This document shows, piece by piece, positions 1 through 64,000 of a stretch of DNA of 64,000 nucleotides (position 1 is the first letter of the stretch; each line of letters begins with the position of its first letter). The translations under genes and the position numbers were made by a program. Source of the DNA: Gammaproteobacteria bacterium (GTDB taxonomy: Bacteria; Pseudomonadota; Gammaproteobacteria; Steroidobacterales; Steroidobacteraceae); the NCBI GenBank assembly GCA_025358295.1, contig JANYJY010000062.1, positions 42,623-106,622 on the forward strand. Direction: 5' to 3'. A model generated the notes under the pieces. That model saw nothing but the letters and a program-made list of their open reading frames with translations, searched no databases and was not told where the DNA came from.

Positions 1-778
1 CGAGACGCACCAGCATGGTCTGATCGTAGTTGGCGTTCTTTTTCTCGGTGCCGAGAGTCACGGGATTGATGCGGTCGACGTAGCCGCCGTCCTTGCGGTA
101 CCAGACGGTGGCGCGCACGCCCAGTGTGCCATCGATGAGGGGCGTACCGCCGGCAACGCCAAGTTCGTAGCTGGGGTCGCCGCCTTGGGTGTAGGACACT
201 TCCGAGCGGCCGTAGATGCTGCTCTTGGTCAGGCTGGGTTGGGTTGTGATGTAGCGGACCGTGCCGCCCTCGGAGCCCGCGCCGAACAGAGTGCCCTGGG
301 GCCCACGCAGCACCTCGATGCGCTCGATATCGAAGGACTTCGGCAAAGTATCGTCTGGATTGAACGCCAGCGCACGCATTTGAACGGGCGTGTCATCGAT
401 ATAGATGCCGGTGGTTCCGGCGCCGCCCGTCGAGGCGATGCCGCGAATCGAAATATTGTTGGTACCCGAATTATCGATATTGACGCCGGGCGTGAACCGT
501 GCCACGTCCTGGAAGTCCTTGACTCCGCGGATGTCCATCGCTTCCTCGGTCAAGGCCGTGACACTGATGGGGACCTTGCTCAGGCTTTCTTCGTGGCGAG
601 TCGCCGTGACGACGATTTCGGTCAATGGTCCGGTCGTTTCCTCGGCGGCAGCGGCTGCGGCTTCGGCGGCTTGAAGCAGCGTCGGGAACGAGACGGCGAG
701 GGCCAGGCATAGAGCGGCCGCGGGCTTCCTCCATTCGTGGGTCTTGCGCAACTCTTGAATTTTCCCGCGTCCCAGCAT
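1..778 (-). CDS. TonB-dependent outer-membrane receptor, N-terminal part (runs off left edge)
   Basis: Active-transport receptor of the outer membrane; the ligand (siderophore, vitamin, saccharide or other) cannot be told from this part. Reading the minus strand from an ATG at 778 gives a signal peptide with hydrophobic core (AAALCLALAVSFPTLLQA), then the TonB-box-like stretch TEIVVTATR and a plug domain at roughly residues 45-160 with the typical RIEVLRGPQGTLFGAGSEGGT motif region. The start of the barrel follows before the window ends, so about two thirds of the protein is missing. The ORF track does not list it because the stop lies outside. It is transcribed away from the ABC transporter at 960, with 181 bases between them. 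Family confidence is high; specificity is unknown. Confidence 0.88.
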   Translation of the reverse strand, partial: MLGRGKIQELRKTHEWRKPAAALCLALAVSFPTLLQAAEAAAAAAEETTGPLTEIVVTATRHEESLSKVPISVTALTEEAMDIRGVKDFQDVARFTPGVNIDNSGTNNISIRGIASTGGAGTTGIYIDDTPVQMRALAFNPDDTLPKSFDIERIEVLRGPQGTLFGAGSEGGTVRYITTQPSLTKSSIYGRSEVSYTQGGDPSYELGVAGGTPLIDGTLGVRATVWYRKDGGYVDRINPVTLGTEKKNANYDQTMLVRL

Positions 779-959
779 GATGCATCCCCATTTTCTTTGT
801 TTGAACGAAGTACGCTCGTCCAGCGCGCCAATTCCCGTGACACGGCACCTTAACGGCCCCCAGGCAGAAAGGCAATTCGACCGTTGCCTTGACGCAACGA
901 CCAGCCTCGCGGCAGCTCTATTGCGCGATTCCGATACGGTTATGGGATCATGGGGGGAT

Positions 960-2762
960 ATGAGTACGAACTCCGACCGTCCCCGGGCAAAATCGCTCAA
1001 TCCCTTACGCGCGCTGCTGCCCTTCTTAAGGCCCTATCGGAGCATGATTCTGGCGGCTTTGGGCTCCCTGCTGGTGGCCACGGTCGCCATGTTGGCGCTG
1101 CCTCTGGCGCTGCGGCAGCTCATTGACCACGTCGTGGCCGCCAAGGACTCCGGCGCCCTCAACGGCTACCTCATTGGATTTCTAGCGGCATCCGTCATAT
1201 TCGGCGTATTTGCCGCCCTACGCTTCTACCTGGTGACCTGGCTCGGCGAGCGGGTGGTGGCGGATCTGCGCGCGGCCGTCTATGCGCGGGTCGTGCGCAT
1301 GGACCCGATGTTCTACGAGACCACCCGAGTCGGTGAAGTGCTGTCTCGCTTGACCACCGACACCACCTTGGTGCAGGCCATTTCCGGCGTCAATTTGTCG
1401 ATCATATTGCGCTCAAGCCTGAGCATGCTCGGCGGCCTCGTGATGCTCGGACTGACCAGTCCCAAGCTCATGGGCATCATGTTGGTGTTGATTCCCGTCG
1501 TGGTCGCACCGCTCATCGTCATCGGCCGGCGTGTGCGCAGCTTGTCCCGCGCGTCGCAGGATCGCATCGCCGACACCAGCGGGCTTGCCGGCGAGACGTT
1601 GAATGCGATCCAGACCGTCCAGGCGTTCACCCTGGAGGAGTTGCAGAGTCAAAAATATCGCCGGGCTGTGGAAGACAGTTTCGTCACCGCCATCCGCCGC
1701 ACGCGAGTGCGTGCGGCGCTGACGGCATTCGGGATTACGCTCGTGTTTGCCGGCATCACGGTTGTTCTGTGGCTGGGCGTGCGTCAAGTTCTCGCCGGCA
1801 CCATGACTGGTGGGCAGCTGTTTCAATTCCTGCTGTATGCCGGCTTCGTCGGTAGTTCCGCCGCCGCGCTGACGGAAATGTGGGGTGAGATGCAGCGCGC
1901 CGCAGGTGCCATGGAACGCCTGAGCGAATTGTTGGTTGCGCGGCCCGTCATCGGCGCTCCGTTGCGGCCGGCAGAGCTTCCGGCACGAGTCGCCGGCGGG
2001 ATCCGCTTCGACAATGTCACTTTTCATTATCCGTCGCGGCCCGAAACCGCCGCGCTCGGCAACTTCAGTCTGGACGTGGCGCCGGGGGAAACGCTGGCCT
2101 TTGTAGGGCCGTCGGGCGCCGGCAAGACCACTGCCTTCCAATTATTGCTGCGATTTTACGATCCCGACTCCGGCCGGGTATTGATCGACGATGTGCGGCT
2201 TGCGGATTTGCGGCCGGAGGACATTCGCGCGCAGATTGGCCTGGTGCCCCAGGAGACCGTGCTATTCGGCGCCAGCGCACGCGAGAATATTCGCTACGGA
2301 CGGCCGGGGGCCAGCGACGCCGAGATCGAAGCCGCTGCGGTGGCTGCGGCAGCGGACGGCTTCCTGCGCAAGTTGCCGCAGGGGTATGACACTTTCCTCG
2401 GCGAGCGCGGCACGCGGCTCTCGGGTGGGCAGCGGCAACGGATCGCATTGGCTCGGGCTATTCTCAAGGACCCGCCCATATTGTTGCTGGACGAGGCCAC
2501 CAGTGCGTTGGACGCGGAATCCGAACGGCTGGTGCAGGAAGCGCTCGAGAAGCTCATGCGCGGACGCACGACCATCATCATTGCGCATCGACTGGCGACC
2601 GTACTGAAGGCGGACCGCATCGTGGTGATGGACCACGGACACAAGATCGCCGTCGGCACCCACGCCGAGCTGCTCGTCAACAGCCCGCTGTATGCACGGC
2701 TTGCGTCGCTGCAATTCACGGCCGACTTGAGCGAGCCGGCCGAGGGGGCCATGCACCAGTAG
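960..2762 (+). CDS. ABC transporter, fused permease and ATPase (ABCB/MsbA-like half-transporter)
   Basis: Predicted inner-membrane exporter acting as a homodimer, with one six-helix transmembrane domain (about residues 25-310) followed by one nucleotide-binding domain (about 350-590). Visible motifs are Walker A GPSGAGKTT near residue 383, signature LSGGQRQR near 487, Walker B ILLLDEATSALD near 508, and the H-loop histidine in IAHRLATV. The track ORF begins at 777, but I chose ATG 960 because a purine run GGGGGGAT lies just before it and MsbA-type proteins start close to the first helix; an in-frame ATG at 942 is an alternative. The length (600 residues) fits MsbA/LmrA-type exporters. Substrate could be lipid or drug. 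No partner gene is adjacent, and it converges on the GST gene. Confidence 0.9.
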   Translation: MSTNSDRPRAKSLNPLRALLPFLRPYRSMILAALGSLLVATVAMLALPLALRQLIDHVVAAKDSGALNGYLIGFLAASVIFGVFAALRFYLVTWLGERVVADLRAAVYARVVRMDPMFYETTRVGEVLSRLTTDTTLVQAISGVNLSIILRSSLSMLGGLVMLGLTSPKLMGIMLVLIPVVVAPLIVIGRRVRSLSRASQDRIADTSGLAGETLNAIQTVQAFTLEELQSQKYRRAVEDSFVTAIRRTRVRAALTAFGITLVFAGITVVLWLGVRQVLAGTMTGGQLFQFLLYAGFVGSSAAALTEMWGEMQRAAGAMERLSELLVARPVIGAPLRPAELPARVAGGIRFDNVTFHYPSRPETAALGNFSLDVAPGETLAFVGPSGAGKTTAFQLLLRFYDPDSGRVLIDDVRLADLRPEDIRAQIGLVPQETVLFGASARENIRYGRPGASDAEIEAAAVAAAADGFLRKLPQGYDTFLGERGTRLSGGQRQRIALARAILKDPPILLLDEATSALDAESERLVQEALEKLMRGRTTIIIAHRLATVLKADRIVVMDHGHKIAVGTHAELLVNSPLYARLASLQFTADLSEPAEGAMHQ

Positions 2763-2776
2763 CGCAGCGGCGCTAC
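2759..2776. terminator. Bidirectional hairpin containing both convergent stop codons
   Basis: A perfect 7-bp stem (GTAGCGC / GCGCTAC) with a 4-base loop AGCG. The left arm contains the TAG of the ABC transporter (2760-2762) and the right arm contains the complementary CTA of the GST stop (2773-2775). There is no T-run on either side, so it is not a canonical intrinsic terminator, but its place between convergent genes suggests transcript-end processing or termination. Confidence 0.45.
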
Positions 2777-3381
2777 TTCAGCAGACCCTCTTCCTTGAGT
2801 GCCTGCTGCACCTTGGGCCGCTGGGCAATGCGTGAATGATAGGCCGTGAGCACGGGCCACTTGCTCAAATCGATGCCCACATGCCCTGTCCAGCTGAGGA
2901 CCGTGAACAGGTAGGCATCGGCCACCGTGAAAGTGCTGCCCAGCAAGTAGTTTTTGTTGCCCAAAAATCCCACCAGCCAATCGAATTTCTTGCCGAGCCC
3001 GGCAATCGCAGCGGCTTTTATTTCAGCCGAGGCCTCTCGATTGAACAGGGGGGCGAATCCCTTGTGCACCTCAGAGGTGATGTAGTTCAGTATTTCCATG
3101 AGCTGGTAGCGCTCGAAAGTCCCGGCGCGCGGCGCCAATCCGGACTCGGGCTTTTGGTCGGCCAGGTATTGAACGATGGCCGGCCCCTCAGTCAGCCGCT
3201 TGCCGTCATCGAGCTGTAGCGTGGGAACCGCCCCCTTGGAATTGACGGTGAGATAGTCGACTCCCTCGGAGGTCTTTTTAGTCGCAAAGTCGACTTTGTC
3301 CAGAGTGTAGGTCAGACCCGCTTCCAACAGCACGATGTGGGGCGAAAGCGAGCAGGCGCCGGGACTGTAGTAGAGCTTCAT
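2773..3381 (-). CDS. Glutathione S-transferase, beta class (GstA-like)
   Basis: Cytosolic enzyme that conjugates or reduces electrophiles with glutathione. The protein begins MKLYYSPGACSLSPHI, with Cys10 at the position that is characteristic of bacterial beta-class GSTs. The N-terminal thioredoxin-like fold covers about residues 1-80, with the cis-proline and glutathione-binding region at AVPTLQLDDG; the helical C-terminal domain covers about 90-200. The track ORF runs up to 3543, but ATG 3381 is preceded by AGGAA and gives the usual family length of 202 residues. It is separated by 61 bases from the end of the NlpC gene, and a TATAAT sits in that gap, so it is probably transcribed by itself. 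Confidence 0.93.
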   Translation of the reverse strand: MKLYYSPGACSLSPHIVLLEAGLTYTLDKVDFATKKTSEGVDYLTVNSKGAVPTLQLDDGKRLTEGPAIVQYLADQKPESGLAPRAGTFERYQLMEILNYITSEVHKGFAPLFNREASAEIKAAAIAGLGKKFDWLVGFLGNKNYLLGSTFTVADAYLFTVLSWTGHVGIDLSKWPVLTAYHSRIAQRPKVQQALKEEGLLK

Positions 3382-3430
3382 ATTGAATTCCTGGGGTAAG
3401 TCGACTGAATGATCGTAATGGGGTTGGCGG

Positions 3431-3436
3431 ATTATA
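3431..3436 (-). promoter_or_regulatory. Probable -10 box for the GST gene
   Basis: On the minus strand this is a perfect TATAAT, about 50 bases upstream of the GST ATG. A weak -35 candidate (TTATCC, 17-base spacing) lies inside the end of the NlpC gene. The position fits a short 5' leader. Confidence 0.5.
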
Positions 3437-3442
3437 CGCGAG

Positions 3443-3904
3443 TCATGGCGGTAGGATAATTCGCCGCGCACCCAGAAACCTTGCGGCATAGGGCGGTTCC
3501 GCGAGCGAATCGATGCGCACGTAGCCGCCCTTCGATGGTGCATGAATGAAGCGCTCGCCGTCGAGGGCGATGCCTACATGCAGTTCTTTGCGCGCCAAAT
3601 GCAGGAATACGAGGTCGCCCGGACGCAGGTCGGCGCGCGCGATCGGCTTGCTGGCGGCGCGTTGCTCCTGGGCGGTGCGCGGCACACGGATGCCGGCGCT
3701 GTTGGCCGCATAGACAACCAACCCGCTGCAGTCGAAACCACCGGGAGCAGCGCCGCCGAAACGATACGGTTGGCCCAGCATGGACCTGGCGCCGTCGACC
3801 ATGAGTTGTCGAGAATCCGGCGGCGCTCGGTCGGGACGGGGAGTGGTGCCCGCGCATGCAGCTAGCGCAAGCGACACGGCGGCGACGAGAAGAGCTCTGA
3901 TCAA
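3443..3904 (-). CDS. NlpC/P60-family peptidoglycan endopeptidase, lipoprotein
   Basis: Predicted cell-wall hydrolase of the NlpC/P60 cysteine peptidase family, which cuts stem peptides. From the TTG at 3904 the protein starts MIRALLVAAVSLALAACAG, a lipoprotein signal with lipobox LAAC, so it is probably anchored in the periplasm. The catalytic cysteine lies in GGFDCSGLVVY, the histidine in ELHVGIAL and the third polar residue in RFIHAPSKG. The length is 153 residues, so it is a single-domain enzyme without an LysM or SH3 targeting domain. I chose TTG 3904 rather than the track start 3967 because it overlaps the ppgK stop as TTGA, indicating translational coupling, and places the signal peptide at the N terminus. 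Confidence 0.88.
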   Translation of the reverse strand: MIRALLVAAVSLALAACAGTTPRPDRAPPDSRQLMVDGARSMLGQPYRFGGAAPGGFDCSGLVVYAANSAGIRVPRTAQEQRAASKPIARADLRPGDLVFLHLARKELHVGIALDGERFIHAPSKGGYVRIDSLAEPPYAARFLGARRIILPP

Positions 3905-4647
3905 CTCAACGTCGTGGCCAATGCCGCGCCGACGATACCAGCTTCCGAACGCAGCGTTCCAATGCACAGGCGCGCCTCGCAGTGCAGCTTGTCCATGAAT
4001 TTATCGGGTTCCTCGGTGATGCCGCCGCACAGGACAATGAGGTCCGGCCACAGTAAGGCGTGCATCTCCTGCAACACCAGGTTGAGTTGTTCCGCCCACT
4101 CATCCCAGTTCAAATTCTGATCTATTTTTGCCCGCCCGGAGGCGCGTTTCTCAGCCTCGCGTCCCGCCACCTGCAAGTGGCCGAACTCGGTATTCGGAAC
4201 CAGCTTGCCGTCGACGAACAAGGCGGTACCTATTCCTGTGCCGAGGGTCAGCAAGAGGACGGTGCCCGGCACATCGCGAGCGGCGCCATAGCGCAGTTCG
4301 GCGGCGCCCGCGGCGTCGGCATCGTTAATGGCGATCACCGGCCGTCGCAGATGCTCTGCAGCCAGTGCGGACAAGGACTTTCCGATCCACGCCTTGTTCA
4401 GGTTCGCCGCCGTGCGCACCGTGCCATGGCGTAGCACGCTGGGAAACGCGAGTCCCACGGCATGATCGCCCGGCACCCTCGATACCACGGTCTTGAGCGC
4501 CGTAAGCAAGGTCTCGGTCGAGTCCTGCGCGGGAGTCGGCGTGCTGAAACGCTCGCCGACGAATGCCCCGGTGTTCAAATCCACCAGCGCGCATTTGATG
4601 GAGGATCCGCCGACGTCTATGCCGATGGCCAACCGGGACGCAGTCAA
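3901..4647 (-). CDS. ppgK: Polyphosphate glucokinase (ROK family)
   Basis: Phosphorylates glucose to glucose-6-phosphate with polyphosphate (and often ATP) as donor. The 248-residue protein has the ROK phosphate-binding motif GIDVGGSSIK near the N terminus, the PPGK-typical stretch VRTAANLNKAWIGK, the catalytic aspartate context INDADAAG, the adenosine/phosphate loop LLTLGTGIGTALF and PNTEFGHLQV. It lacks the CxCGxxGC zinc motif of many ROK glucokinases, as in actinobacterial PPGKs. Start is a TTG at 4647. It is divergent from glgP with only 66 bases between them and is coupled to the NlpC gene downstream. Its placement suggests it phosphorylates free glucose released from glycogen by MalQ. 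A strictly ATP-dependent activity cannot be excluded from sequence. Confidence 0.85.
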   Translation of the reverse strand: MTASRLAIGIDVGGSSIKCALVDLNTGAFVGERFSTPTPAQDSTETLLTALKTVVSRVPGDHAVGLAFPSVLRHGTVRTAANLNKAWIGKSLSALAAEHLRRPVIAINDADAAGAAELRYGAARDVPGTVLLLTLGTGIGTALFVDGKLVPNTEFGHLQVAGREAEKRASGRAKIDQNLNWDEWAEQLNLVLQEMHALLWPDLIVLCGGITEEPDKFMDKLHCEARLCIGTLRSEAGIVGAALATTLS

Positions 4648-4697
4648 TTTATGTCTCGCATTGTGAGGTTCGCCCGCCGTCCCTTGGATAACAACCC

Positions 4698-4703
4698 TAT
4701 AAT
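4698..4703 (+). promoter_or_regulatory. Consensus -10 box immediately before glgP
   Basis: Perfect TATAAT ending 10 bases before the glgP ATG (4714), with no recognisable Shine-Dalgarno in between and no good -35 at the expected distance. If used, transcription would start about 3-5 bases before the ATG, giving an almost leaderless message. Confidence 0.45.
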
Positions 4704-4713
4704 ATCCCTCAAT

Positions 4714-7194
4714 ATGAACTCGATTGATACCCAGTTTGTGACACGCCGGAACGTAGCCCTGCAGCCCGGCACATTATTAGCAGCGCTATTGGATCGGCTG
4801 ACGCGGACTCTCGGCAAAAGCCCGGAATTTGCCACGGCTCGGGACATCTACGATGCGCTGTCGCTCGCGGTTCGCGAGGAGTTGACACTACGCTGGCTGG
4901 CCAGTCAGCGGCGGGTGGCGAACGCGCGGGTGAAGCGCGTGTGCTATTTTTCGGTCGAATATCTTCCGGGCCGCTCCTTGTTGAATGCGTTGTCGAGTTT
5001 GGAGGGAGGCCTGCTTCAGGAGGCGCGAACGGCGCTGCGCGAGCTGGGTCATGACCTCGACGACATCGCGGCGCAAGAGGTCGACCCCGGCTTGGGCAAC
5101 GGCGGCCTTGGCCGTTTGGCGGCCTGCTTCCTGGATTCTCTGGCCACCCTACAGTACCCGGCCGTCGGTTACGGCATTCGCTATGACTATGGCATTTTCA
5201 CGCAGGTCATCGGTGCGGACGGCGGGCAGCGCGAGGTCGCCAGCAGCTGGCTGCGGTTGCGCAATGTCTGGGAGACTCCCCGCAGCAACGTGCGATTCAC
5301 CGTGCGATTCGGCGGACGGCTCAAGGGTCCCGAAAACGCCGAGGTCGGCGATGCGCAACGCTGGGTCGACACCACCGACATACATGCCATCGGATTCGAT
5401 CAGCTGATTCCGGGAAACCGGGGACCTACGGTCAATCATTTGCGGCTCTGGTCGGGCCGAGCGATTACTCCGTTTCACATCGATGCCTTCAATGCGGGCC
5501 ACTACGCCGCGGCCGTTCAAGAACAGGTGGAGGCGAAGAACTTATCGCGCGTCCTGTATCCGGACGATTCGACGCCGCAGGGCAAGGAGCTGCGGCTGAA
5601 GCAGCAATATTTTTTCGTCAGCGCCAGCCTGCAAGATATTCTGGCTACGCATTTGAGCGAAGGCCGGTCGCTGGTATCCATGCCGGAGTCGATTGCAATT
5701 CAATTGAACGACACTCATCCGACCGTGGCCATTCCTGAGCTCATGCGGCTGCTGCTCGATGAGCATGGCCTGTCGTGGTCGGAGAGCTGGCAGATCACGA
5801 CCAGCGTATTCTCTTACACCAACCATACTTTGCTGCCGGAGGCGCTCGAGACCTGGCCGGTGGCCATGTTCGAGAGCCTGCTGCCGCGGCACCTGCAAAT
5901 CATTTACTTGATAAATCGCGATTTTCTGCAATCGGTGGAGGCGCAATTTCCCGGCGATCAGGACCGCCGCCGGCGTCTGTCGATCATCGATGACGATGGC
6001 GGCAGGCGCGTCCGCATGGCGCATTTGGCGGTCATCGGCTGCCACCGGGTCAACGGCGTCGCTCGGCTTCATTCGGAACTCATGCGCAAGCAGGTGTTCT
6101 CCGGATTTGCGGAACTGTATCCGGAGCGATTCATCAATGTGACCAATGGTATTGCGGTGCGCCGCTGGCTGAAGCAATCGAATCCCGGTCTATCCTCGCT
6201 GCTGACGGAGCGATTGGGTTCGGCTTGGGAAAACGATCTGGAGGAACTCGGTCGGCTGATCGGCGCCGCCGACGACCCGGATTTCCGCCGCCAGTTTCGC
6301 GGCATCAAGCGCACCAATAAGCAACGGCTCGCCGATGAGGTCATGCGCCGCACCGGCGTGGAACTCAGCGTCAATTCGCTGTTCGACGTTCAGGTAAAGA
6401 GAATCCACGAGTACAAGCGCCAACTCCTGAATCTCTTGTACGTGGTCACGCGTTACCGGCAAATCCGCGACAATCCCCGTGCCGCTATCGTGCCGCGCAG
6501 CGTGATTTTCGCCGGCAAGGCCGCGCCCGGATACGCGATGGCCAAGGCCATCGTCAAGCTCATCAACAACGTTGCGCGCACCATCGACGCGGATCCTGCC
6601 GTGCGCGACAAGCTGCGCGTCGTGTTTCTGCCGGATTATGACGTCTCGCTCGCGCAAAAGATCATGCCTGCGGCGGATCTGTCCCAGCAGATTTCCACCG
6701 CCGGCATGGAGGCCTCCGGAACAGGTAATATGAAGCTCGCGCTGAACGGAGCACTGACCATCGGCACATTGGATGGAGCCAATATCGAGATTTGCGAGCA
6801 TGTGGGCGCGGAGAACGTGTTCATTTTCGGCCTGACCGCGGAGCAGGTGGCGGCGCGGCGCGGCGGCGGTTACCAACCCTGGCGTGAACTCGAATCCAAT
6901 CCCGACCTGAAGAGCACATTGAACCTCATCGAATCCGGATTCTTTTCACCCGGCCGCCCCGATGACGCCAAGCCCGTCGTCGATCGGTTGCTGAGCGACG
7001 GGGAGCCGTTCTTGGTCCTGGCGGATTTCGCAGCCTACGCCCGGGCGCAGGCGGAGGTGGACGCTCTATACTCCCAAGAGGACGAGTGGAGCCGTAAAGC
7101 CGTCATTAATTGCCTCAATATGGGTTATTTTTCCAGTGATCGCAGCATTCGCGAGTACGCGGACCGCATTTGGGCCGTCAAGCCCGTGATGTGA
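4714..7194 (+). CDS. glgP: Glycogen/maltodextrin phosphorylase
   Basis: PLP-dependent enzyme that releases glucose-1-phosphate from the non-reducing ends of alpha-1,4-glucan using phosphate. The 826-residue protein matches the family over its length: FSVEYLPGRSLLNAL near the N terminus, EVDPGLGNGGLGRLAACFLDS, NDTHPTVAIPELMR in the middle, VKRIHEYKRQLLN, and the PLP motif EASGTGNMKLALNG with the Schiff-base lysine at about residue 674. The track start at 4462 overlaps ppgK; ATG 4714 gives the proper family length. It is the first gene of glgP-glgB-glgX-malQ and ends in a GTGA overlap with glgB. No allosteric-site extension of the eukaryotic enzymes is seen. Confidence 0.97.
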   Translation: MNSIDTQFVTRRNVALQPGTLLAALLDRLTRTLGKSPEFATARDIYDALSLAVREELTLRWLASQRRVANARVKRVCYFSVEYLPGRSLLNALSSLEGGLLQEARTALRELGHDLDDIAAQEVDPGLGNGGLGRLAACFLDSLATLQYPAVGYGIRYDYGIFTQVIGADGGQREVASSWLRLRNVWETPRSNVRFTVRFGGRLKGPENAEVGDAQRWVDTTDIHAIGFDQLIPGNRGPTVNHLRLWSGRAITPFHIDAFNAGHYAAAVQEQVEAKNLSRVLYPDDSTPQGKELRLKQQYFFVSASLQDILATHLSEGRSLVSMPESIAIQLNDTHPTVAIPELMRLLLDEHGLSWSESWQITTSVFSYTNHTLLPEALETWPVAMFESLLPRHLQIIYLINRDFLQSVEAQFPGDQDRRRRLSIIDDDGGRRVRMAHLAVIGCHRVNGVARLHSELMRKQVFSGFAELYPERFINVTNGIAVRRWLKQSNPGLSSLLTERLGSAWENDLEELGRLIGAADDPDFRRQFRGIKRTNKQRLADEVMRRTGVELSVNSLFDVQVKRIHEYKRQLLNLLYVVTRYRQIRDNPRAAIVPRSVIFAGKAAPGYAMAKAIVKLINNVARTIDADPAVRDKLRVVFLPDYDVSLAQKIMPAADLSQQISTAGMEASGTGNMKLALNGALTIGTLDGANIEICEHVGAENVFIFGLTAEQVAARRGGGYQPWRELESNPDLKSTLNLIESGFFSPGRPDDAKPVVDRLLSDGEPFLVLADFAAYARAQAEVDALYSQEDEWSRKAVINCLNMGYFSSDRSIREYADRIWAVKPVM

Positions 7195-9116
7195 GGGTAC
7201 ACAACGAGTTGTCCGAATCAGGCTTATCCGACTTCGATCTATATTTGTTCGGTGAGGGCAAGCATGAGCGCATCTACGACAAGCTCGGTGCGCATGCTTA
7301 TACGAATGGGTCGATCGCCGGCACCCGATTTGCCGTCTGGGCGCCCAACGCCGAACGAGTCAGCGTCGTCGGCGACTTCAACCGGTGGGATGGCCGCGAG
7401 CATGTGATGAGCGGCCGCGCTGCCTCGGGAATTTGGGAATTGGCGATTGCCGGAATCGGCGCTGGCACAGCCTACAAATACGAAATTCTCGATCGCGCGG
7501 GCCGTCTTTTCCTAAAATCGGACCCGTACGGCTTTGCCATGCAGCTACGACCCGACAATTGTTCGGTCGTTGCCAGCCTCGACGGTTACGCGTGGCAGGA
7601 CTCCGAGTGGCTGAAACAGCGCGAACACATCGATCCGTTGCGGCGGCCGTTCAATGCCTACGAAGTGCACCTGGGCTCATGGAAGCGTCCGTGGGATCAG
7701 CGGGTGCCGCCCTTCATGAGTTGGCTCGAAGCGGTGGACCAGTTGATTCCCTACATCGTCGATATGGGTTACACACACGCGGAATTGATGGGAGTCGCCG
7801 AACATCCGCTCGACGCGTCGTGGGGATATCAAGTGGTCGGCTATTACGCTGCCACAGCGCGTTACGGCAGCCCGCAGGACTTCATGTTTTTCGTCGATCG
7901 CTGCCACCAGGCGGGAATCGGCGTGATTTTGGACTGGGTGCCGGCGCACTTCCCGCGCGACGATCATGGTTTGTCGCAATTCGACGGCAGTGCGCTGTAC
8001 GAACATTCGGATTCCCGGCTCGGCGAGCACATGGATTGGGGCACCAAGATATTCAATTACGGGCGCCATGAGGTGCGCAATTTCCTGGTCGCCAATGCCC
8101 TGTTTTGGGCTGACCGCTATCATGTCGATGGTCTGCGCGTCGATGCGGTGGCATCCATGCTGTATCTTGACTATAGCCGCAAGCCCGGCGAATGGCTGCC
8201 CAATCGCGACGGCGGTCGAGAGAACCTCGAGGCCATGGATTTTCTGCGTCAGATGAATAACGCGGTGCACCGGCTTTTTCCTGGCGTATTGACCATTGCC
8301 GAGGAATCGACCTCATTTGCAGGCGTGACACAGCCGCCCGAGCACGGCGGGCTGGGATTCAACTTCAAATGGAATATGGGTTGGATGAACGACACCTTAA
8401 AGTACGCCGCCCTCAACCCGATATATCGGCGCTATAACCATCAATTAATCACCTTCTCATTTGTGTACGCCTGGTCGGAGAACTTCATATTGCCGATTTC
8501 CCACGACGAGGTCGTGCACGGCAAGCGCTCCCTGCTGGCAAAGATGCCGGGCGACGACTGGCAGAAGCGCGCGAATTTCCGCCTCTTGCTTGCGTACATG
8601 AGCGCCCATCCCGGCAAGAAGCTCTTGTTCATGGGATCGGAATTCGGGCAGTGGCTGGAATGGCGGGACTACGAACAGTTGGAGTGGGCGCAGTCGGCAG
8701 TCGCCGAGCACATGCAGTTGCGCGACTGTGTGCGGGATCTGAATTATTTGTACCGCGCGGCGGCGCAGTTTTACGGCAGCGATTGCGATCCAAATGGATT
8801 CCGCTGGGTGGATCTGCACAATGCCGAAGAGAGCGTCTGGGCATTCTCGCGGCATGCGGTCGGCCATGACGGCGGCGCGCCGATCACTTGTGTATTCAAT
8901 GCCACACCCATACCGAGGGAGAGATACGCCGTCGGAGTGGCTGCGCCGGGGCGCTATCGGAAGATATTCGACTCGGACGAGGCACGCTTCGGCGGTGCGG
9001 GCTTCAACCAGCAAGTGCAAGTGAGCGCGGCGGCCGGAGGCGCTCACGGTTATCCGCACGCTTTGCATTTGAATCTGCCGCCTCTCGGCGCGCTGTTTTT
9101 CAGCGGACCGGTCTAG
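7191..9116 (+). CDS. glgB: 1,4-alpha-glucan branching enzyme
   Basis: Transfers alpha-1,4 chains to alpha-1,6 positions during glycogen synthesis. A CBM48 domain lies at about residues 20-125 (RFAVWAPNAERVSVVGDFN), followed by a GH13_9 catalytic barrel. The catalytic residues are visible: Asp318 in DGLRVDAVASM, Glu371 in TIAEEST and Asp439 in SHDEVVHGK. The C-terminal beta domain ends near 640. At 641 residues it is the short form without the N1 domain of the E. coli enzyme. Start chosen is GTG 7191, which overlaps the glgP stop as GTGA; a TTG at 7170 inside glgP is the track alternative. Its stop overlaps the glgX start by one base. Confidence 0.97.
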   Translation: MRVHNELSESGLSDFDLYLFGEGKHERIYDKLGAHAYTNGSIAGTRFAVWAPNAERVSVVGDFNRWDGREHVMSGRAASGIWELAIAGIGAGTAYKYEILDRAGRLFLKSDPYGFAMQLRPDNCSVVASLDGYAWQDSEWLKQREHIDPLRRPFNAYEVHLGSWKRPWDQRVPPFMSWLEAVDQLIPYIVDMGYTHAELMGVAEHPLDASWGYQVVGYYAATARYGSPQDFMFFVDRCHQAGIGVILDWVPAHFPRDDHGLSQFDGSALYEHSDSRLGEHMDWGTKIFNYGRHEVRNFLVANALFWADRYHVDGLRVDAVASMLYLDYSRKPGEWLPNRDGGRENLEAMDFLRQMNNAVHRLFPGVLTIAEESTSFAGVTQPPEHGGLGFNFKWNMGWMNDTLKYAALNPIYRRYNHQLITFSFVYAWSENFILPISHDEVVHGKRSLLAKMPGDDWQKRANFRLLLAYMSAHPGKKLLFMGSEFGQWLEWRDYEQLEWAQSAVAEHMQLRDCVRDLNYLYRAAAQFYGSDCDPNGFRWVDLHNAEESVWAFSRHAVGHDGGAPITCVFNATPIPRERYAVGVAAPGRYRKIFDSDEARFGGAGFNQQVQVSAAAGGAHGYPHALHLNLPPLGALFFSGPV

Positions 9117-11107
9117 TGAAGCTGATTCAGACGGGCTCACCGCGTCCATTGGGCGCGACGTGGACCAAGCGTGGGGTCAATTTCGCCTTATTTTCGAGCA
9201 ACGCCAGCCGCGTGGAGGTCGGTCTCTTCGATGCTGAAAGCGGCGTTGAGACCGTGCGATACGACCTCCCGGGGCGAACCGGAGATGTTTGGCATGGCTT
9301 GTTGTCGCCGCGGCGCGCCGGACCCGGGTCCCACTATGCGTTTTACGTGCACGGACCCAACGAACCGCAGAATGGGCACCGCTTCGACGCCAACGTTGCC
9401 TTGATCGACCCGTACGCGCGCGAACTATCGAGCACAGGGCCGCTGCGTGCGCGCGTCACCGATTCCGGCTTCGATTGGGGCGGCGACCGGCCGCCCGCCA
9501 CACCGTGGCGGGATACGCTCCTCTATGAGCTGCATGTGAAGGGCTTTACGCGGCTGCATCCGGGCGTCCCAACCGAGTGGCGCGGCAAGTATCTGGGGTT
9601 GACCGTGCCGGCGGTCATCGAGCATATGAAGTCCATCGGCGTGACGGCGGCGGAGCTGCTGCCGTGCCAGTCTTTCGTCACCGAACAATTCCTGCGCGAT
9701 CGAAGTTTGAACAACTACTGGGGTTACAACTCGGTTGCTTGGTTCGCGCCCGCGAACGAGTACGCGTTGCACGATGCGGTCGTCGAATTCAAAACAATGG
9801 TAAAGGCATTGCACGCGTCGGGCATCGAAGTGATCTTGGACGTAGTTTTCAACCACACCGCTGAGGGCAACGAGCAGGGTCCAACGCTGTCGTTGCGTGG
9901 CATCGACAACTCGGTCTATTACCGCCTGATGGCGCAGGACAAACGCTTCTACGAGAATGTCACGGGTTGCGGCAATACCGTCAACTGCCAGCATGGCCAG
10001 GTTCGGGCTCTGATCATCGACTGCCTGAAGTACTGGGTCGAGGATATGCACGTAGATGGCTTCCGCTTCGATTTGGCGACGGTGTTGGCACGGGAAGAAA
10101 ACGGCTTCAACGAGCACTGTGCACTCTTCAAGGCCATACGCGCAGAGCCGTCCTTGGCCTACGTCAAATTGATCGCCGAACCCTGGGATGTGGGCTGGGG
10201 CGGCTATCAGCTCGGCCGATTTCCATCGGGCTGGGGAGAATGGAACGATCGCTACCGCGATACGATTCGCTCGTTCTGGCGGCGCGATCCGGGGAAAATC
10301 GGCGAGTTCGCGGAGCGCTTCGCTGGTTCGAGCGACATATTCAGGCACAACGGCCGCAGGCCGACTGCCGGCATTAATTTTCTCACGGCGCATGACGGCT
10401 TCACGTTGTGCGACTTGGTTTCCTACAACGAGAGGCACAACGACGCCAATCTCGAGGGCAACAGCGATGGGCACAATGAGAATCTAAGTTGGAATTGCGG
10501 AGCGGAAGGTCCCACCGATGATGCCGTCGTCAACAAACTGCGGAGCCGGCAGATGCGCAATCTGCTGGCAACTCTGTTCTTCTCGCAAGGAGTCCCCATG
10601 CTGCAGGCGGGCGATGAATTCGCGCGGACGCAACGTGGCAACAACAACGCCTACTGCCAGGACAATGAAATATCCTGGATCGACTGGCAATTGCGCAGCG
10701 TCAACCTGGATCTGCTGCGGTACGTGCAAACGCTTGCCCAGCTGCGCAGGCGCCATATCGAGTTTCGTCGCGACACTTTCCTCAAGGGCGCGGCGTCGCG
10801 CGCCCATGTCAAGGATGTAACGTGGTTGAACGTGAACGGTATCGAAATGAAGCAAGCTGAGTGGCAGGACGGGAATCTGCGCACATTGGGAATTTGGTTC
10901 GGCAAGCAGAGCAATTTGGAGGGACGGTTGCTGTTGCTGCTGAATGCCAGTGATGCCGCGCAGACGTTTTTACTGCCGGCCGCTCCGGCCGAGGAGCCGT
11001 GGATTCGCCAATTCGACACCGCGCTGAATACTCATGAGCCGGTAAGCTTGGGGCGTGCGCGCGACTATTGGCTCGACGCGGCAAGTTTCGCTTTATTGGA
11101 GTGTTGA
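9116..11107 (+). CDS. glgX: Glycogen debranching enzyme (isoamylase type)
   Basis: Hydrolyses alpha-1,6 branches in limit dextrins left by phosphorylase. CBM48-like N-terminal domain (PLGATWTKRGVNFALFSSNA), then a GH13_11 barrel with VILDVVFNHTAEG, the nucleophile region DGFRFDLATVL, the acid/base region KLIAEPWDVG and the final aspartate in NFLTAHDGFTLCD, followed by the GlgX-typical YNERHNDANLEGN. The length is 663 residues. Start is GTG 9116, the last base of the glgB stop codon serving as its first base (TAGTG). The track ORF starts inside glgB and is too long. It releases the maltotetraose/maltotriose that MalQ, next in the operon, would recycle. Confidence 0.96.
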   Translation: MKLIQTGSPRPLGATWTKRGVNFALFSSNASRVEVGLFDAESGVETVRYDLPGRTGDVWHGLLSPRRAGPGSHYAFYVHGPNEPQNGHRFDANVALIDPYARELSSTGPLRARVTDSGFDWGGDRPPATPWRDTLLYELHVKGFTRLHPGVPTEWRGKYLGLTVPAVIEHMKSIGVTAAELLPCQSFVTEQFLRDRSLNNYWGYNSVAWFAPANEYALHDAVVEFKTMVKALHASGIEVILDVVFNHTAEGNEQGPTLSLRGIDNSVYYRLMAQDKRFYENVTGCGNTVNCQHGQVRALIIDCLKYWVEDMHVDGFRFDLATVLAREENGFNEHCALFKAIRAEPSLAYVKLIAEPWDVGWGGYQLGRFPSGWGEWNDRYRDTIRSFWRRDPGKIGEFAERFAGSSDIFRHNGRRPTAGINFLTAHDGFTLCDLVSYNERHNDANLEGNSDGHNENLSWNCGAEGPTDDAVVNKLRSRQMRNLLATLFFSQGVPMLQAGDEFARTQRGNNNAYCQDNEISWIDWQLRSVNLDLLRYVQTLAQLRRRHIEFRRDTFLKGAASRAHVKDVTWLNVNGIEMKQAEWQDGNLRTLGIWFGKQSNLEGRLLLLLNASDAAQTFLLPAAPAEEPWIRQFDTALNTHEPVSLGRARDYWLDAASFALLEC

Positions 11108-11111
11108 GTTG

Positions 11112-13286
11112 GTGGACACGACAGTGATCGAGAGGTTGGCGCGGTTGCGGGGCATCGGCGATGCCTACCATGACTACAAGGGGGAGCTCAGGCAATTCAG
11201 TCTCGAGACGAAGGCAGGCCTGCTGCGGGCCATGGGATGCCCCGTGGACAACCCGGCCGCGCTGGCTGAGGAATTGCACCGGACCGAGGCGGCTCGTTGG
11301 CGCAGTTTCCTGCCGCCGGTGGCGACCGCGACCGGCAAGCGACTGGGGCTCGACGTCAATATCACGGCGCGCGAATTCGGATCCGCGCTGTTATGGTCGG
11401 TGCGATTCGAGGATGGTTCGAGGCGGGACGGGATGATTTCGACCGCCGATTGCCGGGAGATTTGGCGGGGAGAAGTCGAGGGGTCATGGATCACGCGCCG
11501 GCATTTCCAACTGCCCATAGATTTGCCGCCGGGCTATCACGAACTGGAGGCACGAATCGCCGGCGCGGCGTCGGAACGCTGCCGACTGATCGTCTCGCCT
11601 CCGCACTGTTACGAACCTCCGGCGATTGCCGCCGGACGGCGGCTGTGGGGCATTGCCGTGCAGCTTTATACGCTGCGGTCAAAGCGTAATTGGGGCATTG
11701 GGGATTTCAATGATCTTCGATCGTTGATTCGGTGGGCGGCGGCGCATGGTGCCGGCTTCATCGGCTTGAATCCGCTGCACGCGCTTGCACCTGCCGACCC
11801 GCATCGCTGCAGTCCCTACAGCGCGTCCAGCCGCCATTTTCTCAATGTTCTCTACATTGCACTGCCGCTGGTGCCTGAATTCAAGGATTGCGTCGCGATC
11901 CGTGAACGAATGGTCGATGCCTCGATGGATGCGCGCCTGCACGGATTGCGTGATCGCGATCTCGTCGATTACAGCGGCGTGGCGGCGCTCAAAATGGAGA
12001 TGCTCGCCCTGTTGTACGGCGATTTTCGCGACCGGCACCTGGCGTCGGCTACGGAACGCGCGCGGAATTTCCGCGCGTTCATTGCGTCCGGTGGCGAGCC
12101 GCTGCAAATGCATGCGCGTTTCGATGCTCTCGACCGGCATTTACGCTCGACGCGGGGAGTCGAGTCCGGATGGCTGTCCTGGCCGGAAGAATTTCGCGAT
12201 GTGAACGGCAGCGCCGTCGCGCGCTTTGCGGCAGAGCATGCCGCCGAGGTGGAGTTTTACGCCTATCTGCAATGGCTCGCTTACGAACAACTGCGCGGCG
12301 CGCAGGCGTTGGCACGCCAGTTGGGCATGCCCATCGGCCTTTACGGCGACTATGCCGTGGGCGCCAATCCTGCCGGCTCTGAAACCTGGTCCGATCAAGC
12401 CGGGTATCGGATGGGCGCGGAGATCGGTGCGCCGCCGGATCCCTTGGCGCTCAAGGGACAGGGCTGGGGCATACCCCCGCAGGATCCGACTTCGATGCAG
12501 GCTCGGGGACTGAATGGGTTCGTGCAGCTGATCCAAAACAATATGCGTTGTTACGGCGCGCTGCGCTTGGATCATGTGATGGCGCTGTTCCGCCAATGGT
12601 GGGTGGCCGCAGGACTCTCGCCCACCGAAGGTGCTTACGTTCACTATCCTCTTGAGCAGTTGCTCACGGTGTTGTCACTGGAGAGCGCGCGCAGCACCTG
12701 TCTGGTCGTCGGCGAAGATCTCGGTGTAGTGCCCGATGAGATGCGCAGAGCCATGCCTGAGTTCGGCCTGTATCACTACAAAGTTTTGCTGTTCGAGAAA
12801 GTAGACGGCCGTTTCCGCCGCCCGGATGAGTACGTGCAGCGCGCATTGGCGACGGCCACGACTCATGACATGCCGACTTTGCGCAGCTACTGGGAAGGAC
12901 GCGATATCGAGTTGCGGCGCGGATTGAATCTCTATCCGAGCGGCGAGATCGAAAGCGACATCATCCGAGAGCGGCAGCGCGACCGGGAGTTGCTATTGGG
13001 CGCGCTGCAGGAGCACGGACTCAATCCTGCGCAGCCCTCGACGCCGTTCGAACCGTTCACAGCCGAGCTCGCGCAAGCCTTGCACTTGTACCTCGCGCGT
13101 TCGGCGACCTTGCTGGTCGCCCTGCAGATCGAGGATTTATTGGGCATGAGCGACCCGGTGAACGTGCCGGGAACGAATCGGGAATATCCGAATTGGCAAC
13201 GCAAGGTGTCCGCCGACATCGAGGACATCGCGGCGCGCGCGGACTTGTCTGCGTGCCTCGACGGCGTCAATCGGGCACGCGGTTAA
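11112..13286 (+). CDS. malQ: 4-alpha-glucanotransferase (amylomaltase, GH77)
   Basis: Disproportionates short maltodextrins, yielding longer chains for phosphorylase and free glucose. The roughly 150-residue N-terminal extension of E. coli-type MalQ is present, followed by the GH77 core: LYTLRSKRNWGIGDF, YSASSRHFLNVLYI, the nucleophile region LRLDHVMALFRQWW, the acid/base region VVGEDLGVVP and THDMPTLRSYWEG. The length is 724 residues from GTG 11112; TTG 11109 is equally compatible with GGAG at 11098-11101. It closes the glycogen operon and converges with an MFS gene 10 bases away. Free glucose from its reaction is a plausible substrate for the divergent ppgK product. Confidence 0.96.
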   Translation: MDTTVIERLARLRGIGDAYHDYKGELRQFSLETKAGLLRAMGCPVDNPAALAEELHRTEAARWRSFLPPVATATGKRLGLDVNITAREFGSALLWSVRFEDGSRRDGMISTADCREIWRGEVEGSWITRRHFQLPIDLPPGYHELEARIAGAASERCRLIVSPPHCYEPPAIAAGRRLWGIAVQLYTLRSKRNWGIGDFNDLRSLIRWAAAHGAGFIGLNPLHALAPADPHRCSPYSASSRHFLNVLYIALPLVPEFKDCVAIRERMVDASMDARLHGLRDRDLVDYSGVAALKMEMLALLYGDFRDRHLASATERARNFRAFIASGGEPLQMHARFDALDRHLRSTRGVESGWLSWPEEFRDVNGSAVARFAAEHAAEVEFYAYLQWLAYEQLRGAQALARQLGMPIGLYGDYAVGANPAGSETWSDQAGYRMGAEIGAPPDPLALKGQGWGIPPQDPTSMQARGLNGFVQLIQNNMRCYGALRLDHVMALFRQWWVAAGLSPTEGAYVHYPLEQLLTVLSLESARSTCLVVGEDLGVVPDEMRRAMPEFGLYHYKVLLFEKVDGRFRRPDEYVQRALATATTHDMPTLRSYWEGRDIELRRGLNLYPSGEIESDIIRERQRDRELLLGALQEHGLNPAQPSTPFEPFTAELAQALHLYLARSATLLVALQIEDLLGMSDPVNVPGTNREYPNWQRKVSADIEDIAARADLSACLDGVNRARG

Positions 13287-13296
13287 ATCGTCTTCG

Positions 13297-14589
13297 CTAG
13301 GCCGGCGCTAGCGGTGCATCGTTCAAGACGCGCTGCACCCGCGCCGCCCAAGCCCAGATGCATCCGCCGATCACGACGGCGACGGGCACTATCTTCACGG
13401 CCTCGGCCAAGGAAAAACGATCGGACAATGTGCCTATGAGAGGCGGCGAGAGTGCGTCGCCGAGCAGATGAATCACGAAAACCTCGAGTGCGATGGCCGT
13501 TGCTCTTTCTCCGGCGGAAACGAGGTTGACGATCGCGGCATTGATCGGGCCGGTTGATAAGAACAGGCACAACTGCGCCGTAACCATGCTCGCGAGGTAC
13601 AAGGAGTGTGAGTTTGTGGTCAGGGCGATCCAAACAAAGGGAGCCGCTACCAGGGTTGAGGCGGCGGACAGCCACAGATAGGCCTGTCGCGAATATTTGG
13701 CGCAGTAGTCACCCAACCAGCCACCGGCGAAGGTGCCGACGAAGCCTGTGATAACGACGATGGCGCCGAAACTCACCGTCGCCTCGCTGCGCGGTATGCC
13801 ACGGGCTCGTTCGAGAAATGCGGGCATCCAGTAGGCAAGACCGCCCAGTGCAAATGTGTACGCGGCATATCCTAGAACCGTGAGCACATACGGCTTGTTG
13901 CGCGCCAGCCGTTGGTAGGCTGCCCAGGTATCTTTTCGGATGCTGGACAGGGCGGACGTGATCACCGGTGCTTTGGCGCCCGCGACTTGCGCATCCTGCG
14001 CGCCTCGCGGCGGATCGCGCAGCAACAAACACAGGGTGGCAAGCAGCACACCGGGAATGCCGGCAACAAAAAATGCGTAGCGCCAGCCGTAGTGCTTGTC
14101 GACCAATCCACCGACGACGTAACCGAGTGCGGAACCGACCGGGATTGCGCAGAAAAAAATGGCCATCACCCGGGCGCGCAGCCGCGCCGGAAAATAGTCG
14201 GACAGCAGGCTCGGTGCTATCGTGACATAGGCCGCTTCACCGACGCCCACGCAAGCCCGCGCCGCCAGGAGCGACAGGAAGCCGCCCGCCAACCCAGACA
14301 GGGCAGTGGCAAAACTCCAGCAGGCGACACCCAGGGCAATCAGCCGAGGTCGCGATTTTCGATCGCCCAATGCGCCGAATATCGGCGCCGTCAGCGTGTA
14401 CACGACCAAGAATCCGGACATGAGATAGCCTAGATTCGCGTCCGTAAGGCCAAGGCCGGCATGTTTCAGGCTTTCGATCAGCGCGGCCAGGATGTAGCGA
14501 TCCAAGTAGCTGAACAGATTGATGAATGACAGGACCGCTAGCCCAAAGCTCGCGGACTGCACCCATGACTTTTGTGATTGATCTGCCAC
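13297..14589 (-). CDS. MFS transporter, Spinster-like
   Basis: Polytopic inner-membrane transporter with about 12 predicted helices. The N-terminal helix motif INLFSYLDRYILAAL, the loop motif GALGDRKSRPRLIALG between helices 2 and 3, and ARACVGVGEAAYVTIAPSLLSDYFP resemble the Spinster/sphingolipid-transporter-like branch of the major facilitator superfamily, which in bacteria is common near catabolic genes. I chose GTG 14589 (MADQSQKSW), giving 430 residues; the track begins at a TTG at 14607. It is divergent from the ArnT-like gene with about 56 bases between. Substrate unknown. Confidence 0.85.
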   Translation of the reverse strand: MADQSQKSWVQSASFGLAVLSFINLFSYLDRYILAALIESLKHAGLGLTDANLGYLMSGFLVVYTLTAPIFGALGDRKSRPRLIALGVACWSFATALSGLAGGFLSLLAARACVGVGEAAYVTIAPSLLSDYFPARLRARVMAIFFCAIPVGSALGYVVGGLVDKHYGWRYAFFVAGIPGVLLATLCLLLRDPPRGAQDAQVAGAKAPVITSALSSIRKDTWAAYQRLARNKPYVLTVLGYAAYTFALGGLAYWMPAFLERARGIPRSEATVSFGAIVVITGFVGTFAGGWLGDYCAKYSRQAYLWLSAASTLVAAPFVWIALTTNSHSLYLASMVTAQLCLFLSTGPINAAIVNLVSAGERATAIALEVFVIHLLGDALSPPLIGTLSDRFSLAEAVKIVPVAVVIGGCIWAWAARVQRVLNDAPLAPA

Positions 14590-14645
14590 GCATCGGTATA
14601 GTAGCAATGCAAGTTTGCGTTTTGGTTTAAATCGTTGGTGGTTCT

Positions 14646-16298
14646 ATGTTCATGCTCCGCAAGTCAGGGATGCTAGGCGCGGCGGCGATCCTATGCACGG
14701 TGCTGTGGTTCGCACTGTTGGCGGGTCGACCCTTGTTCGACCCGGATGAAGGCCGGTACGCTGAGATACCCCGGGAAATGCTCGATGGCGGAGACTGGGT
14801 GATCCCGCACCTCAACGCACTTGTCTACCTGGAAAAGCCGCCGCTGCAGTACTGGCTCACCGCCATGGTGTTTCGCAGCTTCGGACAGAATGAATTCACC
14901 GCACGACTGTGCACGGGCATGGCCGGCTTTCTGACGTTGCTGACGGTATACCTGATCGGTCGGAGGTTGTGGGGGAGCGCGGCGGGCCTCAGAGCTCTGC
15001 TATATGCCGCTGCATCGGTATTGTTCGTACTGCTTGGTCATCAACTCACGCTCGACATGCTGCTGAGCTTTTTCTTGACGGCGGCTTTGGCCTGCTTTTT
15101 GATGGCGCAGGCATGGCGCGATGCGCCTGGCAATTGGCGTATATGGATGTTGGGTTGCTGGACCGCGATCGCGCTCGCTGTGCTCACCAAGGGATTGATA
15201 GGCGTGCTGATTCCGGCAACCACCGTCGGCGCATATGTACTATGGCAGCGGGACTGGGTGGTGCTGCGCCGCCTGAATTTCCGCTGGGGTCTGCCGCTGT
15301 TCGCGGTGATTGCCGTACCTTGGTTTGCGCTGGCCGCCCGGGCCAACGCACAGTTCCTGAGATTCTTCTTCATCCGCGAGCATTTTCAGCGGTTTCTTAC
15401 GCCGATTGAGCACCGCACCGAGCCGTGGTGGTTCTTCGCGCCGGTGCTCGTGATTGGAATCATGCCCTGGCTGCCGCAGGCCACGCGCGCGCTGATCTCG
15501 CCCTGCGCCGAGCCGGTGCCGCGCGGGCAATTCGATACCGCGCGTGTGCTTTGGATTTGGTGCGTATTCGTCCTGATTTTCTTTTCTTTCTCCGACTCCA
15601 AATTGGTCCCGTATATTCTACCGTCGATCCCCGCGCTCGCTCTGCTCTGCGCCGCGCGCAAGACGATCGATAGCCGTGCGGGCCTGCTGGCAGGATCGTT
15701 ACTGTCTCTGGCGTTTTGTGCGGGCGTGCTGGCGTATACCGGTGGTGCGTGGAGCTCGGAGGAATCGCGCCAATTGTTGCCCCTGATCCGGCCCATGCTG
15801 TATTGGACCTGCGCCGCGCTGACGCTGGGCGCCTGTCTTTGCGCGGCGTATGTGCTGCAGGGGAGGCCGCTTGCTGCGCTGGCGGGCTTATGTGGGTGCT
15901 GGTTTTTGGTCTCTGGGACCGTTCTTGTTGCGGCGAATGCCGGGCAGGCGTTGTTCAGCGCCAAGGACCTTGCCATGACACTGCGCGCGCAGTCCGCCAC
16001 CGCGGAGGGCATTGCCTTCGAGCCGATTTTTGCGGTGCAATCGTATCGGCAGTCGCTCGTTTTCTATCTGAAGCGGCCCGTCACCTTGGTCGATTACAGG
16101 GACGAATTCGACTTTGGGCTGACCCTCGATCCGGTGCGTGGCATCGCGACGCTGCCGCAATTCTCCGCCGCGTGGTTGAAATTACGCGGCGGCCTGGCCG
16201 TCATGTCACCGCGAACCCGAGACCGGCTGGCCGCTCTCGGCTTGCCGATGCGCGAGACCTCGCGTTTCCCGGATCGAGTGATCGTCAGCCGGCACTAA
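14646..16298 (+). CDS. ArnT-like glycosyltransferase (PMT/GT83 family)
   Basis: Integral membrane transferase that uses a polyprenyl-phosphate sugar donor on the periplasmic face. The first periplasmic loop has the family signature FDPDEGRYAEIPREML with the catalytic acidic pair, followed by LEKPPLQYWLTA, and about 11 hydrophobic segments to residue 430. A soluble periplasmic C-terminal domain follows. The 550-residue length equals that of ArnT. No arn operon (4-amino-4-deoxy-arabinose synthesis) is nearby, so the sugar and the acceptor (lipid A or other) are open. The start could be ATG 14646 or ATG 14652. Confidence 0.85.
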   Translation: MFMLRKSGMLGAAAILCTVLWFALLAGRPLFDPDEGRYAEIPREMLDGGDWVIPHLNALVYLEKPPLQYWLTAMVFRSFGQNEFTARLCTGMAGFLTLLTVYLIGRRLWGSAAGLRALLYAAASVLFVLLGHQLTLDMLLSFFLTAALACFLMAQAWRDAPGNWRIWMLGCWTAIALAVLTKGLIGVLIPATTVGAYVLWQRDWVVLRRLNFRWGLPLFAVIAVPWFALAARANAQFLRFFFIREHFQRFLTPIEHRTEPWWFFAPVLVIGIMPWLPQATRALISPCAEPVPRGQFDTARVLWIWCVFVLIFFSFSDSKLVPYILPSIPALALLCAARKTIDSRAGLLAGSLLSLAFCAGVLAYTGGAWSSEESRQLLPLIRPMLYWTCAALTLGACLCAAYVLQGRPLAALAGLCGCWFLVSGTVLVAANAGQALFSAKDLAMTLRAQSATAEGIAFEPIFAVQSYRQSLVFYLKRPVTLVDYRDEFDFGLTLDPVRGIATLPQFSAAWLKLRGGLAVMSPRTRDRLAALGLPMRETSRFPDRVIVSRH

Positions 16299-16393
16299 GC
16301 TCACACCGCGGCCAAGCAACCGCGTTTATCGGTTCGCGTTTCGGTGCAGGCAGGGTAATATCAAAAGCACGACTTCATCGCCGGGAGAATCAA

Positions 16394-16555
16394 TTGGCCA
16401 AGCCGAATTATCGTCATGTGAAGAAACAAAAGGAGGCCGTCAGAAAAGCCCGCCAAGATGCGAAACAGCAGCGGCGGTCCCAAGTACCGGAGGCGTCTGA
16501 TACGCCGGAGGCCTCCGACACGCCGGAGGCTCCTGCGCCCGTCAAACCCGCTTAA
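16394..16555 (+). CDS. Small basic conserved-type protein with PEASDT repeat tail
   Basis: A 53-residue protein starting at TTG 16394, with a strong Shine-Dalgarno GGGAGA five bases upstream. The first half (AKPNYRHVKKQKEAVRKAR) is highly basic and probably helical; the second half is an acidic, Pro/Ala-rich tail with the hexad PEASDT twice and a third, degenerate PEAPA copy. The track only shows it as the end of a longer out-of-frame-start ORF (15716). It lies 95 bases after the ArnT-like gene and 4 bases before the acyl-CoA dehydrogenase ATG, so it is probably cotranscribed with the latter. The N-terminal pattern resembles small hypothetical proteins of other gammaproteobacteria; function is unknown, with nucleic-acid or ribosome binding a guess from charge only. 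Confidence 0.7.
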   Translation: MAKPNYRHVKKQKEAVRKARQDAKQQRRSQVPEASDTPEASDTPEAPAPVKPA

Positions 16556-16559
16556 TGAC

Positions 16560-17705
16560 ATGAAGGATTATGTATCTCCGTGGATGGATGAGGACCTGTC
16601 CATCTTTCGCGACGCCGTGGCGCGATTCCTCGAGGCCGAAATGGTGCCGAACGAGGCGCAGTGGAGGAAACAACAGAACGTAGGCAAGGAAATCTGGCGC
16701 AAAGCGGGCGCCATGGGTCTGCTGTGCACGGATATTTCGACCGAGTATGGCGGCGTTGGCGGCGACTTCCGGCACGAAGTAGTGCTGTACGAAGAGCTTG
16801 CACGACGCGGCCTCAGCGGCTTCGGCCAGGGCGTGCACAGTATTTGCGCGCATTATCTGGTCAATCACGGCACCGAGGAACAGAAACATCGCTTCCTGCC
16901 GCGCATGGCGAGGGGCGAGCTGATCGGCGCAATCGGCATGACGGAGCCCGGTGCAGGATCGGACCTGCAGGGTCTTAGGACCCGCGCGATTCGTGAGGGC
17001 GGCGATTACCTCATCAACGGCTCGAAGATATTCATTACCAACGGCTATCTCGCCGATTTGATTGCCGTGGTCGTCAAGACCGAGCCCGGCGCCGGCGCCA
17101 AAGGCACCTCCATCCTCATGGTGGAAACGGCAAACCTGCAGGGTTTTCGAGTCGGCCGAATTCTCGACAAGATGGGCATGAAATCGCAGGATACGGCGGA
17201 GTTATTCTTTGAGGACGTGCGCGTGCCGACCGCGAATCTGCTGGGCGGCGCGGAGGGTCAGGGCTTCTACCAGCTCATGGGGGACTTGCCTTACGAGCGC
17301 GCCATCATCGCCGTGGCGGCGGTAGGCGCCATGGAAGGCGCGGTGGCCGAAACCATCAAGTACGTCAAGGAGCGCAAGGCCTTCGGCAAGAGCATCGCGG
17401 AATTTCAGAATACAAAATTCAAGCTGGCGGAGGCCGCCACCAAGACGCAGGTGGCGCGCGTATTCGTCGATACCTGCATTTCCAGAATCGTAGCCGGAAC
17501 TCTCGATACGGTAACCGCGTCCATGGCAAAGTACTGGGTCACGGATGCCCAGCAGGAAGTGATTGATGAATGCGTTCAATTGCACGGCGGCTACGGGTAC
17601 ATGAACGAGTATCTGGTATGTCGCATGTTTGCCGATGCGCGAGTGCAGCGAATCTACGGCGGCACCAATGAAATCATGAAGGAACTGATTTCCCGGGCTC
17701 TCTAG
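16560..17705 (+). CDS. Acyl-CoA dehydrogenase, long-chain type
   Basis: FAD enzyme for the first oxidation of fatty acyl-CoA. It has the N-terminal helical domain, MTEPGAGSDLQGLRT in the flavin/substrate-binding middle domain (about 120-230), and the C-terminal helical domain with KERKAFGKSIAEFQN and QLHGGYGYMNEY. The C-terminal IYGGTNEIMKELI lacks the medium-chain catalytic glutamate (E of YEGT) and is instead the long-chain/isovaleryl arrangement. There the base sits on helix G, and a matching Glu is visible in AVGAMEGAV. ATG 16560 gives 381 residues; the track start at 16458 lies inside the small upstream gene. No other beta-oxidation gene is adjacent. Confidence 0.93.
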   Translation: MKDYVSPWMDEDLSIFRDAVARFLEAEMVPNEAQWRKQQNVGKEIWRKAGAMGLLCTDISTEYGGVGGDFRHEVVLYEELARRGLSGFGQGVHSICAHYLVNHGTEEQKHRFLPRMARGELIGAIGMTEPGAGSDLQGLRTRAIREGGDYLINGSKIFITNGYLADLIAVVVKTEPGAGAKGTSILMVETANLQGFRVGRILDKMGMKSQDTAELFFEDVRVPTANLLGGAEGQGFYQLMGDLPYERAIIAVAAVGAMEGAVAETIKYVKERKAFGKSIAEFQNTKFKLAEAATKTQVARVFVDTCISRIVAGTLDTVTASMAKYWVTDAQQEVIDECVQLHGGYGYMNEYLVCRMFADARVQRIYGGTNEIMKELISRAL

Positions 17706-17836
17706 GCCGCCATGTCGGCGGGTGGCGACGTTGCGCGGCGGAACCGGGGCCGACTTGACAGATCTTTGCCTATTGACGGCTTCATTTGTGCTGCGTTTCG
17801 CTGAACAATGGCTGGCCTAGAGGGTGGAAGCTGCCG

Positions 17837-19708
17837 ATGAAACTGTTTCACTTGAATCCCATTGTGGCCGTGCGCGGCGCATTCGGCCGCCCGCTCGCAG
17901 TGCCCTTGTGCACCGCGCTGCTGGCGCTGGCGGCCTGCAGCGGCTCGGCCGTAGTGACGATGACGAGCACCTCATCGCAAGATCACTTCCTCGCCTATCG
18001 AGTCGGGTTGGTGGCGGTGCAGCTGCAGGCCTCGAGCGGCCAGTCAGGCTTGGCGCTGCTGCCGGCACGCACCACGGTTGATTTTACGACGCTCGAGAAT
18101 TTGAGCGAAGTGCTGGGCGCCGCAGCCGTCTCGAAGGGCAGCTACCAAAGCGCGCTCGTGACCCTGGATTTCAGCTCGGCCCGGATCGTCTATGACGACG
18201 GCAGCGTTGACGGCGTGACGCTGACCCCCGTCGGCGCAAGCGGCCAAGCATTGGGTCAAGTCCAGCTCATCGTGACCATCGATCCGAGTCATTCCTTCAA
18301 CATTGCGTCGAGGGGGATATCGCGCCTTGCCCTGGACTTCGATATGGCTGCATCCAATATCGTGAATCTCAGCGCCAAAACCGTAACGGTCACACCCTTT
18401 ATTGGTGCGAGTGCGTTGCCCATCGATGACAAGACCGTGCGTATCCGCGGGCCGCTCGAAAGCATCGCCAACGGCAAGGCCACCACCGGTGCCAGTGCCG
18501 CATTTACCATGGGCGCCATGCCGTTCAACGGCACGGCACGGGGCGAGGGCCGGTTGACCGTCGATGCCACCGACGCGACCAGCTTCGAGGTCAATGGCAC
18601 CGCGGCGATCGGTAGTGTCGGCCTGGGGCAGCTTGCCACTGTCAGCACGGGCACATTGGCTGTTGCGTACGGTGCCTTCAGCACCACCGGCGCAACGACG
18701 GCTACCACGTCGAGCAATGTGTCGTTTGTCGCCTCGCAGATATTGGCCGGCAGCAGTGTCCAGGGGGCGGGATTGGACCGTGTGTCGGGAGTCGTCACTG
18801 CGCGCAGCGGGAATACTCTCGGTATCGAAGACGCGACTTTGATCGGTGCCGACGGCAGCGAGACCTTTCTCGGTGGCACCACCATCGTGACTGTGAGTCC
18901 GAACACGTTGGTTACCGTATTCGGAAAAAGCGGCTCCCAATCCTATAGCCCGCAGCAGGTGTCGGCCGGATCTATGATGGACGCCTTCGGCTTGCTCAGC
19001 GGCCAATCCGCCGATAGTGCGGCGCTCGACGCCAGTGCGGGTCGTTTGCGTCTCGAGAAGACCAGCGCATCCGGGCTGGTCAGCGGGCAGAGCTCGGGCG
19101 CCTTGAGTCTGAGCCTGACCTATCTCGGCGGGCGGCGCGTGGCGGCATTCGATTTCGTCGGCACGGGCGCAGCGCCCAACCAATACGTTGTAAACACCGG
19201 TGCCTTGGATTTGGCGAATTCCACGCCAGCGTCGCCTGTCATGGTTACTGGCCTGACGAACTCGTTCGGTGCCGCCTCACCGAATTTCACGGCCGACAGC
19301 TTGCGCGATCCGACGACCATCGATGCAGAATTGATTATCGATTGGGCGGCGGGGACGACAGCGCCCTTCACGCGCCTGGACAGTTCGGCCGTCGAAGTTG
19401 ATGCCCGCAACAGGGGAATTGGCTCGCGGCATCATATCCAGATCGGGGCGCAGGACATCGACATCGTCGGGCTGTCTTCGGATCCGTTGATTGTCCCGGA
19501 TTCGGCGTCGGCGAATACCCTGTTCAGCATCGGTCATTCCGCGGGTTTGAAGATGGAAAGCTTCAATTCCTACGCGGCATTCGTCACTCAGGCCCAGGCG
19601 GAAATGAGCGGCGCGGTTACAGTGACGGGAGTGACGGCCGTTGGACAATACGCGGCATCCACCTTTACATTGACCGCAAGAAACATCACTCTTTTCTTGA
19701 ACGATTGA
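17837..19708 (+). CDS. Large secreted lipoprotein, DUF4382/DUF5666-like
   Basis: Starts MKLFHLNPIVAVRG, with a lipoprotein signal ending in lipobox LAAC (ALLALAACSG) at about residue 32, so an envelope lipoprotein is predicted. The first 180 residues (LVAVQLQASSGQ, VDFTTLENLSEVL, SYQSALVTLDFSSARI) look like a DUF4382-type beta sandwich. The remaining 440 residues are Ser/Thr/Gly/Ala-rich beta-strand sequence with repeated small barrels like DUF5666. There are no catalytic motifs. ATG 17837 has GGAAG ahead of it; the track begins upstream at 17786. It overlaps the next gene, a Tat-exported lactonase, by TTGA, so the two are probably made together in the periplasm. Family assignment is by resemblance only. 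Confidence 0.65.
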   Translation: MKLFHLNPIVAVRGAFGRPLAVPLCTALLALAACSGSAVVTMTSTSSQDHFLAYRVGLVAVQLQASSGQSGLALLPARTTVDFTTLENLSEVLGAAAVSKGSYQSALVTLDFSSARIVYDDGSVDGVTLTPVGASGQALGQVQLIVTIDPSHSFNIASRGISRLALDFDMAASNIVNLSAKTVTVTPFIGASALPIDDKTVRIRGPLESIANGKATTGASAAFTMGAMPFNGTARGEGRLTVDATDATSFEVNGTAAIGSVGLGQLATVSTGTLAVAYGAFSTTGATTATTSSNVSFVASQILAGSSVQGAGLDRVSGVVTARSGNTLGIEDATLIGADGSETFLGGTTIVTVSPNTLVTVFGKSGSQSYSPQQVSAGSMMDAFGLLSGQSADSAALDASAGRLRLEKTSASGLVSGQSSGALSLSLTYLGGRRVAAFDFVGTGAAPNQYVVNTGALDLANSTPASPVMVTGLTNSFGAASPNFTADSLRDPTTIDAELIIDWAAGTTAPFTRLDSSAVEVDARNRGIGSRHHIQIGAQDIDIVGLSSDPLIVPDSASANTLFSIGHSAGLKMESFNSYAAFVTQAQAEMSGAVTVTGVTAVGQYAASTFTLTARNITLFLND

Positions 19709-20973
19709 AGACTAGGCCGAAGTGCAGGGTTGCTTTGCCGGACGCAAGGATTACACGCCGCGATTTCATGAAGACGGCATCGCTGCTCGTAGCGCCTGCG
19801 GCTGCGTCCTTCGCGGGCAACGCGCCCGCAACGCGCTTGGCGCCGGCGACGCAAACTGCGACGGCCCCCTATGGCTACGCCTTTGTGGGTACTTACACGC
19901 CGAACGGCGGCGGGATCTACCTATTCCGCATGGACCGTGCTTCCGGTGCCCTGACTCAATTGCAGGTGTTCGACGACATTAGAAATCCGACCTGGCTGGC
20001 CATTAATCCGGCACATACCAACCTTTACGCGGTCAGCGAGATCGACAACTACCAGGGCACGCGCAGCGGCGCGGTGGTTTCGTACGCAATCGATACCGGC
20101 AGTTTACGGATCAGGCGTCTGGGTGCGGTCAGTTCCGCCGGCGCCTTGCCTGCTCATATCAGTGTGCACCCATCCGGCCGATTCGTGTTCGTCGCCAACT
20201 ACGGCGGCGGCAACGTTGCCGTCTTCCCGGTACGTCCGGACGGCTCTCTGGGCGAGCCCACGGATGTAAGGCCCAGCGTGGGCCCGCGCCATCGAGCGCG
20301 CGCGGTCGATGATCCGCCGGGTCAATTTGCCGTGAGCGACCACGATGGTCCCCATGTGCACATGGTCGAGTCGGATCCGAGCGGACAGTTCGTCATTGCA
20401 AACGATGCAGGCCTGGACCTCACCTTGGTGTGGCGTTTCGATGCGCAGGGTGGGAGGCTGCTGCCCGCGGAGGTGCCGGTGGTGGCAGCGGCGTCCGGAG
20501 CAGCACCACGCCACTTCGTGTTCCATCCGAACGGCCGAATTCTCTACAATTTGCACGAGCACGACGCCAAAATTGCCGTGTACGACTACGATGCCGCCAA
20601 AGGCGGTCTCAAGCCCAAACAACTGGTGTCGGCGCTGCCGCCGAAGTTCGAGGGCAGCAATTTGTCGTCCGAGATAGTGATTGCGGCAGATGGCCGCTTC
20701 CTCTATGTATCGAACCGCCTGCACAGCGCGATCGCGGCTTTCGCGGTGGCGAATGACGGTCAGCTGCGGATGATTAATGAGTTTTGGGCGCACGCCGACT
20801 CGCCGCGTTGCCTTACATTGGCCCCCGGCGGTGAGTTTCTTTATTCGTGCAATCAGAGGAGCGACTCCGTCACCTCGTTTCGCATCAACTCATCATCCGG
20901 CGCGCTGCAGTTTACGGGCCGTTACGAACCCGTGGGAAGTCCCGCTTTCATGCTCATGCTGAAAGCGCCGTAA
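19705..20973 (+). CDS. Tat-exported lactonase-family beta-propeller (6-phosphogluconolactonase YbhE-like)
   Basis: Seven-bladed propeller of the lactonase (Pfam Lactonase) family. The N terminus has the twin-arginine motif TRRDFMKTA followed by the hydrophobic stretch SLLVAPAAASFAG, so export to the periplasm is predicted, unlike cytosolic YbhE. Blade-like repeats run from residue 55 to the end: FVGTYTPNGGGIYLF, NPTWLAINPAHTNLYAVSE, PAHISVHPSGRFVFVANYGGGNVAVF, PRHFVFHPNGRILYNLHE and SPRCLTLAPGGEFLYSCNQ. TTG 19705 overlaps the lipoprotein stop (TTGA). Although gnd follows 80 bases later, a periplasmic location argues against this being the cytosolic 6PGL of the pentose phosphate pathway; a sugar lactone or unrelated ester is more likely. 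Confidence 0.82.
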   Translation: MKTRPKCRVALPDARITRRDFMKTASLLVAPAAASFAGNAPATRLAPATQTATAPYGYAFVGTYTPNGGGIYLFRMDRASGALTQLQVFDDIRNPTWLAINPAHTNLYAVSEIDNYQGTRSGAVVSYAIDTGSLRIRRLGAVSSAGALPAHISVHPSGRFVFVANYGGGNVAVFPVRPDGSLGEPTDVRPSVGPRHRARAVDDPPGQFAVSDHDGPHVHMVESDPSGQFVIANDAGLDLTLVWRFDAQGGRLLPAEVPVVAAASGAAPRHFVFHPNGRILYNLHEHDAKIAVYDYDAAKGGLKPKQLVSALPPKFEGSNLSSEIVIAADGRFLYVSNRLHSAIAAFAVANDGQLRMINEFWAHADSPRCLTLAPGGEFLYSCNQRSDSVTSFRINSSSGALQFTGRYEPVGSPAFMLMLKAP

Positions 20974-21052
20974 AACCCTATCCCCCTGTACCTCGGCGCA
21001 TGCGCGGATCTATACTGAAAGCCGATGCGTTCGCGCTAACCGGTTGAAGTCT

Positions 21053-21958
21053 ATGCAAATCGCGATGATTGGCTTGGGTCGCATGGGCGCCAATATGGCG
21101 CAACGCCTGATGCGAGGCGGACATAAAGTAGTCGGCTATGATCCGGCCGACGCAGCGCGTGCGGCTCTCGAGCAAAAGGGCGCCGAATCAGCAGCTTCGC
21201 TCGAACAATTGGTCGCCAAGCTCAAGGCGCCCCGCGTTATTTGGCTGATGGTTCCGGCTGGTGCGATCACCGACAGCACCATCACCGGTCTCGTGCCGCT
21301 TCTCGCCGCGGGCGACACCATTATCGATGGCGGCAATTCGAATTACCTCGACACTCAACGTCGCGCGGCATCCATGACGCAGCGTCAGATCCAATATGTG
21401 GATTCCGGCACCAGCGGCGGTGTGTGGGGGCTTGCCGAGGGCTACAGCCTGATGATCGGCGGCGATGTGGCAGTGGTCGAAAGTCTGCGTCCGATCTTCG
21501 AGACGCTTGCGCCGGCGCCAAATCAGGGGTGGGGCCGAGTGGGTCCTGTCGGTTCCGGTCACTACACCAAGATGATTCATAACGGCATTGAGTACGGGAT
21601 GATGCAAGCCTACGCCGAGGGCTTTGCCATTCTCCAGCATAAAAGCGAGTTCAATCTCGATTTGCATCAAGTCGCCGAGATTTGGCGCTACGGCAGCGTC
21701 GTGCGTTCCTGGTTGTTGGACCTGACCTCGGATGCGCTGCAGAAAAATCCAACGATGAAGGGGATAGCTCCCTACGTGGCCGACTCGGGCGAAGGTCGTT
21801 GGACGGTGGCCGAGGCCATCGAACTCGGTGTGCCGGCGCCGGTCATCACCTTATCGTTGCTCGAGCGGCTGCGATCGCGCGACAAGGATTCGTTCACGGA
21901 CAAGTTGCTGGCGGCCATGCGCAATCAATTCGGCGGTCACGCCATCAAAGAAGAGTAG
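21053..21958 (+). CDS. gnd: 6-phosphogluconate dehydrogenase, decarboxylating (short, GndA/YqeC type)
   Basis: Oxidises 6-phosphogluconate to ribulose-5-phosphate. Rossmann motif GLGRMGANM at the N terminus, IIDGGNSNYLDTQRR and DSGTSGGVWGLAEGYSLMIGG in the substrate site, the catalytic lysine region GHYTKMIHNGIEYGMMQAYAEG, and a helical C-terminal domain. At 301 residues it belongs to the short class, often NAD-dependent, rather than the 470-residue E. coli class. ATG 21053 is preferred over TTG 21044. A possible -10 TATACT lies at 21012-21017. It converges on the minus-strand operon that contains zwf and tal, so the oxidative pentose phosphate genes sit in one locus on opposite strands. Confidence 0.95.
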   Translation: MQIAMIGLGRMGANMAQRLMRGGHKVVGYDPADAARAALEQKGAESAASLEQLVAKLKAPRVIWLMVPAGAITDSTITGLVPLLAAGDTIIDGGNSNYLDTQRRAASMTQRQIQYVDSGTSGGVWGLAEGYSLMIGGDVAVVESLRPIFETLAPAPNQGWGRVGPVGSGHYTKMIHNGIEYGMMQAYAEGFAILQHKSEFNLDLHQVAEIWRYGSVVRSWLLDLTSDALQKNPTMKGIAPYVADSGEGRWTVAEAIELGVPAPVITLSLLERLRSRDKDSFTDKLLAAMRNQFGGHAIKEE

Positions 21959-21968
21959 TTCCCGGGCA

Positions 21969-23405
21969 TTACACGTTGGGAAGCGCTGCCTTGTGCTGGC
22001 TGACGGCATCGCCGTCGTTTTTTTTCAGGTCGGTGAATACGATGGTGGAGGCGATGGTCAGTGCGCCGAGCACCCATAGCGCTTGGTGAATGCCATGGAT
22101 CATTTCCGGCGCCGTGGCATGCAAGCGATCACGAATGAATACCGCCGCGGTGAGCGACGCGGTAGCCACACCGAAGCTCACTGCCATCTGCTGGACGGTG
22201 CTTGCGATCGTGCTCGCGCCGCTGGCTTCGCGCTCATTCACGTCCGCATAGGCCAGCGAATTCATACTGGTGTATTGCAGCGAGGTAAGGAACCCGTATG
22301 TGAAAGCCATCAGCACGATCAGCCAGATCGCCGTGCCGGCATCGATGGTCGAGAACAAAAAAATGATCAAGCCAACGGCGGTGGTATTGGCGATCAACAC
22401 ACGTCGGAACCCGAATTTTCTCAGAATATGCGGCATGGTGAGCTTCAACGACATGGCCGCCACCGCCTGCGGAATCATGAGCAATCCGGATTGGATCGGT
22501 GAGAATCCAAGTCCAACCTGGTACAGAAGGGGGAGTAGGAAGGGAATACCGCCTATCCCTAAGCGTGTGAAAAGGTTGCCGGTCACCGCAACTCGAAAGC
22601 TGCGAATACGCAACAAGCCCAGGCGCAGCAGTGGATGTGCAGCTCCCAGTGTGTGCAGTCCGTAGGCTACTAATAGCGCGGCGGACATGGCTAATAAACC
22701 CAGTATTTCGGCGCTTCTCAACGAGGTTTCGCCGAATACTTCCAGCACATAGGACAGCAGTGAAATCGCGGAACTGAATAATACCAAACCGATAATGTCG
22801 AGCGGATGGTTGCGTTGCTCGCGATAATTAGGCAGATGCCGGTAAACCATGTACAACCCGAACAACCCGATCGGGATGTTGACGAAGAAGATAATGCTCC
22901 AATGAAAATAGGCGATGATCAGGCCGCCGAGAATGGGTCCCAGCATGGGGCCGATCAGCCCGGGCATCGTGACCAAGCTCATCGCGCCGATGAGTTCAGC
23001 CTTGGCAAAGCTGCGGACCATGGTGAGCCGGCCCACGGGGATCATCATTGCACCGCCGCAGCCCTGCAGTACGCGGCTGGCGACCAGCATGTGAATATCC
23101 GTCGAGAGCCCGCACAGAAACGAGCCCAGCGTAAAGATGCCGATCGCGGAGCCAAATACGCGTCGTGTGCCGAAACGATTGGCCATCCATCCGCTGACAG
23201 GGATGAACACGGCGAGACTCAAGGTGTAGCTTGCCAGCACGGCCTTCATGCTGAGCGGCGGCACCTTCAGCGCCATGGCAATAGCGGGGACGGCGGTATT
23301 CAGGATCGTCGTGTCCAGCGATTCCATGAAAAAACCGACCGCCACCAACCAAGGCAGCAGCCGCTTTGCCGTGGCCGTCAAAGTAGTGTTTTCACGCGCC
23401 TGCAA
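21969..23405 (-). CDS. MFS transporter, DHA2 family (EmrB/QacA-like)
   Basis: Inner-membrane drug:proton antiporter with about 14 helices. Family marks are the helix-1 motif DTTILNTAVPAIA, the loop motif GWMANRFGTRRVF, RVLQGCGGAMMIPVGR and the motif C-like stretch GLIGPMLGPILGG. The 478-residue length is normal for DHA2. Start is a TTG at 23405, with TTG 23381 as an alternative. It follows pgm by 15 bases and is the last gene of the cbpA-to-MFS operon; there is no EmrA-like membrane-fusion partner, so a single-component pump is likely. The substrate is unknown, and sugar or sugar-phosphate efflux is only a contextual guess. Confidence 0.88.
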   Translation of the reverse strand: MQARENTTLTATAKRLLPWLVAVGFFMESLDTTILNTAVPAIAMALKVPPLSMKAVLASYTLSLAVFIPVSGWMANRFGTRRVFGSAIGIFTLGSFLCGLSTDIHMLVASRVLQGCGGAMMIPVGRLTMVRSFAKAELIGAMSLVTMPGLIGPMLGPILGGLIIAYFHWSIIFFVNIPIGLFGLYMVYRHLPNYREQRNHPLDIIGLVLFSSAISLLSYVLEVFGETSLRSAEILGLLAMSAALLVAYGLHTLGAAHPLLRLGLLRIRSFRVAVTGNLFTRLGIGGIPFLLPLLYQVGLGFSPIQSGLLMIPQAVAAMSLKLTMPHILRKFGFRRVLIANTTAVGLIIFLFSTIDAGTAIWLIVLMAFTYGFLTSLQYTSMNSLAYADVNEREASGASTIASTVQQMAVSFGVATASLTAAVFIRDRLHATAPEMIHGIHQALWVLGALTIASTIVFTDLKKNDGDAVSQHKAALPNV

Positions 23406-23420
23406 GACGGTGGCGAGACT

Positions 23421-25073
23421 TCAGGCGCCAGCGAGCGCCGCATCGACGATGCGCTGCGCCTCGGCAAGCAGCCGGTCTAGATGGGCGGCGTCGTGGAAGC
23501 TTTCCGCGTAAATCTTGTAGATATTCTCGGTCCCCGACGGGCGCGCGGCGAACCAACCGCCGCTCGATGTAACTTTCACCCCGCCGATGGGTGCGTTATT
23601 GCCGGGTGCCCGCGTCAGAATTTGCTCGATCGGCGCGCCGGCGAGTTCCTTGCTCAGAACTTGCGTTGCGTCGAGCTTGCTCAGCATTTTTTTCTGCTGC
23701 ACGCTCGCAGCGGCATCGACGCGATTGGAGTACACCGCTCCCAAGTCCTGGGTCAAGGTACGGTAGGCCTCGCCCGGATCGCGTCCGGTGCGCGCGGTGA
23801 TTTCCGCCGACAGAAGTGCCGGCACCAGGCCGTCCTTGTCCGTGGTCCAGACGCTGCCGTCCAGCCGGCTGAAGGAGGCGCCGGCGCTTTCCTCGCCGCC
23901 GAATCCCAGGCTGCCGTCCATCAGTCCGGCCGCGAACCATTTGAATCCCACCGGAACTTCGTATAAAGCCCGGCCGAGCCTGCGGCTGACCCTATCAATC
24001 ATGGCGCTGCTCACGACGGTCTTGCCGACGGCGGCATCTACCCGCCAGCGTGTGCGATGGCGAAATAAATAGTCGATGGCCACGGACATATAATGATTCG
24101 ACGGCATCAGTCCGCTGCCGGCGGTGACGATACCGTGGCGATCGTGGTCGGTATCGCAGGCAAAGGCTATATCGAATCGGTCCTTGAGACCGATGAGGCG
24201 TTGCATGGCATACGTCGATGAGGGATCCATGCGGATCTTTCCGTCCCAGTCGAGAGTCATGAAACGAAATGTGGGGTCGACTTCCTCGTTGACCACCGTG
24301 AGATTGAGGCGATAGTGCTCGGCGATGCGCGACCAATAGTGGACGCCCGCGCCGCCGAGCGGATCTACGCCCATGCGCACGCTCGAGCCTCGTATGGCGT
24401 CCATGTCCAGCACGGCGCCGAGGTCGCCTATATAGTTTTGTAGGTAGTCGTGGGTGTGGGTGGTCGCGGCGGCCCGCGCCGCGGCGACGGCAATTCTCTT
24501 GATCGCTCCGGCTCCCGAACCCAGCAATTCATTGGCGCGTGTCTCGATCCATGTCGTCACGTCGGAGTCCGCGGGACCGCCATTGGTGGGGTTGTACTTG
24601 AATCCGCCGTTGTCCGGCGGATTGTGGGACGGCGTAATGACGATGCCGTCCGCGAGCCCGGTCTCACGGCCGCGATTGTAGCTCAGGATGGCATGCGAGA
24701 CGGCCGGTGTGGGCGTGTATTCATCGCCGGCCGAGAGCATGAGCTCGACCTGATTGGCGCCGAGCACTTCGACCGCGCTGGCAAAGGCCGGCGCGGAGAG
24801 TGCGTGAGTGTCGCAACCGATGAATAACGGCCCGGTGATTCCTTGCTGCCGCCGGTACTCGCAGATGGCCTGGCTGATGGCGAGCACATGATATTCGTTG
24901 AAACTCAGGTCGAAGGAATTGCCGCGATGACCGGAGGTGCCGAAGGCGACCCTCTGCGCGGCGATGCCGCTGTCCGGACGCTCAGTGTAATAGGCCGTAA
25001 CGAGCCGCGGCACATCGACCAGCACGGAGGCGGGCGCGGCGTGGCCGGCGAGAGGGCTTATTTGCGGGCTCAA
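23421..25073 (-). CDS. pgm: Phosphoglucomutase, alpha-D-glucose specific
   Basis: Interconverts glucose-1-phosphate and glucose-6-phosphate, linking glycogen with the pentose phosphate genes here. The 550-residue E. coli Pgm-type protein shows [11 protein letters not shown] near residue 44, the phosphoserine loop [15 protein letters not shown] with Ser149, the metal-binding [10 protein letters not shown], the sugar-binding loop [12 protein letters not shown], and the C-terminal phosphate loop [13 protein letters not shown]. Start is TTG 25073, overlapping the tal stop as TTGA, which indicates coupled translation. It sits between tal and an MFS pump. Confidence 0.97.
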
Positions 25074-26152
25074 GATGTGGCCAGCGATGCGCTCTTGTCA
25101 GCGATGCGCTTCATGAGTTCGCCCCAGGATTTGACGAATGACTCCGCGCCTTCCAATTGCAATCGGGCGGCGAGCGCCGCGACATCGATTCCGGCGTCGG
25201 CAAAGCGCGCCAGCACCTGTTCGGCATCGCCACCGTCCTTGGCCATCGTGGATGTCACGCTGCCGCTGATGGCGAAGGCCAGCAATGTCTTCTCCGGCAT
25301 AGTGTCGATGGTGTCGGGCGCCGCTAAGGCTTCGACGTACAGTCCCGGCGGTGCCTTGGGGTCCTTGGTGCCCGTGCTCGCCCAGAGCATGCGTTGCTTG
25401 CGCGCGCCGGCGGCTTCCAGATCGCGCCAGCGCTTGCCGGCCAGCAAATCCATGTGCGCTCGGTAGGTGCGCGAGACGATGGCTATCCCCAGCCGATTGC
25501 GCAATTCCGCAGGTACTTTGTCGCCGACCGCACGGTCCCAGCGGCTCACGAATAAGGATGCCACGGAGCTGATGCGCGGATCGAGACCTGCCGCCAGGCG
25601 CCGCTCGATGCCGCGCATGTAGGCCTCTGCGACGCTGAGATAATGCTCACGCGAGAACAGCAGGGTCACGTTGACGGGCACCCCGGCAAAAATGGCTTCC
25701 TCGATTGCCGGGACGCCGGCGGGAGTACCCGGAATCTTGACGTACAGATTCGGCCGGTCCGCCTGCTTATGAATGCGCAACGCGGCCTCGACGGTGCTCT
25801 TGGTGTCGTTCGCAATGAGCGGCGAGACCTCCATCGATACCCAGCCGTCGATTCCGCTGGTGCGGTCGAATATCGGGCGAAACAAATCGGCGGCGCGTCG
25901 CAGGTCTTCGAGTGCGATTTCGACGAATAGCTCCTCGCCTGCGAGGCCGGCCTGAGCCTTGCGGCGAATACTGCCGTCGTATGCCGAGGTATTGCCGATT
26001 GCCTCGTCGAAAATGGTGGGATTCGAGGTCAGGCCGGTGACCGACAATTCATCGATGTAACGGCGCAAGGTGCCATTGTCCAGGATTTCCCGGGTTATGT
26101 TGTCGAGCCAGAGGCTCTGTCCCAAATCATGCAGTTTCTTGGTAGTCGTCAT
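25070..26152 (-). CDS. tal: Transaldolase (long, Tal-type of 360 residues)
   Basis: Transfers a dihydroxyacetone unit between sedoheptulose-7-phosphate/glyceraldehyde-3-phosphate and fructose-6-phosphate/erythrose-4-phosphate. The protein starts [19 protein letters not shown], has [16 protein letters not shown], the Schiff-base lysine in [26 protein letters not shown] and ASTGTKDP. This belongs to the 350-380 residue transaldolase group found in actinobacteria and cyanobacteria and sometimes fused to glucose-6-phosphate isomerase; no Pgi domain is present here. The ATG overlaps the upstream HAD stop (ATGA), and its stop overlaps pgm, so the genes are tightly coupled. Confidence 0.96.
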
Positions 26153-26826
26153 GGCCGTTCCTGGAAGTCGCGTAATCCGTGGTGGAGAAGATCAGCAATG
26201 CTCTCGATTGTCATGTCCGGCGGGGGATGTACGGCGGCGGCTTGCGGCTCAAGCGCATAGTGGCCTTGGCGTACGAACACCGTGGTCAGTCTACCCTGTA
26301 GGGTGGATTTCATGGCGGCCAGCAGATTCGGCTTGTCGTCGACCATGACATAGTGGGCGGCAGGGTAGCGCTGCTGCACGTGATCGAGCACCCGCTCCTT
26401 GTGCAGGTAAATCATCACGCGACCCGCCACCGCGTCCCAGATCCCCGAGCGCATGATTTTACGCGGTTGGAACACGACGTCCCCGTCCGACAGCACGACG
26501 GGGCGGCCGAGCGCACTTAAATGTGCGACTGCGTCTAGCGCCCCTGGAAACAAGCGCGCCGCAAACGGATATTCCAATAGGAATTCCGACATGGTGAGTA
26601 AATCCGGGTGATCGTCGAGACCGGCGCGAAATGCCTGCAGACTTGCCAGGTAGTCGGCAACTCCGAATTGGTCGCGCAATTGGCCGAAGATCGACCAGTA
26701 ACGCGCGCGCTCGGTAACGCCGAATGCCTGTTCCAGGCGCCCGCCGAGATCGGCCGCAAAGCGGTCATTGTCGAGCAGCGTGTTGTCTACATCCAGTAGA
26801 AAGGTCAGGTCCTTGCCGTTCAGCAT
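26149..26826 (-). CDS. HAD-superfamily hydrolase inside the pentose phosphate operon
   Basis: Haloacid-dehalogenase type phosphatase of 225 residues. The motifs are: [14 protein letters not shown] (nucleophile and acid aspartates); II VVLSDGD (serine); III lysine in [20 protein letters not shown] helical cap lies between motifs I and II (about residues 20-90). Substrate is not predictable, but the gene is locked between zwf and tal by overlaps at both ends (zwf overlap upstream, ATGA with tal downstream). A sugar phosphate or a damaged metabolite of the pathway, such as a side product or a phosphorylated lactone/acid, is a reasonable hypothesis. Confidence 0.88.
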
Positions 26827-28211
26827 GGCGAGGATTTCTCAGGAATGGGGTCATGCCAAGTCTCACCCTCATTGACGATGTCACTCGCCGCCGCGGGCCC
26901 CCAAGTGCCGCAGGCGTATGCCTGCACAGGGGGAGGTGCCGTTAACACGGGATCCACCACCCGCCAGGCAGCTTCCACGCAATCGTCCTGGGTGAACAGA
27001 GAAGTGTCGCCGCGGATGGCGTCTCCGAGCAGTCGCTCGTAGGGAGATTTTTCAGTCCCAGAGTGATGGCGGGCGACCAATTCCACGGGCTCCCCGCGCA
27101 TCTGTTCGCCGATCTGCTTTACCAAGGCACCCTCGCTGATCACCACTTCGGGACTCAAGCGAAGCCGGAAATAATTGCGTGGCATGATTTCATCGGTGCC
27201 GAAGATCGAGAGCGGCGGGCGCTTGAGAGTAACGGTCACCTCCGTGGCGCTGATGGGCAGGCACTTGCCCGTGCGTATGTAGAACGGCACGTCCGCCCAG
27301 CGCCACGTGTCGATGAACAACCGCAGGGCGGCGAAGGTTTCGATCTGCGAACTCTCGGCCACGCCCGCTTCATTGCGATAGCCCTCGAATTGGCCGCGCA
27401 CCACTTCCTCGGGCCTAAGCGGCCGCATCGCGCGGAACAAACGCAATTTCTCCGCCTGCATGGCCTCGGGTTCGTGACCGGCCGGAGCATCCATCGCCAG
27501 CAGCGCAATCACTTGCAATAAATGGTTCTGCACCACATCGCGGATGGCGCCCACTTCCTCGTAGAAGGCGCCGCGGCCTTGCACGCCGAATTCCTCGGCC
27601 ATCGTGATCTGCACATCTTTGACGAAGTGGCGATTCCAGATCGGCTCGAGAAATGTATTGGCGAATCGGAAATAAAGCAGATTTTGGACCGCTTCCTTGC
27701 CCAGATAATGATCGATGCGAAAGATCGCCGGCTCTGAAAACACCTCGTGCAGGGTGCGATCGAGCGACTGTGCCGTCGCAAGGTCTCGCCCAAAGGGCTT
27801 CTCGACGATGACTCGAGCGTGCTCGGCACAACCGGAGCGGGCAAGCCCTTGGATAACGCTGGCAAACAAGCTCGGAGGAATCGCCAGGTAGTGGATGGGC
27901 CGCGTCGCGGCTCCCAGCGCTTGCTTCAATTTCGCGAATGTCGCCGGATCTGCGTAGTCACCGTCCACGTAGCGCATTTGCGCGGCCAGTGTCTCGAAAC
28001 TAGCGGCGTCGAAGTCGCCGCTCTGTTGCACGCTGTCGCGCGCGCGCTGTATGAGCTTGTCCAGGGTCCAGCCGGCCCGAGCCATGCCGATAATCGGAAT
28101 ATTCAGGCCACTTCGTCGCACCATGGCATACAGGGCCGGGAAGATTTTCTTGTAGGCAAGATCGCCGGTGGCGCCGAAGAAGACGAAGGCATCGGAATCG
28201 GTGCTGGCCAT
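26820..28211 (-). CDS. zwf: Glucose-6-phosphate 1-dehydrogenase
   Basis: First enzyme of the oxidative pentose phosphate pathway. The nucleotide-binding motif [17 protein letters not shown] lies at the N terminus, [11 protein letters not shown] in the middle, and the substrate-binding [15 protein letters not shown] near residue 165. The length is 463 residues, slightly shorter than E. coli Zwf. The ATG follows directly on the cbpM stop, and its 3' end overlaps the HAD gene by 7 bases. It is transcribed with cbpA/cbpM upstream, probably from the promoter before cbpA. The cofactor (NADP or NAD) is not settled by the motif. Confidence 0.97.
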
Positions 28212-28523
28212 TCAGAGTGTCGCCTGTAGTTTGCGCCGCAATCGTTCCAGCTCTTCCATCAGCTCAATCGCCAGCGCGACGCCTGCCAGATTGAGCTCGA
28301 GATCTCGCTCCAGCCGCAGTGCGAGACGGGTGCGCCGAAGTGCGGCGCCGCTGAAGCGCCATTCGGTCGACGTTGACTCGACGACGTTCAATACGCCTTC
28401 GTGTACGAATTCCACGATGTGCCGCTCGTCTACGGCGCACATGCGGCTCAAATCCTCGATGGTGAGCATCACCGATTCCTCGAAAATGGCGCCGTGCAGC
28501 GCCTGTTGATTCGATGCAGACAT
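28212..28523 (-). CDS. cbpM: Chaperone modulator CbpM
   Basis: A 103-residue MerR-like protein that in E. coli binds the J-domain of CbpA and inhibits it. Visible are LTIEDLSRMCAVDERHIVEFVHEGV, resembling a MerR-type helix-turn-helix, and a C-terminal helix ELMEELERLRRKLQ. The gene is directly downstream of cbpA (6 bases apart) and directly upstream of zwf (no gap). This is the normal cbpAM pair, unusually continued into pentose phosphate genes. Confidence 0.9.
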   Translation of the reverse strand: MSASNQQALHGAIFEESVMLTIEDLSRMCAVDERHIVEFVHEGVLNVVESTSTEWRFSGAALRRTRLALRLERDLELNLAGVALAIELMEELERLRRKLQATL

Positions 28524-28529
28524 GATGTC

Positions 28530-29471
28530 TTACACTCCCAAGTTCGCACGCGGATTGAAGGGCAGGGCTGCGGCCATGGCTGCGTACGCGGCTTTCGCCT
28601 TGTCGTCATCGGCTGCCGGCAGGGCGACCTGCACGATGACATAAAAGTCGCCGGGCGGGGAGGCGGGAACACCTCGACCCTTGAGCCGCAATTTGCCGCC
28701 GGCTCGCGAGCCAGCGGGAATTTTCAGCTCAACCGCTCCCGTCGGCGTCGGCGTCTTCACCATGGCACCGAGTGCGGCCTCCCACGGTGCAATGGGCAGG
28801 TCGAGGTATAAATCGCGCCCGTCGATTCTATACAAGGGGTGCGGTTGAAATTCGACCTCGATGAATAGATCACCAGGGGTCCCCTCGCCGGGAAGTCGCG
28901 CTCCCTGGCCCGCCAATCGAATGTTCTGACCCGCGAGGATGCCCTTTGGCACTTGCACATTGAGGACGCGTTCCTTCGTCACCAGTCTACCGTCGCTGTC
29001 GATCTCGGGAATTCGTAACGTGAGCTGCCGGGGTCCGCCGAGCAGAGTGGCATCGAGGTCCAGAAGAACCCTCGCATGATGGTCCTCGCCGCGGCCAGGG
29101 TGGCGCGCGCCGTGCCGGCCGGCCGTACCCGCGCGGCCCTGCGCTCCGAATAGCGATTCAAAGAAGTCGCTGTAGCTGGAATCTCGGCTGCCGGTACCGC
29201 TGAACTGAAATCCGGATCCCCAGTCGGGCGGCGGCCTGAAATCCTCGCCGGCCGAACGCCCCTGCCCGAGCTGATCGTAGGCGGCGCGTTTCTCGGGGCT
29301 TTTGAGCACTTCGTAGGCTTCGCCGACTTCTTTGAAGTGGGCTTCGGCGTCCTTTTCCTTGCTCACGTCGGGATGATATTTGCGGGCGAGCTTGCGATAG
29401 GCCTGCTTGATCTGTGTCTCCGTGGCGTCTCGCGCCACACCCATGACCTTGTAGTAGTCCTTGAACTCCAT
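28530..29471 (-). CDS. cbpA: Curved-DNA-binding DnaJ-like co-chaperone CbpA
   Basis: DnaJ-type co-chaperone of Hsp70, also a nucleoid-associated protein in E. coli. It has the J-domain at residues 1-70 (MEFKDYYKVMGV, RKYHPDVSKEKDAEAHFKEV with the HPD motif), a Gly/Ser/Phe-rich linker (about 75-120), then C-terminal beta domains I and II (VQVPKGILAGQNIRLAGQG; APWEAALGAMVKTP). The zinc-finger domain of DnaJ is absent, as expected for CbpA. ATG 29471 is chosen over the GTG at 29483 in the track because it matches the CbpA N terminus. It is the first gene of the operon, with a promoter candidate about 40 bases upstream. Confidence 0.94.
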   Translation of the reverse strand: MEFKDYYKVMGVARDATETQIKQAYRKLARKYHPDVSKEKDAEAHFKEVGEAYEVLKSPEKRAAYDQLGQGRSAGEDFRPPPDWGSGFQFSGTGSRDSSYSDFFESLFGAQGRAGTAGRHGARHPGRGEDHHARVLLDLDATLLGGPRQLTLRIPEIDSDGRLVTKERVLNVQVPKGILAGQNIRLAGQGARLPGEGTPGDLFIEVEFQPHPLYRIDGRDLYLDLPIAPWEAALGAMVKTPTPTGAVELKIPAGSRAGGKLRLKGRGVPASPPGDFYVIVQVALPAADDDKAKAAYAAMAAALPFNPRANLGV

Positions 29472-29510
29472 CGTACCCGCCACTACGCAGCAATCGCGAA
29501 GAAGACAAGG

Positions 29511-29538
29511 ATACTATGCGTGGCACTCCACTGATCAA
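29511..29538 (-). promoter_or_regulatory. Candidate promoter of the cbpA-cbpM-zwf-HAD-tal-pgm operon
   Basis: On the minus strand, TTGATC (29538-29533) and TAGTAT (29516-29511) are separated by 16 bases, a fair sigma-70 pair. Transcription would start near 29504 and leave a leader of about 33 bases before the cbpA ATG. No clear sigma-32 or sigma-54 element was seen. Confidence 0.45.
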
Positions 29539-29584
29539 TTATCCCATGCCGGCGACTTGCCACATTGCGGTTGAGTAACACAGG

Positions 29585-30946
29585 TTACAATTGGTATGCC
29601 ACGGTCAACAGCAGCCCCTCGCCGATATCGCGCCATAAGCCCGGCGCGCGGCCGTCAAAAGGCCGCGCGTCCGGGATGAGCGCTTCAATCCATGCGGCCA
29701 GCCAATCGATTTCTCGCTCGCCGTAGAAAACGACGGCGCATTCATAGTTGAGCAGCAGGCTGCGCGAATCAAGATTGACCGACCCGGACAAAGCGAACGA
29801 CTCGTCGTACACCACGGCCTTAGCGTGGATCATGTAGGGCAGTAAGTGGATTCTGACGCCCGCGGCGCTCAGTGCACGCAGGGCGCGATTGCGGGCAAAA
29901 TCCGCCAAGCGATGGTTCGACACCGCGGGAACGCACAAGTCGATTGTCACGCCGCGGTGCGCTGCCAAGCGCATGGCCGTTTCCAGGCTGACGTCCGGCA
30001 CGAAATAGGGAGTCACGGCGAGCATGCGATCACGCACGTGGTAGCAGGCATCGATCAACAGCGCGTGCACGGTATCTTCCGCCTGGTCCGGCCCGCTGGG
30101 GAGAAACTGAGCCCGGCCGCCCGCGGGCGATGGCTGAGGCTGGACCGGTGGTGGAGGCGCGGGCCGGCCACCGGCGGCAACCCAATCGGCTTCGAATTGA
30201 GCCGCGGCGGCGGCGGCCACCTGGCCCTCCAAATCGAAGCTGAGATCGCGCCAGGGCATTGCGCCGTTGAGTCCGATGAAGTACTCCGCGGCGATGTTTC
30301 TGCCACCCGCCCAGAGCCGCGCCGCATCGGCGATGGCCATTTTGCGGTGATTGCGCAGATTGCGCGGACCTTGAGTCTTGCGCGCGAGCAAGGGGCTGAA
30401 GATCAGGGTTTCGACACCGGCACCGTTCAATTCGCGGAAGCACGAGCGCGGCAATTGCAGCGCACCGACGCCGTCGATGAGCAAGCGGACCTGCACTCCG
30501 GCTCGGGCGCGCTCCATCATGCGCTGCATCGCCTCCCTGCCGAATGCATCATTGCCGAGAATATACGTACAGATATCCAGCCGGCGAGTCGAGCTGACCA
30601 TGACGGCGAACAGGGCGGATGCGGATTCGTTGCCATCCTGATGCAGGCGAACCGCGGAGGGCGCGCTGGGCGCCAATCCGAAACTCGCGATCAAGTCCTC
30701 GGCCCAGTGTTCGCATTCGGAGTGAACTCCAGACCACCCAAGTACCTTGCGCGCGAGTTTGCGACGGCCGAAGAAGAGATACGTGGGCAGGGCAAAATAG
30801 GGCACGGCGATCATCCCTAAAATCCACGCGATGGCAATCGACGGCGGACGGCGTTCGCGCTCCACCCGGGTCGTCAGGACGTACACGAGCACACTGAGTA
30901 CCACGACCAGTGAATGGACGGTGATTCGCGGATACCAGGCGTTCAT
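29585..30946 (-). CDS. Phospholipase D family protein, cardiolipin-synthase-like
   Basis: Two HKD motifs are visible: HRKMAIAD at about residue 200 and HAKAVVYD at about residue 380, each followed by the G(G/S)xN element (WAGGRN, LSGSVNLDSRS). Two N-terminal membrane segments (HSLVVVLSVLVYVLT and IAIAWILGMIAVPYFALPTYLFFG) form the PLDc_N region. Together these fit cardiolipin synthase A-type enzymes that join two phosphatidylglycerols at the inner membrane. ATG 30946 gives 453 residues; the track start at 30994 lies within nnr. It is 10 bases after nnr and probably cotranscribed. Other phosphatidyltransfer reactions are possible. Confidence 0.85.
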   Translation of the reverse strand: MNAWYPRITVHSLVVVLSVLVYVLTTRVERERRPPSIAIAWILGMIAVPYFALPTYLFFGRRKLARKVLGWSGVHSECEHWAEDLIASFGLAPSAPSAVRLHQDGNESASALFAVMVSSTRRLDICTYILGNDAFGREAMQRMMERARAGVQVRLLIDGVGALQLPRSCFRELNGAGVETLIFSPLLARKTQGPRNLRNHRKMAIADAARLWAGGRNIAAEYFIGLNGAMPWRDLSFDLEGQVAAAAAAQFEADWVAAGGRPAPPPPVQPQPSPAGGRAQFLPSGPDQAEDTVHALLIDACYHVRDRMLAVTPYFVPDVSLETAMRLAAHRGVTIDLCVPAVSNHRLADFARNRALRALSAAGVRIHLLPYMIHAKAVVYDESFALSGSVNLDSRSLLLNYECAVVFYGEREIDWLAAWIEALIPDARPFDGRAPGLWRDIGEGLLLTVAYQL

Positions 30947-30956
30947 CGGCGAGATC

Positions 30957-32432
30957 TCAATTGCAGTCCAGGCCACGAAGCACGGCGGGCACAAGGTCGG
31001 GCAGGTCCTCCGCCATCAAACCCGGGCCAAAGGCCGCTGCCGCTGCGCCGTGAATCCAAACGCCGGCTGCTGCCGCCGGATATGCGTCCATGCCCTGTGC
31101 AAGCAGTCCCAGAATCAAACCGCCGAGAACGTCGCCGGAACCGGCCGTGGCCAAATTCGCTGGGGCATTCGTGTTGACGATGGCGCGGCCGTCGGGTGCG
31201 GCAACGACAGTGTCGGCCCCTTTCAACACGATAACCGCGCCGCTGCGGCGTGCCGCGGCGCGAGCGCGAACCAACTTGCTGCCGGTGACGTCGAATAACC
31301 TGCCGAATTCTCCTTCATGCGGGGTCAGTACGCAGGGACCACGAATGGCCAGTTTGAGTTCATCCGTTCGCGAGGCGAAGACGCTGATCGCGTCTGCGTC
31401 GAGCAGCACGGGCCGCCCGGTCTCCAAGATCTCGAACGCGGCACCGCGGGTGATTTCATTGACGCCGGCTCCGGGCCCGATCAGAAATGCGGTGTAGCGG
31501 GAGTCGCCGAGCAGGCGCGCCAAGTCGTCGGGCTGCGCCAGGGGCTGGACCATGATGCTGGTCAGCGCGGCGGCATAGATGGAAAAGGCCGCTTGCGGTA
31601 CCGCGATGGTCGTGAGCCCGGCGCCGATGCGCGCCGCGGCGCGCGCCGCCATTCGGGCCGCACCGGTCATGGGATAACCGCCGCATAACAACGCATGTCC
31701 CCGTGTGTACTTATTGCCGGCGGCCTTTGCGCTCGGCAACTGTGCTCGCCACGCATGCGGATCGTTCTCCCAGGTGTCGATTCCCAAGGATCCGAATACT
31801 GCGGAGGGGATGCCGATGTCTGCGACCACGACTTCGCCGCATAATTCTCGCCCCGGCAACAGCACATGTGCCGGCTTTTTGCGCGCGAAGGTGACGGTGC
31901 AAGCCGCCGGCGCGGCGCCCACATTCTCGCCGCTGTCGCCCATCACTCCGCTCGGAACATCGATGGCGACAAGCGGCAGGCTACGTTGTGCGACAGCCGA
32001 CAGAATGGCGGCCACCGGTGGATCCAGCGGCCGATTCAGGCCCGATCCAAATAGCGCGTCGACGACTAGCGCGGCTCCCTCGAGCGCCGCCGGCGCCACG
32101 GCCTCGATGGCGCCCTGCCATCGCGATGCGTGGAGTTGTGCATCGCCACGAAGATCCCGCCGATCACCGAGCAGGGCAACACGCACTGGCCAGGCGGATC
32201 GTGCAAGCACCGCGGCCGCAACAAAGCCGTCTCCGCCATTGTTTCCCGGCCCGCACAGGACGGTCACGGGTCGTGGCGACCAACGCCGCATGATCTCCAG
32301 CGCGACGGCGTTGCCCGCATTCTGCATCAGTACCGATCCAGCCGTTCCTGCGGCGATTGCCCCGCGATCGGCCTCGGTCATTTGTGCGACGCTCAGCAGT
32401 GCGAATGGATCCAGGCCGCTTTCATCCGTCAA
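30957..32432 (-). CDS. nnr: Bifunctional NAD(P)HX epimerase / ADP-dependent NAD(P)HX dehydratase
   Basis: Metabolite-repair enzyme restoring hydrated NAD(P)H. The N-terminal YjeF_N epimerase domain (about 1-210) has the nucleotide loop CGPGNNGGDGFVAA. The C-terminal ribokinase-like dehydratase domain (about 230-490) has VLTPHEGEFGRLF and the catalytic anion-hole motif TAGSGDVLGGLILGL. TTG 32432 overlaps the stop of the upstream reductase (TTGA) and gives the usual 491 residues; the track ORF starts earlier, inside that gene. It lies near the NADPH-producing zwf/gnd locus. In many bacteria nnr neighbours tsaE, which is not seen here. Confidence 0.95.
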   Translation of the reverse strand: MTDESGLDPFALLSVAQMTEADRGAIAAGTAGSVLMQNAGNAVALEIMRRWSPRPVTVLCGPGNNGGDGFVAAAVLARSAWPVRVALLGDRRDLRGDAQLHASRWQGAIEAVAPAALEGAALVVDALFGSGLNRPLDPPVAAILSAVAQRSLPLVAIDVPSGVMGDSGENVGAAPAACTVTFARKKPAHVLLPGRELCGEVVVADIGIPSAVFGSLGIDTWENDPHAWRAQLPSAKAAGNKYTRGHALLCGGYPMTGAARMAARAAARIGAGLTTIAVPQAAFSIYAAALTSIMVQPLAQPDDLARLLGDSRYTAFLIGPGAGVNEITRGAAFEILETGRPVLLDADAISVFASRTDELKLAIRGPCVLTPHEGEFGRLFDVTGSKLVRARAAARRSGAVIVLKGADTVVAAPDGRAIVNTNAPANLATAGSGDVLGGLILGLLAQGMDAYPAAAAGVWIHGAAAAAFGPGLMAEDLPDLVPAVLRGLDCN

Positions 32433-33508
32433 GCGCAGACTCCGTGTGCTTCCTCGAGGCTGACCACGAGTTTGCCGAAATTTCTGCCTTCCAGCAGCCC
32501 CAAGAATGCCTGCGGCGCATTTTCCAATCCCAGCACGATGTCTTCGCGATACTTGATGCGCCGCTCGCGCAGCCACGCCTGCATCGAGGCGAGAAATTCC
32601 TCGAAGCGATTTCCAAAGTCATCGTAGATGATGAAACCGCGCACCGTGATTCGCTTGACCAGAATGGTTCGCATCAAGGTCAGGGCCCACTCCGCTTCGG
32701 CAGGCTTTGCGTCCGCGCTGTAGTGCGCGATGAGGCCGCACACCGGCACTCTCGCGTGAGCATTGAGCAAGGGTAGGACTGCGCGAAATACTTTGCCGCC
32801 GACATTCTCGAAGTACACGTCGATGCCGGCGGGACAGGCCGCCGCCAGCAATTCGGCCAACTGCGGCGAGTGATGATCGAGGCAGGCATCGAATCCCAAT
32901 TCGCCGACCGCCCAGCGGCATTTCTCCGGGCCGCCGGCAATGCCTACCACGCGGCATCCCTTTAACTTGGCGATTTGCCCGACGATGGAGCCCACCGCTC
33001 CGGTGGCGGCGGCGACGACCACCGTTTGTCCCGGCTGCGGTTTGCCGATCTCGAGCAATCCCATATATGCCGTGAAACCGGTCATGCCGAGAATGCCGAG
33101 TGCCCAGGACAGACGCGTCAATCCGGGAGGAAGGGCGGTGAGATCATTACCGTTGGATACGGCATATTCCTGCCATCCGCATTGTGCCAATACCAGATCG
33201 CCGTTCCGATACGCCGGATTCAACGAGGACTCGATGCGTGCGACTGTCTGTCCCGTCATGACGTCGCCGATGGCGACCGGCGCCGCGTAAGAAGGAGCAT
33301 CGCTCATGCGGCCGCGCATATAGGGGTCGAGCGACAGCCAGAGCGTGCGCAGCAGCACCTCGCCTGGGGCAGGCTCGGGTATCGGCGCTGTCTCCAGCCG
33401 GAAACAGGCCAGTGTCACACCAGGGTGCGGGCGTTGCGCCAAGACGATGCGTCGGTGGGCCGCCCCGCGGATGGCCGCCCCGCGTTGGGCCGCTAATTTG
33501 CTCGTCAT
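32429..33508 (-). CDS. NADP-dependent oxidoreductase, MDR superfamily (CurA/leukotriene B4 dehydrogenase-like)
   Basis: Zinc-free medium-chain reductase that typically reduces the double bond of alpha,beta-unsaturated ketones or aldehydes. Marks are LWLSLDPYMRGRMSD near residue 60, ILGMTGFTAYMGLLEIGKPQ, the Rossmann loop AAATGAVGSIVGQIAKLKG near 175, FENVGGKVF and VRGFIIYDDF. At 359 residues it has a slightly extended N terminus (TSKLAAQRGAAIRGA) relative to the 335-345 usual in the family. Its stop overlaps the nnr start by four bases, so the two are probably cotranscribed. Substrate unknown. Confidence 0.9.
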   Translation of the reverse strand: MTSKLAAQRGAAIRGAAHRRIVLAQRPHPGVTLACFRLETAPIPEPAPGEVLLRTLWLSLDPYMRGRMSDAPSYAAPVAIGDVMTGQTVARIESSLNPAYRNGDLVLAQCGWQEYAVSNGNDLTALPPGLTRLSWALGILGMTGFTAYMGLLEIGKPQPGQTVVVAAATGAVGSIVGQIAKLKGCRVVGIAGGPEKCRWAVGELGFDACLDHHSPQLAELLAAACPAGIDVYFENVGGKVFRAVLPLLNAHARVPVCGLIAHYSADAKPAEAEWALTLMRTILVKRITVRGFIIYDDFGNRFEEFLASMQAWLRERRIKYREDIVLGLENAPQAFLGLLEGRNFGKLVVSLEEAHGVCA

Positions 33509-33525
33509 CCGTTGCTCCGCTTCGT

Positions 33526-34221
33526 TCAGATCAGGCTACCGGCAATGGTTCCGACAAGGCTGGTAATCGCCATCGCCAGCGCGCTCCAAAACGTCACGCG
33601 CAACGCCCCGGCGCGCATATCGGCACCACCCACCTTGGCCGACCATCCGCCGAGAACGAGCAAGCACAGAAGGGATACGACCACGATGGCAATCATCCGA
33701 TAGGACTCCGGTGACCAGGCCGCCACCAGCAGGGGTAAAACGGCACCCGTCGCGAAGCTGCCGGCCGAGGCCAATGCCGCCTGCAAGGGCTGCGCCCGGG
33801 AAACCGCGGATAGCCCCAGTTCGTCGCGTGCATGCGAGCCCAGCGCATCGTGCGCCATGAGCTGCGCGGCAACCTGCTCGGCGAGTTTCGTGTCCAGTCC
33901 CCGGCGCACGTAGATTTCGCTGAGTTCACGCCGCTCACCCGCGAAATCGACTTCGAGTTCGGCTCGCTCCTGTGCCAGAGCGGCGGCTTCGCTATCCGCC
34001 TGCGAATGCACCGACACGTATTCTCCCGTCGCCATCGACATGGCACCCGCGACTAGGGCAGCGGTGCCGCTAAGGAGGATGCCCGATCGTGAGGCATGCG
34101 CTGCGGCGACGCCCAAAATCAAACTCGCGGTGGAGACGATGCCGTCGTTGGCGCCCAGGACGCTGGCGCGCAACCACCCGACACCGTTGAGTGTGTGGCG
34201 CTCATGACTACGTAGACGCAT
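33526..34221 (-). CDS. VIT1/CCC1 family membrane protein
   Basis: Predicted metal (iron/manganese) transporter of the vacuolar iron transporter family. The first helix has the signature GANDGIVSTASLILGVAAA, with ALVAGAMSMATGEYVSVHSQAD following. A central cytoplasmic helical segment rich in charged residues (AELEVDFAGERRELSEIY) lies between helices 2 and 3, the place of the metal-binding domain. Three C-terminal helices complete the five expected. The length is 231 residues with an ATG start. It is 17 bases upstream of the reductase gene and 15 bases downstream of the small PLDc_N gene. Confidence 0.9.
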   Translation of the reverse strand: MRLRSHERHTLNGVGWLRASVLGANDGIVSTASLILGVAAAHASRSGILLSGTAALVAGAMSMATGEYVSVHSQADSEAAALAQERAELEVDFAGERRELSEIYVRRGLDTKLAEQVAAQLMAHDALGSHARDELGLSAVSRAQPLQAALASAGSFATGAVLPLLVAAWSPESYRMIAIVVVSLLCLLVLGGWSAKVGGADMRAGALRVTFWSALAMAITSLVGTIAGSLI

Positions 34222-34236
34222 GCCCGCGCCTCGATT

Positions 34237-34419
34237 CTAGGCTTTGCCGGTCTTGGGCCCGAGAAAATACCAAAGAATGAATCCCAGCACGGGGAGAATG
34301 ATGACCAGGACCGTCCAAAGAACCTTCTTGCCCGTATCCGCGGCGCTTTGAAAGATATTGACGATCGCCCAGACGTCGGCGATCAGTACCACAAGACCGA
34401 ACAGACCTTGGTATTGCAT
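34237..34419 (-). CDS. Small PLDc_N-domain membrane protein
   Basis: A 60-residue protein with two hydrophobic segments (LFGLVVLIADVWAIVNIF and VLWTVLVIILPVLGFILWYFLGP), the typical form of a stand-alone phospholipase-D-nuclease N-terminal (PLDc_N) domain. The ATG at 34419 has AGGATAAG ahead of it. Function of such stand-alone proteins is not known; they resemble the membrane anchor seen in cardiolipin synthases, one of which is encoded 3 kb away. Confidence 0.85.
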   Translation of the reverse strand: MQYQGLFGLVVLIADVWAIVNIFQSAADTGKKVLWTVLVIILPVLGFILWYFLGPKTGKA

Positions 34420-34541
34420 TTCTTATCCTCGCTGTTATGGCGTAGGGCGCTACGCTACACCCGTTTGAATCCCTTGCGAACGCGTAATACTGCTCCATAC
34501 CCCGCCCGATTGACAACGCCGGCGTGCCGGGCGTGCGGCCG

Positions 34542-35288
34542 TTACACGATCAACAGTATCCCCGCGATGCCGCTCAGCGCCAGGACCAACCTTTCAAAAA
34601 ACTGTTGATTGATCTTCAGCAATAACCGTCGGCCAATGAGCGCACCCAGCAGCACCGCCGGCGCCAGCATCAGGTTGAATTTGAAGCTTTCTGCGGTGAT
34701 CAAGCCGAGGCTCACCATGAAGGGCACTTTGAACAAATTCAGTGCCATGAAAAATACCGCTGCCGTGCCCACGAATTGCATCTTCGGCAGCCGCATCGCG
34801 ACCAAGTAAATCGCCATCAGCGGACCTGCGGCGTTGGCTACCAGGGTGACGAATCCGGTGGTGATGCCAAGGGCGGCCGCTAGCATCCAGTGCCAGCCTC
34901 CCGCGGTCTCCTCGGCTTGCACCCGCATGTATCGCCGCCAATAGCTCAAGGCGCACAAGCAAACGATGATCACGCCGATCATGGTCCGCGTGGTTCTATC
35001 GGAGATGTGACCCAGCGCGAAATATCCAAGCACTACGCCGGCCGCAGTCCAGGGCATGAGTTTCCACAGGTAGCGCCACTGTGTATGCGTCCGATAGGCC
35101 AAGACGGCGACGCAATCGCCGAATATCAAGAGCGGCAACACCAGGCCGCTGGCTTGTTTGCTGCTGGGAAATACATGCGTAAATAGGGCAACCGATAGAA
35201 TGCTAAGCCCGGTGATGCCGGCCTTCGAAATGCCGACCATTACGGCGCCGAGTACGGCGCATATCCATTGCAGGGGTTCCGTTATCAT
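34542..35288 (-). CDS. TSUP-family membrane transporter (TauE/SafE)
   Basis: Eight-helix inner-membrane protein of the sulfite exporter TauE/SafE family. AVMVGISKAGITGLSILSV at the N terminus is the typical first repeat, with the second repeat in ALGITTGFVTLVANAAGPLMAIY and a C-terminal LLGALIGRRLLLKI. ATG 35288 (MITEPLQWICAVLGA) gives 248 residues; the track start at 35309 adds seven residues. The substrate (sulfite, sulfonate, thiosulfate or other organic anions) is unknown. A 122-base gap separates it from the PLDc_N gene downstream. Confidence 0.9.
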   Translation of the reverse strand: MITEPLQWICAVLGAVMVGISKAGITGLSILSVALFTHVFPSSKQASGLVLPLLIFGDCVAVLAYRTHTQWRYLWKLMPWTAAGVVLGYFALGHISDRTTRTMIGVIIVCLCALSYWRRYMRVQAEETAGGWHWMLAAALGITTGFVTLVANAAGPLMAIYLVAMRLPKMQFVGTAAVFFMALNLFKVPFMVSLGLITAESFKFNLMLAPAVLLGALIGRRLLLKINQQFFERLVLALSGIAGILLIV

Positions 35289-35514
35289 GGCAGGCAGCTT
35301 ACCGCGCACGCCGGCAATTCATATGTCCATCTTGTACCGAGAGAACGCCGAACCGGCGGTTTCTACCCCGCCCCTCGACGGGGACGTCAGAGCCGACGCG
35401 GCGGTAATCTGCGGTGGGATTACCGTGCTGACCTGCCTGGGCTACAACGGCCGCGGTGTCGCCATAGGTACGGCAATGGGCGCTGCAGGGATTTTATCGG
35501 TTTCCAGGCCCGGT

Positions 35515-37101
35515 CTAGTTGTCGGTATAGGACTTACGCAGCCGGTGCATGTCGATAATGACATCGAAACGCTGATCGACCGGCAACTTAGGACCCAAGT
35601 GGAAATCATAACGCGCATCGAGATTGTCGATCTCGGGATGCAAGTCGTGCATGGCGCGCTTGAACATCTCCTTCGGCACCCATTCGGAGTTCGATGACAG
35701 CGAGCCGAATTCGTCGTGGTAGATGGTTGCCGTGGAAATATCCTTCGGCGACGACATGATGGCGAAGATGCGCGGACGTGCGCCTTCCAGGTGGACACGT
35801 TTCGCGCCCGCCATGATCAGCTGCCATTCGTTGCCCTGGGGCACGGCGATCAGCGCGTAGGCATGATGCTGAGCGACGAAAAAGGCAAATGTTACAGCGA
35901 CCGACGCCAGGATGCGGCGGCCGCCAGGCGCCCAGTTCTCCGTCAACGCGCGGATGGAGGCAACCAAGAAGCTGAGCAGTACCGCGGTCATCGCAAAAAT
36001 GGTGCGGTAGGTGGCAAAGCGCTCCGAGGCGATCAAGCTCACGGCACAGGAGAACACCGGTAAACCGACCAGCGCGATCGACCAGATGATGCCGCGTTGG
36101 CGCCCGTAACGGCGCCATTCCACCACGGCGCCTGCCACCAACAGCGCGCCGACAATGGCTGCGCAGCCCAGGTACAACGCGTGATCGCGATGATTGTTGT
36201 CGTTCAATACGAAAATGCTCAGTGCATTGGGCAAGGATTCCTGCAGAAACCACGCTAATTTCTCACCCCAATGATGCTCGAAGGCAATCCGCCCGGACTT
36301 GACGAATACGCCGGTGGCGTACAGCACGGACATGACGCAGTAGGCGACGCCGAGAGTGGCAATGACGAATCCCATATGAATCGCGACCCATCGCGCGGTT
36401 TGCGCGAGAGTGCGATGCCGTTGGGCGATCAGCGCAGCCGCCAGCGGCACGACGTAAAACAATGCGCTCGGCTGGTAAATCAGCGCGCCGACCACCATCA
36501 GGCCGATGGCGACCATCCATTGGACCGTCACACGGCCACGGCCGGCGCTCAACCCCATGTTCAGCGCGCCTTCCACGGTGAAGAATGCCCCGAACGCCAG
36601 AAGCGCGGTCGCCGCATAGGGCCAGCCCACGGCCCATGCCGCAATCACCTGCGCGGATGGCATCAGGGCGAGCAGCACCGCGACGCTCAGGCTGGCGCCG
36701 AATGACCATCCCAGTCCGCGCAGTCCACGAAAGCAGACCAACGAGATCGCGCCCAGCAATAGCGACGCGCCGAGGCGCATCCACTGCAAATCCTCGACGG
36801 TATCGGCCTGGCCGTAGGTGGCTTGCAACAGCCAGCCGTATATCGGCCGCGCATGCGAGGCACAGAATTTCAGAACCGTGGCGGGCTCTTCATGCGCCTC
36901 GCGCAAATTGGAGTAGTCGTCGCGCAGGCCAAACTCGTGAAACGTAGTAGGCCAATAGGCGATCAGAGGCACCAGGAAGAGAATCGCGGTCAGCAACCAG
37001 ACGCGCACGCCCGTCGCGCTGCGGCGGTCCACGACAACTCCCGCGTGCCCGATCGGGACCGCGATTGACTGCTCACTGACTATGGTTTCGGGGGTCGACA
37101 T
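35515..37101 (-). CDS. Polytopic membrane protein, glucosyltransferase GtrII/GT-C-like
   Basis: A 528-residue protein with about 10-12 hydrophobic helices and a periplasmic-type C-terminal domain of about 110 residues. The first loop contains HEFGLRDDYSNLREAHEE, a pair of acidic residues like the catalytic aspartates of GT-C lipid-linked glycosyltransferases and of GtrII proteins. The rest (YGWLLQATYG, YQPSALFYVVPLAAAL) is compatible with that fold, but I do not recognise a close family. Starts ATG 37101. It is isolated by gaps of 226 and 207 bases. A glycosyltransferase acting on an undecaprenyl-linked sugar is a hypothesis only. Confidence 0.6.
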   Translation of the reverse strand: MSTPETIVSEQSIAVPIGHAGVVVDRRSATGVRVWLLTAILFLVPLIAYWPTTFHEFGLRDDYSNLREAHEEPATVLKFCASHARPIYGWLLQATYGQADTVEDLQWMRLGASLLLGAISLVCFRGLRGLGWSFGASLSVAVLLALMPSAQVIAAWAVGWPYAATALLAFGAFFTVEGALNMGLSAGRGRVTVQWMVAIGLMVVGALIYQPSALFYVVPLAAALIAQRHRTLAQTARWVAIHMGFVIATLGVAYCVMSVLYATGVFVKSGRIAFEHHWGEKLAWFLQESLPNALSIFVLNDNNHRDHALYLGCAAIVGALLVAGAVVEWRRYGRQRGIIWSIALVGLPVFSCAVSLIASERFATYRTIFAMTAVLLSFLVASIRALTENWAPGGRRILASVAVTFAFFVAQHHAYALIAVPQGNEWQLIMAGAKRVHLEGARPRIFAIMSSPKDISTATIYHDEFGSLSSNSEWVPKEMFKRAMHDLHPEIDNLDARYDFHLGPKLPVDQRFDVIIDMHRLRKSYTDN

Positions 37102-37308
37102 GGGGAGCTAATAGGGTCCTGTAATGTTGCGATGCACTGTGGGTTAGACACAATCCATCAATCGCTGATTGCAACGAAGAGTTCGATTGGGTTTTTAGTT
37201 TTAGGCTAGGGCGTCATTTTAGCCGCACCGCATGCCAAAAAACCGGGTCGAATCCTCAAAAAATACGTTAAATATCTGTTAACTAGGCCAATATTGACGC
37301 CTGGGCCG

Positions 37309-38676
37309 CTAGGCGGCAATGCAGAGATTCTTGCCGCTGTTCTTGGCGCGATACAGGGCGGCGTCGGCGCGATCGAAGGCCGTTTCAGCGGCGTCTTCCG
37401 GGTGCAATTCGGTGATCCCACAGGAGATCGTTACCCGCACCGGCGTTCCCCGGAAATGAAACTTCAAGCGCTCGACAGCTGTGCGCACCTGATTCGCGAC
37501 AGCTACCGCCTCAGGGAGCTTGAGCCCGCTCAATAGGATGGCGAATTCCTCACCGCCAATACGGGCCACGAAATCGCTGGTGCGCAGCGATGTCGTGAAA
37601 CAGCGTGCGACGCTTTGCAGTACGCGGTCGCCGGCACGGTGTCCGTAGCTGTCGTTGATGACCTTGAAACTGTCGATGTCCCATAACAGCATGACCAGGG
37701 GTGCATCGCTTAGCGCGCGACGCTGAATGGCCTGGGAGAATCGCTCGTCAAATGACTTCCGATTGGCGACGCCGGTCAATGGATCGAGCCTCGCGCCGTG
37801 CTTTTCCATGTCCAGCTTGGAGTGCAATTCCACGGCCTCGCGCTCAAGGTCTGCAATACGCTCGCGCATGTGGTCTGCGCGTCCGTTGTATTCCACCATT
37901 CGAACGGCTTCACGAGCGCGAAAATCACTGACTTGTTTCGCCACTTGCTCCAGACGTGCGCTGACGACGGATTGTAGAAGCGACAGTTCCGTGGCACCGC
38001 TGACTTCGTCGGTGAGATCGCGCACATGCGACAGCACCGTGTCGTTGAGCGATAGAGTGTCATCGAATCGATTGCGGTTCGCACTGGTGGATTCCGTCAG
38101 GTAACCCGCCATTTCCTCGAGTCGCTTGGTCACTTCGGACAATACCGCGGCGGCCTGCAGCCGCTCACGCGCCAGCGATTCGCTGCGCACTTGAATCAGA
38201 TCCGCCGTTCGCATCACTACCGCCGCCAGAGCGGAATCTGTTTCCGCCGCCGCCAATTCCGCAAGCAGTCCGAGCAGGGCGGTCTCGTCGGTTTCGCCTT
38301 CCTTGAGATCTTCTAGCAACGCGGCGAGTGCCGCACAGGTGGATTTCCAGCGGCTCGCCTTTGCATCGCTCGGCGCAGGGGCCGGGAATTGCGCTGTGAG
38401 GTGCAGAACCGGAGAAGTCGCGTCTACGGCCACAACGGCGGTCGTTAGTGACTGAGCCAGCCGTTCGAGTTCCTGTGCGTCTGCATTGCGCCGATTCGCG
38501 GCGGCGAGCGCGGTCAACTCGTCATCGAGCTGCGGATCTACGCCCATTCCGGCCGCGCACAATCGCCCGATCAGCCGGCGCAGTATTTGCTCGACTTCTC
38601 GCCAGCGCTTCTCGTCGGCTTCGATTTCACGAAGCGAGGCGTGATATTTTTGTTTCCAGTCGGCGATTTCGGACAC
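37309..38676 (-). CDS. Diguanylate cyclase (GGDEF) with helical N-terminal region
   Basis: Makes cyclic di-GMP. The catalytic domain occupies about residues 295-455: DPLTGVANRKSFDERF, LLWDIDSFKVINDSYGH, and the active site RIGGEEFAIL. The RTSD motif five residues before GGEEF is an intact inhibitory I-site, so product feedback is likely. The first 290 residues are mainly helical and coiled-coil (RMVEYNGRADHMRERIADLEREAVEL) with no membrane span, so the enzyme is cytosolic. GTG 38676 (MSEIADWKQKYHAS) is preferred to the track start at 38844, whose first 56 residues look like low-quality non-coding translation. The sensory input of the N-terminal part is unknown. Confidence 0.9.
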   Translation of the reverse strand: MSEIADWKQKYHASLREIEADEKRWREVEQILRRLIGRLCAAGMGVDPQLDDELTALAAANRRNADAQELERLAQSLTTAVVAVDATSPVLHLTAQFPAPAPSDAKASRWKSTCAALAALLEDLKEGETDETALLGLLAELAAAETDSALAAVVMRTADLIQVRSESLARERLQAAAVLSEVTKRLEEMAGYLTESTSANRNRFDDTLSLNDTVLSHVRDLTDEVSGATELSLLQSVVSARLEQVAKQVSDFRAREAVRMVEYNGRADHMRERIADLEREAVELHSKLDMEKHGARLDPLTGVANRKSFDERFSQAIQRRALSDAPLVMLLWDIDSFKVINDSYGHRAGDRVLQSVARCFTTSLRTSDFVARIGGEEFAILLSGLKLPEAVAVANQVRTAVERLKFHFRGTPVRVTISCGITELHPEDAAETAFDRADAALYRAKNSGKNLCIAA

Positions 38677-38722
38677 AGGCTTAGCGTTGCGTGGATTGCT
38701 CGGGATGTCGGCGCGCGTCGCC

Positions 38723-38751
38723 GGAGCTTTAGCTCCAGCGCCTCCGCGGAG
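38723..38751. repeat. Cluster of short palindromes
   Basis: A hairpin GGAGC-TTTA-GCTCC (38723-38736) is followed six bases later by the perfect 10-bp palindrome CTCCGCGGAG (38742-38751). They lie in the 226-base gap between the diguanylate cyclase and the transglycosylase, just before a SRAP-like remnant. Could be a dispersed hairpin repeat; only one copy was seen in this window. Confidence 0.4.
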
Positions 38752-38763
38752 TGGGATTATCGC

Positions 38764-38823
38764 ATGTGCGGCCGTTATGTCAGCTCCGATGCGACGTTGA
38801 TCGTGCGTCGGTTCAGCCCAGCA
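38764..38823 (+). pseudogene. Remnant of a SRAP/YedK (HMCES-type) gene, N terminus only
   Basis: The frame starting at ATG 38764 reads MCGRYVSSDATLIVRRFSP. SRAP proteins (YedK), which crosslink to abasic sites in DNA through Cys2, begin MCGR(Y/F). After about 10-15 residues the similarity stops, and the frame continues only to 38994, inside the transglycosylase gene, with no further SRAP motif. I read this as a scar of a lost gene; chance resemblance of a short peptide is possible. Confidence 0.45.
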
Positions 38824-38902
38824 AACCCCCGTTTCTTGATGCAAGTCCCATCGCCGCTGGAGCCCTTCGCGATAGGCTTTCAGTCAAGGAAGCCGCAAAA
38901 AC

Positions 38903-39514
38903 ATGGTGCTCAAACCCGCATTTTTGATAACCGCATTGCTGATGGCTTCGAGCGCCATAGCACGGCCGCAAATCTACACCTACCTGGATGCTGACGGCCA
39001 GCGGCACTACACCGATGTGCCGGACAATAACCGCTACCGATTGCTGGTCCTCTCGCCGCACGACCGGACTGCAAGCGGGGACCGCTTCGATTCCATGCTG
39101 CTGGCAAAAGCCGGACAGTACGATTCGATTATCGAAAAGGCCGCGGTATCAGCCTCGGTGGAGCCGAATCTCTTGCGCGCAGTGATTGTGGTCGAATCAG
39201 GATTCAATTCGCGCGCTGTGTCGAAGCGCGGCGCCGTGGGTTTGATGCAGTTGATGCCGGCCACGGCAACCCGCTTCGGAGTATCCAATCGCTTCGATCC
39301 ACTGGAGAACGTGCATGGCGGCGCACGATATTTAAAGTTCCTCATCGATCGCTTCGGACAGGATGTGAGGCTTGCGCTCGCGGCGTACAACGCGGGCGAG
39401 GACGCGGTCGACCGGAATGGCGGGCAAATTCCGCCGTTCTCCGAAACCATGGCCTATGTGCCGCGGGTGCTCAAGATTTACCAGATGCTGCGCCAGCAGC
39501 CTCGCGCGACCTAG
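38903..39514 (+). CDS. Lytic transglycosylase, SLT domain with N-terminal DUF4124-like segment
   Basis: Periplasmic enzyme cleaving the MurNAc-GlcNAc bond with anhydro-MurNAc formation. A signal peptide (FLITALLMASSAIA) is followed by a DUF4124-like segment, RPQIYTYLDADGQRHYTDVP. The SLT (family 1) domain spans about residues 75-195 with the catalytic glutamate in VIVVESGFNSRAVS, then GAVGLMQLMPATATRFGV and ALAAYNAGEDAVDR. The length is 203 residues. ATG 38903 has AAGGA at 38886-38890, a rather long spacing of 12. The genes on either side are unrelated. Confidence 0.93.
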   Translation: MVLKPAFLITALLMASSAIARPQIYTYLDADGQRHYTDVPDNNRYRLLVLSPHDRTASGDRFDSMLLAKAGQYDSIIEKAAVSASVEPNLLRAVIVVESGFNSRAVSKRGAVGLMQLMPATATRFGVSNRFDPLENVHGGARYLKFLIDRFGQDVRLALAAYNAGEDAVDRNGGQIPPFSETMAYVPRVLKIYQMLRQQPRAT

Positions 39515-39563
39515 GCAGGCGGCGCCCTAACGATCGAGTTGATTCGCACCCCTGGCGCGCTCG

Positions 39564-39577
39564 CCGGCTTCCGCCGG
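39564..39577 (+). terminator. Weak hairpin after the transglycosylase gene
   Basis: Stem CCGGC / GCCGG with loop TTCC, 50 bases after the stop codon. There is no T-run, so it is at best part of a factor-dependent end or of a processing site. Confidence 0.25.
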
Positions 39578-39605
39578 TCTGGAGGCTCCAATGGCAATTG
39601 AGTAT

Positions 39606-39640
39606 TTGACACAAGTGTTAGTATAGGCTTACTGTTAGTA
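39606..39640 (+). promoter_or_regulatory. Promoter and direct-repeat operator candidate before arsR
   Basis: A consensus -35 TTGACA lies at 39606-39611. Downstream, the octamer TGTTAGTA occurs twice, at 39616-39623 and 39633-39640, with start points 17 bases apart; the second copy abuts the ATG of the ArsR-type regulator. The -10 is unclear (TATAGG at 39622 or TTACTG at 39629). An ArsR protein binding there would cover the promoter and start codon of its own operon. Confidence 0.45.
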
Positions 39641-39952
39641 ATGACTTACCAAGCGGCGTTCCTGGCGCTCGCGGATCCGACCCGCAGACAGGTCTTTGAG
39701 GAATTGGGGCGCGGGCCACGCTCGGTGGGCGTTATCGCGGCGGGCATGCCGGTTAGCCGGCCGGCGGTGTCCCAGCACCTTGGGGTTCTCAAGAAGGCCG
39801 GCCTGGTAAGCCAGCGGGCCGAGGGCACGCGCCGGGTTTATTACATTGATCCCAAGGGCCTTGCCGCGATTCGGATTTGGCTCGACCAATTTTGGGACGA
39901 GGCGCTCCTGGCCTTCCAGGCAGAAATCGAAAAAAAGGACGTTACCGAATGA
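39641..39952 (+). CDS. ArsR-family transcriptional regulator
   Basis: Winged helix-turn-helix repressor of 103 residues: FLALADPTRRQVFEEL (helices 1-2), VGVIAAGMPVSRPAVSQHLGVLKKAGLV (recognition helix) and QRAEGTRRVYYIDPKGL (wing). The metal-binding ELCVC motif of ArsR/SmtB is absent, so it belongs to the SdpR-like group usually paired with SRPBCC proteins. It overlaps the following SRPBCC gene by ATGA. It probably autoregulates through the TGTTAGTA repeats directly upstream. The inducing signal is unknown. Confidence 0.93.
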   Translation: MTYQAAFLALADPTRRQVFEELGRGPRSVGVIAAGMPVSRPAVSQHLGVLKKAGLVSQRAEGTRRVYYIDPKGLAAIRIWLDQFWDEALLAFQAEIEKKDVTE

Positions 39953-40425
39953 TCCAAACGGCACCTGTGCGCAAACAAGTGGTGGTGAAGGCGAGTCAAT
40001 CGCGAGCCTTTACCGTGTTTACCGCAGAGATGTCGCGCTGGTGGCCCGCGACTCATTCGATTCTCAAGTCGCCGCTAAAGGAAAGCATTGTCGAACCTCG
40101 CGTCGGCGGCCGTTGGTACACAATCGGTCTGGACGGCTCGACCTGCCAGACGGGTTACGTGATTGCGTGGCAACCACCGCAGAGTCTGGTGTTGGCATGG
40201 CAAATCAACGCGGACTGGCAGTACGACGCCGATCTGGTCACCGAAGTGGAAGTGAAATTCATTGCCGAAAGCGCCGGCGTGACCAGGATTGAATTAGAGC
40301 ATCGCTACCTGGAGCGGATGGGCAGCAAGGCCGACGCAGCACGCAATGCCGTAGATTCGCCGGGCGGTTGGGGCGCCATTCTGGATTCGTTCAAAAACTG
40401 TACGGAAACTCAACCCGAGGGATGA
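39949..40425 (+). CDS. SRPBCC domain protein (AHSA1-like)
   Basis: A 158-residue START/Bet v 1-like fold protein (family of activators of Hsp90 ATPase homologue 1), which forms a hydrophobic pocket. Marks are VVVKASQSRAFTVFT at the first strand-helix, WWPATHSILKSP, EPRVGGRWYTIG and the C-terminal helix GGWGAILDSFKNCTE. ATG 39949 overlaps the arsR stop, with AAGGA about 10 bases upstream; the track start at 39877 lies inside arsR. ArsR-SRPBCC pairs are a common two-gene unit. The ligand is unknown. Confidence 0.9.
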   Translation: MIQTAPVRKQVVVKASQSRAFTVFTAEMSRWWPATHSILKSPLKESIVEPRVGGRWYTIGLDGSTCQTGYVIAWQPPQSLVLAWQINADWQYDADLVTEVEVKFIAESAGVTRIELEHRYLERMGSKADAARNAVDSPGGWGAILDSFKNCTETQPEG

Positions 40426-40428
40426 ATC

Positions 40429-40971
40429 GTGGTTCACGTGAACAAATTGGCGATTTGTGGTTCCGGCGTTATCTTTGCCTTGATGAAGGCTGACGGCGCG
40501 GCCGCCGAGGTGATCAGCGTGGCGGGCAATGGGTTTGAAGTTCGCGAAACCGCGCACGTGGCGGCATCGCCCGACAAAGTCTATGCCGTCTTGTTGCTGC
40601 CGGCGCAATGGTGGAGCTCCGATCACACCTTTTCAGGCGATGCTGCAAATCTGTCGTTGGATGCACGGGCCGGCGGATGCTGGTGCGAAACCCTTGCCGG
40701 CGGCGGGTCCGTGCAGCATCTTCAAGTTGTGTAGGTGCTGCCCGGCAAAGTATTGCGCCTGCGCGGTGCGCTGGGTCCATTTCAGGGGCTGGCGGTCGAT
40801 GGAGTCATGACCTGGAGCGTGAAGGGCGGCACCGACGGCACAGACATCTCCTTTACCTATTCGGTTGGTGGATATTCCAAGGATGGATTTGATGCGCTGT
40901 CGAAAGCGACGGACCATGTACTCGGCGATCAAATCGAACACCTGAAGAAATTACTCGACGTGCGCCGGTAG
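40429..40971 (+). pseudogene. Exported SRPBCC-family protein interrupted by an in-frame amber codon
   Basis: Two ORFs in the track (40429-40734 and 40735-40971) are one reading frame of 181 codons broken only by TAG at 40732-40734. The first part has a signal-like N terminus (LAICGSGVIFALM, AADGAAAEV) and FEVRETAHVAASPDKVYAVLL, WWSSDHTFSG and AGGCWCETLAGGGSVQHLQVV; the second continues PGKVLRLRGALGPFQG and YSVGGYSKDGFDALS. Family relatives carry an aromatic residue, typically tyrosine (VVYxxPGKxLRL), at the stop position, so TAC or TAT to TAG is the simplest explanation. A sequencing error or amber suppression are alternatives. The gene follows the preceding SRPBCC gene by three bases. Confidence 0.85.
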
Positions 40972-41125
40972 CAGTAGATCCCCTGAGGCTGCGATCCGCT
41001 CGATCCCGTCTTGCTCCGGCATTGCGATTAGGCTGTATAGTGGCCGAAGCGTTTGATTAACAATTGAATTGCCGTCCGGCCCGAGTACGCAGGTCAGTGC
41101 TGCATCTAGCTGACCTTGGAGTCGA

Positions 41126-43261
41126 GTGCCCTTGAATTCGGAAGACGCCGATCTGCGGGATTCGTTGCGTGACGAAGATTCACGCGGCATGCGCTTAGCC
41201 GCTCTGGACAGCATGCCGATTGACCTGACATGGACTGCGTTAATCGCCTACACCGTCTTATATGCCGCACTGCTCTGGGCAGGGTATGCCCTGCGCGCCG
41301 AGCCGACCGCGGTGACGACGTTGTGGCCCGCAGACGGGTTGATATTCTCAACGCTTCTGCTGCTGCGCAAGCGCGATTGGGTTTGGATCGTTCTGATCGG
41401 GATTGTAGTCGATGTCCTCGTCAATTGGCTGATCCCCGGTCCCTTCCACCTCGACTCCGCGATATGGTATTCGGTCACCCACGCACTCGACGGTGCCGTC
41501 GGCGCGGCGCTCGCTCAACATTGGGCCCGTGATCTGTCCACGCAGAGAGGCGCCGTTAGGTTCTACCTCGCCGCCGCCGTGGGTTGTGCGCTCAGCACCA
41601 CGGTGGGCGTATCCGCCTACCTGTCGAACCATCCCGAAGCGAGTCTCTTCGATGAGTGGTGGCGCTGGTGGGCGGGCACTTATTTGGGCATCGTGACATT
41701 CGCGCCAATCGTCTTCATGTGGATTACCCACTGGCGCCGGCCGGAGCACGCCAATGAGCCGCGCCGGTGGTGGCATCTCGCCGTTCCGAATGCCGTGCTC
41801 GTCGCCATGATCATTTGGATTTTCGGCGCCATGAGGGCCGAATCGCAATTCGGCACCAGTCTGTCCTTCGCCGTGTTCCCCATATTGGTGCTCATCGCAT
41901 TGGTGGCTCCCACCCGCTGGACGATGGTCAGCTCGACATTCGTCGTCGTGCTGGCGGCTGCGCTCACCAACCGCGGCCTGGGGCCCTTCGCCGGTGCCGC
42001 AGACCCGCTTGCCGGGGTCTTGTCGCTGCAAATATTCCTGGCGCTGGCCGCTACGATGACGTTCATGATATCGATAGCGGCCGACGAGAACCGCGGATTG
42101 CTCACGGCCCTCACCTTCAGCAAGGGACGCTATCAGCGCGAAGCGCGCTTGTTGCGGGGCGAGATCGAGCGTCGCCGAACGCTCGAGCAGCGGCACGCCG
42201 GTGTCGAACTGCGCAATGAGCAGCTTGCCACGCTGCTGCGTCACAGCCAGGAAATCTTCAGTATTGCGACCATCGACGGCAAAGGAAATTTCATCAATGC
42301 CGTCGGACGAAAGCTGGTCGGCATCGGTCCGGAGGAGGACTTGAGAGGGCGTTCGCTGTCCGATTTCGCGCATCCGAGGGAACGCGAGCGGCTGGCCCGG
42401 GAAATCATACCGGCCATCATCAAGGGCGGCCATTGGTCGGGTGAATTAGATTTTCAGCGAATCTCGGACGGAGTGGAAACCGCCATTCTGGTCGATGCCT
42501 TTCGCATCGACGACGATGACGGCCGCCCCCTTTGGTTCGCTGCGGTCGGACTCGATGTCACTGAACGCAAGCGAAGCGTGGAGCAGCTTCGAGAGCTCAA
42601 TGAAGAACTCGCAAGTACGGTGGCTGCGCGCACCGCTGCACTCAAGGAACGCGAGGTCATGCTGCAGGAGATCCATCATCGGGTGAAGAATAATCTGCAG
42701 GTGATTGCAAGTCTGATCAACATGCAGAGCCGAGTCATGTTGAGCGAGCCGACACGGTTGGCTCTGCAGCAATGCCGGTCCCGTGTCGAAACCATGGCGC
42801 AGATTCACGAGATGTTGTACCAATCGAAAGATTATTCCCGTGTTCCCTTCGCGAAATACACGAGAGATCTAGCGACACGCATACTGAGCGCCTCGGGCAT
42901 GGCGGCCACGGACATTGTGTTCGATTTCGATCTGGAGGATCTGTCGCTCGCGGTCGACAAGGCGATTCCGTGCGGGCTCATACTGAATGAATTGATTGCG
43001 AACTGCGTCAAGCACGCATTCCCCGGCGCGTCCAGCGGCAGGATACGAATCGAATTGCGGCGCGTGGCGGAGCAGCGTGTTCTGCTGTCCGTCGGCGACG
43101 ATGGGATAGGAATAGCAGCGGAATATGTGCCGGAGAAGGCGAGTTCCTTGGGCCTGCAGCTGGTGATTACTCTCGTGGAGCAATTGGACGCCGAACTCGA
43201 GATTCTCAGGCATCCCGGCGCTACGTTTCGAGTTGTGTTTCCGGTGCAGGCTCTCGCGTGA
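41126..43261 (+). CDS. Membrane sensor histidine kinase: MASE1 - PAS - HisKA_2/HATPase
   Basis: A 711-residue sensor kinase. The N-terminal MASE1 domain has about eight helices (residues 30-320; GYALRAEPTAVTTLWPADGL is typical). A coiled linker (EIERRRTLEQRHAGVELRNEQL) leads to a PAS domain at about 365-490 (SQEIFSIATIDGKGNFINAVG), a second coil, and the HisKA_2 phosphoacceptor in LQEIHHRVKNNLQVIASLINMQS near residue 520. The ATPase has N-box LNELIANCVKHAF and GDDGIGIA. GTG 41126 follows GGAG; later starts such as ATG 41189 are possible. It overlaps the next gene by GTGA, so the two act as a system. The MASE1 signal is unknown. Confidence 0.92.
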   Translation: MPLNSEDADLRDSLRDEDSRGMRLAALDSMPIDLTWTALIAYTVLYAALLWAGYALRAEPTAVTTLWPADGLIFSTLLLLRKRDWVWIVLIGIVVDVLVNWLIPGPFHLDSAIWYSVTHALDGAVGAALAQHWARDLSTQRGAVRFYLAAAVGCALSTTVGVSAYLSNHPEASLFDEWWRWWAGTYLGIVTFAPIVFMWITHWRRPEHANEPRRWWHLAVPNAVLVAMIIWIFGAMRAESQFGTSLSFAVFPILVLIALVAPTRWTMVSSTFVVVLAAALTNRGLGPFAGAADPLAGVLSLQIFLALAATMTFMISIAADENRGLLTALTFSKGRYQREARLLRGEIERRRTLEQRHAGVELRNEQLATLLRHSQEIFSIATIDGKGNFINAVGRKLVGIGPEEDLRGRSLSDFAHPRERERLAREIIPAIIKGGHWSGELDFQRISDGVETAILVDAFRIDDDDGRPLWFAAVGLDVTERKRSVEQLRELNEELASTVAARTAALKEREVMLQEIHHRVKNNLQVIASLINMQSRVMLSEPTRLALQQCRSRVETMAQIHEMLYQSKDYSRVPFAKYTRDLATRILSASGMAATDIVFDFDLEDLSLAVDKAIPCGLILNELIANCVKHAFPGASSGRIRIELRRVAEQRVLLSVGDDGIGIAAEYVPEKASSLGLQLVITLVEQLDAELEILRHPGATFRVVFPVQALA

Positions 43262-45042
43262 ACGCACAGCGGGCGGCCGGTGTGCTCATTGTCGAAGACG
43301 AACGCATCCTGGCGAAGGATCTGCAGCGATCTCTTGCCGACATGGGCTATGACGCATTCGCGATTGCGGATTCGGCGGAGGAGGCGGTCGCCTGCGCCAC
43401 CGCAAGGCGCCCCGATGTCGCGTTGGTCGATATACGGATAAAGGGGCAGGAGGACGGAATTCGCACCGCGGAGATTCTCAAGCGGAAATTCCATGTCATT
43501 GTCATCTTCTTAACCGCGCACGCGGACGAGGCGATGATCGATCGAGCCAAGAAGATCGAGCCGGACGGCTATCTCGTCAAGCCGGTCAAAGACGCCGAGC
43601 TTCGCAGCATGATCGAAATCTCTCTCTACAAGCTCGAACTGGAACGGGCGCGCGAGAGTGCGCGGGCCAGTCAGGAACGGCTGCACGTCATTGCGGACAA
43701 CGTTCCCGTTTCGATCGGCTACTTTGATCGAGACGGGCGGGTTCAGTTTGCCAATCGAGTGTTTCGCGAGTTCTTGCCGTACCGCGACAATGTGCTGGAC
43801 GTGCCGGCGCGCGCTTTCCTGGGCGAGGCGCTTTATAAGGAATCCTACGGTGCGCGGCAACGAGCGCTGTCGGGAGAGCGCGTGCGCTTTGTGGTGAACT
43901 TCCCGGTGAGCGGAATCGTGCGCAAGCACGAGGTCACGTATTTCCCAGATCTGGATGCCGACGGGCGCGCGATCGGTGTGTATGCCCTGGGGTACGACGT
44001 CACCGATCGCGAACGGCTGAGCGCCGAGCTGCAGCAGGCCCGCGCCGATTTGGAAGCAACCCTGAATAATGTTCCTGCCAGCATCACGTCTTGGCGCGTC
44101 GATCTGACGAATCGCTTCGTCAACAAGGCGGCGGAAGACAAATTCGGGGTGCCGGCGGACCGTGCACGCGGCATGCATGTGCAGCAGCTGATGGGCGAAG
44201 ATCGTCATCGAGTTGCGCGGCCTGCGTTGCAGGCGGCATTGCAAGGGACGCGCGTTTCGCTCGAGACCACGGAGCGGCAGTCCAACGATCTGGTGGGTTA
44301 CAGCCAGGACAGCTATACCCCGGAAATCAAGGATAAGACCGTTGTCGGCATATATGCGGTGTCGACGGATATCACGGATCTGCGGCGATCTCACGAACAG
44401 ATATCCAATTTGAGGCGGCGCCTCGAGACGGTGCGCGAGGAAGAGTGCCGCGCAATCGCCGGCGTCCTGCACGACGGCATCGCCCAGGATTTGTTCGCGA
44501 TGAAGCTGGGTTTAACCCATCTAGAAGCGCTGGCCAAGCGGCACACGGGAATAAAAAAAGTATGCAAGGAACTGACGCTGGCGGTCACCAAGTGCATGGA
44601 AGCCACGCGGCAAATCGCCAACGAGCTGCGTCCCGTGGCCCTGGCTTACTCCCGGGTATCCACGGTAATTGCGGTTCATGCGCAACATTTCGCCAGCCGC
44701 GCGAACCTCAAGGTCAAAGTTACCGAGGCGGAGCGATTTCCGAACCTCGAGGAATCGATACAGCTGTTGTTTTTTCGCGCGGCGCAGGAGGCATTGACCA
44801 ATGTGGCGTGCCACGCCCAGGCCACGACCGTCGAAATCACGCTGCGGGCTGACGATGGACGAATTGCGATGGAAATTGCCGATGACGGCGTCGGGATCAC
44901 ACCGGCCGCGATGCTGAAGGTCCGGTCGCTCGGGCTATTGGGACTGCGCGAACGATTTGCTGCGCTCGGTGGCGGGCTGTCTGCGCAACGCAGAGAGCCG
45001 AGAGGCACGACTGTGACGGTGTACTTGCCGACTCGCGGCTAG
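43258..45042 (+). CDS. Receiver - PAS - PAS - HisKA_3 hybrid kinase
   Basis: A cytosolic protein that joins a phosphoreceiver with its own kinase. The REC domain (residues 8-122) has VLIVEDERILAKDL, the phosphorylatable aspartate in VALVDIRIKG, and the lysine in GYLVKPVKD. Two PAS domains follow (about 140-255 and 265-385), then a NarX-type HisKA_3 with RAIAGVLHDGIAQDLFAMKL (histidine near residue 405) and a HATPase ending in VYLPTRG. There is no DNA-binding output in the protein or in the neighbouring genes. Translation is coupled to the MASE1 kinase (GTGA). The likely order is MASE1 kinase to REC, which modulates the second kinase acting on an unlinked NarL-type regulator; that last step is inference. 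Confidence 0.92.
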   Translation: MNAQRAAGVLIVEDERILAKDLQRSLADMGYDAFAIADSAEEAVACATARRPDVALVDIRIKGQEDGIRTAEILKRKFHVIVIFLTAHADEAMIDRAKKIEPDGYLVKPVKDAELRSMIEISLYKLELERARESARASQERLHVIADNVPVSIGYFDRDGRVQFANRVFREFLPYRDNVLDVPARAFLGEALYKESYGARQRALSGERVRFVVNFPVSGIVRKHEVTYFPDLDADGRAIGVYALGYDVTDRERLSAELQQARADLEATLNNVPASITSWRVDLTNRFVNKAAEDKFGVPADRARGMHVQQLMGEDRHRVARPALQAALQGTRVSLETTERQSNDLVGYSQDSYTPEIKDKTVVGIYAVSTDITDLRRSHEQISNLRRRLETVREEECRAIAGVLHDGIAQDLFAMKLGLTHLEALAKRHTGIKKVCKELTLAVTKCMEATRQIANELRPVALAYSRVSTVIAVHAQHFASRANLKVKVTEAERFPNLEESIQLLFFRAAQEALTNVACHAQATTVEITLRADDGRIAMEIADDGVGITPAAMLKVRSLGLLGLRERFAALGGGLSAQRREPRGTTVTVYLPTRG

Positions 45043-45124
45043 CGCGAATTAGTCACCCCGCCGTTGATTTTGGCGTGCGCCGTCCCCATGACACTTGAGC
45101 CGGTGATTCGACGGAGTGCGTGTA

Positions 45125-46042
45125 GTGGCCTTTCCATCCTCAGACAGCAGCCAAGATGCGGTACCGGAGCGACGCGTCGCAATATTGTTTCGTGGATCCC
45201 GAGCGCTGTGTCATGAGTACAGCTTGGTTCTCGAAGCGACGGCCATCGAACATGATTTGTCAGAAAGCGGCGGCTCTTGGTTGCTGACCGTGTCGCCGCA
45301 TCTGCTGCAGTCGGCCTATGATCAGATCAGCCGCTACGCCGCGGAACGTCGCCCGCCGCGCAGCGTTGCCCGTCCGAGTGCCCCGTTCCCCGGTGCGTCG
45401 TTCGGTACCATTGGCTATGTGATCATCCTTTTGCTCATTGCCTATTGCACAGGAATCGGCTTGTTCGGCGCGAACTGGCTGGAGGCGGGCGATCTCGATG
45501 TGGCGGCCCCGCGCGAGTGGTGGCGGGCAATCACGGCACTCACCTTGCATCTTGACCAAGAGCACTTGTTGGGCAATTTATTATTCGGCGCGGTCGCCGG
45601 CATGGCTGCGGGGCGGCTGCTGGGTCCGGGCCTTGCGTGGGCGAGCATTCTGGCGGCGGGAGCCATCGCCAATTATGTTGAAATTCTCGTTGCACCTGCC
45701 ATGCACCGCGCCGTCGGCGCATCCACCGCCGTGTTTGCCGCGCTCGGGTTGCTGACGGGCTTGGCCTGGAGACAGCGTCTATCGCTGGCGGAACGCCGCT
45801 GGTATCGGTGGGCGCCGCTCATAGCCGGGATTTGTCTGCTCACCCTGCTGGGCGCCGGCAGCGCACATGTGGATGTGCTGGGTCATGCGCTGGGATTTGT
45901 GTTCGGTACGGGCGTCGGCTGGCTGTACGCACGCGAAGGCATTCCACGCAATCGCACCATGCGCCCGCAACTTGCTGCAGCTGCGGGCGCACTATTGCTC
46001 GTAGGCATTGCCTGGCTGTTGGCGCTTCGTCACGCCGTCTAA
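45125..46042 (+). CDS. Rhomboid-family intramembrane serine protease with N-terminal cytoplasmic domain
   Basis: About six transmembrane helices after a soluble N-terminal domain of roughly 95 residues. Rhomboid marks are HLDQEHLLGNLLFG (histidine and asparagine of the oxyanion site), GASTAVFAALG (catalytic serine in GxSxxxF) and AHVDVLGHALGFVFG (catalytic histidine). So the active-site dyad appears complete. GTG 45125 (MAFPSSDSS) is preferred because GGAG lies eight bases upstream; the track uses GTG 45116, which overlaps that GGAG. Substrates are unknown. It stands alone, 83 bases after the kinase pair. Confidence 0.9.
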   Translation: MAFPSSDSSQDAVPERRVAILFRGSRALCHEYSLVLEATAIEHDLSESGGSWLLTVSPHLLQSAYDQISRYAAERRPPRSVARPSAPFPGASFGTIGYVIILLLIAYCTGIGLFGANWLEAGDLDVAAPREWWRAITALTLHLDQEHLLGNLLFGAVAGMAAGRLLGPGLAWASILAAGAIANYVEILVAPAMHRAVGASTAVFAALGLLTGLAWRQRLSLAERRWYRWAPLIAGICLLTLLGAGSAHVDVLGHALGFVFGTGVGWLYAREGIPRNRTMRPQLAAAAGALLLVGIAWLLALRHAV

Positions 46043-46066
46043 GCGCCTAAGCCTACGCCTGAGTCC

Positions 46067-46399
46067 CTAGGACTTGGCGACAACTCCGCCCGGTGTGAGT
46101 TTATCGATGGCCTGGGGCAGGAATTGCGACAGCTTGGCGGCCAAATCCTCGGGCGACAGGCCGGCCTTGGCCGCGAGCTGCTTCACTACATCCGAGCCGA
46201 ATGCCTGATGAACCTGGTCGGGGCTGATGGGTTGATTGGCGCCCGTTCCCACCCACGAACGCACGGTGCCGCCGAGTCCCTGTTGCTCCAGCTGAGCGAC
46301 GATTCCCTGGACGCCGCCGTGTTTCTCGATCAAGCCGTTGACCACAGTGGCCATTTCGGCGCCGACCACTCCACCCAGTAATCCGTCGAATAAACCCAT
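46067..46399 (-). CDS. YidB-like (DUF937) protein
   Basis: A 110-residue protein resembling E. coli YidB: MGLFDGLLGGVVGAEMATVVNGLIEKHGG, the Gly-rich segment GLGGTVRSWVGTGANQPISPDQV, and LAAKAGLSPEDLAAKLSQFLPQAIDKLTP. There is no signal peptide or transmembrane segment. ATG start at 46399. The function of the family is unknown. It is 17 bases downstream of the DUF481 gene on the same strand and convergent with the rhomboid gene. Confidence 0.9.
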   Translation of the reverse strand: MGLFDGLLGGVVGAEMATVVNGLIEKHGGVQGIVAQLEQQGLGGTVRSWVGTGANQPISPDQVHQAFGSDVVKQLAAKAGLSPEDLAAKLSQFLPQAIDKLTPGGVVAKS

Positions 46400-46416
46400 G
46401 TTAAGTACTCCTGTGA

Positions 46417-47190
46417 CTAGAACGAAAATACGAGATTGACCGTCGCCAATGTGTCGAGCTTTTTCAGAGTGCCGGGCGGGTTGGTATTGTCGGTGATTCC
46501 ATAGCCGACGCTCAAGGCTAGCTTATCCGACATTTTCACTGTCAGCGCGATGTCATCGTGCAGCATGGTGTTGCTGGAGCCGGCCTCCATCAGGAATTTG
46601 TTGGACAGGACGGTGGTCTTGGTGAAGGCGTGGTAGAAGTCCACGCCGACGGTCCCGATCGCATCGCCGGTTGCGTCGTGAACCACCCTCGAGGTCACAA
46701 CGCCGTCCGCGTTCTTGAATATGTCCTCGGGGCGCAGCCGCCGGTAACCGGCACCGATTTGTGCGGTCAATTTGGTATCCGCCGTGTCGATGAATTTATA
46801 GCCCATGCCGCCGGTGACGCTTGCCTGGTACTGAAATCCATTGAACAGATCGTGTTGGTAGCGAAATCCGCCGAAGGCAAACAGATCTTCCGAAATGGCG
46901 TAATTGGTCTGCAGTCGTGTTTCCCAGCGCTCGGCTGAGACAATTCCGCCGCTCTTGCCGTACAGACCGCCGAGGTAGAATTCGTTCTTCCATGCGCCGT
47001 CGTAGCGCGTCAGGTCGATATTGCTGTTGATCGACTGAGCTTGGCTATTGCCGTGCGAGCTCAGGAACCCGAATTGTCCCTTGCCGATCCATACGCCGGT
47101 GGGCGGTGGAGGCGGGGCATCATCGGCCCACAGCGCTGAGACGGGCAAGAGAATCACGAAAATCGAGGCATAAACACGGACATTAAGCAT
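46417..47190 (-). CDS. DUF481 outer-membrane beta-barrel protein
   Basis: A 257-residue protein with signal peptide (RVYASIFVILLPVSALWADD), a Pro-rich linker and a DUF481 barrel of alternating strands (KNEFYLGGLYGKSGG, LFAFGGFRYQHDLF, TAQIGAGYRRLRPED) ending in the terminal phenylalanine FSF that is typical for outer-membrane proteins. ATG 47190 is preceded by AGGGAG; the track start at 47232 lacks this. Related proteins include salt-induced YdiY. Role not known. Confidence 0.92.
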   Translation of the reverse strand: MLNVRVYASIFVILLPVSALWADDAPPPPPTGVWIGKGQFGFLSSHGNSQAQSINSNIDLTRYDGAWKNEFYLGGLYGKSGGIVSAERWETRLQTNYAISEDLFAFGGFRYQHDLFNGFQYQASVTGGMGYKFIDTADTKLTAQIGAGYRRLRPEDIFKNADGVVTSRVVHDATGDAIGTVGVDFYHAFTKTTVLSNKFLMEAGSSNTMLHDDIALTVKMSDKLALSVGYGITDNTNPPGTLKKLDTLATVNLVFSF

Positions 47191-47271
47191 GTTGCTCCCT
47201 GGTGTGGATTGGATACAGATAGCCAAAGGCACGCCGGGAGGCGTGCCTTGTCATGGCCGGAACGAGAAGAC

Positions 47272-47673
47272 TTAGGCGCGTTTCGCGAGCAGGTCGCGAA
47301 TTTCCTCAAGAAGCACTTCCGACTTGGCCGGCGGCGCAGGCGCGGCGGGTGCCGCAGGTACGGGCTTCTTGAGTCGGTTTATGCCCTTGATTGCTAAGAA
47401 GATCACCAACGCGATAATGACGAAATCAAACATGGTCTGTAGGAAGGCGCCGTATTTGAGCAGCACTTCCTTGCCCGCGGGATCCTTGCCGAGATCAACA
47501 GCCAGGTCCGCAAAGTTCACGCCGCCTATGAGCTTACCGAGCAACGGCATCAATAGGTCGCCGACCAAGGATGAGACGATTTTTCCGAAGGCTGCGCCGA
47601 TAATCACGCCGACCGCCAGGTCGATGACGTTGCCTTTCATCGCGAATTCTTTGAACTCTGCACCTATTCCCAC
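47272..47673 (-). CDS. mscL: Large-conductance mechanosensitive channel
   Basis: Homopentameric inner-membrane channel that opens under membrane tension during hypo-osmotic shock. The 133-residue protein has the N-terminal helix [28 protein letters not shown] (TM1 with the pore constriction), a periplasmic loop, and TM2 [18 protein letters not shown], then a charged C-terminal helix ([15 protein letters not shown]). Start is GTG 47673 with GGAG upstream. It is in a same-strand row of envelope genes, with 81-base gaps on either side. Confidence 0.97.
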
Positions 47674-47754
47674 GGCAATCTCCTTTTAGCCCCCTAGTAG
47701 CAGCGAGCCATGCTACCGAGGGGACACGATGCGGGCAAGCAACGTTTCCGGATT

Positions 47755-48459
47755 CTAATGCGCTACCGCGCCGAAAACCTTCTTGAGCAAGGTGCTGGCC
47801 TGTCCCAGCGGATCCTTGCGAATGGCACGTTCTTCGTCCGCCATCATCACAAACAGACCGTCGAGGGTCCTTTCCGTTACATATGATTCGAGCGTCGCAT
47901 CCTCGGGCTTGAGAACGCCGAGTGTTACGGCCTTCTTCGCCACGGCATCGTAGGTCTGGGTCAATTTCACCTTCTGCGTCGCGCGAGCGATAATGGGCGC
48001 GAATTGAGCCTTCAACGGGGTGGAGGTGGCAAGCTTGAAATATTGCGTCGCCGCATCATCGCCACCGGTCAATATTCGTTTCGCATCCTCCAGGCTCATT
48101 TGTTTCAGCGCTTGTTTGAGGAGGCTTTTGCTCTCTGGGACCGCGGCTTCGGCCGCGCGGTTCATGGACACCACCAGCTGATCCAGCTGATCTCCCACCC
48201 CCAACATGCGCATCATGCCTTCCGCCTTGGCGAGCTTCGGTGGCAGATCGATTTTCACTTGAGGGTTCTTTAAGAATCCGTCGGTGACGCCAAGCTTGCC
48301 GACCGCAAGATTGATGCCCTGATCCAAAGCCTTCTTCAGTCCCGCGGAAGCGTCTGTATTCGAGAGGGAGCTGACATCGAGCGCGCGTGCGCTGCCAGCG
48401 TAGCCTCCCCAGCTGAGCATTGCGACGATCAAGCAGCCGAAGACAAGCTTTGGTTTCAT
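47755..48459 (-). CDS. DUF4197 exported protein
   Basis: A 234-residue protein with signal peptide (KLVFGCLIVAMLSWGGYAGSARA) and a helical body typical for DUF4197: GLKKALDQGINLAVGKLG, LPPKLAKAEGMMRMLGVG, and YVTERTLDGLFVMMADEERAIRKDP. ATG 48459 is chosen over the track start at 48498 because it places the signal peptide at the N terminus. Function unknown; presumably periplasmic or surface-attached. Confidence 0.9.
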   Translation of the reverse strand: MKPKLVFGCLIVAMLSWGGYAGSARALDVSSLSNTDASAGLKKALDQGINLAVGKLGVTDGFLKNPQVKIDLPPKLAKAEGMMRMLGVGDQLDQLVVSMNRAAEAAVPESKSLLKQALKQMSLEDAKRILTGGDDAATQYFKLATSTPLKAQFAPIIARATQKVKLTQTYDAVAKKAVTLGVLKPEDATLESYVTERTLDGLFVMMADEERAIRKDPLGQASTLLKKVFGAVAH

Positions 48460-48569
48460 AGTGGCGAGTCCCTGTGTGCCGTGCGGCAGGTTGCGCAACT
48501 ATGCACTCAGGTTTCGACGCTGCGCCAGTGAAGATTCACTCATGCGTCCGGCGAGTCTTCGGTCAGACG

Positions 48570-49894
48570 CTAGAATTGTGCGTGCAGCCGTAACGCAAAA
48601 ACCGATGCGGGCCCGCGGTCGCGATTGTAGGCCGGATGATTGATCCATTGGTAATCGAAGCTGAGTTGGGCCGCTTGCACCACGGCGAGCGAGTAATACG
48701 TTTCGATGATTTGCTCGGGACCCGGATGCGGCAGGCGTCCATCTCCGACTAGAACGCCAAGCCCGCCGGCGTTCAAGTAACGCTCGCGCTTGCCGGATAT
48801 GCCGTTGTCGATTACCGCCAGTCCCACGTGGTCGGCAGGACGATGCCACCGGGTTCCTTGCATCGACAGACCTGCGGATACGGTGCGGTCGATATCCGTG
48901 AACTCATACGGCTCGACATTGCCGGCCGCTTTGCCGAGGCGAGCGAACAAGCCAAGATCGCTCGTCAGCTGCTGCTCTAGGTTGAGGCTTGCCCCTGCGC
49001 GGCTGCGGTACTTGCGCACCGCGGCGATATCCACCGGTGTCGCTGTGTTCTGCGCGAGTGACACCGCGTCTTCGAGCAGGCCCATGCGGGCGCGGCTGTT
49101 GAATAAGGTCAGAACGAGGCGGCCGGGGAGGCCCGCGAGTCGATGACGCTGCTCGAGTTCGAGCATGGATTGAAATTGATGGAATCCCGGGTCGAGGTGC
49201 GCGCTGTTCGGCACATCGGACAAATCGAACAGCCCGCCACGCAAAGTCCAGGCGCCGTGGTACCACTCGACCGCCGTGCCGACGGTGTAACCCCAGGCGT
49301 CCGCCGCGTAGTCGAAGGTTCCCGCATCGATGCTGGCCCAGTTCAAAAAGTCGTTGCGGGGATCGTGGGCATACTGATTCGTGTCGAAAATGTCGCCGAC
49401 GCTGAATTTGCCTACGGTAACGACCACTCGGTGGGTGCTGTGCGCGCCGGCGAGTTGATTTGCCCCGCTCTCGGCCGATTCGGTGCCGCCGTCCAGGTTC
49501 AGGGTTTGACGAATGAACACTCGGGGCAATCGCAGATACGGCTGGTGTTTACCCACCTTGTAGGCCTCGCCGCTGGGAAATCCCGCGACACCGAGAGTGT
49601 CGTCGAGACCGAAGCCTTGATCCACTTCCCCATTGATCCAGGCTTCGGCGCCGGACCAGAGGCGCGCCCCCAAGTACAACGTGGCATCGATGGTTTCGGC
49701 GCCGCGGTCCGGCGTCAGGCTGTTCGACCCGGCGTACGGTGCATTGAAATTCGAGCTCTCCTGCTCGACATAGGTGAATTGCCCATGGACGGCAAAGCGC
49801 TCTGCGGAGTCGACCGCACCCGCACCCGCGGGCGCCGAACAACCCCAGATCGCCAGCGCAATGAGGGCGGCGTCACGTGCGAAAGCACTCGCAT
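48570..49894 (-). CDS. Carbohydrate-selective porin, OprB-like, with frameshifted or unusual start
   Basis: Outer-membrane beta-barrel porin (OprB family): QTLNLDGGTES, VTVGKFSVGDIFDTNQYAHDPR, DFLNWASIDAGTFDYAADAWGYTVG and a terminal phenylalanine (LHAQF). The track begins at TTG 49679, but the same frame continues upstream without a stop. It encodes mature N-terminal barrel (ERFAVHGQFTYVEQESS) and a signal-peptide core (AALIALAIWGCSAPAGAGA), yet no ATG, GTG or TTG occurs there before an upstream TGA. The nearest ATG (49894) is in another frame and would need a single-base insertion in the first eight codons; ATT at 49862 is the only near-cognate option close to the signal peptide. Coordinates extend to that ATG. 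Confidence 0.75.
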
Positions 49895-49902
49895 GTTGCG
49901 TA

Positions 49903-50166
49903 CTAGAGATACTTCGTGACTCCCTGAAACTCTTTGATCAAATCCCGAAATTCGCGCGGCAGCGCTTCGGAAGTCTCTTCCATGCAGTGGTGAATGTGAT
50001 CCTTGATCAGCTCTTTTTTGGCATTGCCGATCGCCTTTTCCACGGCGTGCAGCTGCTGAGCAAGTTCCATGCAGGGCCGGTTCGACTCCAGCATGTCTAT
50101 CACCGCCGCGAGATGTCCTTGGGCGCGCTTCAGTCGTGCGGCGATCGCGGGAAACTTATGCATCAT
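49903..50166 (-). CDS. CsoR/RcnR-family metal-sensing repressor
   Basis: An all-helical DUF156 repressor of 87 residues. The ligand set is readable: Cys32 in NRPCMEL, His57 and Cys61 in DHIHHC, with spacing 25 and 4, the same as in copper-sensing CsoR (Cys36-His61-Cys65). A W-site histidine as in nickel sensors is absent. ATG 50166 (a double ATG) gives a standard N terminus; the track start at 50292 is too early. The gene ends eight bases before the porin ATG, so both may be cotranscribed. No copper ATPase or chaperone gene is visible nearby; the regulated genes are unclear. Confidence 0.88.
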   Translation of the reverse strand: MMHKFPAIAARLKRAQGHLAAVIDMLESNRPCMELAQQLHAVEKAIGNAKKELIKDHIHHCMEETSEALPREFRDLIKEFQGVTKYL

Positions 50167-50329
50167 CTGAGTTCCATGGACGGTATCGTATCCTCCTGGA
50201 TAGGATATGGGAAGAGGCGTGGAGTGTGTTGGAGATGCCTCACGGCGGTACCGTTCCGGAATCATTCCGGAAAGCACGCCGAGGCCATGCAACTAACCAA
50301 GTTTTTTTTCGCCAAGCCCGAGTAGGCGG

Positions 50330-50716
50330 CTAGAACATCCGATCGAGCGCCTTGAAGTGCCGGCGCGCGTAGGCCAGTACCTCGGCATCGGTGGGATGGT
50401 CGGCGTTCTCGACCGCGACGATGGCAGCGCCCAATTGAGGATGCTTGTCGCGCAAGTAGCCCGCGAATTCCTGTTTGCTCTGCGCGGGTCCCATCAGCAG
50501 AATTTCGTGCGAGCCATCAAGCGCGTGGGCTACATCTGCGAAGAAATGCGGGTCGGCGGGGGACTTGTGGCCGCCATGCGAACTCTTTCGGCTGTGCACG
50601 CGCTGATGCTGATCATGCGCATGGATCACGCTGTTCGATTGCTCGGTCGACGTGAACTGCCACACGGTCGCCCGCTGATGATCAATCCAAACGACTGCAT
50701 GATAGTGTGCTGTCAT
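50330..50716 (-). CDS. Host-attachment/translational-machinery-like small protein
   Basis: A 128-residue protein related to the bacterial eRF1-like/host-attachment group: HYHAVVWIDHQRATVW at the N terminus, a His-rich central loop (IHAHDQHQRVHSRKSSHGGHK), AHALDGSHEILLMGPAQSKQEF and the C-terminal VENADHPTDAEVLAYARRHF. The ATG at 50716 is chosen because a TATAAT lies six bases upstream and family members begin there; the track ORF starts at 50752. It is divergent from ackA with 50 bases between. Function unknown; the His-rich loop could bind metal. Confidence 0.8.
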   Translation of the reverse strand: MTAHYHAVVWIDHQRATVWQFTSTEQSNSVIHAHDQHQRVHSRKSSHGGHKSPADPHFFADVAHALDGSHEILLMGPAQSKQEFAGYLRDKHPQLGAAIVAVENADHPTDAEVLAYARRHFKALDRMF

Positions 50717-50722
50717 GCCTCC

Positions 50723-50728
50723 ATTATA
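50723..50728 (-). promoter_or_regulatory. Consensus -10 box just before the host-attachment-like gene
   Basis: On the minus strand TATAAT ends six bases before the ATG (50716), so transcription would begin at or next to the start codon. The intervening GGAGGC is too close to the ATG to act as a normal Shine-Dalgarno. No good -35 was found. Confidence 0.4.
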
Positions 50729-50766
50729 AGCGGTTACGGGCAGCGCGCACACGCCAAGGTAGGGAT

Positions 50767-51945
50767 ATGCCGAATTTATTGACCATCAACGGCGGCTCCT
50801 CGAGCATTCGCTTTGCCATTTTTAAGAGAGGGCGGGTGCCGCGGCGGCTGCTGCGCGGAAAGATGGAGCGAGTCGGCGCCGACGGAACCACGCTGACCGT
50901 GGATACCGGAGCCGCGGCGCCTCAGCAAATCACGCTTGGAACCGCACAGAACGGGGCTGCGCCAACCCTGCTGCTGGATTGGCTGGAATCTCAACCGCAA
51001 TTCCAAGCCGTCGACGCGGTGGGCCACCGGGTGGTGCATGGCTTGCTGCACGCCGATCCCGAACTCATCACGGCAGACCTGCTGAGCGAACTGAAGGACA
51101 TGGTCCCGTTCGATCCCGAACATTTACCCCGTGAAATGGAGCTCATCGAAATACTGAAACATCGGCATCCCAAACTGCCGCAAGTCGCCTGTTTCGACAC
51201 ATCGTTTCATCGCAGCATGCCTCTCGTTGCCTCGCAATTGCCCATCCCGCGCCGTTACGCGACAAAAGGACTGCAGCGCTATGGGTTTCACGGCTTGTCG
51301 TACACTTTTCTTATGCGCGAACTGGAACGTCTGGGTGATCCGGCGGCGACTCAAGGTCGTGTCATATTGGCCCACCTCGGCAGCGGCGCCAGCCTTGCCG
51401 CGGTGCGTGACGGCCGAAGCATCGATACCAGCATGGGATTCACTCCGACCGCAGGCCTGGTGATGGGCACCCGGTCAGGGGATTTGGATCCCGGACTGAT
51501 GAGCTATCTGACGTCGGCCGGCGCCATGAGCGCGGCGCAGTTTCAGACCATGGTCAATCATGAGTCCGGACTACTCGGTGTCTCGGAGAGCAGCGCCGAT
51601 GTTCGGGACTTGTTGGCGCGCGAATCGAGCGATCCGCGTGCCGCCGAAGCCTTGGCGTTGTTTTGTTACCAGGCGAAAAAATGGATCGGCTCATTTTCCG
51701 CTGCGCTCGGCGGCGTGGATTCCTTGGTTTTTGCGGGGGGGATAGGAGAAAACGCGGCGCCTATCCGCCGTCGCATTTGCGCGGGATTGGAGTTTTTAGG
51801 GATCGACCTTGACGAGAGCGCGAATGACCGGCATCAGGAGAGAATCTCCACCGCCGCCGGACGCGTGGTGGTTCGAGTCATCCGCACCGACGAGGAAGCG
51901 ATAATCGCCGACTTGACCATGCGTGCGCTGAATTTGGTTTCGTAG
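50767..51945 (+). CDS. ackA: Acetate kinase (phosphoketolase-linked)
   Basis: Converts acetyl phosphate and ADP to acetate and ATP. The 392-residue protein shows [74 protein letters not shown] and [14 protein letters not shown]. Substitutions against the Methanosarcina enzyme are NAGSSSLK to [15 protein letters not shown] to HLGSGAS, and loss of asparagine in the HNP loop (EHLPRE). The arginines and the C-terminal Glu (TDEEAIIA) are kept. ATG 50767 has AGGTAGGG upstream. It precedes xfp by 16 bases; acetyl phosphate made by Xfp is the evident substrate. Confidence 0.93.
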
Positions 51946-51961
51946 TGGGAGGATAGAACTC

Positions 51962-54337
51962 ATGCAACAACAGCTTGGCGCCGCCGTGCTCGACGCGGAA
52001 CTCGCGCGAAAGATAGATGCTTACTGGCGCGCGGCAAATTATTTGGCCGTGGGCCAGATTTATCTTTGGGATAACCCGCTCATGCGCAAGCCCCTGACGA
52101 TTGCGCACGTCAAACCCCTGCTGCTCGGACACTGGGGCACCACTCCGGGACAGAATTTCATCTACACGCATTTGAATCGTATCATCAAGAAATATGACGT
52201 CGACATGATCTACATGTCGGGCCCTGGACACGGTGGCCCCGCGGTGGTCGGCAGCACCTATCTGGAAGGGACTTACAGCGAAATTTATTCGAACGTGAGT
52301 CGGGACGAAGCCGGCTTGAAACGGTTGTTCACACAGTTCTCCTTCCCCGGCGGTATTCCGAGTCATGCCTCGGCCGAGTGTCCGGGCTCCATTCACGAGG
52401 GCGGCGAACTCGGCTATTCGTTGAGCCACGCCTTCGGCGCCGTATTCGACAATCCGACGCTGGTTGTCGCCTGCGTGATCGGCGACGGCGAGGCCGAGAC
52501 GGGGCCGCTGGCAACCGCCTGGCACTCCAATAAATTTTTGAACCCCGCCTGCGACGGTGCGGTGCTGCCGATACTGCACTTGAACGGCTATAAGATCGCC
52601 AACCCGACCATCCTAGCGCGCATCAGCCGCGAGGAACTCGAACAGCTGCTGCGCGGCTATGGTTGGACCCCGTATTTCGTCGAGGGCCATGAGTCCATGC
52701 TCATGCATGAGGCCATGGCAGCGACGCTCGATCGAGTCATCGAACATATCCGACAGATTCAAAACGATGCCCGCAAGCACGGCAACCTTGAGCGACCGCG
52801 CTGGCCGATGATTGTGCTTGCCACTCCCAAGGGCTGGACGGGGCCCACGATGATCGATGGCATCCCTAACGAAGGCACGTTCAGGGCTCATCAGGTGCCG
52901 CTCTCGGACCCTGCGTCGAATCCGGGCCATTTGCGGCAGCTGGAGGATTGGCTGCGAAGCTACCGTCCCGAGGAGCTGTTCGATGCCGACGGGCGGCTGC
53001 GGCAGGAGCTGGCGGATTTGGCGCCCGACGGTGAGCGGCGCATGGGTGCGAATCCCAATGCCAACGGCGGTATGAAGCTGCGGGATTTGCGCATGCCGGA
53101 TTTTACCGAGTACGCGGTGGACATTTCCCAGCCGGGCGTGCGCGGCATCGGCGACACGCGCGTGCTCGGCCGCTTTCTGCGCGATGTACTGAAGCTAAAC
53201 GCGGAGCAGCGCAATTTCCGCCTGTTCGGTCCGGACGAGACCAAGTCGAACGGACTCGAGGCGGTGTTCGAAGTGGCCAATCGGCAATGGCTGGCCGATA
53301 CCGCGGAAAACGACGAATTTCTCGCGCGCAGCGGCCAGGTCATGGAAATGCTGAGCGAGCACCAATGCCAGGGTTGGCTTGAGGGGTATCTGCTCACGGG
53401 ACGGCATGGAGTGTTCAATTGCTATGAAGCGTTCATTCACATCGTCGATTCCATGTTCAATCAGCACGCCAAATGGTTGAAGGTCACCGCCGGCCTCGCA
53501 TGGCGGCGCAAAATCGCCTCGTTGAATTACTTGCTGAGCTCGCATGTGTGGCGCCAGGATCACAATGGCTTCACGCATCAGGATCCAGGCTTCATCGATC
53601 ATGTCGTCAACAAAAAGGCGGAAATCGTCAGGGTCTACCTGCCGCCCGATGCCAACTGCCTGCTTTCAGTGATGGACCATTGTCTGCGCAGCCGCCACTA
53701 CGTCAATGTGGTCGTGGCGGGCAAGCATCCGGCGCCGCAGTGGCTGTCGATGGACGCGGCCGTCAAACACTGCAGCGAGGGCATCGGCATCTGGCAGTGG
53801 GCCAGCAACGATCAGCGTGCCGATCCGGATGTGGTGATGGCCTGCGCCGGCGACGTGCCGACCCTCGAGACTCTGGCGGCGGTCTCCATCCTGCGCAAGG
53901 AATTGCCCGACTTGAAGATCCGTGTGGTCAACGTCGTCGACCTCATGAAGCTGCAGCCTTCCTCGGAACATCCGCATGGCTTGAGCGACGGGGATTTCGA
54001 TTCGTTATTCACGCGGGATAAACCGATCATCTTCGCCTTTCATGGCTATCCCTGGCTGATACACCGCCTGACCTATCGTCGCCGCAATCACGACAACCTG
54101 CATGTGAGGGGTTACAAGGAGGAGGGCACCATCACCACCGCATTCGATATGACGGTGCTCAACGATTTGGATCGCTTTCACTTGGTAATGGACGCCGTCA
54201 GCCGTCTGCCGCAGACAGGCAGTGCGGGCGTCTATCTACAACAGCGGCTGCGGGATAAGTTGATCGAGCACAAGCTCTATATCAACAAGCATGGGTGCGA
54301 CATGCCAGAAATCCGCGATTGGGCCTGGTCGGATTGA
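51962..54337 (+). CDS. xfp: Phosphoketolase (xylulose-5-P/fructose-6-P)
   Basis: Thiamine-diphosphate enzyme cleaving xylulose-5-phosphate to acetyl phosphate and glyceraldehyde-3-phosphate, or fructose-6-phosphate to acetyl phosphate and erythrose-4-phosphate. The 791-residue protein has [69 protein letters not shown], the ThDP motif [21 protein letters not shown] and [17 protein letters not shown] 51962 follows GGGAGGA. With ackA it forms the common two-gene phosphoketolase unit. It converges on aceK with only three bases between stop codons. Confidence 0.97.
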
Positions 54338-54340
54338 GAC

Positions 54341-56035
54341 CTAACGTGCTGCGGCCGGCGGGGGTGCCGACAGCGAACGCCACCACCGTGCCGTTAGAAG
54401 CTCTGCATGGTGCCGCGTGAACACGCCACTCAATGCCGCCGGGATGGACAGGAAGGGCAGCCACTGTTCCGGAAACACGTCGCGCGGACCATAGTGGAAC
54501 CACGGTTCGGCGCTGGTCTCTTCTTCTTCGCAGCTTGCCTGCGGAAGATCGCGGAAAACACAGTCTGAGACCAGGCAGATTTCATCGTAGTCGTAGAAAA
54601 TCACGCGGCCGTGGCTGGTCACGCCGAAATTTTTCAATAGTAGGTCGCCGGGAAATACATTGCTCGCGGCCAGATCGCGCAGCGCGTTGCCATAGTCGAT
54701 GATGGCCGATTCGGCGGCGGCGGGATCGGCCTCGCGCAGGAACAAATTGAGCGGGCGCAGGCGCCGTTCGATGTAACAGTGCTCGACGATCAAGTCCTCG
54801 CCCTCGATCCGACAGCTCTCGGCGGCCTCGTTCAACAGTTCATCCACCAGCGTCGGCATGAACCGCGCGCGCGGCAGCCGCAGGCGCTTGAATTCTTGGG
54901 CATCGACCAGGCGACCGGCGCGGTCGTGACGGAATACGAACTGGTAACGTTCGATGACATCCTCGCGGGTGCTGGTCTTGGGCGCTCCGAAGCGGTCGCG
55001 GATCACCTTGAAGACCAAATCGTGCGATGGAAGGGTGAATACAATCATGACCAATCCGCGTTCGCCGGGAGCGTGCACGAAACTGTCGATGGATTTGTCC
55101 AAATGTCTCTGCAGCGCAAAGTACCGTTCGGTCTTGCCCTGTTTGGCGCGTCCCAGCACCGTGTACAGCTCGTCGATGGATTTGCGCGGCATGAAGGACC
55201 GCAGCAGCGTGATGGCCGCGCTGACCACGGGCAGATCCACGTGAAAATATGAACGTGCGTAACCGAACAGCGATCCCACGTCGGCACGCGACAGCATGAC
55301 GGCGTCGACTTGCACACCTTTGGCCGAATTCGTGAAGGCAAGCACCAGCGGCGTGATCGAGCCGTCGCCGATCAATCTGCCGACGGCGAAGGCATGCATA
55401 CCGCGATAGAACACGGGTTCGATCAATTCGATGGATTCGGGATGTCCGCTGTGGTGCCCCGATTCGAAATAGCGGCCGATCTCGGCGCTGATGCGATGCA
55501 CCGCGGCCTCTGTGTCGCCGATGGCCGCGCCGAAGGGCAGATCCGTGAGAATTTCGCGTACTGCGGTCGGCAGCGAACTGCCCACCCGGTAGACGCGTAT
55601 CGGCACAGCGCCGGAAGCGCGTCCGACACTGGTCGCGCAGAACTCGACTTCCGGGTTGACGCCCACCGTACCGAATAAATCGCGCGTCACCGAATTAAAG
55701 AAAGTGCGGTAGAAGTCGCTGTCCGGACGGCGCGCGACGATGACTTCGTAGGCTCGCTTGATATCCGTCCACAAAGCCACATCGCGATGCTTCGATTGTA
55801 GCTGGCTCGCGATCGCAGCCACGCCTCTTGCCACGCGCAGCTCGTACAGCTCGATGCGGGCTACCGCATCGAGCTGTGCCGTCTGCCAATCCTCGGCGAG
55901 GAAGTTCAGCGCCGCGCGCCGCGTGATGCGGCCGAATTCCTCGTTATAGAGCCGGAAGTGCTCCGAAATCACCGCCGCAAGATCTTTGGCGGTGACGCCG
56001 TCCTTCGTCGCGGCGGAAGTGACGGCGGCACCCAT
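54341..56035 (-). CDS. aceK: Isocitrate dehydrogenase kinase/phosphatase
   Basis: Bifunctional enzyme that phosphorylates and reactivates isocitrate dehydrogenase and so sends isocitrate to the glyoxylate shunt. At 564 residues it has the N-terminal regulatory domain (FRLYNEEFGRITRRAALNF; FYRTFFNSVTRDLFGTVGVNP) and the kinase domain with the nucleotide loop HAPGERGLVMIVFTLPSHDLVFKVI, HRPL-like EHCYIERRLRPLN and the metal-binding FYDYDEICLV. The gene is 12 bases after aceA, as in the ace operons of enteric bacteria, but aceB is missing here. Confidence 0.96.
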   Translation of the reverse strand: MGAAVTSAATKDGVTAKDLAAVISEHFRLYNEEFGRITRRAALNFLAEDWQTAQLDAVARIELYELRVARGVAAIASQLQSKHRDVALWTDIKRAYEVIVARRPDSDFYRTFFNSVTRDLFGTVGVNPEVEFCATSVGRASGAVPIRVYRVGSSLPTAVREILTDLPFGAAIGDTEAAVHRISAEIGRYFESGHHSGHPESIELIEPVFYRGMHAFAVGRLIGDGSITPLVLAFTNSAKGVQVDAVMLSRADVGSLFGYARSYFHVDLPVVSAAITLLRSFMPRKSIDELYTVLGRAKQGKTERYFALQRHLDKSIDSFVHAPGERGLVMIVFTLPSHDLVFKVIRDRFGAPKTSTREDVIERYQFVFRHDRAGRLVDAQEFKRLRLPRARFMPTLVDELLNEAAESCRIEGEDLIVEHCYIERRLRPLNLFLREADPAAAESAIIDYGNALRDLAASNVFPGDLLLKNFGVTSHGRVIFYDYDEICLVSDCVFRDLPQASCEEEETSAEPWFHYGPRDVFPEQWLPFLSIPAALSGVFTRHHAELLTARWWRSLSAPPPAAAR

Positions 56036-56047
56036 GCCGGCCCTGCC

Positions 56048-57328
56048 TTATGCAACCACGCGCTTCGGCGCCGCTTTGTCGGTCGACGTGAACTGCTCGG
56101 TTTCCGTGCTGCCGGCCATGGCGCCGGTGGAGTGGGTGCCCGAACTGATCGCAGTCTGTACGGCATCGAAGTAGCCGGTGCCGACAAAGGATTGATGCTT
56201 CGCGGCCCGATAACCCGCGGCTTCCTGGCTGAATTCGCGCTGCTGCAGCTGCGAGTAGCCGAGCATGCCGTCTGCGTGATATGCCGATGCGAGTTCGAAC
56301 ATCGACAGATTCAATGCGTGCCAGCCGGCCAGCGTGATGAACTGAAAGCGGTATCCCATGGCGGCCAGATCTTCGCGCCATTTTTTCATGGACGACGCGT
56401 CGAGTTTCGCCTGCCAGTTGAACGAGGGCGAGCAATTGTAGGCGAGCAACTTGCCTGGGAATTTGGCATGAATGGCAGTGGCAAAACGCCGTGCCTCGGC
56501 CATATCCGGTTTGGAGGTCTCGCACCAGATCAGGTCAGCATACGGTGCGTAGGACAATCCGCGGTCAATGGCCTGCTCGATGCCGGCCTTGACGTAGAAG
56601 AACCCTTCGCTGGAGCGCTGACCGGTAAGGAAGGGCCTGTCGCGCGGGTCATGGTCGCTGAGCAGCAGGTCGGCCGCGTCGGCGTCGGTGCGCGCAATGA
56701 CCACGGTGGGCACATTCATAACGTCGGCGGCGAGACGCGCTGCGACCAGCTTGTTGATGGCTTCGGCGGTCGAGACCAACACCTTGCCGCCGAGATGGCC
56801 GCATTTCTTCGCGGACGACAATTGATCCTCGAAATGCACGGCGGCCGCGCCGGCCTTGATCAATGCCTTGGTCAATTCGAAGGCATTGAGATTGCCGCCG
56901 AAACCCGCTTCGGCGTCCGCGATGATGGGGACTATCCAATCGATGGCGGTTTTCGCGTCCAAGTGATGGATTTGATCGGTGCGCAGCAACGCGTTATTGA
57001 TGCGCTCAACCATCTTCGGCACCGAATCGACGGGGTACAGACTTTGGTCCGGGTACACCTCGCCGGCCGAATTGCCGTCGCCGGCAACCTGCCATCCCGA
57101 GCAATAGATCGCCTTCAATCCCGATTGCACGCACTGTATAGCCTGGTTGCCGGTCATGCAGCCCAAGCCGGCGATAACGGGCTCGCTGTGCAACTGGCGC
57201 CAGAATTTCTCGGCACCCAGTCTCGCCAGGGAGTGTTCAATGTGTACGGAACCGCGCAGACGAGCCACATCGGCCGTGCTGTAGGGGCGCTGGATGCCGG
57301 ACCATCGATCTATCGCTTTATCACTCAA
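56048..57328 (-). CDS. aceA: Isocitrate lyase
   Basis: Cleaves isocitrate to glyoxylate and succinate. The 426-residue protein shows the short proteobacterial form: [47 protein letters not shown], the catalytic loop [37 protein letters not shown] and [11 protein letters not shown]. Start is TTG 57328, with AGGAGA seven bases upstream. It is divergent from a RamB-like regulator; a perfect palindrome in the 122-base intergenic region overlaps its predicted -35. The partner malate synthase gene is not in the window. Confidence 0.97.
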
Positions 57329-57411
57329 TTCAATTCTCCTGGGGTCAAAAGTACGCGAGCTTGCATCTCGGGATCCGCGCAGTTTAAAGTGTGGGAAGGG
57401 CGGATTTACAC

Positions 57412-57441
57412 ATTAGAAATTTGACAGTGTGAATTTCACAC
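57412..57441. promoter_or_regulatory. aceA promoter overlapped by a perfect 15-bp operator-like palindrome
   Basis: GTGTGAA-T-TTCACAC at 57427-57441 is an exact inverted repeat. On the minus strand TGTGAA (57440-57435) and TCTAAT (57417-57412), 17 bases apart, make a candidate aceA promoter whose -35 lies inside the palindrome. The palindrome ends nine bases before the ATG of the divergent regulator (57451), next to its GGAG. Additional half-site-like words (AAAGTGTGG near 57387, TTTACACATT near 57405) lie to the left. A dimer of the regulator binding here could control both genes. Confidence 0.65.
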
Positions 57442-57450
57442 CGGAGCAGC

Positions 57451-58941
57451 ATGGCAGGATTGATCCGGCAGGGGCATTTTCTAGGGACCAAGCTGCGCTC
57501 GCTGCGGAAGCGCAATGGGTTGACCCTGGATGAACTATCCGCCCGCTGCGTGCAAATCGACGCAGAGGGAGCTCCCTCGGTGTCCTATCTCAGTATGGTG
57601 GAGACCGGCAAACGCATGCCCTCGCCCGATATGCTGGAGATGCTGGCAGGGATCTTCAGCAAGGATGCGCGTTGGTTCTTGGACGAGAACACGGAGGTTG
57701 AAGCGGTCCCGCCGCAGCGTGCAAGGGGCGGCCTCGAGGCCATGCCCTTGGAGCCGGCATTCTTGTTCTCTCATGAGTTGCTGCAGAACGCCCTGCCGGA
57801 ACTGCTGTCGCAGACCGGCACGACGGGGCGGCAATTTGCGCAATTGCTGATTCGCGTCTGGCAGGAAACTCGCCACAACAATTTTCCCGATATCGAGCGC
57901 GCCGCCGAGGAGTGCGGCAAGCGCCAAATGCCGCTCGACCTCGACGACATGATGGCGATTTGCAAACGCCATTCGCTCACCGTGCGATGGTTCGACGGCG
58001 ACGCCCGCAAGCCGAGCGGAGCGTTGGTAAGATCGCAGTTCGAAGCGCCGGGCACGGTGTTGATCAACGAGCGCCTGCGCAATCAGGAGGAGCGGCTGAA
58101 GTACGAACTTGCGTTCTTCATCGGCCACAAGGTGCTGCACAACGGCGATGGCGTAATTTCCCCGCATAGCGCCATTCACGCGGGCGAGGGCGGATCTTCC
58201 GTCTCTCCTGCCGGCATGGGCGCGCAGGATGTGTTGTATGCCTGGCGGGATTTCGAGTGCAGCTTCTTTGCCGGTGCGCTGCTGTGTCCCCGCGTGCCGT
58301 TTCGGCGCTACTTGATTCGCGAGGCACACAGTGTTGCCGCCTGCCACAAGCTCGGCGTCACGCCGGCACTGGTCATGCGCCGCATGACGGCCGTCTCGCC
58401 GTATCGACACTGGCATTTTTTCGACGCCTACCCACCCGGCTATTTGCGCGCCGTGTATCGCGGCAATGGAATCCCGCTACCCTGGGGCAATATGAGTCTG
58501 GTGTCCGACCCCTGTCCGCGCTGGGCGGTTTTTCGGCTGCTGCAATCGACTCCGGCGGCGCCCCCTATGCAGAAGCCAAAGTCGCAGATTTCGGTGATGG
58601 AGGATGGCAAGCGCTCGCGATTGTACTGCTGCCATTCCTTGTTGACGCGCGACGCGCTGGACGAAATGCACGTACTGTCGGTGGGCGTGGATCTGCTACC
58701 GGCGCTCGACGCGCAGGGGTTCGACGGCGAAGCGATGGTCGCTGCGGTCGCCGAATCATGCCGCCGCGGCGGCGGCGACGGCGTGATTCCGGAGCAAGCT
58801 GCCGCCGCCATTCGCGCCGCGTCGCAGGTGCTCAACATCGCGTGGATCGCGGAAGCACTCGACTCACCTGCCAGCGTCATCTGCCCACGCAGTGGCGCGT
58901 GCCCGCGCCAACCGCATGGCTGCGAGGAGGCGGTGGTCTAG
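57451..58941 (+). CDS. RamB-like transcriptional regulator (XRE HTH - ImmA/IrrE-like - DUF2083)
   Basis: A 496-residue regulator with an N-terminal XRE helix-turn-helix (residues 10-75; [45 protein letters not shown]). A middle DUF955/ImmA-IrrE-like region (about 150-310) follows in which the zinc-peptidase HExxH is altered to FFIGHKVLH. The C-terminal DUF2083-type domain ([21 protein letters not shown]) is rich in cysteines ([14 protein letters not shown]). This is the short-chain fatty acyl regulator family of RamB and MccR-like proteins, which control the glyoxylate shunt and related genes in actinobacteria and proteobacteria. Its divergent position to aceA supports that role. Its stop overlaps that of wrbA in the tetranucleotide CTAG. 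Confidence 0.9.
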
Positions 58942-59540
58942 CCGGGGAACAGTTTTTTCGCCGCTTCGGCGATCAGCTTGCCCTGATGATGCGCGCCCGC
59001 AAGGTCGATCGCCGTTGGTTGGCGCTGGCCGCTCCCGCCGGCAACCGTCGTCGCCCCATAGGGGCTGCCGCCGACAATCTCGTCCACCGTCATCTGTCCC
59101 TGATGGCTGTACGGCAGGCCGACGATGGTCATGCCGAAGTGCAGCAAGTTGGTGATGATCGAGAACAGAGTGACCTCTTGGCCGCCGTGCTGAGTTGCGG
59201 TCGACGTGAATGCGCCGCCGACCTTGCCGTGCAGCGCGCCACGCATCCACAGGCCGCCGGCTTGATCCAGGAAACTCGCCATCTGGGACGCGAGGCGGCC
59301 GAAACGGGTCGGACAGCCGACGATGATGGCATCGTAGTTGGCCAATTCCTCTATGGCGGCCAGCGGTGCGCTTTGGTCCATCTTGAAATGTGCCGCCTTC
59401 GCCACTTCCGCGGGTGCGGTTTCCGCAACGCGTTTGACGTCCACCAGTGCGCCCGCCGAGCGCGCGCCTTCGGCCACTGCGTTCGCCATCTTTTCCACAT
59501 GACCGTAGGACGAGTAATAGAGAACCAATACTTTTGCCAT
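58938..59540 (-). CDS. wrbA: NAD(P)H:quinone oxidoreductase, WrbA type
   Basis: Flavodoxin-like FMN enzyme that reduces quinones by two electrons. The FMN phosphate loop [18 protein letters not shown], the WrbA-specific [36 protein letters not shown], and [25 protein letters not shown] are all present. The length is 200 residues from ATG 59540; two longer shadow frames appear in the track. It is divergent from a LysR gene with 110 bases between, the usual arrangement of a regulator and its target. Confidence 0.96.
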
Positions 59541-59650
59541 GAAATTCTCGAGTCGCCGACTTTGGCTTGGGATTACATCGTAGGGTAGCTTCAATTGCCC
59601 GACTAGATGGCATAGTAGGAATAGACTGAGCCATTATTGTAAGGAATGTC

Positions 59651-60532
59651 ATGTTGGACCTGAACGAAGTTCGCATGTTCGTCCAAGTGGTTCGCGCTCA
59701 CAACTTTGCTGAAGCGGCGCGCAGGCTGGGAGTGCCGCCTAACACCTTGAGCCGGCGCATCCGCCGCCTGGAAGGCAGTCTCGATACCCGCCTGATGCAC
59801 AGAACGACCCGTAAGCTGGCGCTGACGCCGGCTGGCGTGGCTTTTTTCGAGCGATGCGCGCCGGCGATCGATGGAGTGCTGGACGCAGGCAAGGATCTGG
59901 CCGGCGGCAGCAAGACCCCGAGCGGCACCGTCCGCATCGCCGCGCCGGCGGACTTTCTCGAATTCTTCAAGATCGATTGGGTTACGGATTTCTTGGCGCT
60001 GCATCCGAAGGTACGCTTGGATTTTGTTTTGAGCGATGCCCGCGCGGACCTCATCGACGAAGCCATCGATGTCGCGTTTCGTGGCGGCACCGTGTCCGAC
60101 CAACAATTCGTATTCCGCCGTCTCATGGCGCAATCGTTTTGCTTGGTGGCGAGTCCTGCTTACTTAAAGGCGCGCGGCCACCCCAAGAGCCTGCGGGACT
60201 TGGCGCGGCATGATTGCCTGACCGCTTCCGGCCAGCCGGGAGCGGTTACCTGGACGCTGCAAGGTCCGCACGGCGGCGAAGACGTTAAGGTGCGGGTCCC
60301 ACTCAGCGCCAACAGCGCTCGCATCGTGCTCAAAAGCTGCCTCGCCGGCTTAGGGATCGCATTGTTGCCGAACGTGTTGATTGCGCCGCATATTCGCCAC
60401 GGGTTGGTCAACGTGCTGCCGGAATATCACCGTCCGGGGGCCGACCTCAATGTAATACTGCCGAGCGGCGAGCAGGTGCCCGCCGCGGTTTCCGCATTCG
60501 TCGAGTTCGCGGCCGATAAGCTGCAAAGGTGA
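59651..60532 (+). CDS. LysR-family transcriptional regulator
   Basis: A 293-residue regulator with an N-terminal winged HTH (LNEVRMFVQVVRAHNFAEAARRLGVPPNTLSRRIRRLEGSLDTRL, residues 3-60) and a periplasmic-binding-protein-like effector domain from about 90 to 290, of the type that groups with DsdC/YafC-like quinone or redox regulators. ATG 59651 has AAGGA just upstream. It faces away from wrbA and probably regulates it, and is followed after five bases by a small conserved gene. The effector is unknown. Confidence 0.93.
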   Translation: MLDLNEVRMFVQVVRAHNFAEAARRLGVPPNTLSRRIRRLEGSLDTRLMHRTTRKLALTPAGVAFFERCAPAIDGVLDAGKDLAGGSKTPSGTVRIAAPADFLEFFKIDWVTDFLALHPKVRLDFVLSDARADLIDEAIDVAFRGGTVSDQQFVFRRLMAQSFCLVASPAYLKARGHPKSLRDLARHDCLTASGQPGAVTWTLQGPHGGEDVKVRVPLSANSARIVLKSCLAGLGIALLPNVLIAPHIRHGLVNVLPEYHRPGADLNVILPSGEQVPAAVSAFVEFAADKLQR

Positions 60533-60537
60533 CCGGT

Positions 60538-60828
60538 ATGGTGCAAGGAAAATGGAACATCACGATCAAGACACCGATGGGCGACAAGTCCGGAGTGCTT
60601 GAGCTGCATAGCGACGGTACATCGCTGACCGGATCGTTATCGCATGCCGAGCATCATGTCGCCATCAGCGGCGGCAAGGTGGCGGGAAATAAATTGAGTT
60701 GGTCGGCCCAGATTGACAAACCGATGCGCATGAATTTCAAGTTCACGGCCACTGTCGAAGACGATCGAATCAGCGGCTCCGCCAAGTATCTGCTGGGCAA
60801 GGCGACCTTTGCGGGCACCCGAGCCTAG
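60538..60828 (+). CDS. Small conserved beta-rich protein
   Basis: A 96-residue protein beginning MVQGKWNITIKTPMGDKSG, with repeated beta-hairpin pattern (VLELHSDGTSLTGSL, FKFTATVEDDRISGSAKYLLGKATFAGTRA) like a small barrel or sandwich. There is no signal peptide. ATG 60538 has AAAGG about eight bases before it; GTG 60529 in the track overlaps the LysR stop. I recognise this as a pattern common in uncharacterised proteins, but know no function. Five bases after LysR, so cotranscribed with it. Confidence 0.8.
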   Translation: MVQGKWNITIKTPMGDKSGVLELHSDGTSLTGSLSHAEHHVAISGGKVAGNKLSWSAQIDKPMRMNFKFTATVEDDRISGSAKYLLGKATFAGTRA

Positions 60829-60837
60829 ATTGAGGCG

Positions 60838-61842
60838 CTAGCGAATCGGCCAATAGATCTCGGTTCGCAGGGTATTCGCCGGGGTCGATTCGGGATCATC
60901 GACGTACCAGGAAATAGGCATGCCTGCCGCCGTGTAGTCGTGTGCCGCCATGTAGGCGCGGAACACCGCAAAGGTGTTTCGCAGATTCTCGTAGGGCCCC
61001 ACGTGCGTGGTCTTCAGCGCCTTGCCCGCATAGCTTTGCACTACCCGCACATTGTCGACGCCGCCGACGCCGGCGGGCTCGATCGGCATTCCCGCGTCAA
61101 AGGTGAGCGTCGTTGCCGTCATGCCGACATCGATACCGAGCGGGGCGCCGTTTTGGCGCAGTTTGTTCTTGAGCATGAATTTGCCTATTTGCGCGTAGCC
61201 GTCGGCATAGGCCTTGGAAATCGATGCCGTTTCCAACGGCGCCGTTTCGCGCACCACCAGCATGGGCGCCGCGCTCATGGTGACAGTCGACACCACGAAG
61301 CCGGCGATGTCGGCATTGGGCATTGCTTCGACGAGCGTTTTCAACTTGCCCAGTCCACGATCGAAGTCCTTGCCGATCATGCCGTCCATCATCGGTCCGA
61401 AGTAGCGGCCGACCGGACCTGCGCCCATGTCCATGTCGAGTGTCCATGTGATGCGGGTCGAGGGCCCCTGCGGAATCAGCAGTAGGCTGGATTTCGCCGT
61501 GCCCATTTTCCCGAAATCGATATTGCTGATGACTGAGCGATCGGGATTCGATGCGACGATTAGCTGAGAGCCGGTCCCCACCTTGTCGTTGCCGGACCAA
61601 TCGAGCCTTGCGCCGACACCCTCGCGCGCACCTTCGGTGGTTTGGTGCATGGTCGGATCCAGGTCCTGCCAGGGTGACCATCGGGCGAAGAGTTGGAAGG
61701 AATTCACAGTTGCATAGATCAAGCTGGCGGGTCTGTCGATGGTGATCGAGCGCGTCACCCGGACATTGCGCGGCAACAAGAATCCGATGATTGCAAGTAC
61801 GGCCAACAGCGCGATCAAAATCACCAGAATTTTCTTCAACAC
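60838..61842 (-). CDS. Membrane-anchored SRPBCC plus GyrI-like effector-binding protein
   Basis: A 334-residue fusion. An N-terminal transmembrane anchor (ILVILIALLAVLAIIGFLLP) is followed by an SRPBCC/polyketide-cyclase-type domain (residues 30-175; VRVTRSITIDRPASLIYATVNSFQLFARWSPW) and a GyrI-like small-molecule-binding domain (about 185-334; HVGPYENLRNTFAVFRAYM and TEIYWPIR). GTG 61842 follows GGAG. Such proteins lack a DNA-binding domain and probably bind a hydrophobic ligand in the periplasm or at the membrane; the ligand is unknown. It converges on the small beta-rich gene, with nine bases between. Confidence 0.85.
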   Translation of the reverse strand: MLKKILVILIALLAVLAIIGFLLPRNVRVTRSITIDRPASLIYATVNSFQLFARWSPWQDLDPTMHQTTEGAREGVGARLDWSGNDKVGTGSQLIVASNPDRSVISNIDFGKMGTAKSSLLLIPQGPSTRITWTLDMDMGAGPVGRYFGPMMDGMIGKDFDRGLGKLKTLVEAMPNADIAGFVVSTVTMSAAPMLVVRETAPLETASISKAYADGYAQIGKFMLKNKLRQNGAPLGIDVGMTATTLTFDAGMPIEPAGVGGVDNVRVVQSYAGKALKTTHVGPYENLRNTFAVFRAYMAAHDYTAAGMPISWYVDDPESTPANTLRTEIYWPIR

Positions 61843-61962
61843 GATGCACTCCGGCGGTGGTGGACACGCTTCCGTGCGTTTCGTTGCGGCAATCCCCTAA
61901 CCCCAATTCAAACCGCCTGCCCGAGGAATTGCAAGTTTGATCGGCTGATCTCGCCCGACAAT

Positions 61963-62040
61963 GCTGGAAAAGCGCCTGCGGAGGACTTTTATCCATGATG
62001 GGCTTCGCACTTTTCCAGCCCTATCCTGCTGCTTTTCCAG
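61963..62040. repeat. Three copies of CTTTTCCAG upstream of the hybrid kinase
   Basis: GCTGGAAAAGC (61963-61973) is the inverted form of CTTTTCCAGC (62010-62019) and GCTTTTCCAG (62031-62040). The two direct copies are 22 bases apart, two helical turns. The last one ends 52 bases before the hybrid kinase ATG. The first and second can pair as a 10-bp stem with a 37-base loop. Candidate regulator sites or structured leader. Confidence 0.5.
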
Positions 62041-62092
62041 GAAACCCGTAGGCTACAGCTTCGGAATGACGGGCCGATACCAATTGTGGACC

Positions 62093-64000
62093 ATGGACAT
62101 TTTGAAACGCCTTTTTGGACGGGTCGGCGGTCCGCTGCTGCACGGCATGCTGGCGGGATCCGTCATCATGGTGATTTCGTCCCTGGGCCTGATGTATCTG
62201 TTCCATTCGGCGTGGGAGGCGCAGCTCGATGCCGTGCGTACCGAGCTCGTGCAACTGGCTCGCGTAGCCGCAACGCTGGTCGATGGCGACCGGCATCGTC
62301 TGCTCAAGTCTCAAGCACAAGCCGGTAGTCCCGATCATTTGCGGCTGCTGGCGCCGCTGGTCAAATTTCATAAAGCTACATCCGACATCATCTACGTCTA
62401 CACGGCGGTTCTCGACAAGAATCGAATCTACTATGTCCTAGGTACGGACTACCTGTATCACGTGGACGGCGACAGCGAAGTCTCCGATGTCATCATGGCG
62501 CCGCATGACACATTGGATCCGACGCTGCGCCGCGCCCTCGAACAACACCAGGTCACGGTCAACGACGAGCCGGTGCAAGAGGCGAAGCGCAGCTACATGA
62601 GTGCGTACGCGCCATTTTATGACGCGCGGGGCCGCTTCGTGGGCGTGATCGGCGTCGATATGTGGGTGCGCGATTTCGACACGCGCATCGGTGCGATCCG
62701 CCGTGCCGGCGCCGCCGCCTTCGCCGCCGTCGCCATACTCTCGTTACTGGCGGGCTTCGTCGTCTACCGTCTCAGCCGTACGGCCTCGCGGGCGCGGCAG
62801 CGCGATCTAATCGTGCAAAATCGGCTGGCCGAAGCCAAGCAGCACGCCGAGACTCAGGCGCAGCGCGCCGAAGCGGCATCGAGAGCGAAAAGCGATTTTC
62901 TCGCCATGATGAGTCATGAGATTCGCACGCCGATGAACGGGGTGTTGGGTTGCGCAAATCTGTTGCTGGAGACCCCGCTCAACTCCGAGCAGCGTGAATT
63001 CGCCCTGACGGTACAGCGCTCGGGCGATTCGCTGCTCACCATCATCAACGATGTGCTCGACTACTCGAAGATCGAGGCGGGCCGCATGACAGTCGAGAAA
63101 ATTGATCTCGACCTGCGTTCGGTATGCGATGAGGTGAGGAAAATTCTGCACTTCACGCTCGGCGAGCGCGGTCTGTCCATGCATCTGTCGTACGACGACA
63201 CTTTGCCGCGATTCATCAATGGGGATCCCGTCCGCATACGGCAAGTCGTACTCAATCTGGCGGGAAACGCCGTCAAATTCACCGAACACGGAGCGGTGCG
63301 CATAGAGGTTACCCGGCACGACGACGCCAATGTCAAGATCAGCGTCGTCGACAGCGGCATCGGCATCACCAAAGAGCAGTTGGATCGGATGTTCCGGCGC
63401 TTCACCCAAGCCGATTCTTCCACTACGCGCCGCTACGGCGGCACCGGGCTCGGGCTCGCGATTAGCAAGACGCTGGTCGAACTCATGGGCGGCACCATCG
63501 GTGTAGTGAGCCAACCCGGCACGGGATCCACATTCTGGTTCACATTGCCGATCGGTGTGGTTTCGAAATCACCGGCCGAACCGAGGTCCGAATCGGGGTC
63601 CGAACCGGAGTCCGAACCAGCCGCAGTGCCGTTGCTGACGACGGCGGTCGCCGACCCGGCCAGCGCAGCTCTAGCCGTCGGCGCGGCCACCTTCACGCGC
63701 GCCCGCCTGCTGCTGGTCGAGGATAATTTCGTCAATGAACGGGTTGCCGTTTATATGCTGACCAAGCTCGGCCATCGGGTCGATGTGGCCAAGCAAGGAC
63801 GCGACGCCATCGATATGCTCAGCAAGCGCGGTTACGACCTCGTTCTCATGGACTGCCAAATGCCGGACATGGACGGATTCGAGGCAACGCGCATCATTCG
63901 CGATCCCGCATCGGTGGTTCTCGATCACGCAGTCCCGGTGATCGCCATGACGGCGAACGCATTCCCCGAGGATCGAACCCGAGCGTTATCCTGCGGCATG
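62093..64000 (+). CDS. Hybrid sensor histidine kinase with C-terminal receiver (cut by right edge)
   Basis: Not listed in the track because its stop lies outside. From ATG 62093 it has a transmembrane helix (about 18-40), a periplasmic sensor region (45-200; [36 protein letters not shown], Cache-like), a second helix (about 204-224) and a coiled linker. HisKA with His275 in [15 protein letters not shown] and a HATPase ([28 protein letters not shown]) follow. Then come a Ser-Glu-Pro-rich linker encoded by a GGTCCGAA-type repeat near 63583-63626, and a receiver starting [11 protein letters not shown] with Asp587 in [11 protein letters not shown]. It resembles BarA-type kinases; an Hpt domain may follow outside. 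An in-frame ATG at 62066 is an alternative start. Confidence 0.92.

Follow-up and report, generated by a model that had tools for sequence, protein, structure and literature searches.

The closest described systems are the RamB and PrpR regulators of the ScfR group. In P. denitrificans, RamB, a class 2 ScfR, is encoded divergently from the glyoxylate operon (ms-icl) and activates it from an upstream site, which consists of two boxes split by an 18-bp spacer and lies around 82 bp upstream of ms (PMC10370305). In M. tuberculosis, RamB is located next to icl1 and PrpR next to the prp genes, and the operator reads TTTGC(A/G)AA (PMC6765138; PDB 6CZ6, 6CYY, 6CYJ, 6D2S). Here, we analysed a 64,000-nucleotide stretch (the window) of a Steroidobacteraceae genome, in which a helix-turn-helix regulator of the same remote family is likewise encoded divergently from a glyoxylate-shunt gene, aceA. 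Like PrpR/RamB of M. tuberculosis, this regulator shares the predicted fold and presents a CPxW cysteine (a candidate Fe-S ligand) together with a C-terminal three-cysteine motif, although the latter reads CX5CX5-6C instead of CX2CX4C. The DNA site also differs from both described types, since the intergenic region carries an array of TTNACA half-sites placed every 7 bp, around 76 bp upstream of aceA. The features of the locus are listed in Table 1.

Table 1. Features of the aceA-regulator locus, given as window positions.
Feature	Positions	Strand	Basis
Regulator, 496 residues: XRE helix-turn-helix, degenerate M78/IrrE-like middle part and DUF3612; ScfR-like	57451..58941	+	PF12268 5e-60, PrpR fold, hhalign
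Candidate [4Fe4S] cysteines of the regulator: C355, C478, C484, C491
Putative operator array, five TTNACA half-sites	57404..57440	+	R1 match, 69-locus logo, period/dyad analysis
Half-site h1, TACACA, nearest aceA, within TTTACACATT	57407..57412	+	logo, period/dyads
Half-site h2, TAGAAA on + (GAAA conserved), weakest half-site match	57414..57419	-	logo, period/dyads
Half-site h3, TTGACA; TTNACA in 68/69 loci	57421..57426	+	logo, period/dyads
Half-site h4, TGTGAA on +; TGTNAA in 64/69 loci	57428..57433	-	logo, period/dyads
Half-site h5, TTCACA; TTNACA in 56/69 loci	57435..57440	+	logo, period/dyads
Palindrome GTGTGAATTTCACAC (GTGTGAA and TTCACAC around a T)	57427..57441	.	sequence
Predicted aceA -10 box TAAACT, 20 bp from h1	57381..57386	-	comparison across 69 loci
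Predicted aceA ribosome-binding site AGGAG, 7 nt before TTG	57336..57340	-	sequence
aceA, isocitrate lyase, TTG start at 57328	56048..57328	-	NF011645 E 2.2e-210, above cut-off; PF00463
aceK, isocitrate dehydrogenase kinase/phosphatase, downstream of aceA	54341..56035	-	NF002804 E 1e-182

The regulator is a full member of the DUF3612 family (PF12268; 203 bits against a cut-off of 25), as were 31 out of 31 homologues. Unlike P. denitrificans RamB, it did not match the Pfam ScfR domain (PF09856). No NCBIfam model matched it either, and PF09856 gave one match only among the 31 homologues (E 0.21). Its remote relationship was revealed at the level of profile and fold. When its AlphaFold model (pLDDT 76, pTM 0.69) was searched with Foldseek, the top six hits were all M. 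tuberculosis PrpR chains (E 1.5e-9 to 1.1e-8, TMt 0.61-0.67), followed by IrrE/PprI; for PrpR, too, IrrE was the only structure reported as similar (PMC6765138). In addition, hhalign against a set of canonical ScfRs, collected here and verified as PrpR relatives, aligned 348 columns from the helix-turn-helix to the GAF-like domain with a probability of 98.8 and an E-value of 9.1e-17. PrpR was not found by a sequence-only search of the PDB with the regulator; only fold and profile-profile comparison found it. By profile and predicted fold, the regulator is a divergent relative of the ScfRs PrpR and RamB, and the description of the protein as RamB-like in a first-pass annotation of this DNA proved well chosen, though it belongs to DUF3612 and lacks the Pfam ScfR domain. 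Canonical ScfRs were not found in the 40 relatives searched, and we found no description of DUF3612 regulators in the open literature.

The cysteines of the regulator are candidate ligands of an Fe-S cluster, which the protein may hold. The PrpR cluster ligand Cys363 (CPxW) aligned with Cys355, the CPxW cysteine was present in 76 out of 77 homologues and the C-terminal motif was found in all 77 complete homologues. The adenine-stacking His319 of PrpR aligned with the invariant Arg310 of the regulator, and its ligand may therefore differ; the other CoA-pocket positions of PrpR (Phe155 and the basic residues) could not be confidently aligned. Short-chain acyl-CoA as the ligand is thus a guess.

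The first-pass annotation had proposed that GTGTGAATTTCACAC was an operator common to aceA and the regulator, placed nine bases before the regulator ATG. The position was correct (the nine bases are 57442-57450). Taken alone, a perfect 7-1-7 palindrome is unremarkable and constitutes weak evidence: the window contained nine of them, and 99 when spacers of 0-10 were allowed. An exact search gave a single copy of GTGTGAATTTCACAC in the window and none elsewhere in the 4.02-Mb genome, and with two mismatches three genome sites were found, about the same number as with a reversed-pattern control and two of them within long ORFs. As the intergenic setting is what gives the palindrome its weight, conservation was tested. 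The exact 7-1-7 palindrome was retained in one out of 69 non-redundant loci and its outer pair was not conserved, and it was consequently rejected as a stand-alone operator. GTGTGAATTTCACAC corresponded to half-sites h4 and h5 plus one additional pair, the last dyad of the array, and what exceeds chance is this larger element of 37 bp and not the palindrome itself.

Within the array, the direction of the half-sites flips every 7 bp, giving a tandem period of 14 bp; direct-repeat similarity peaked at lags of 14 and 28, and dyads were centred at 57420, 57427 and 57434. The consensus preceding the regulator in the loci of 30 relatives was ATTTACACAATAGAAATTTCACAATGTGAATTTCACA. The logo of the 69 non-redundant loci showed 19 columns above 1.8 bits, without internal gaps or indels and with flanks close to zero, and mean pairwise identity reached 80% in the array versus 31% and 27% in the flanks. 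Related half-sites nearer to aceA had also been proposed: TTTACACATT is conserved and contains h1, while AAAGTGTGG was rejected as an extra half-site, its columns varying in relatives and overlapping the edge of the conserved -10 toward aceA.

The distribution of the array was then followed with R1, a sequence-only model built from the relatives' loci upstream of the regulator. R1 found a single site in the host genome (57401-57442, E = 4.7e-13), which was also the sole site in the window. Regulator homologues were present in 36 out of 60 relatives (in two of them as fragments only), the array preceded the regulator in the 30 relatives' loci examined, and nearly all regulator-bearing genomes showed one strong site, upstream of the regulator. 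Relatives without the regulator had no full-array match, the best partial ones covering only 18-23 positions with E-values of 0.0017 or weaker. R1 also matched, on the regulator strand, the 80 named DUF3612 loci from Steroidobacteraceae, other Gammaproteobacteria and Betaproteobacteria, some of which share contigs with the R1 training set; two remote DUF3612 loci, obtained by a Pfam search of the class, carried the array as well (E 6e-7 and 2e-7). Loci L113, L100 and L118 are Steroidobacteraceae-like, yet their contigs bear titles such as Klebsiella pneumoniae, Bordetella parapertussis and Janthinobacterium lividum, and these MAG names look wrong. The first-pass annotation had set conservation in the aceA/ramB regions of relatives as its own refutation test, and the array turned out to be very strongly conserved (80/80 loci, 80% identity). 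The idea of a shared operator was thus sustained for the 37-bp array and not for the single palindrome as its unit (1/69). The annotation was largely right and named the regulator type well, and it drew the operator too small.

Canonical ScfR loci presented a different picture. None of 20 had the array, the TTNACA dyad occurred in 0/17 of them versus 75/80 DUF3612 loci, and TTTGC(A/G)AA boxes followed the reverse trend (6/17 versus 2/80). TTTGCAAA was not present in the aceA-regulator intergenic region; a copy at 57959-57966 was discarded, being inside the regulator ORF and in a number equal to the chance expectation. A search for the motif before other genes (aceB, acs, prp), which had also been suggested, found no genome-wide regulon and no array other than the single one in the host genome, and the genus of the host showed no array at its malate synthase G genes.

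The gene divergent from the regulator varied among lineages. The genus of the window had aceA-aceK, and most other Gammaproteobacteria had aceB-aceA (aceB encoding malate synthase A), in some cases together with aceK. In Betaproteobacteria, the divergent gene was an ApbA/ketopantoate-reductase-like ORF (PF02558, weak), and the array was again present, along with a TATGAT-like -10 (L146, L147, L150-L152, L155, L157, L158, L168 and L169). Arrays were also found in trans. Genome G056 carried three arrays: one at the regulator, read directly in the sequence, one that lay 5 kb from the regulator and preceded an isocitrate lyase of another class (NF005074), and one before a malate-synthase-G-like small ORF; G042 also had an array before such an ORF, and in G315 the regulator, the array, a malate-synthase-G-like ORF and a second isocitrate lyase class (NF005074 type) were found together. 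The small ORFs of G042 (L058, 896-1423) and G056 (L073, 1618-2076) were similar to malate synthase G over its N-terminal portion (NF006511/NF002825, E about 1e-10 to 1e-13), and that of G315 (L195, 4279-4707) was judged by eye to be N-terminal-like. These small ORFs stood alone behind the array or before an isocitrate lyase. The gap between array and start codon was about 76-79 bp in the window (about 76 to aceA) and at three trans sites, and the orientation of the array to its target was the same as at aceA. This near-constant placement makes it much likelier that the array is a regulatory site of the glyoxylate shunt than that it belongs to the regulator gene only. Since the loci were found via the regulator, only the few trans sites show the array travelling with targets away from it.

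Two further observations concern the gene content of the host. Malate synthase (PF01274) was not found in the host genome (G000), nor in G004 and G020. Given that 20 out of 23 members of the genus carry one, an assembly gap is the more likely cause in G000, and absence as a biological trait was rejected. On the other side of aceK, a convergent ORF (51962-54337), phosphoketolase-like by sequence reading, ends 4 bp from it and would put an acetyl-phosphate-forming enzyme beside the glyoxylate genes.

The region between the array and aceA showed a second conserved signal. A TAnnnT hexamer lay 19-20 bp beyond h1, toward the target gene, in 63 out of 69 loci, versus 0-2 out of 69 in comparable windows. 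In contrast to this fixed -10, the best -35 at a spacing of 16-18 bp matched only 2-4 of 6 bases, mostly 3 of 6, and a consensus scan of the region found no standard promoter. The comparison-backed -10 would put the -35 near 57404-57410, which makes the proposal that the palindrome covers the aceA -35 doubtful. The centre of the h1/h2 dyad falls at about -39 from the inferred aceA start. Class II activator-dependent promoters were taken as those with an operator centred near -41.5, a good -10 and a poor -35; the combination seen here, a constant distance to a good -10, no -35 and an operator centre at around -39 to -60, would fit an activator-dependent promoter. At the other end, the distance between the array and the beginning of the regulator match ranged from -1 to 100 bp and was mostly less than 35 bp; such variation would be compatible with autorepression.

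Taken as a whole, these sequence features make it probable that the array is the operator of the divergent DUF3612 ScfR-type regulator, which would activate aceA-aceK and repress its own gene. Dimers of the protein, or a PrpR-like tetramer, would occupy the alternating TTNACA half-sites and sit just upstream of the aceA -10, at the place where a -35 would otherwise be. Activation of aceA-aceK (aceB-aceA in relatives) may respond to a central-carbon metabolite that signals growth on acetate or fatty acids. As the array stops between a few and some tens of bases short of the regulator start codon, binding would at the same time repress the gene of the regulator. Several findings count against this model: the half-sites resemble the -35 consensus, the Betaproteobacterial divergent gene is not a glyoxylate gene and the residues by which PrpR contacts CoA are not clearly conserved in the regulator.

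The first of these findings leads to the main alternative, namely that the DUF3612 protein represses both genes, with the array covering the aceA promoter and the regulator start until a ligand releases it. A minus-strand promoter can indeed be read inside the array, with h4 as a TTGACA-like -35 (57428-57433, at least 5 matches in 64/69 loci) and a TATAAT-like -10 hexamer at 57405-57410 (at least 4 matches in 58/69 loci), exactly 17 bp apart, and because it can be drawn we only infer the sign of the regulation. A palindrome across a promoter and beside a start codon is classic repressor geometry, and for MtRamB a role as repressor on dextrose has been considered the likelier one (PMC6765138). 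Yet these promoter hexamers coincide with half-sites, so that the operator itself explains their conservation, and the independent TAnnnT at fixed distance outside the array (63/69) would, on this reading, have no reason to exist. Repression of both genes is therefore unlikely in our judgement. We regard as clearly less probable still that another factor recognising TGTGA/TCACA, for instance of the CRP/FNR type, binds the array and simply has the DUF3612 gene among its targets. TTCACA/TGTGAA superficially resembles CRP half-sites, but a global regulator would have many sites and most relatives have one array per genome, tied to the DUF3612 gene. Moreover, the CRP palindrome spans 22 bp, which dyads of 13 bp every 7 bp do not fit. 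A functionless palindrome that arose by chance would agree with the nine such palindromes in the window and the unconserved outer pair; the strongly conserved columns of the surrounding element, set between flanks with almost no information, make this reading negligible, and a chance origin of the whole element is refuted by the 80/80 loci, the logo, and the geometry and identity.

Altogether, judging from sequence comparison, the array and the DUF3612 protein appear to represent a new type of operator and a hitherto undescribed branch of ScfR-like proteins; the protein, outside the ScfR family as strictly defined by Pfam, probably works like RamB and PrpR. More tentatively, and with slightly less than even confidence, DUF3612 could be a sister branch of the ScfRs in Gamma- and Betaproteobacteria with its own TTNACA/7-bp code, an altered pocket and a retained Fe-S site, locally activating the glyoxylate-shunt enzymes that a given lineage happens to use; its signal may not be a short-chain acyl-CoA. 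DUF3612 would thereby gain a testable role, operator and regulon: it would control the glyoxylate shunt locally in proteobacteria without canonical ScfRs. Two isocitrate lyase classes, malate synthase A and a malate-synthase-G-like ORF have been swapped beside an operator that stayed with the regulator, so that a single cultured relative would be enough for an easy test of the mechanism.
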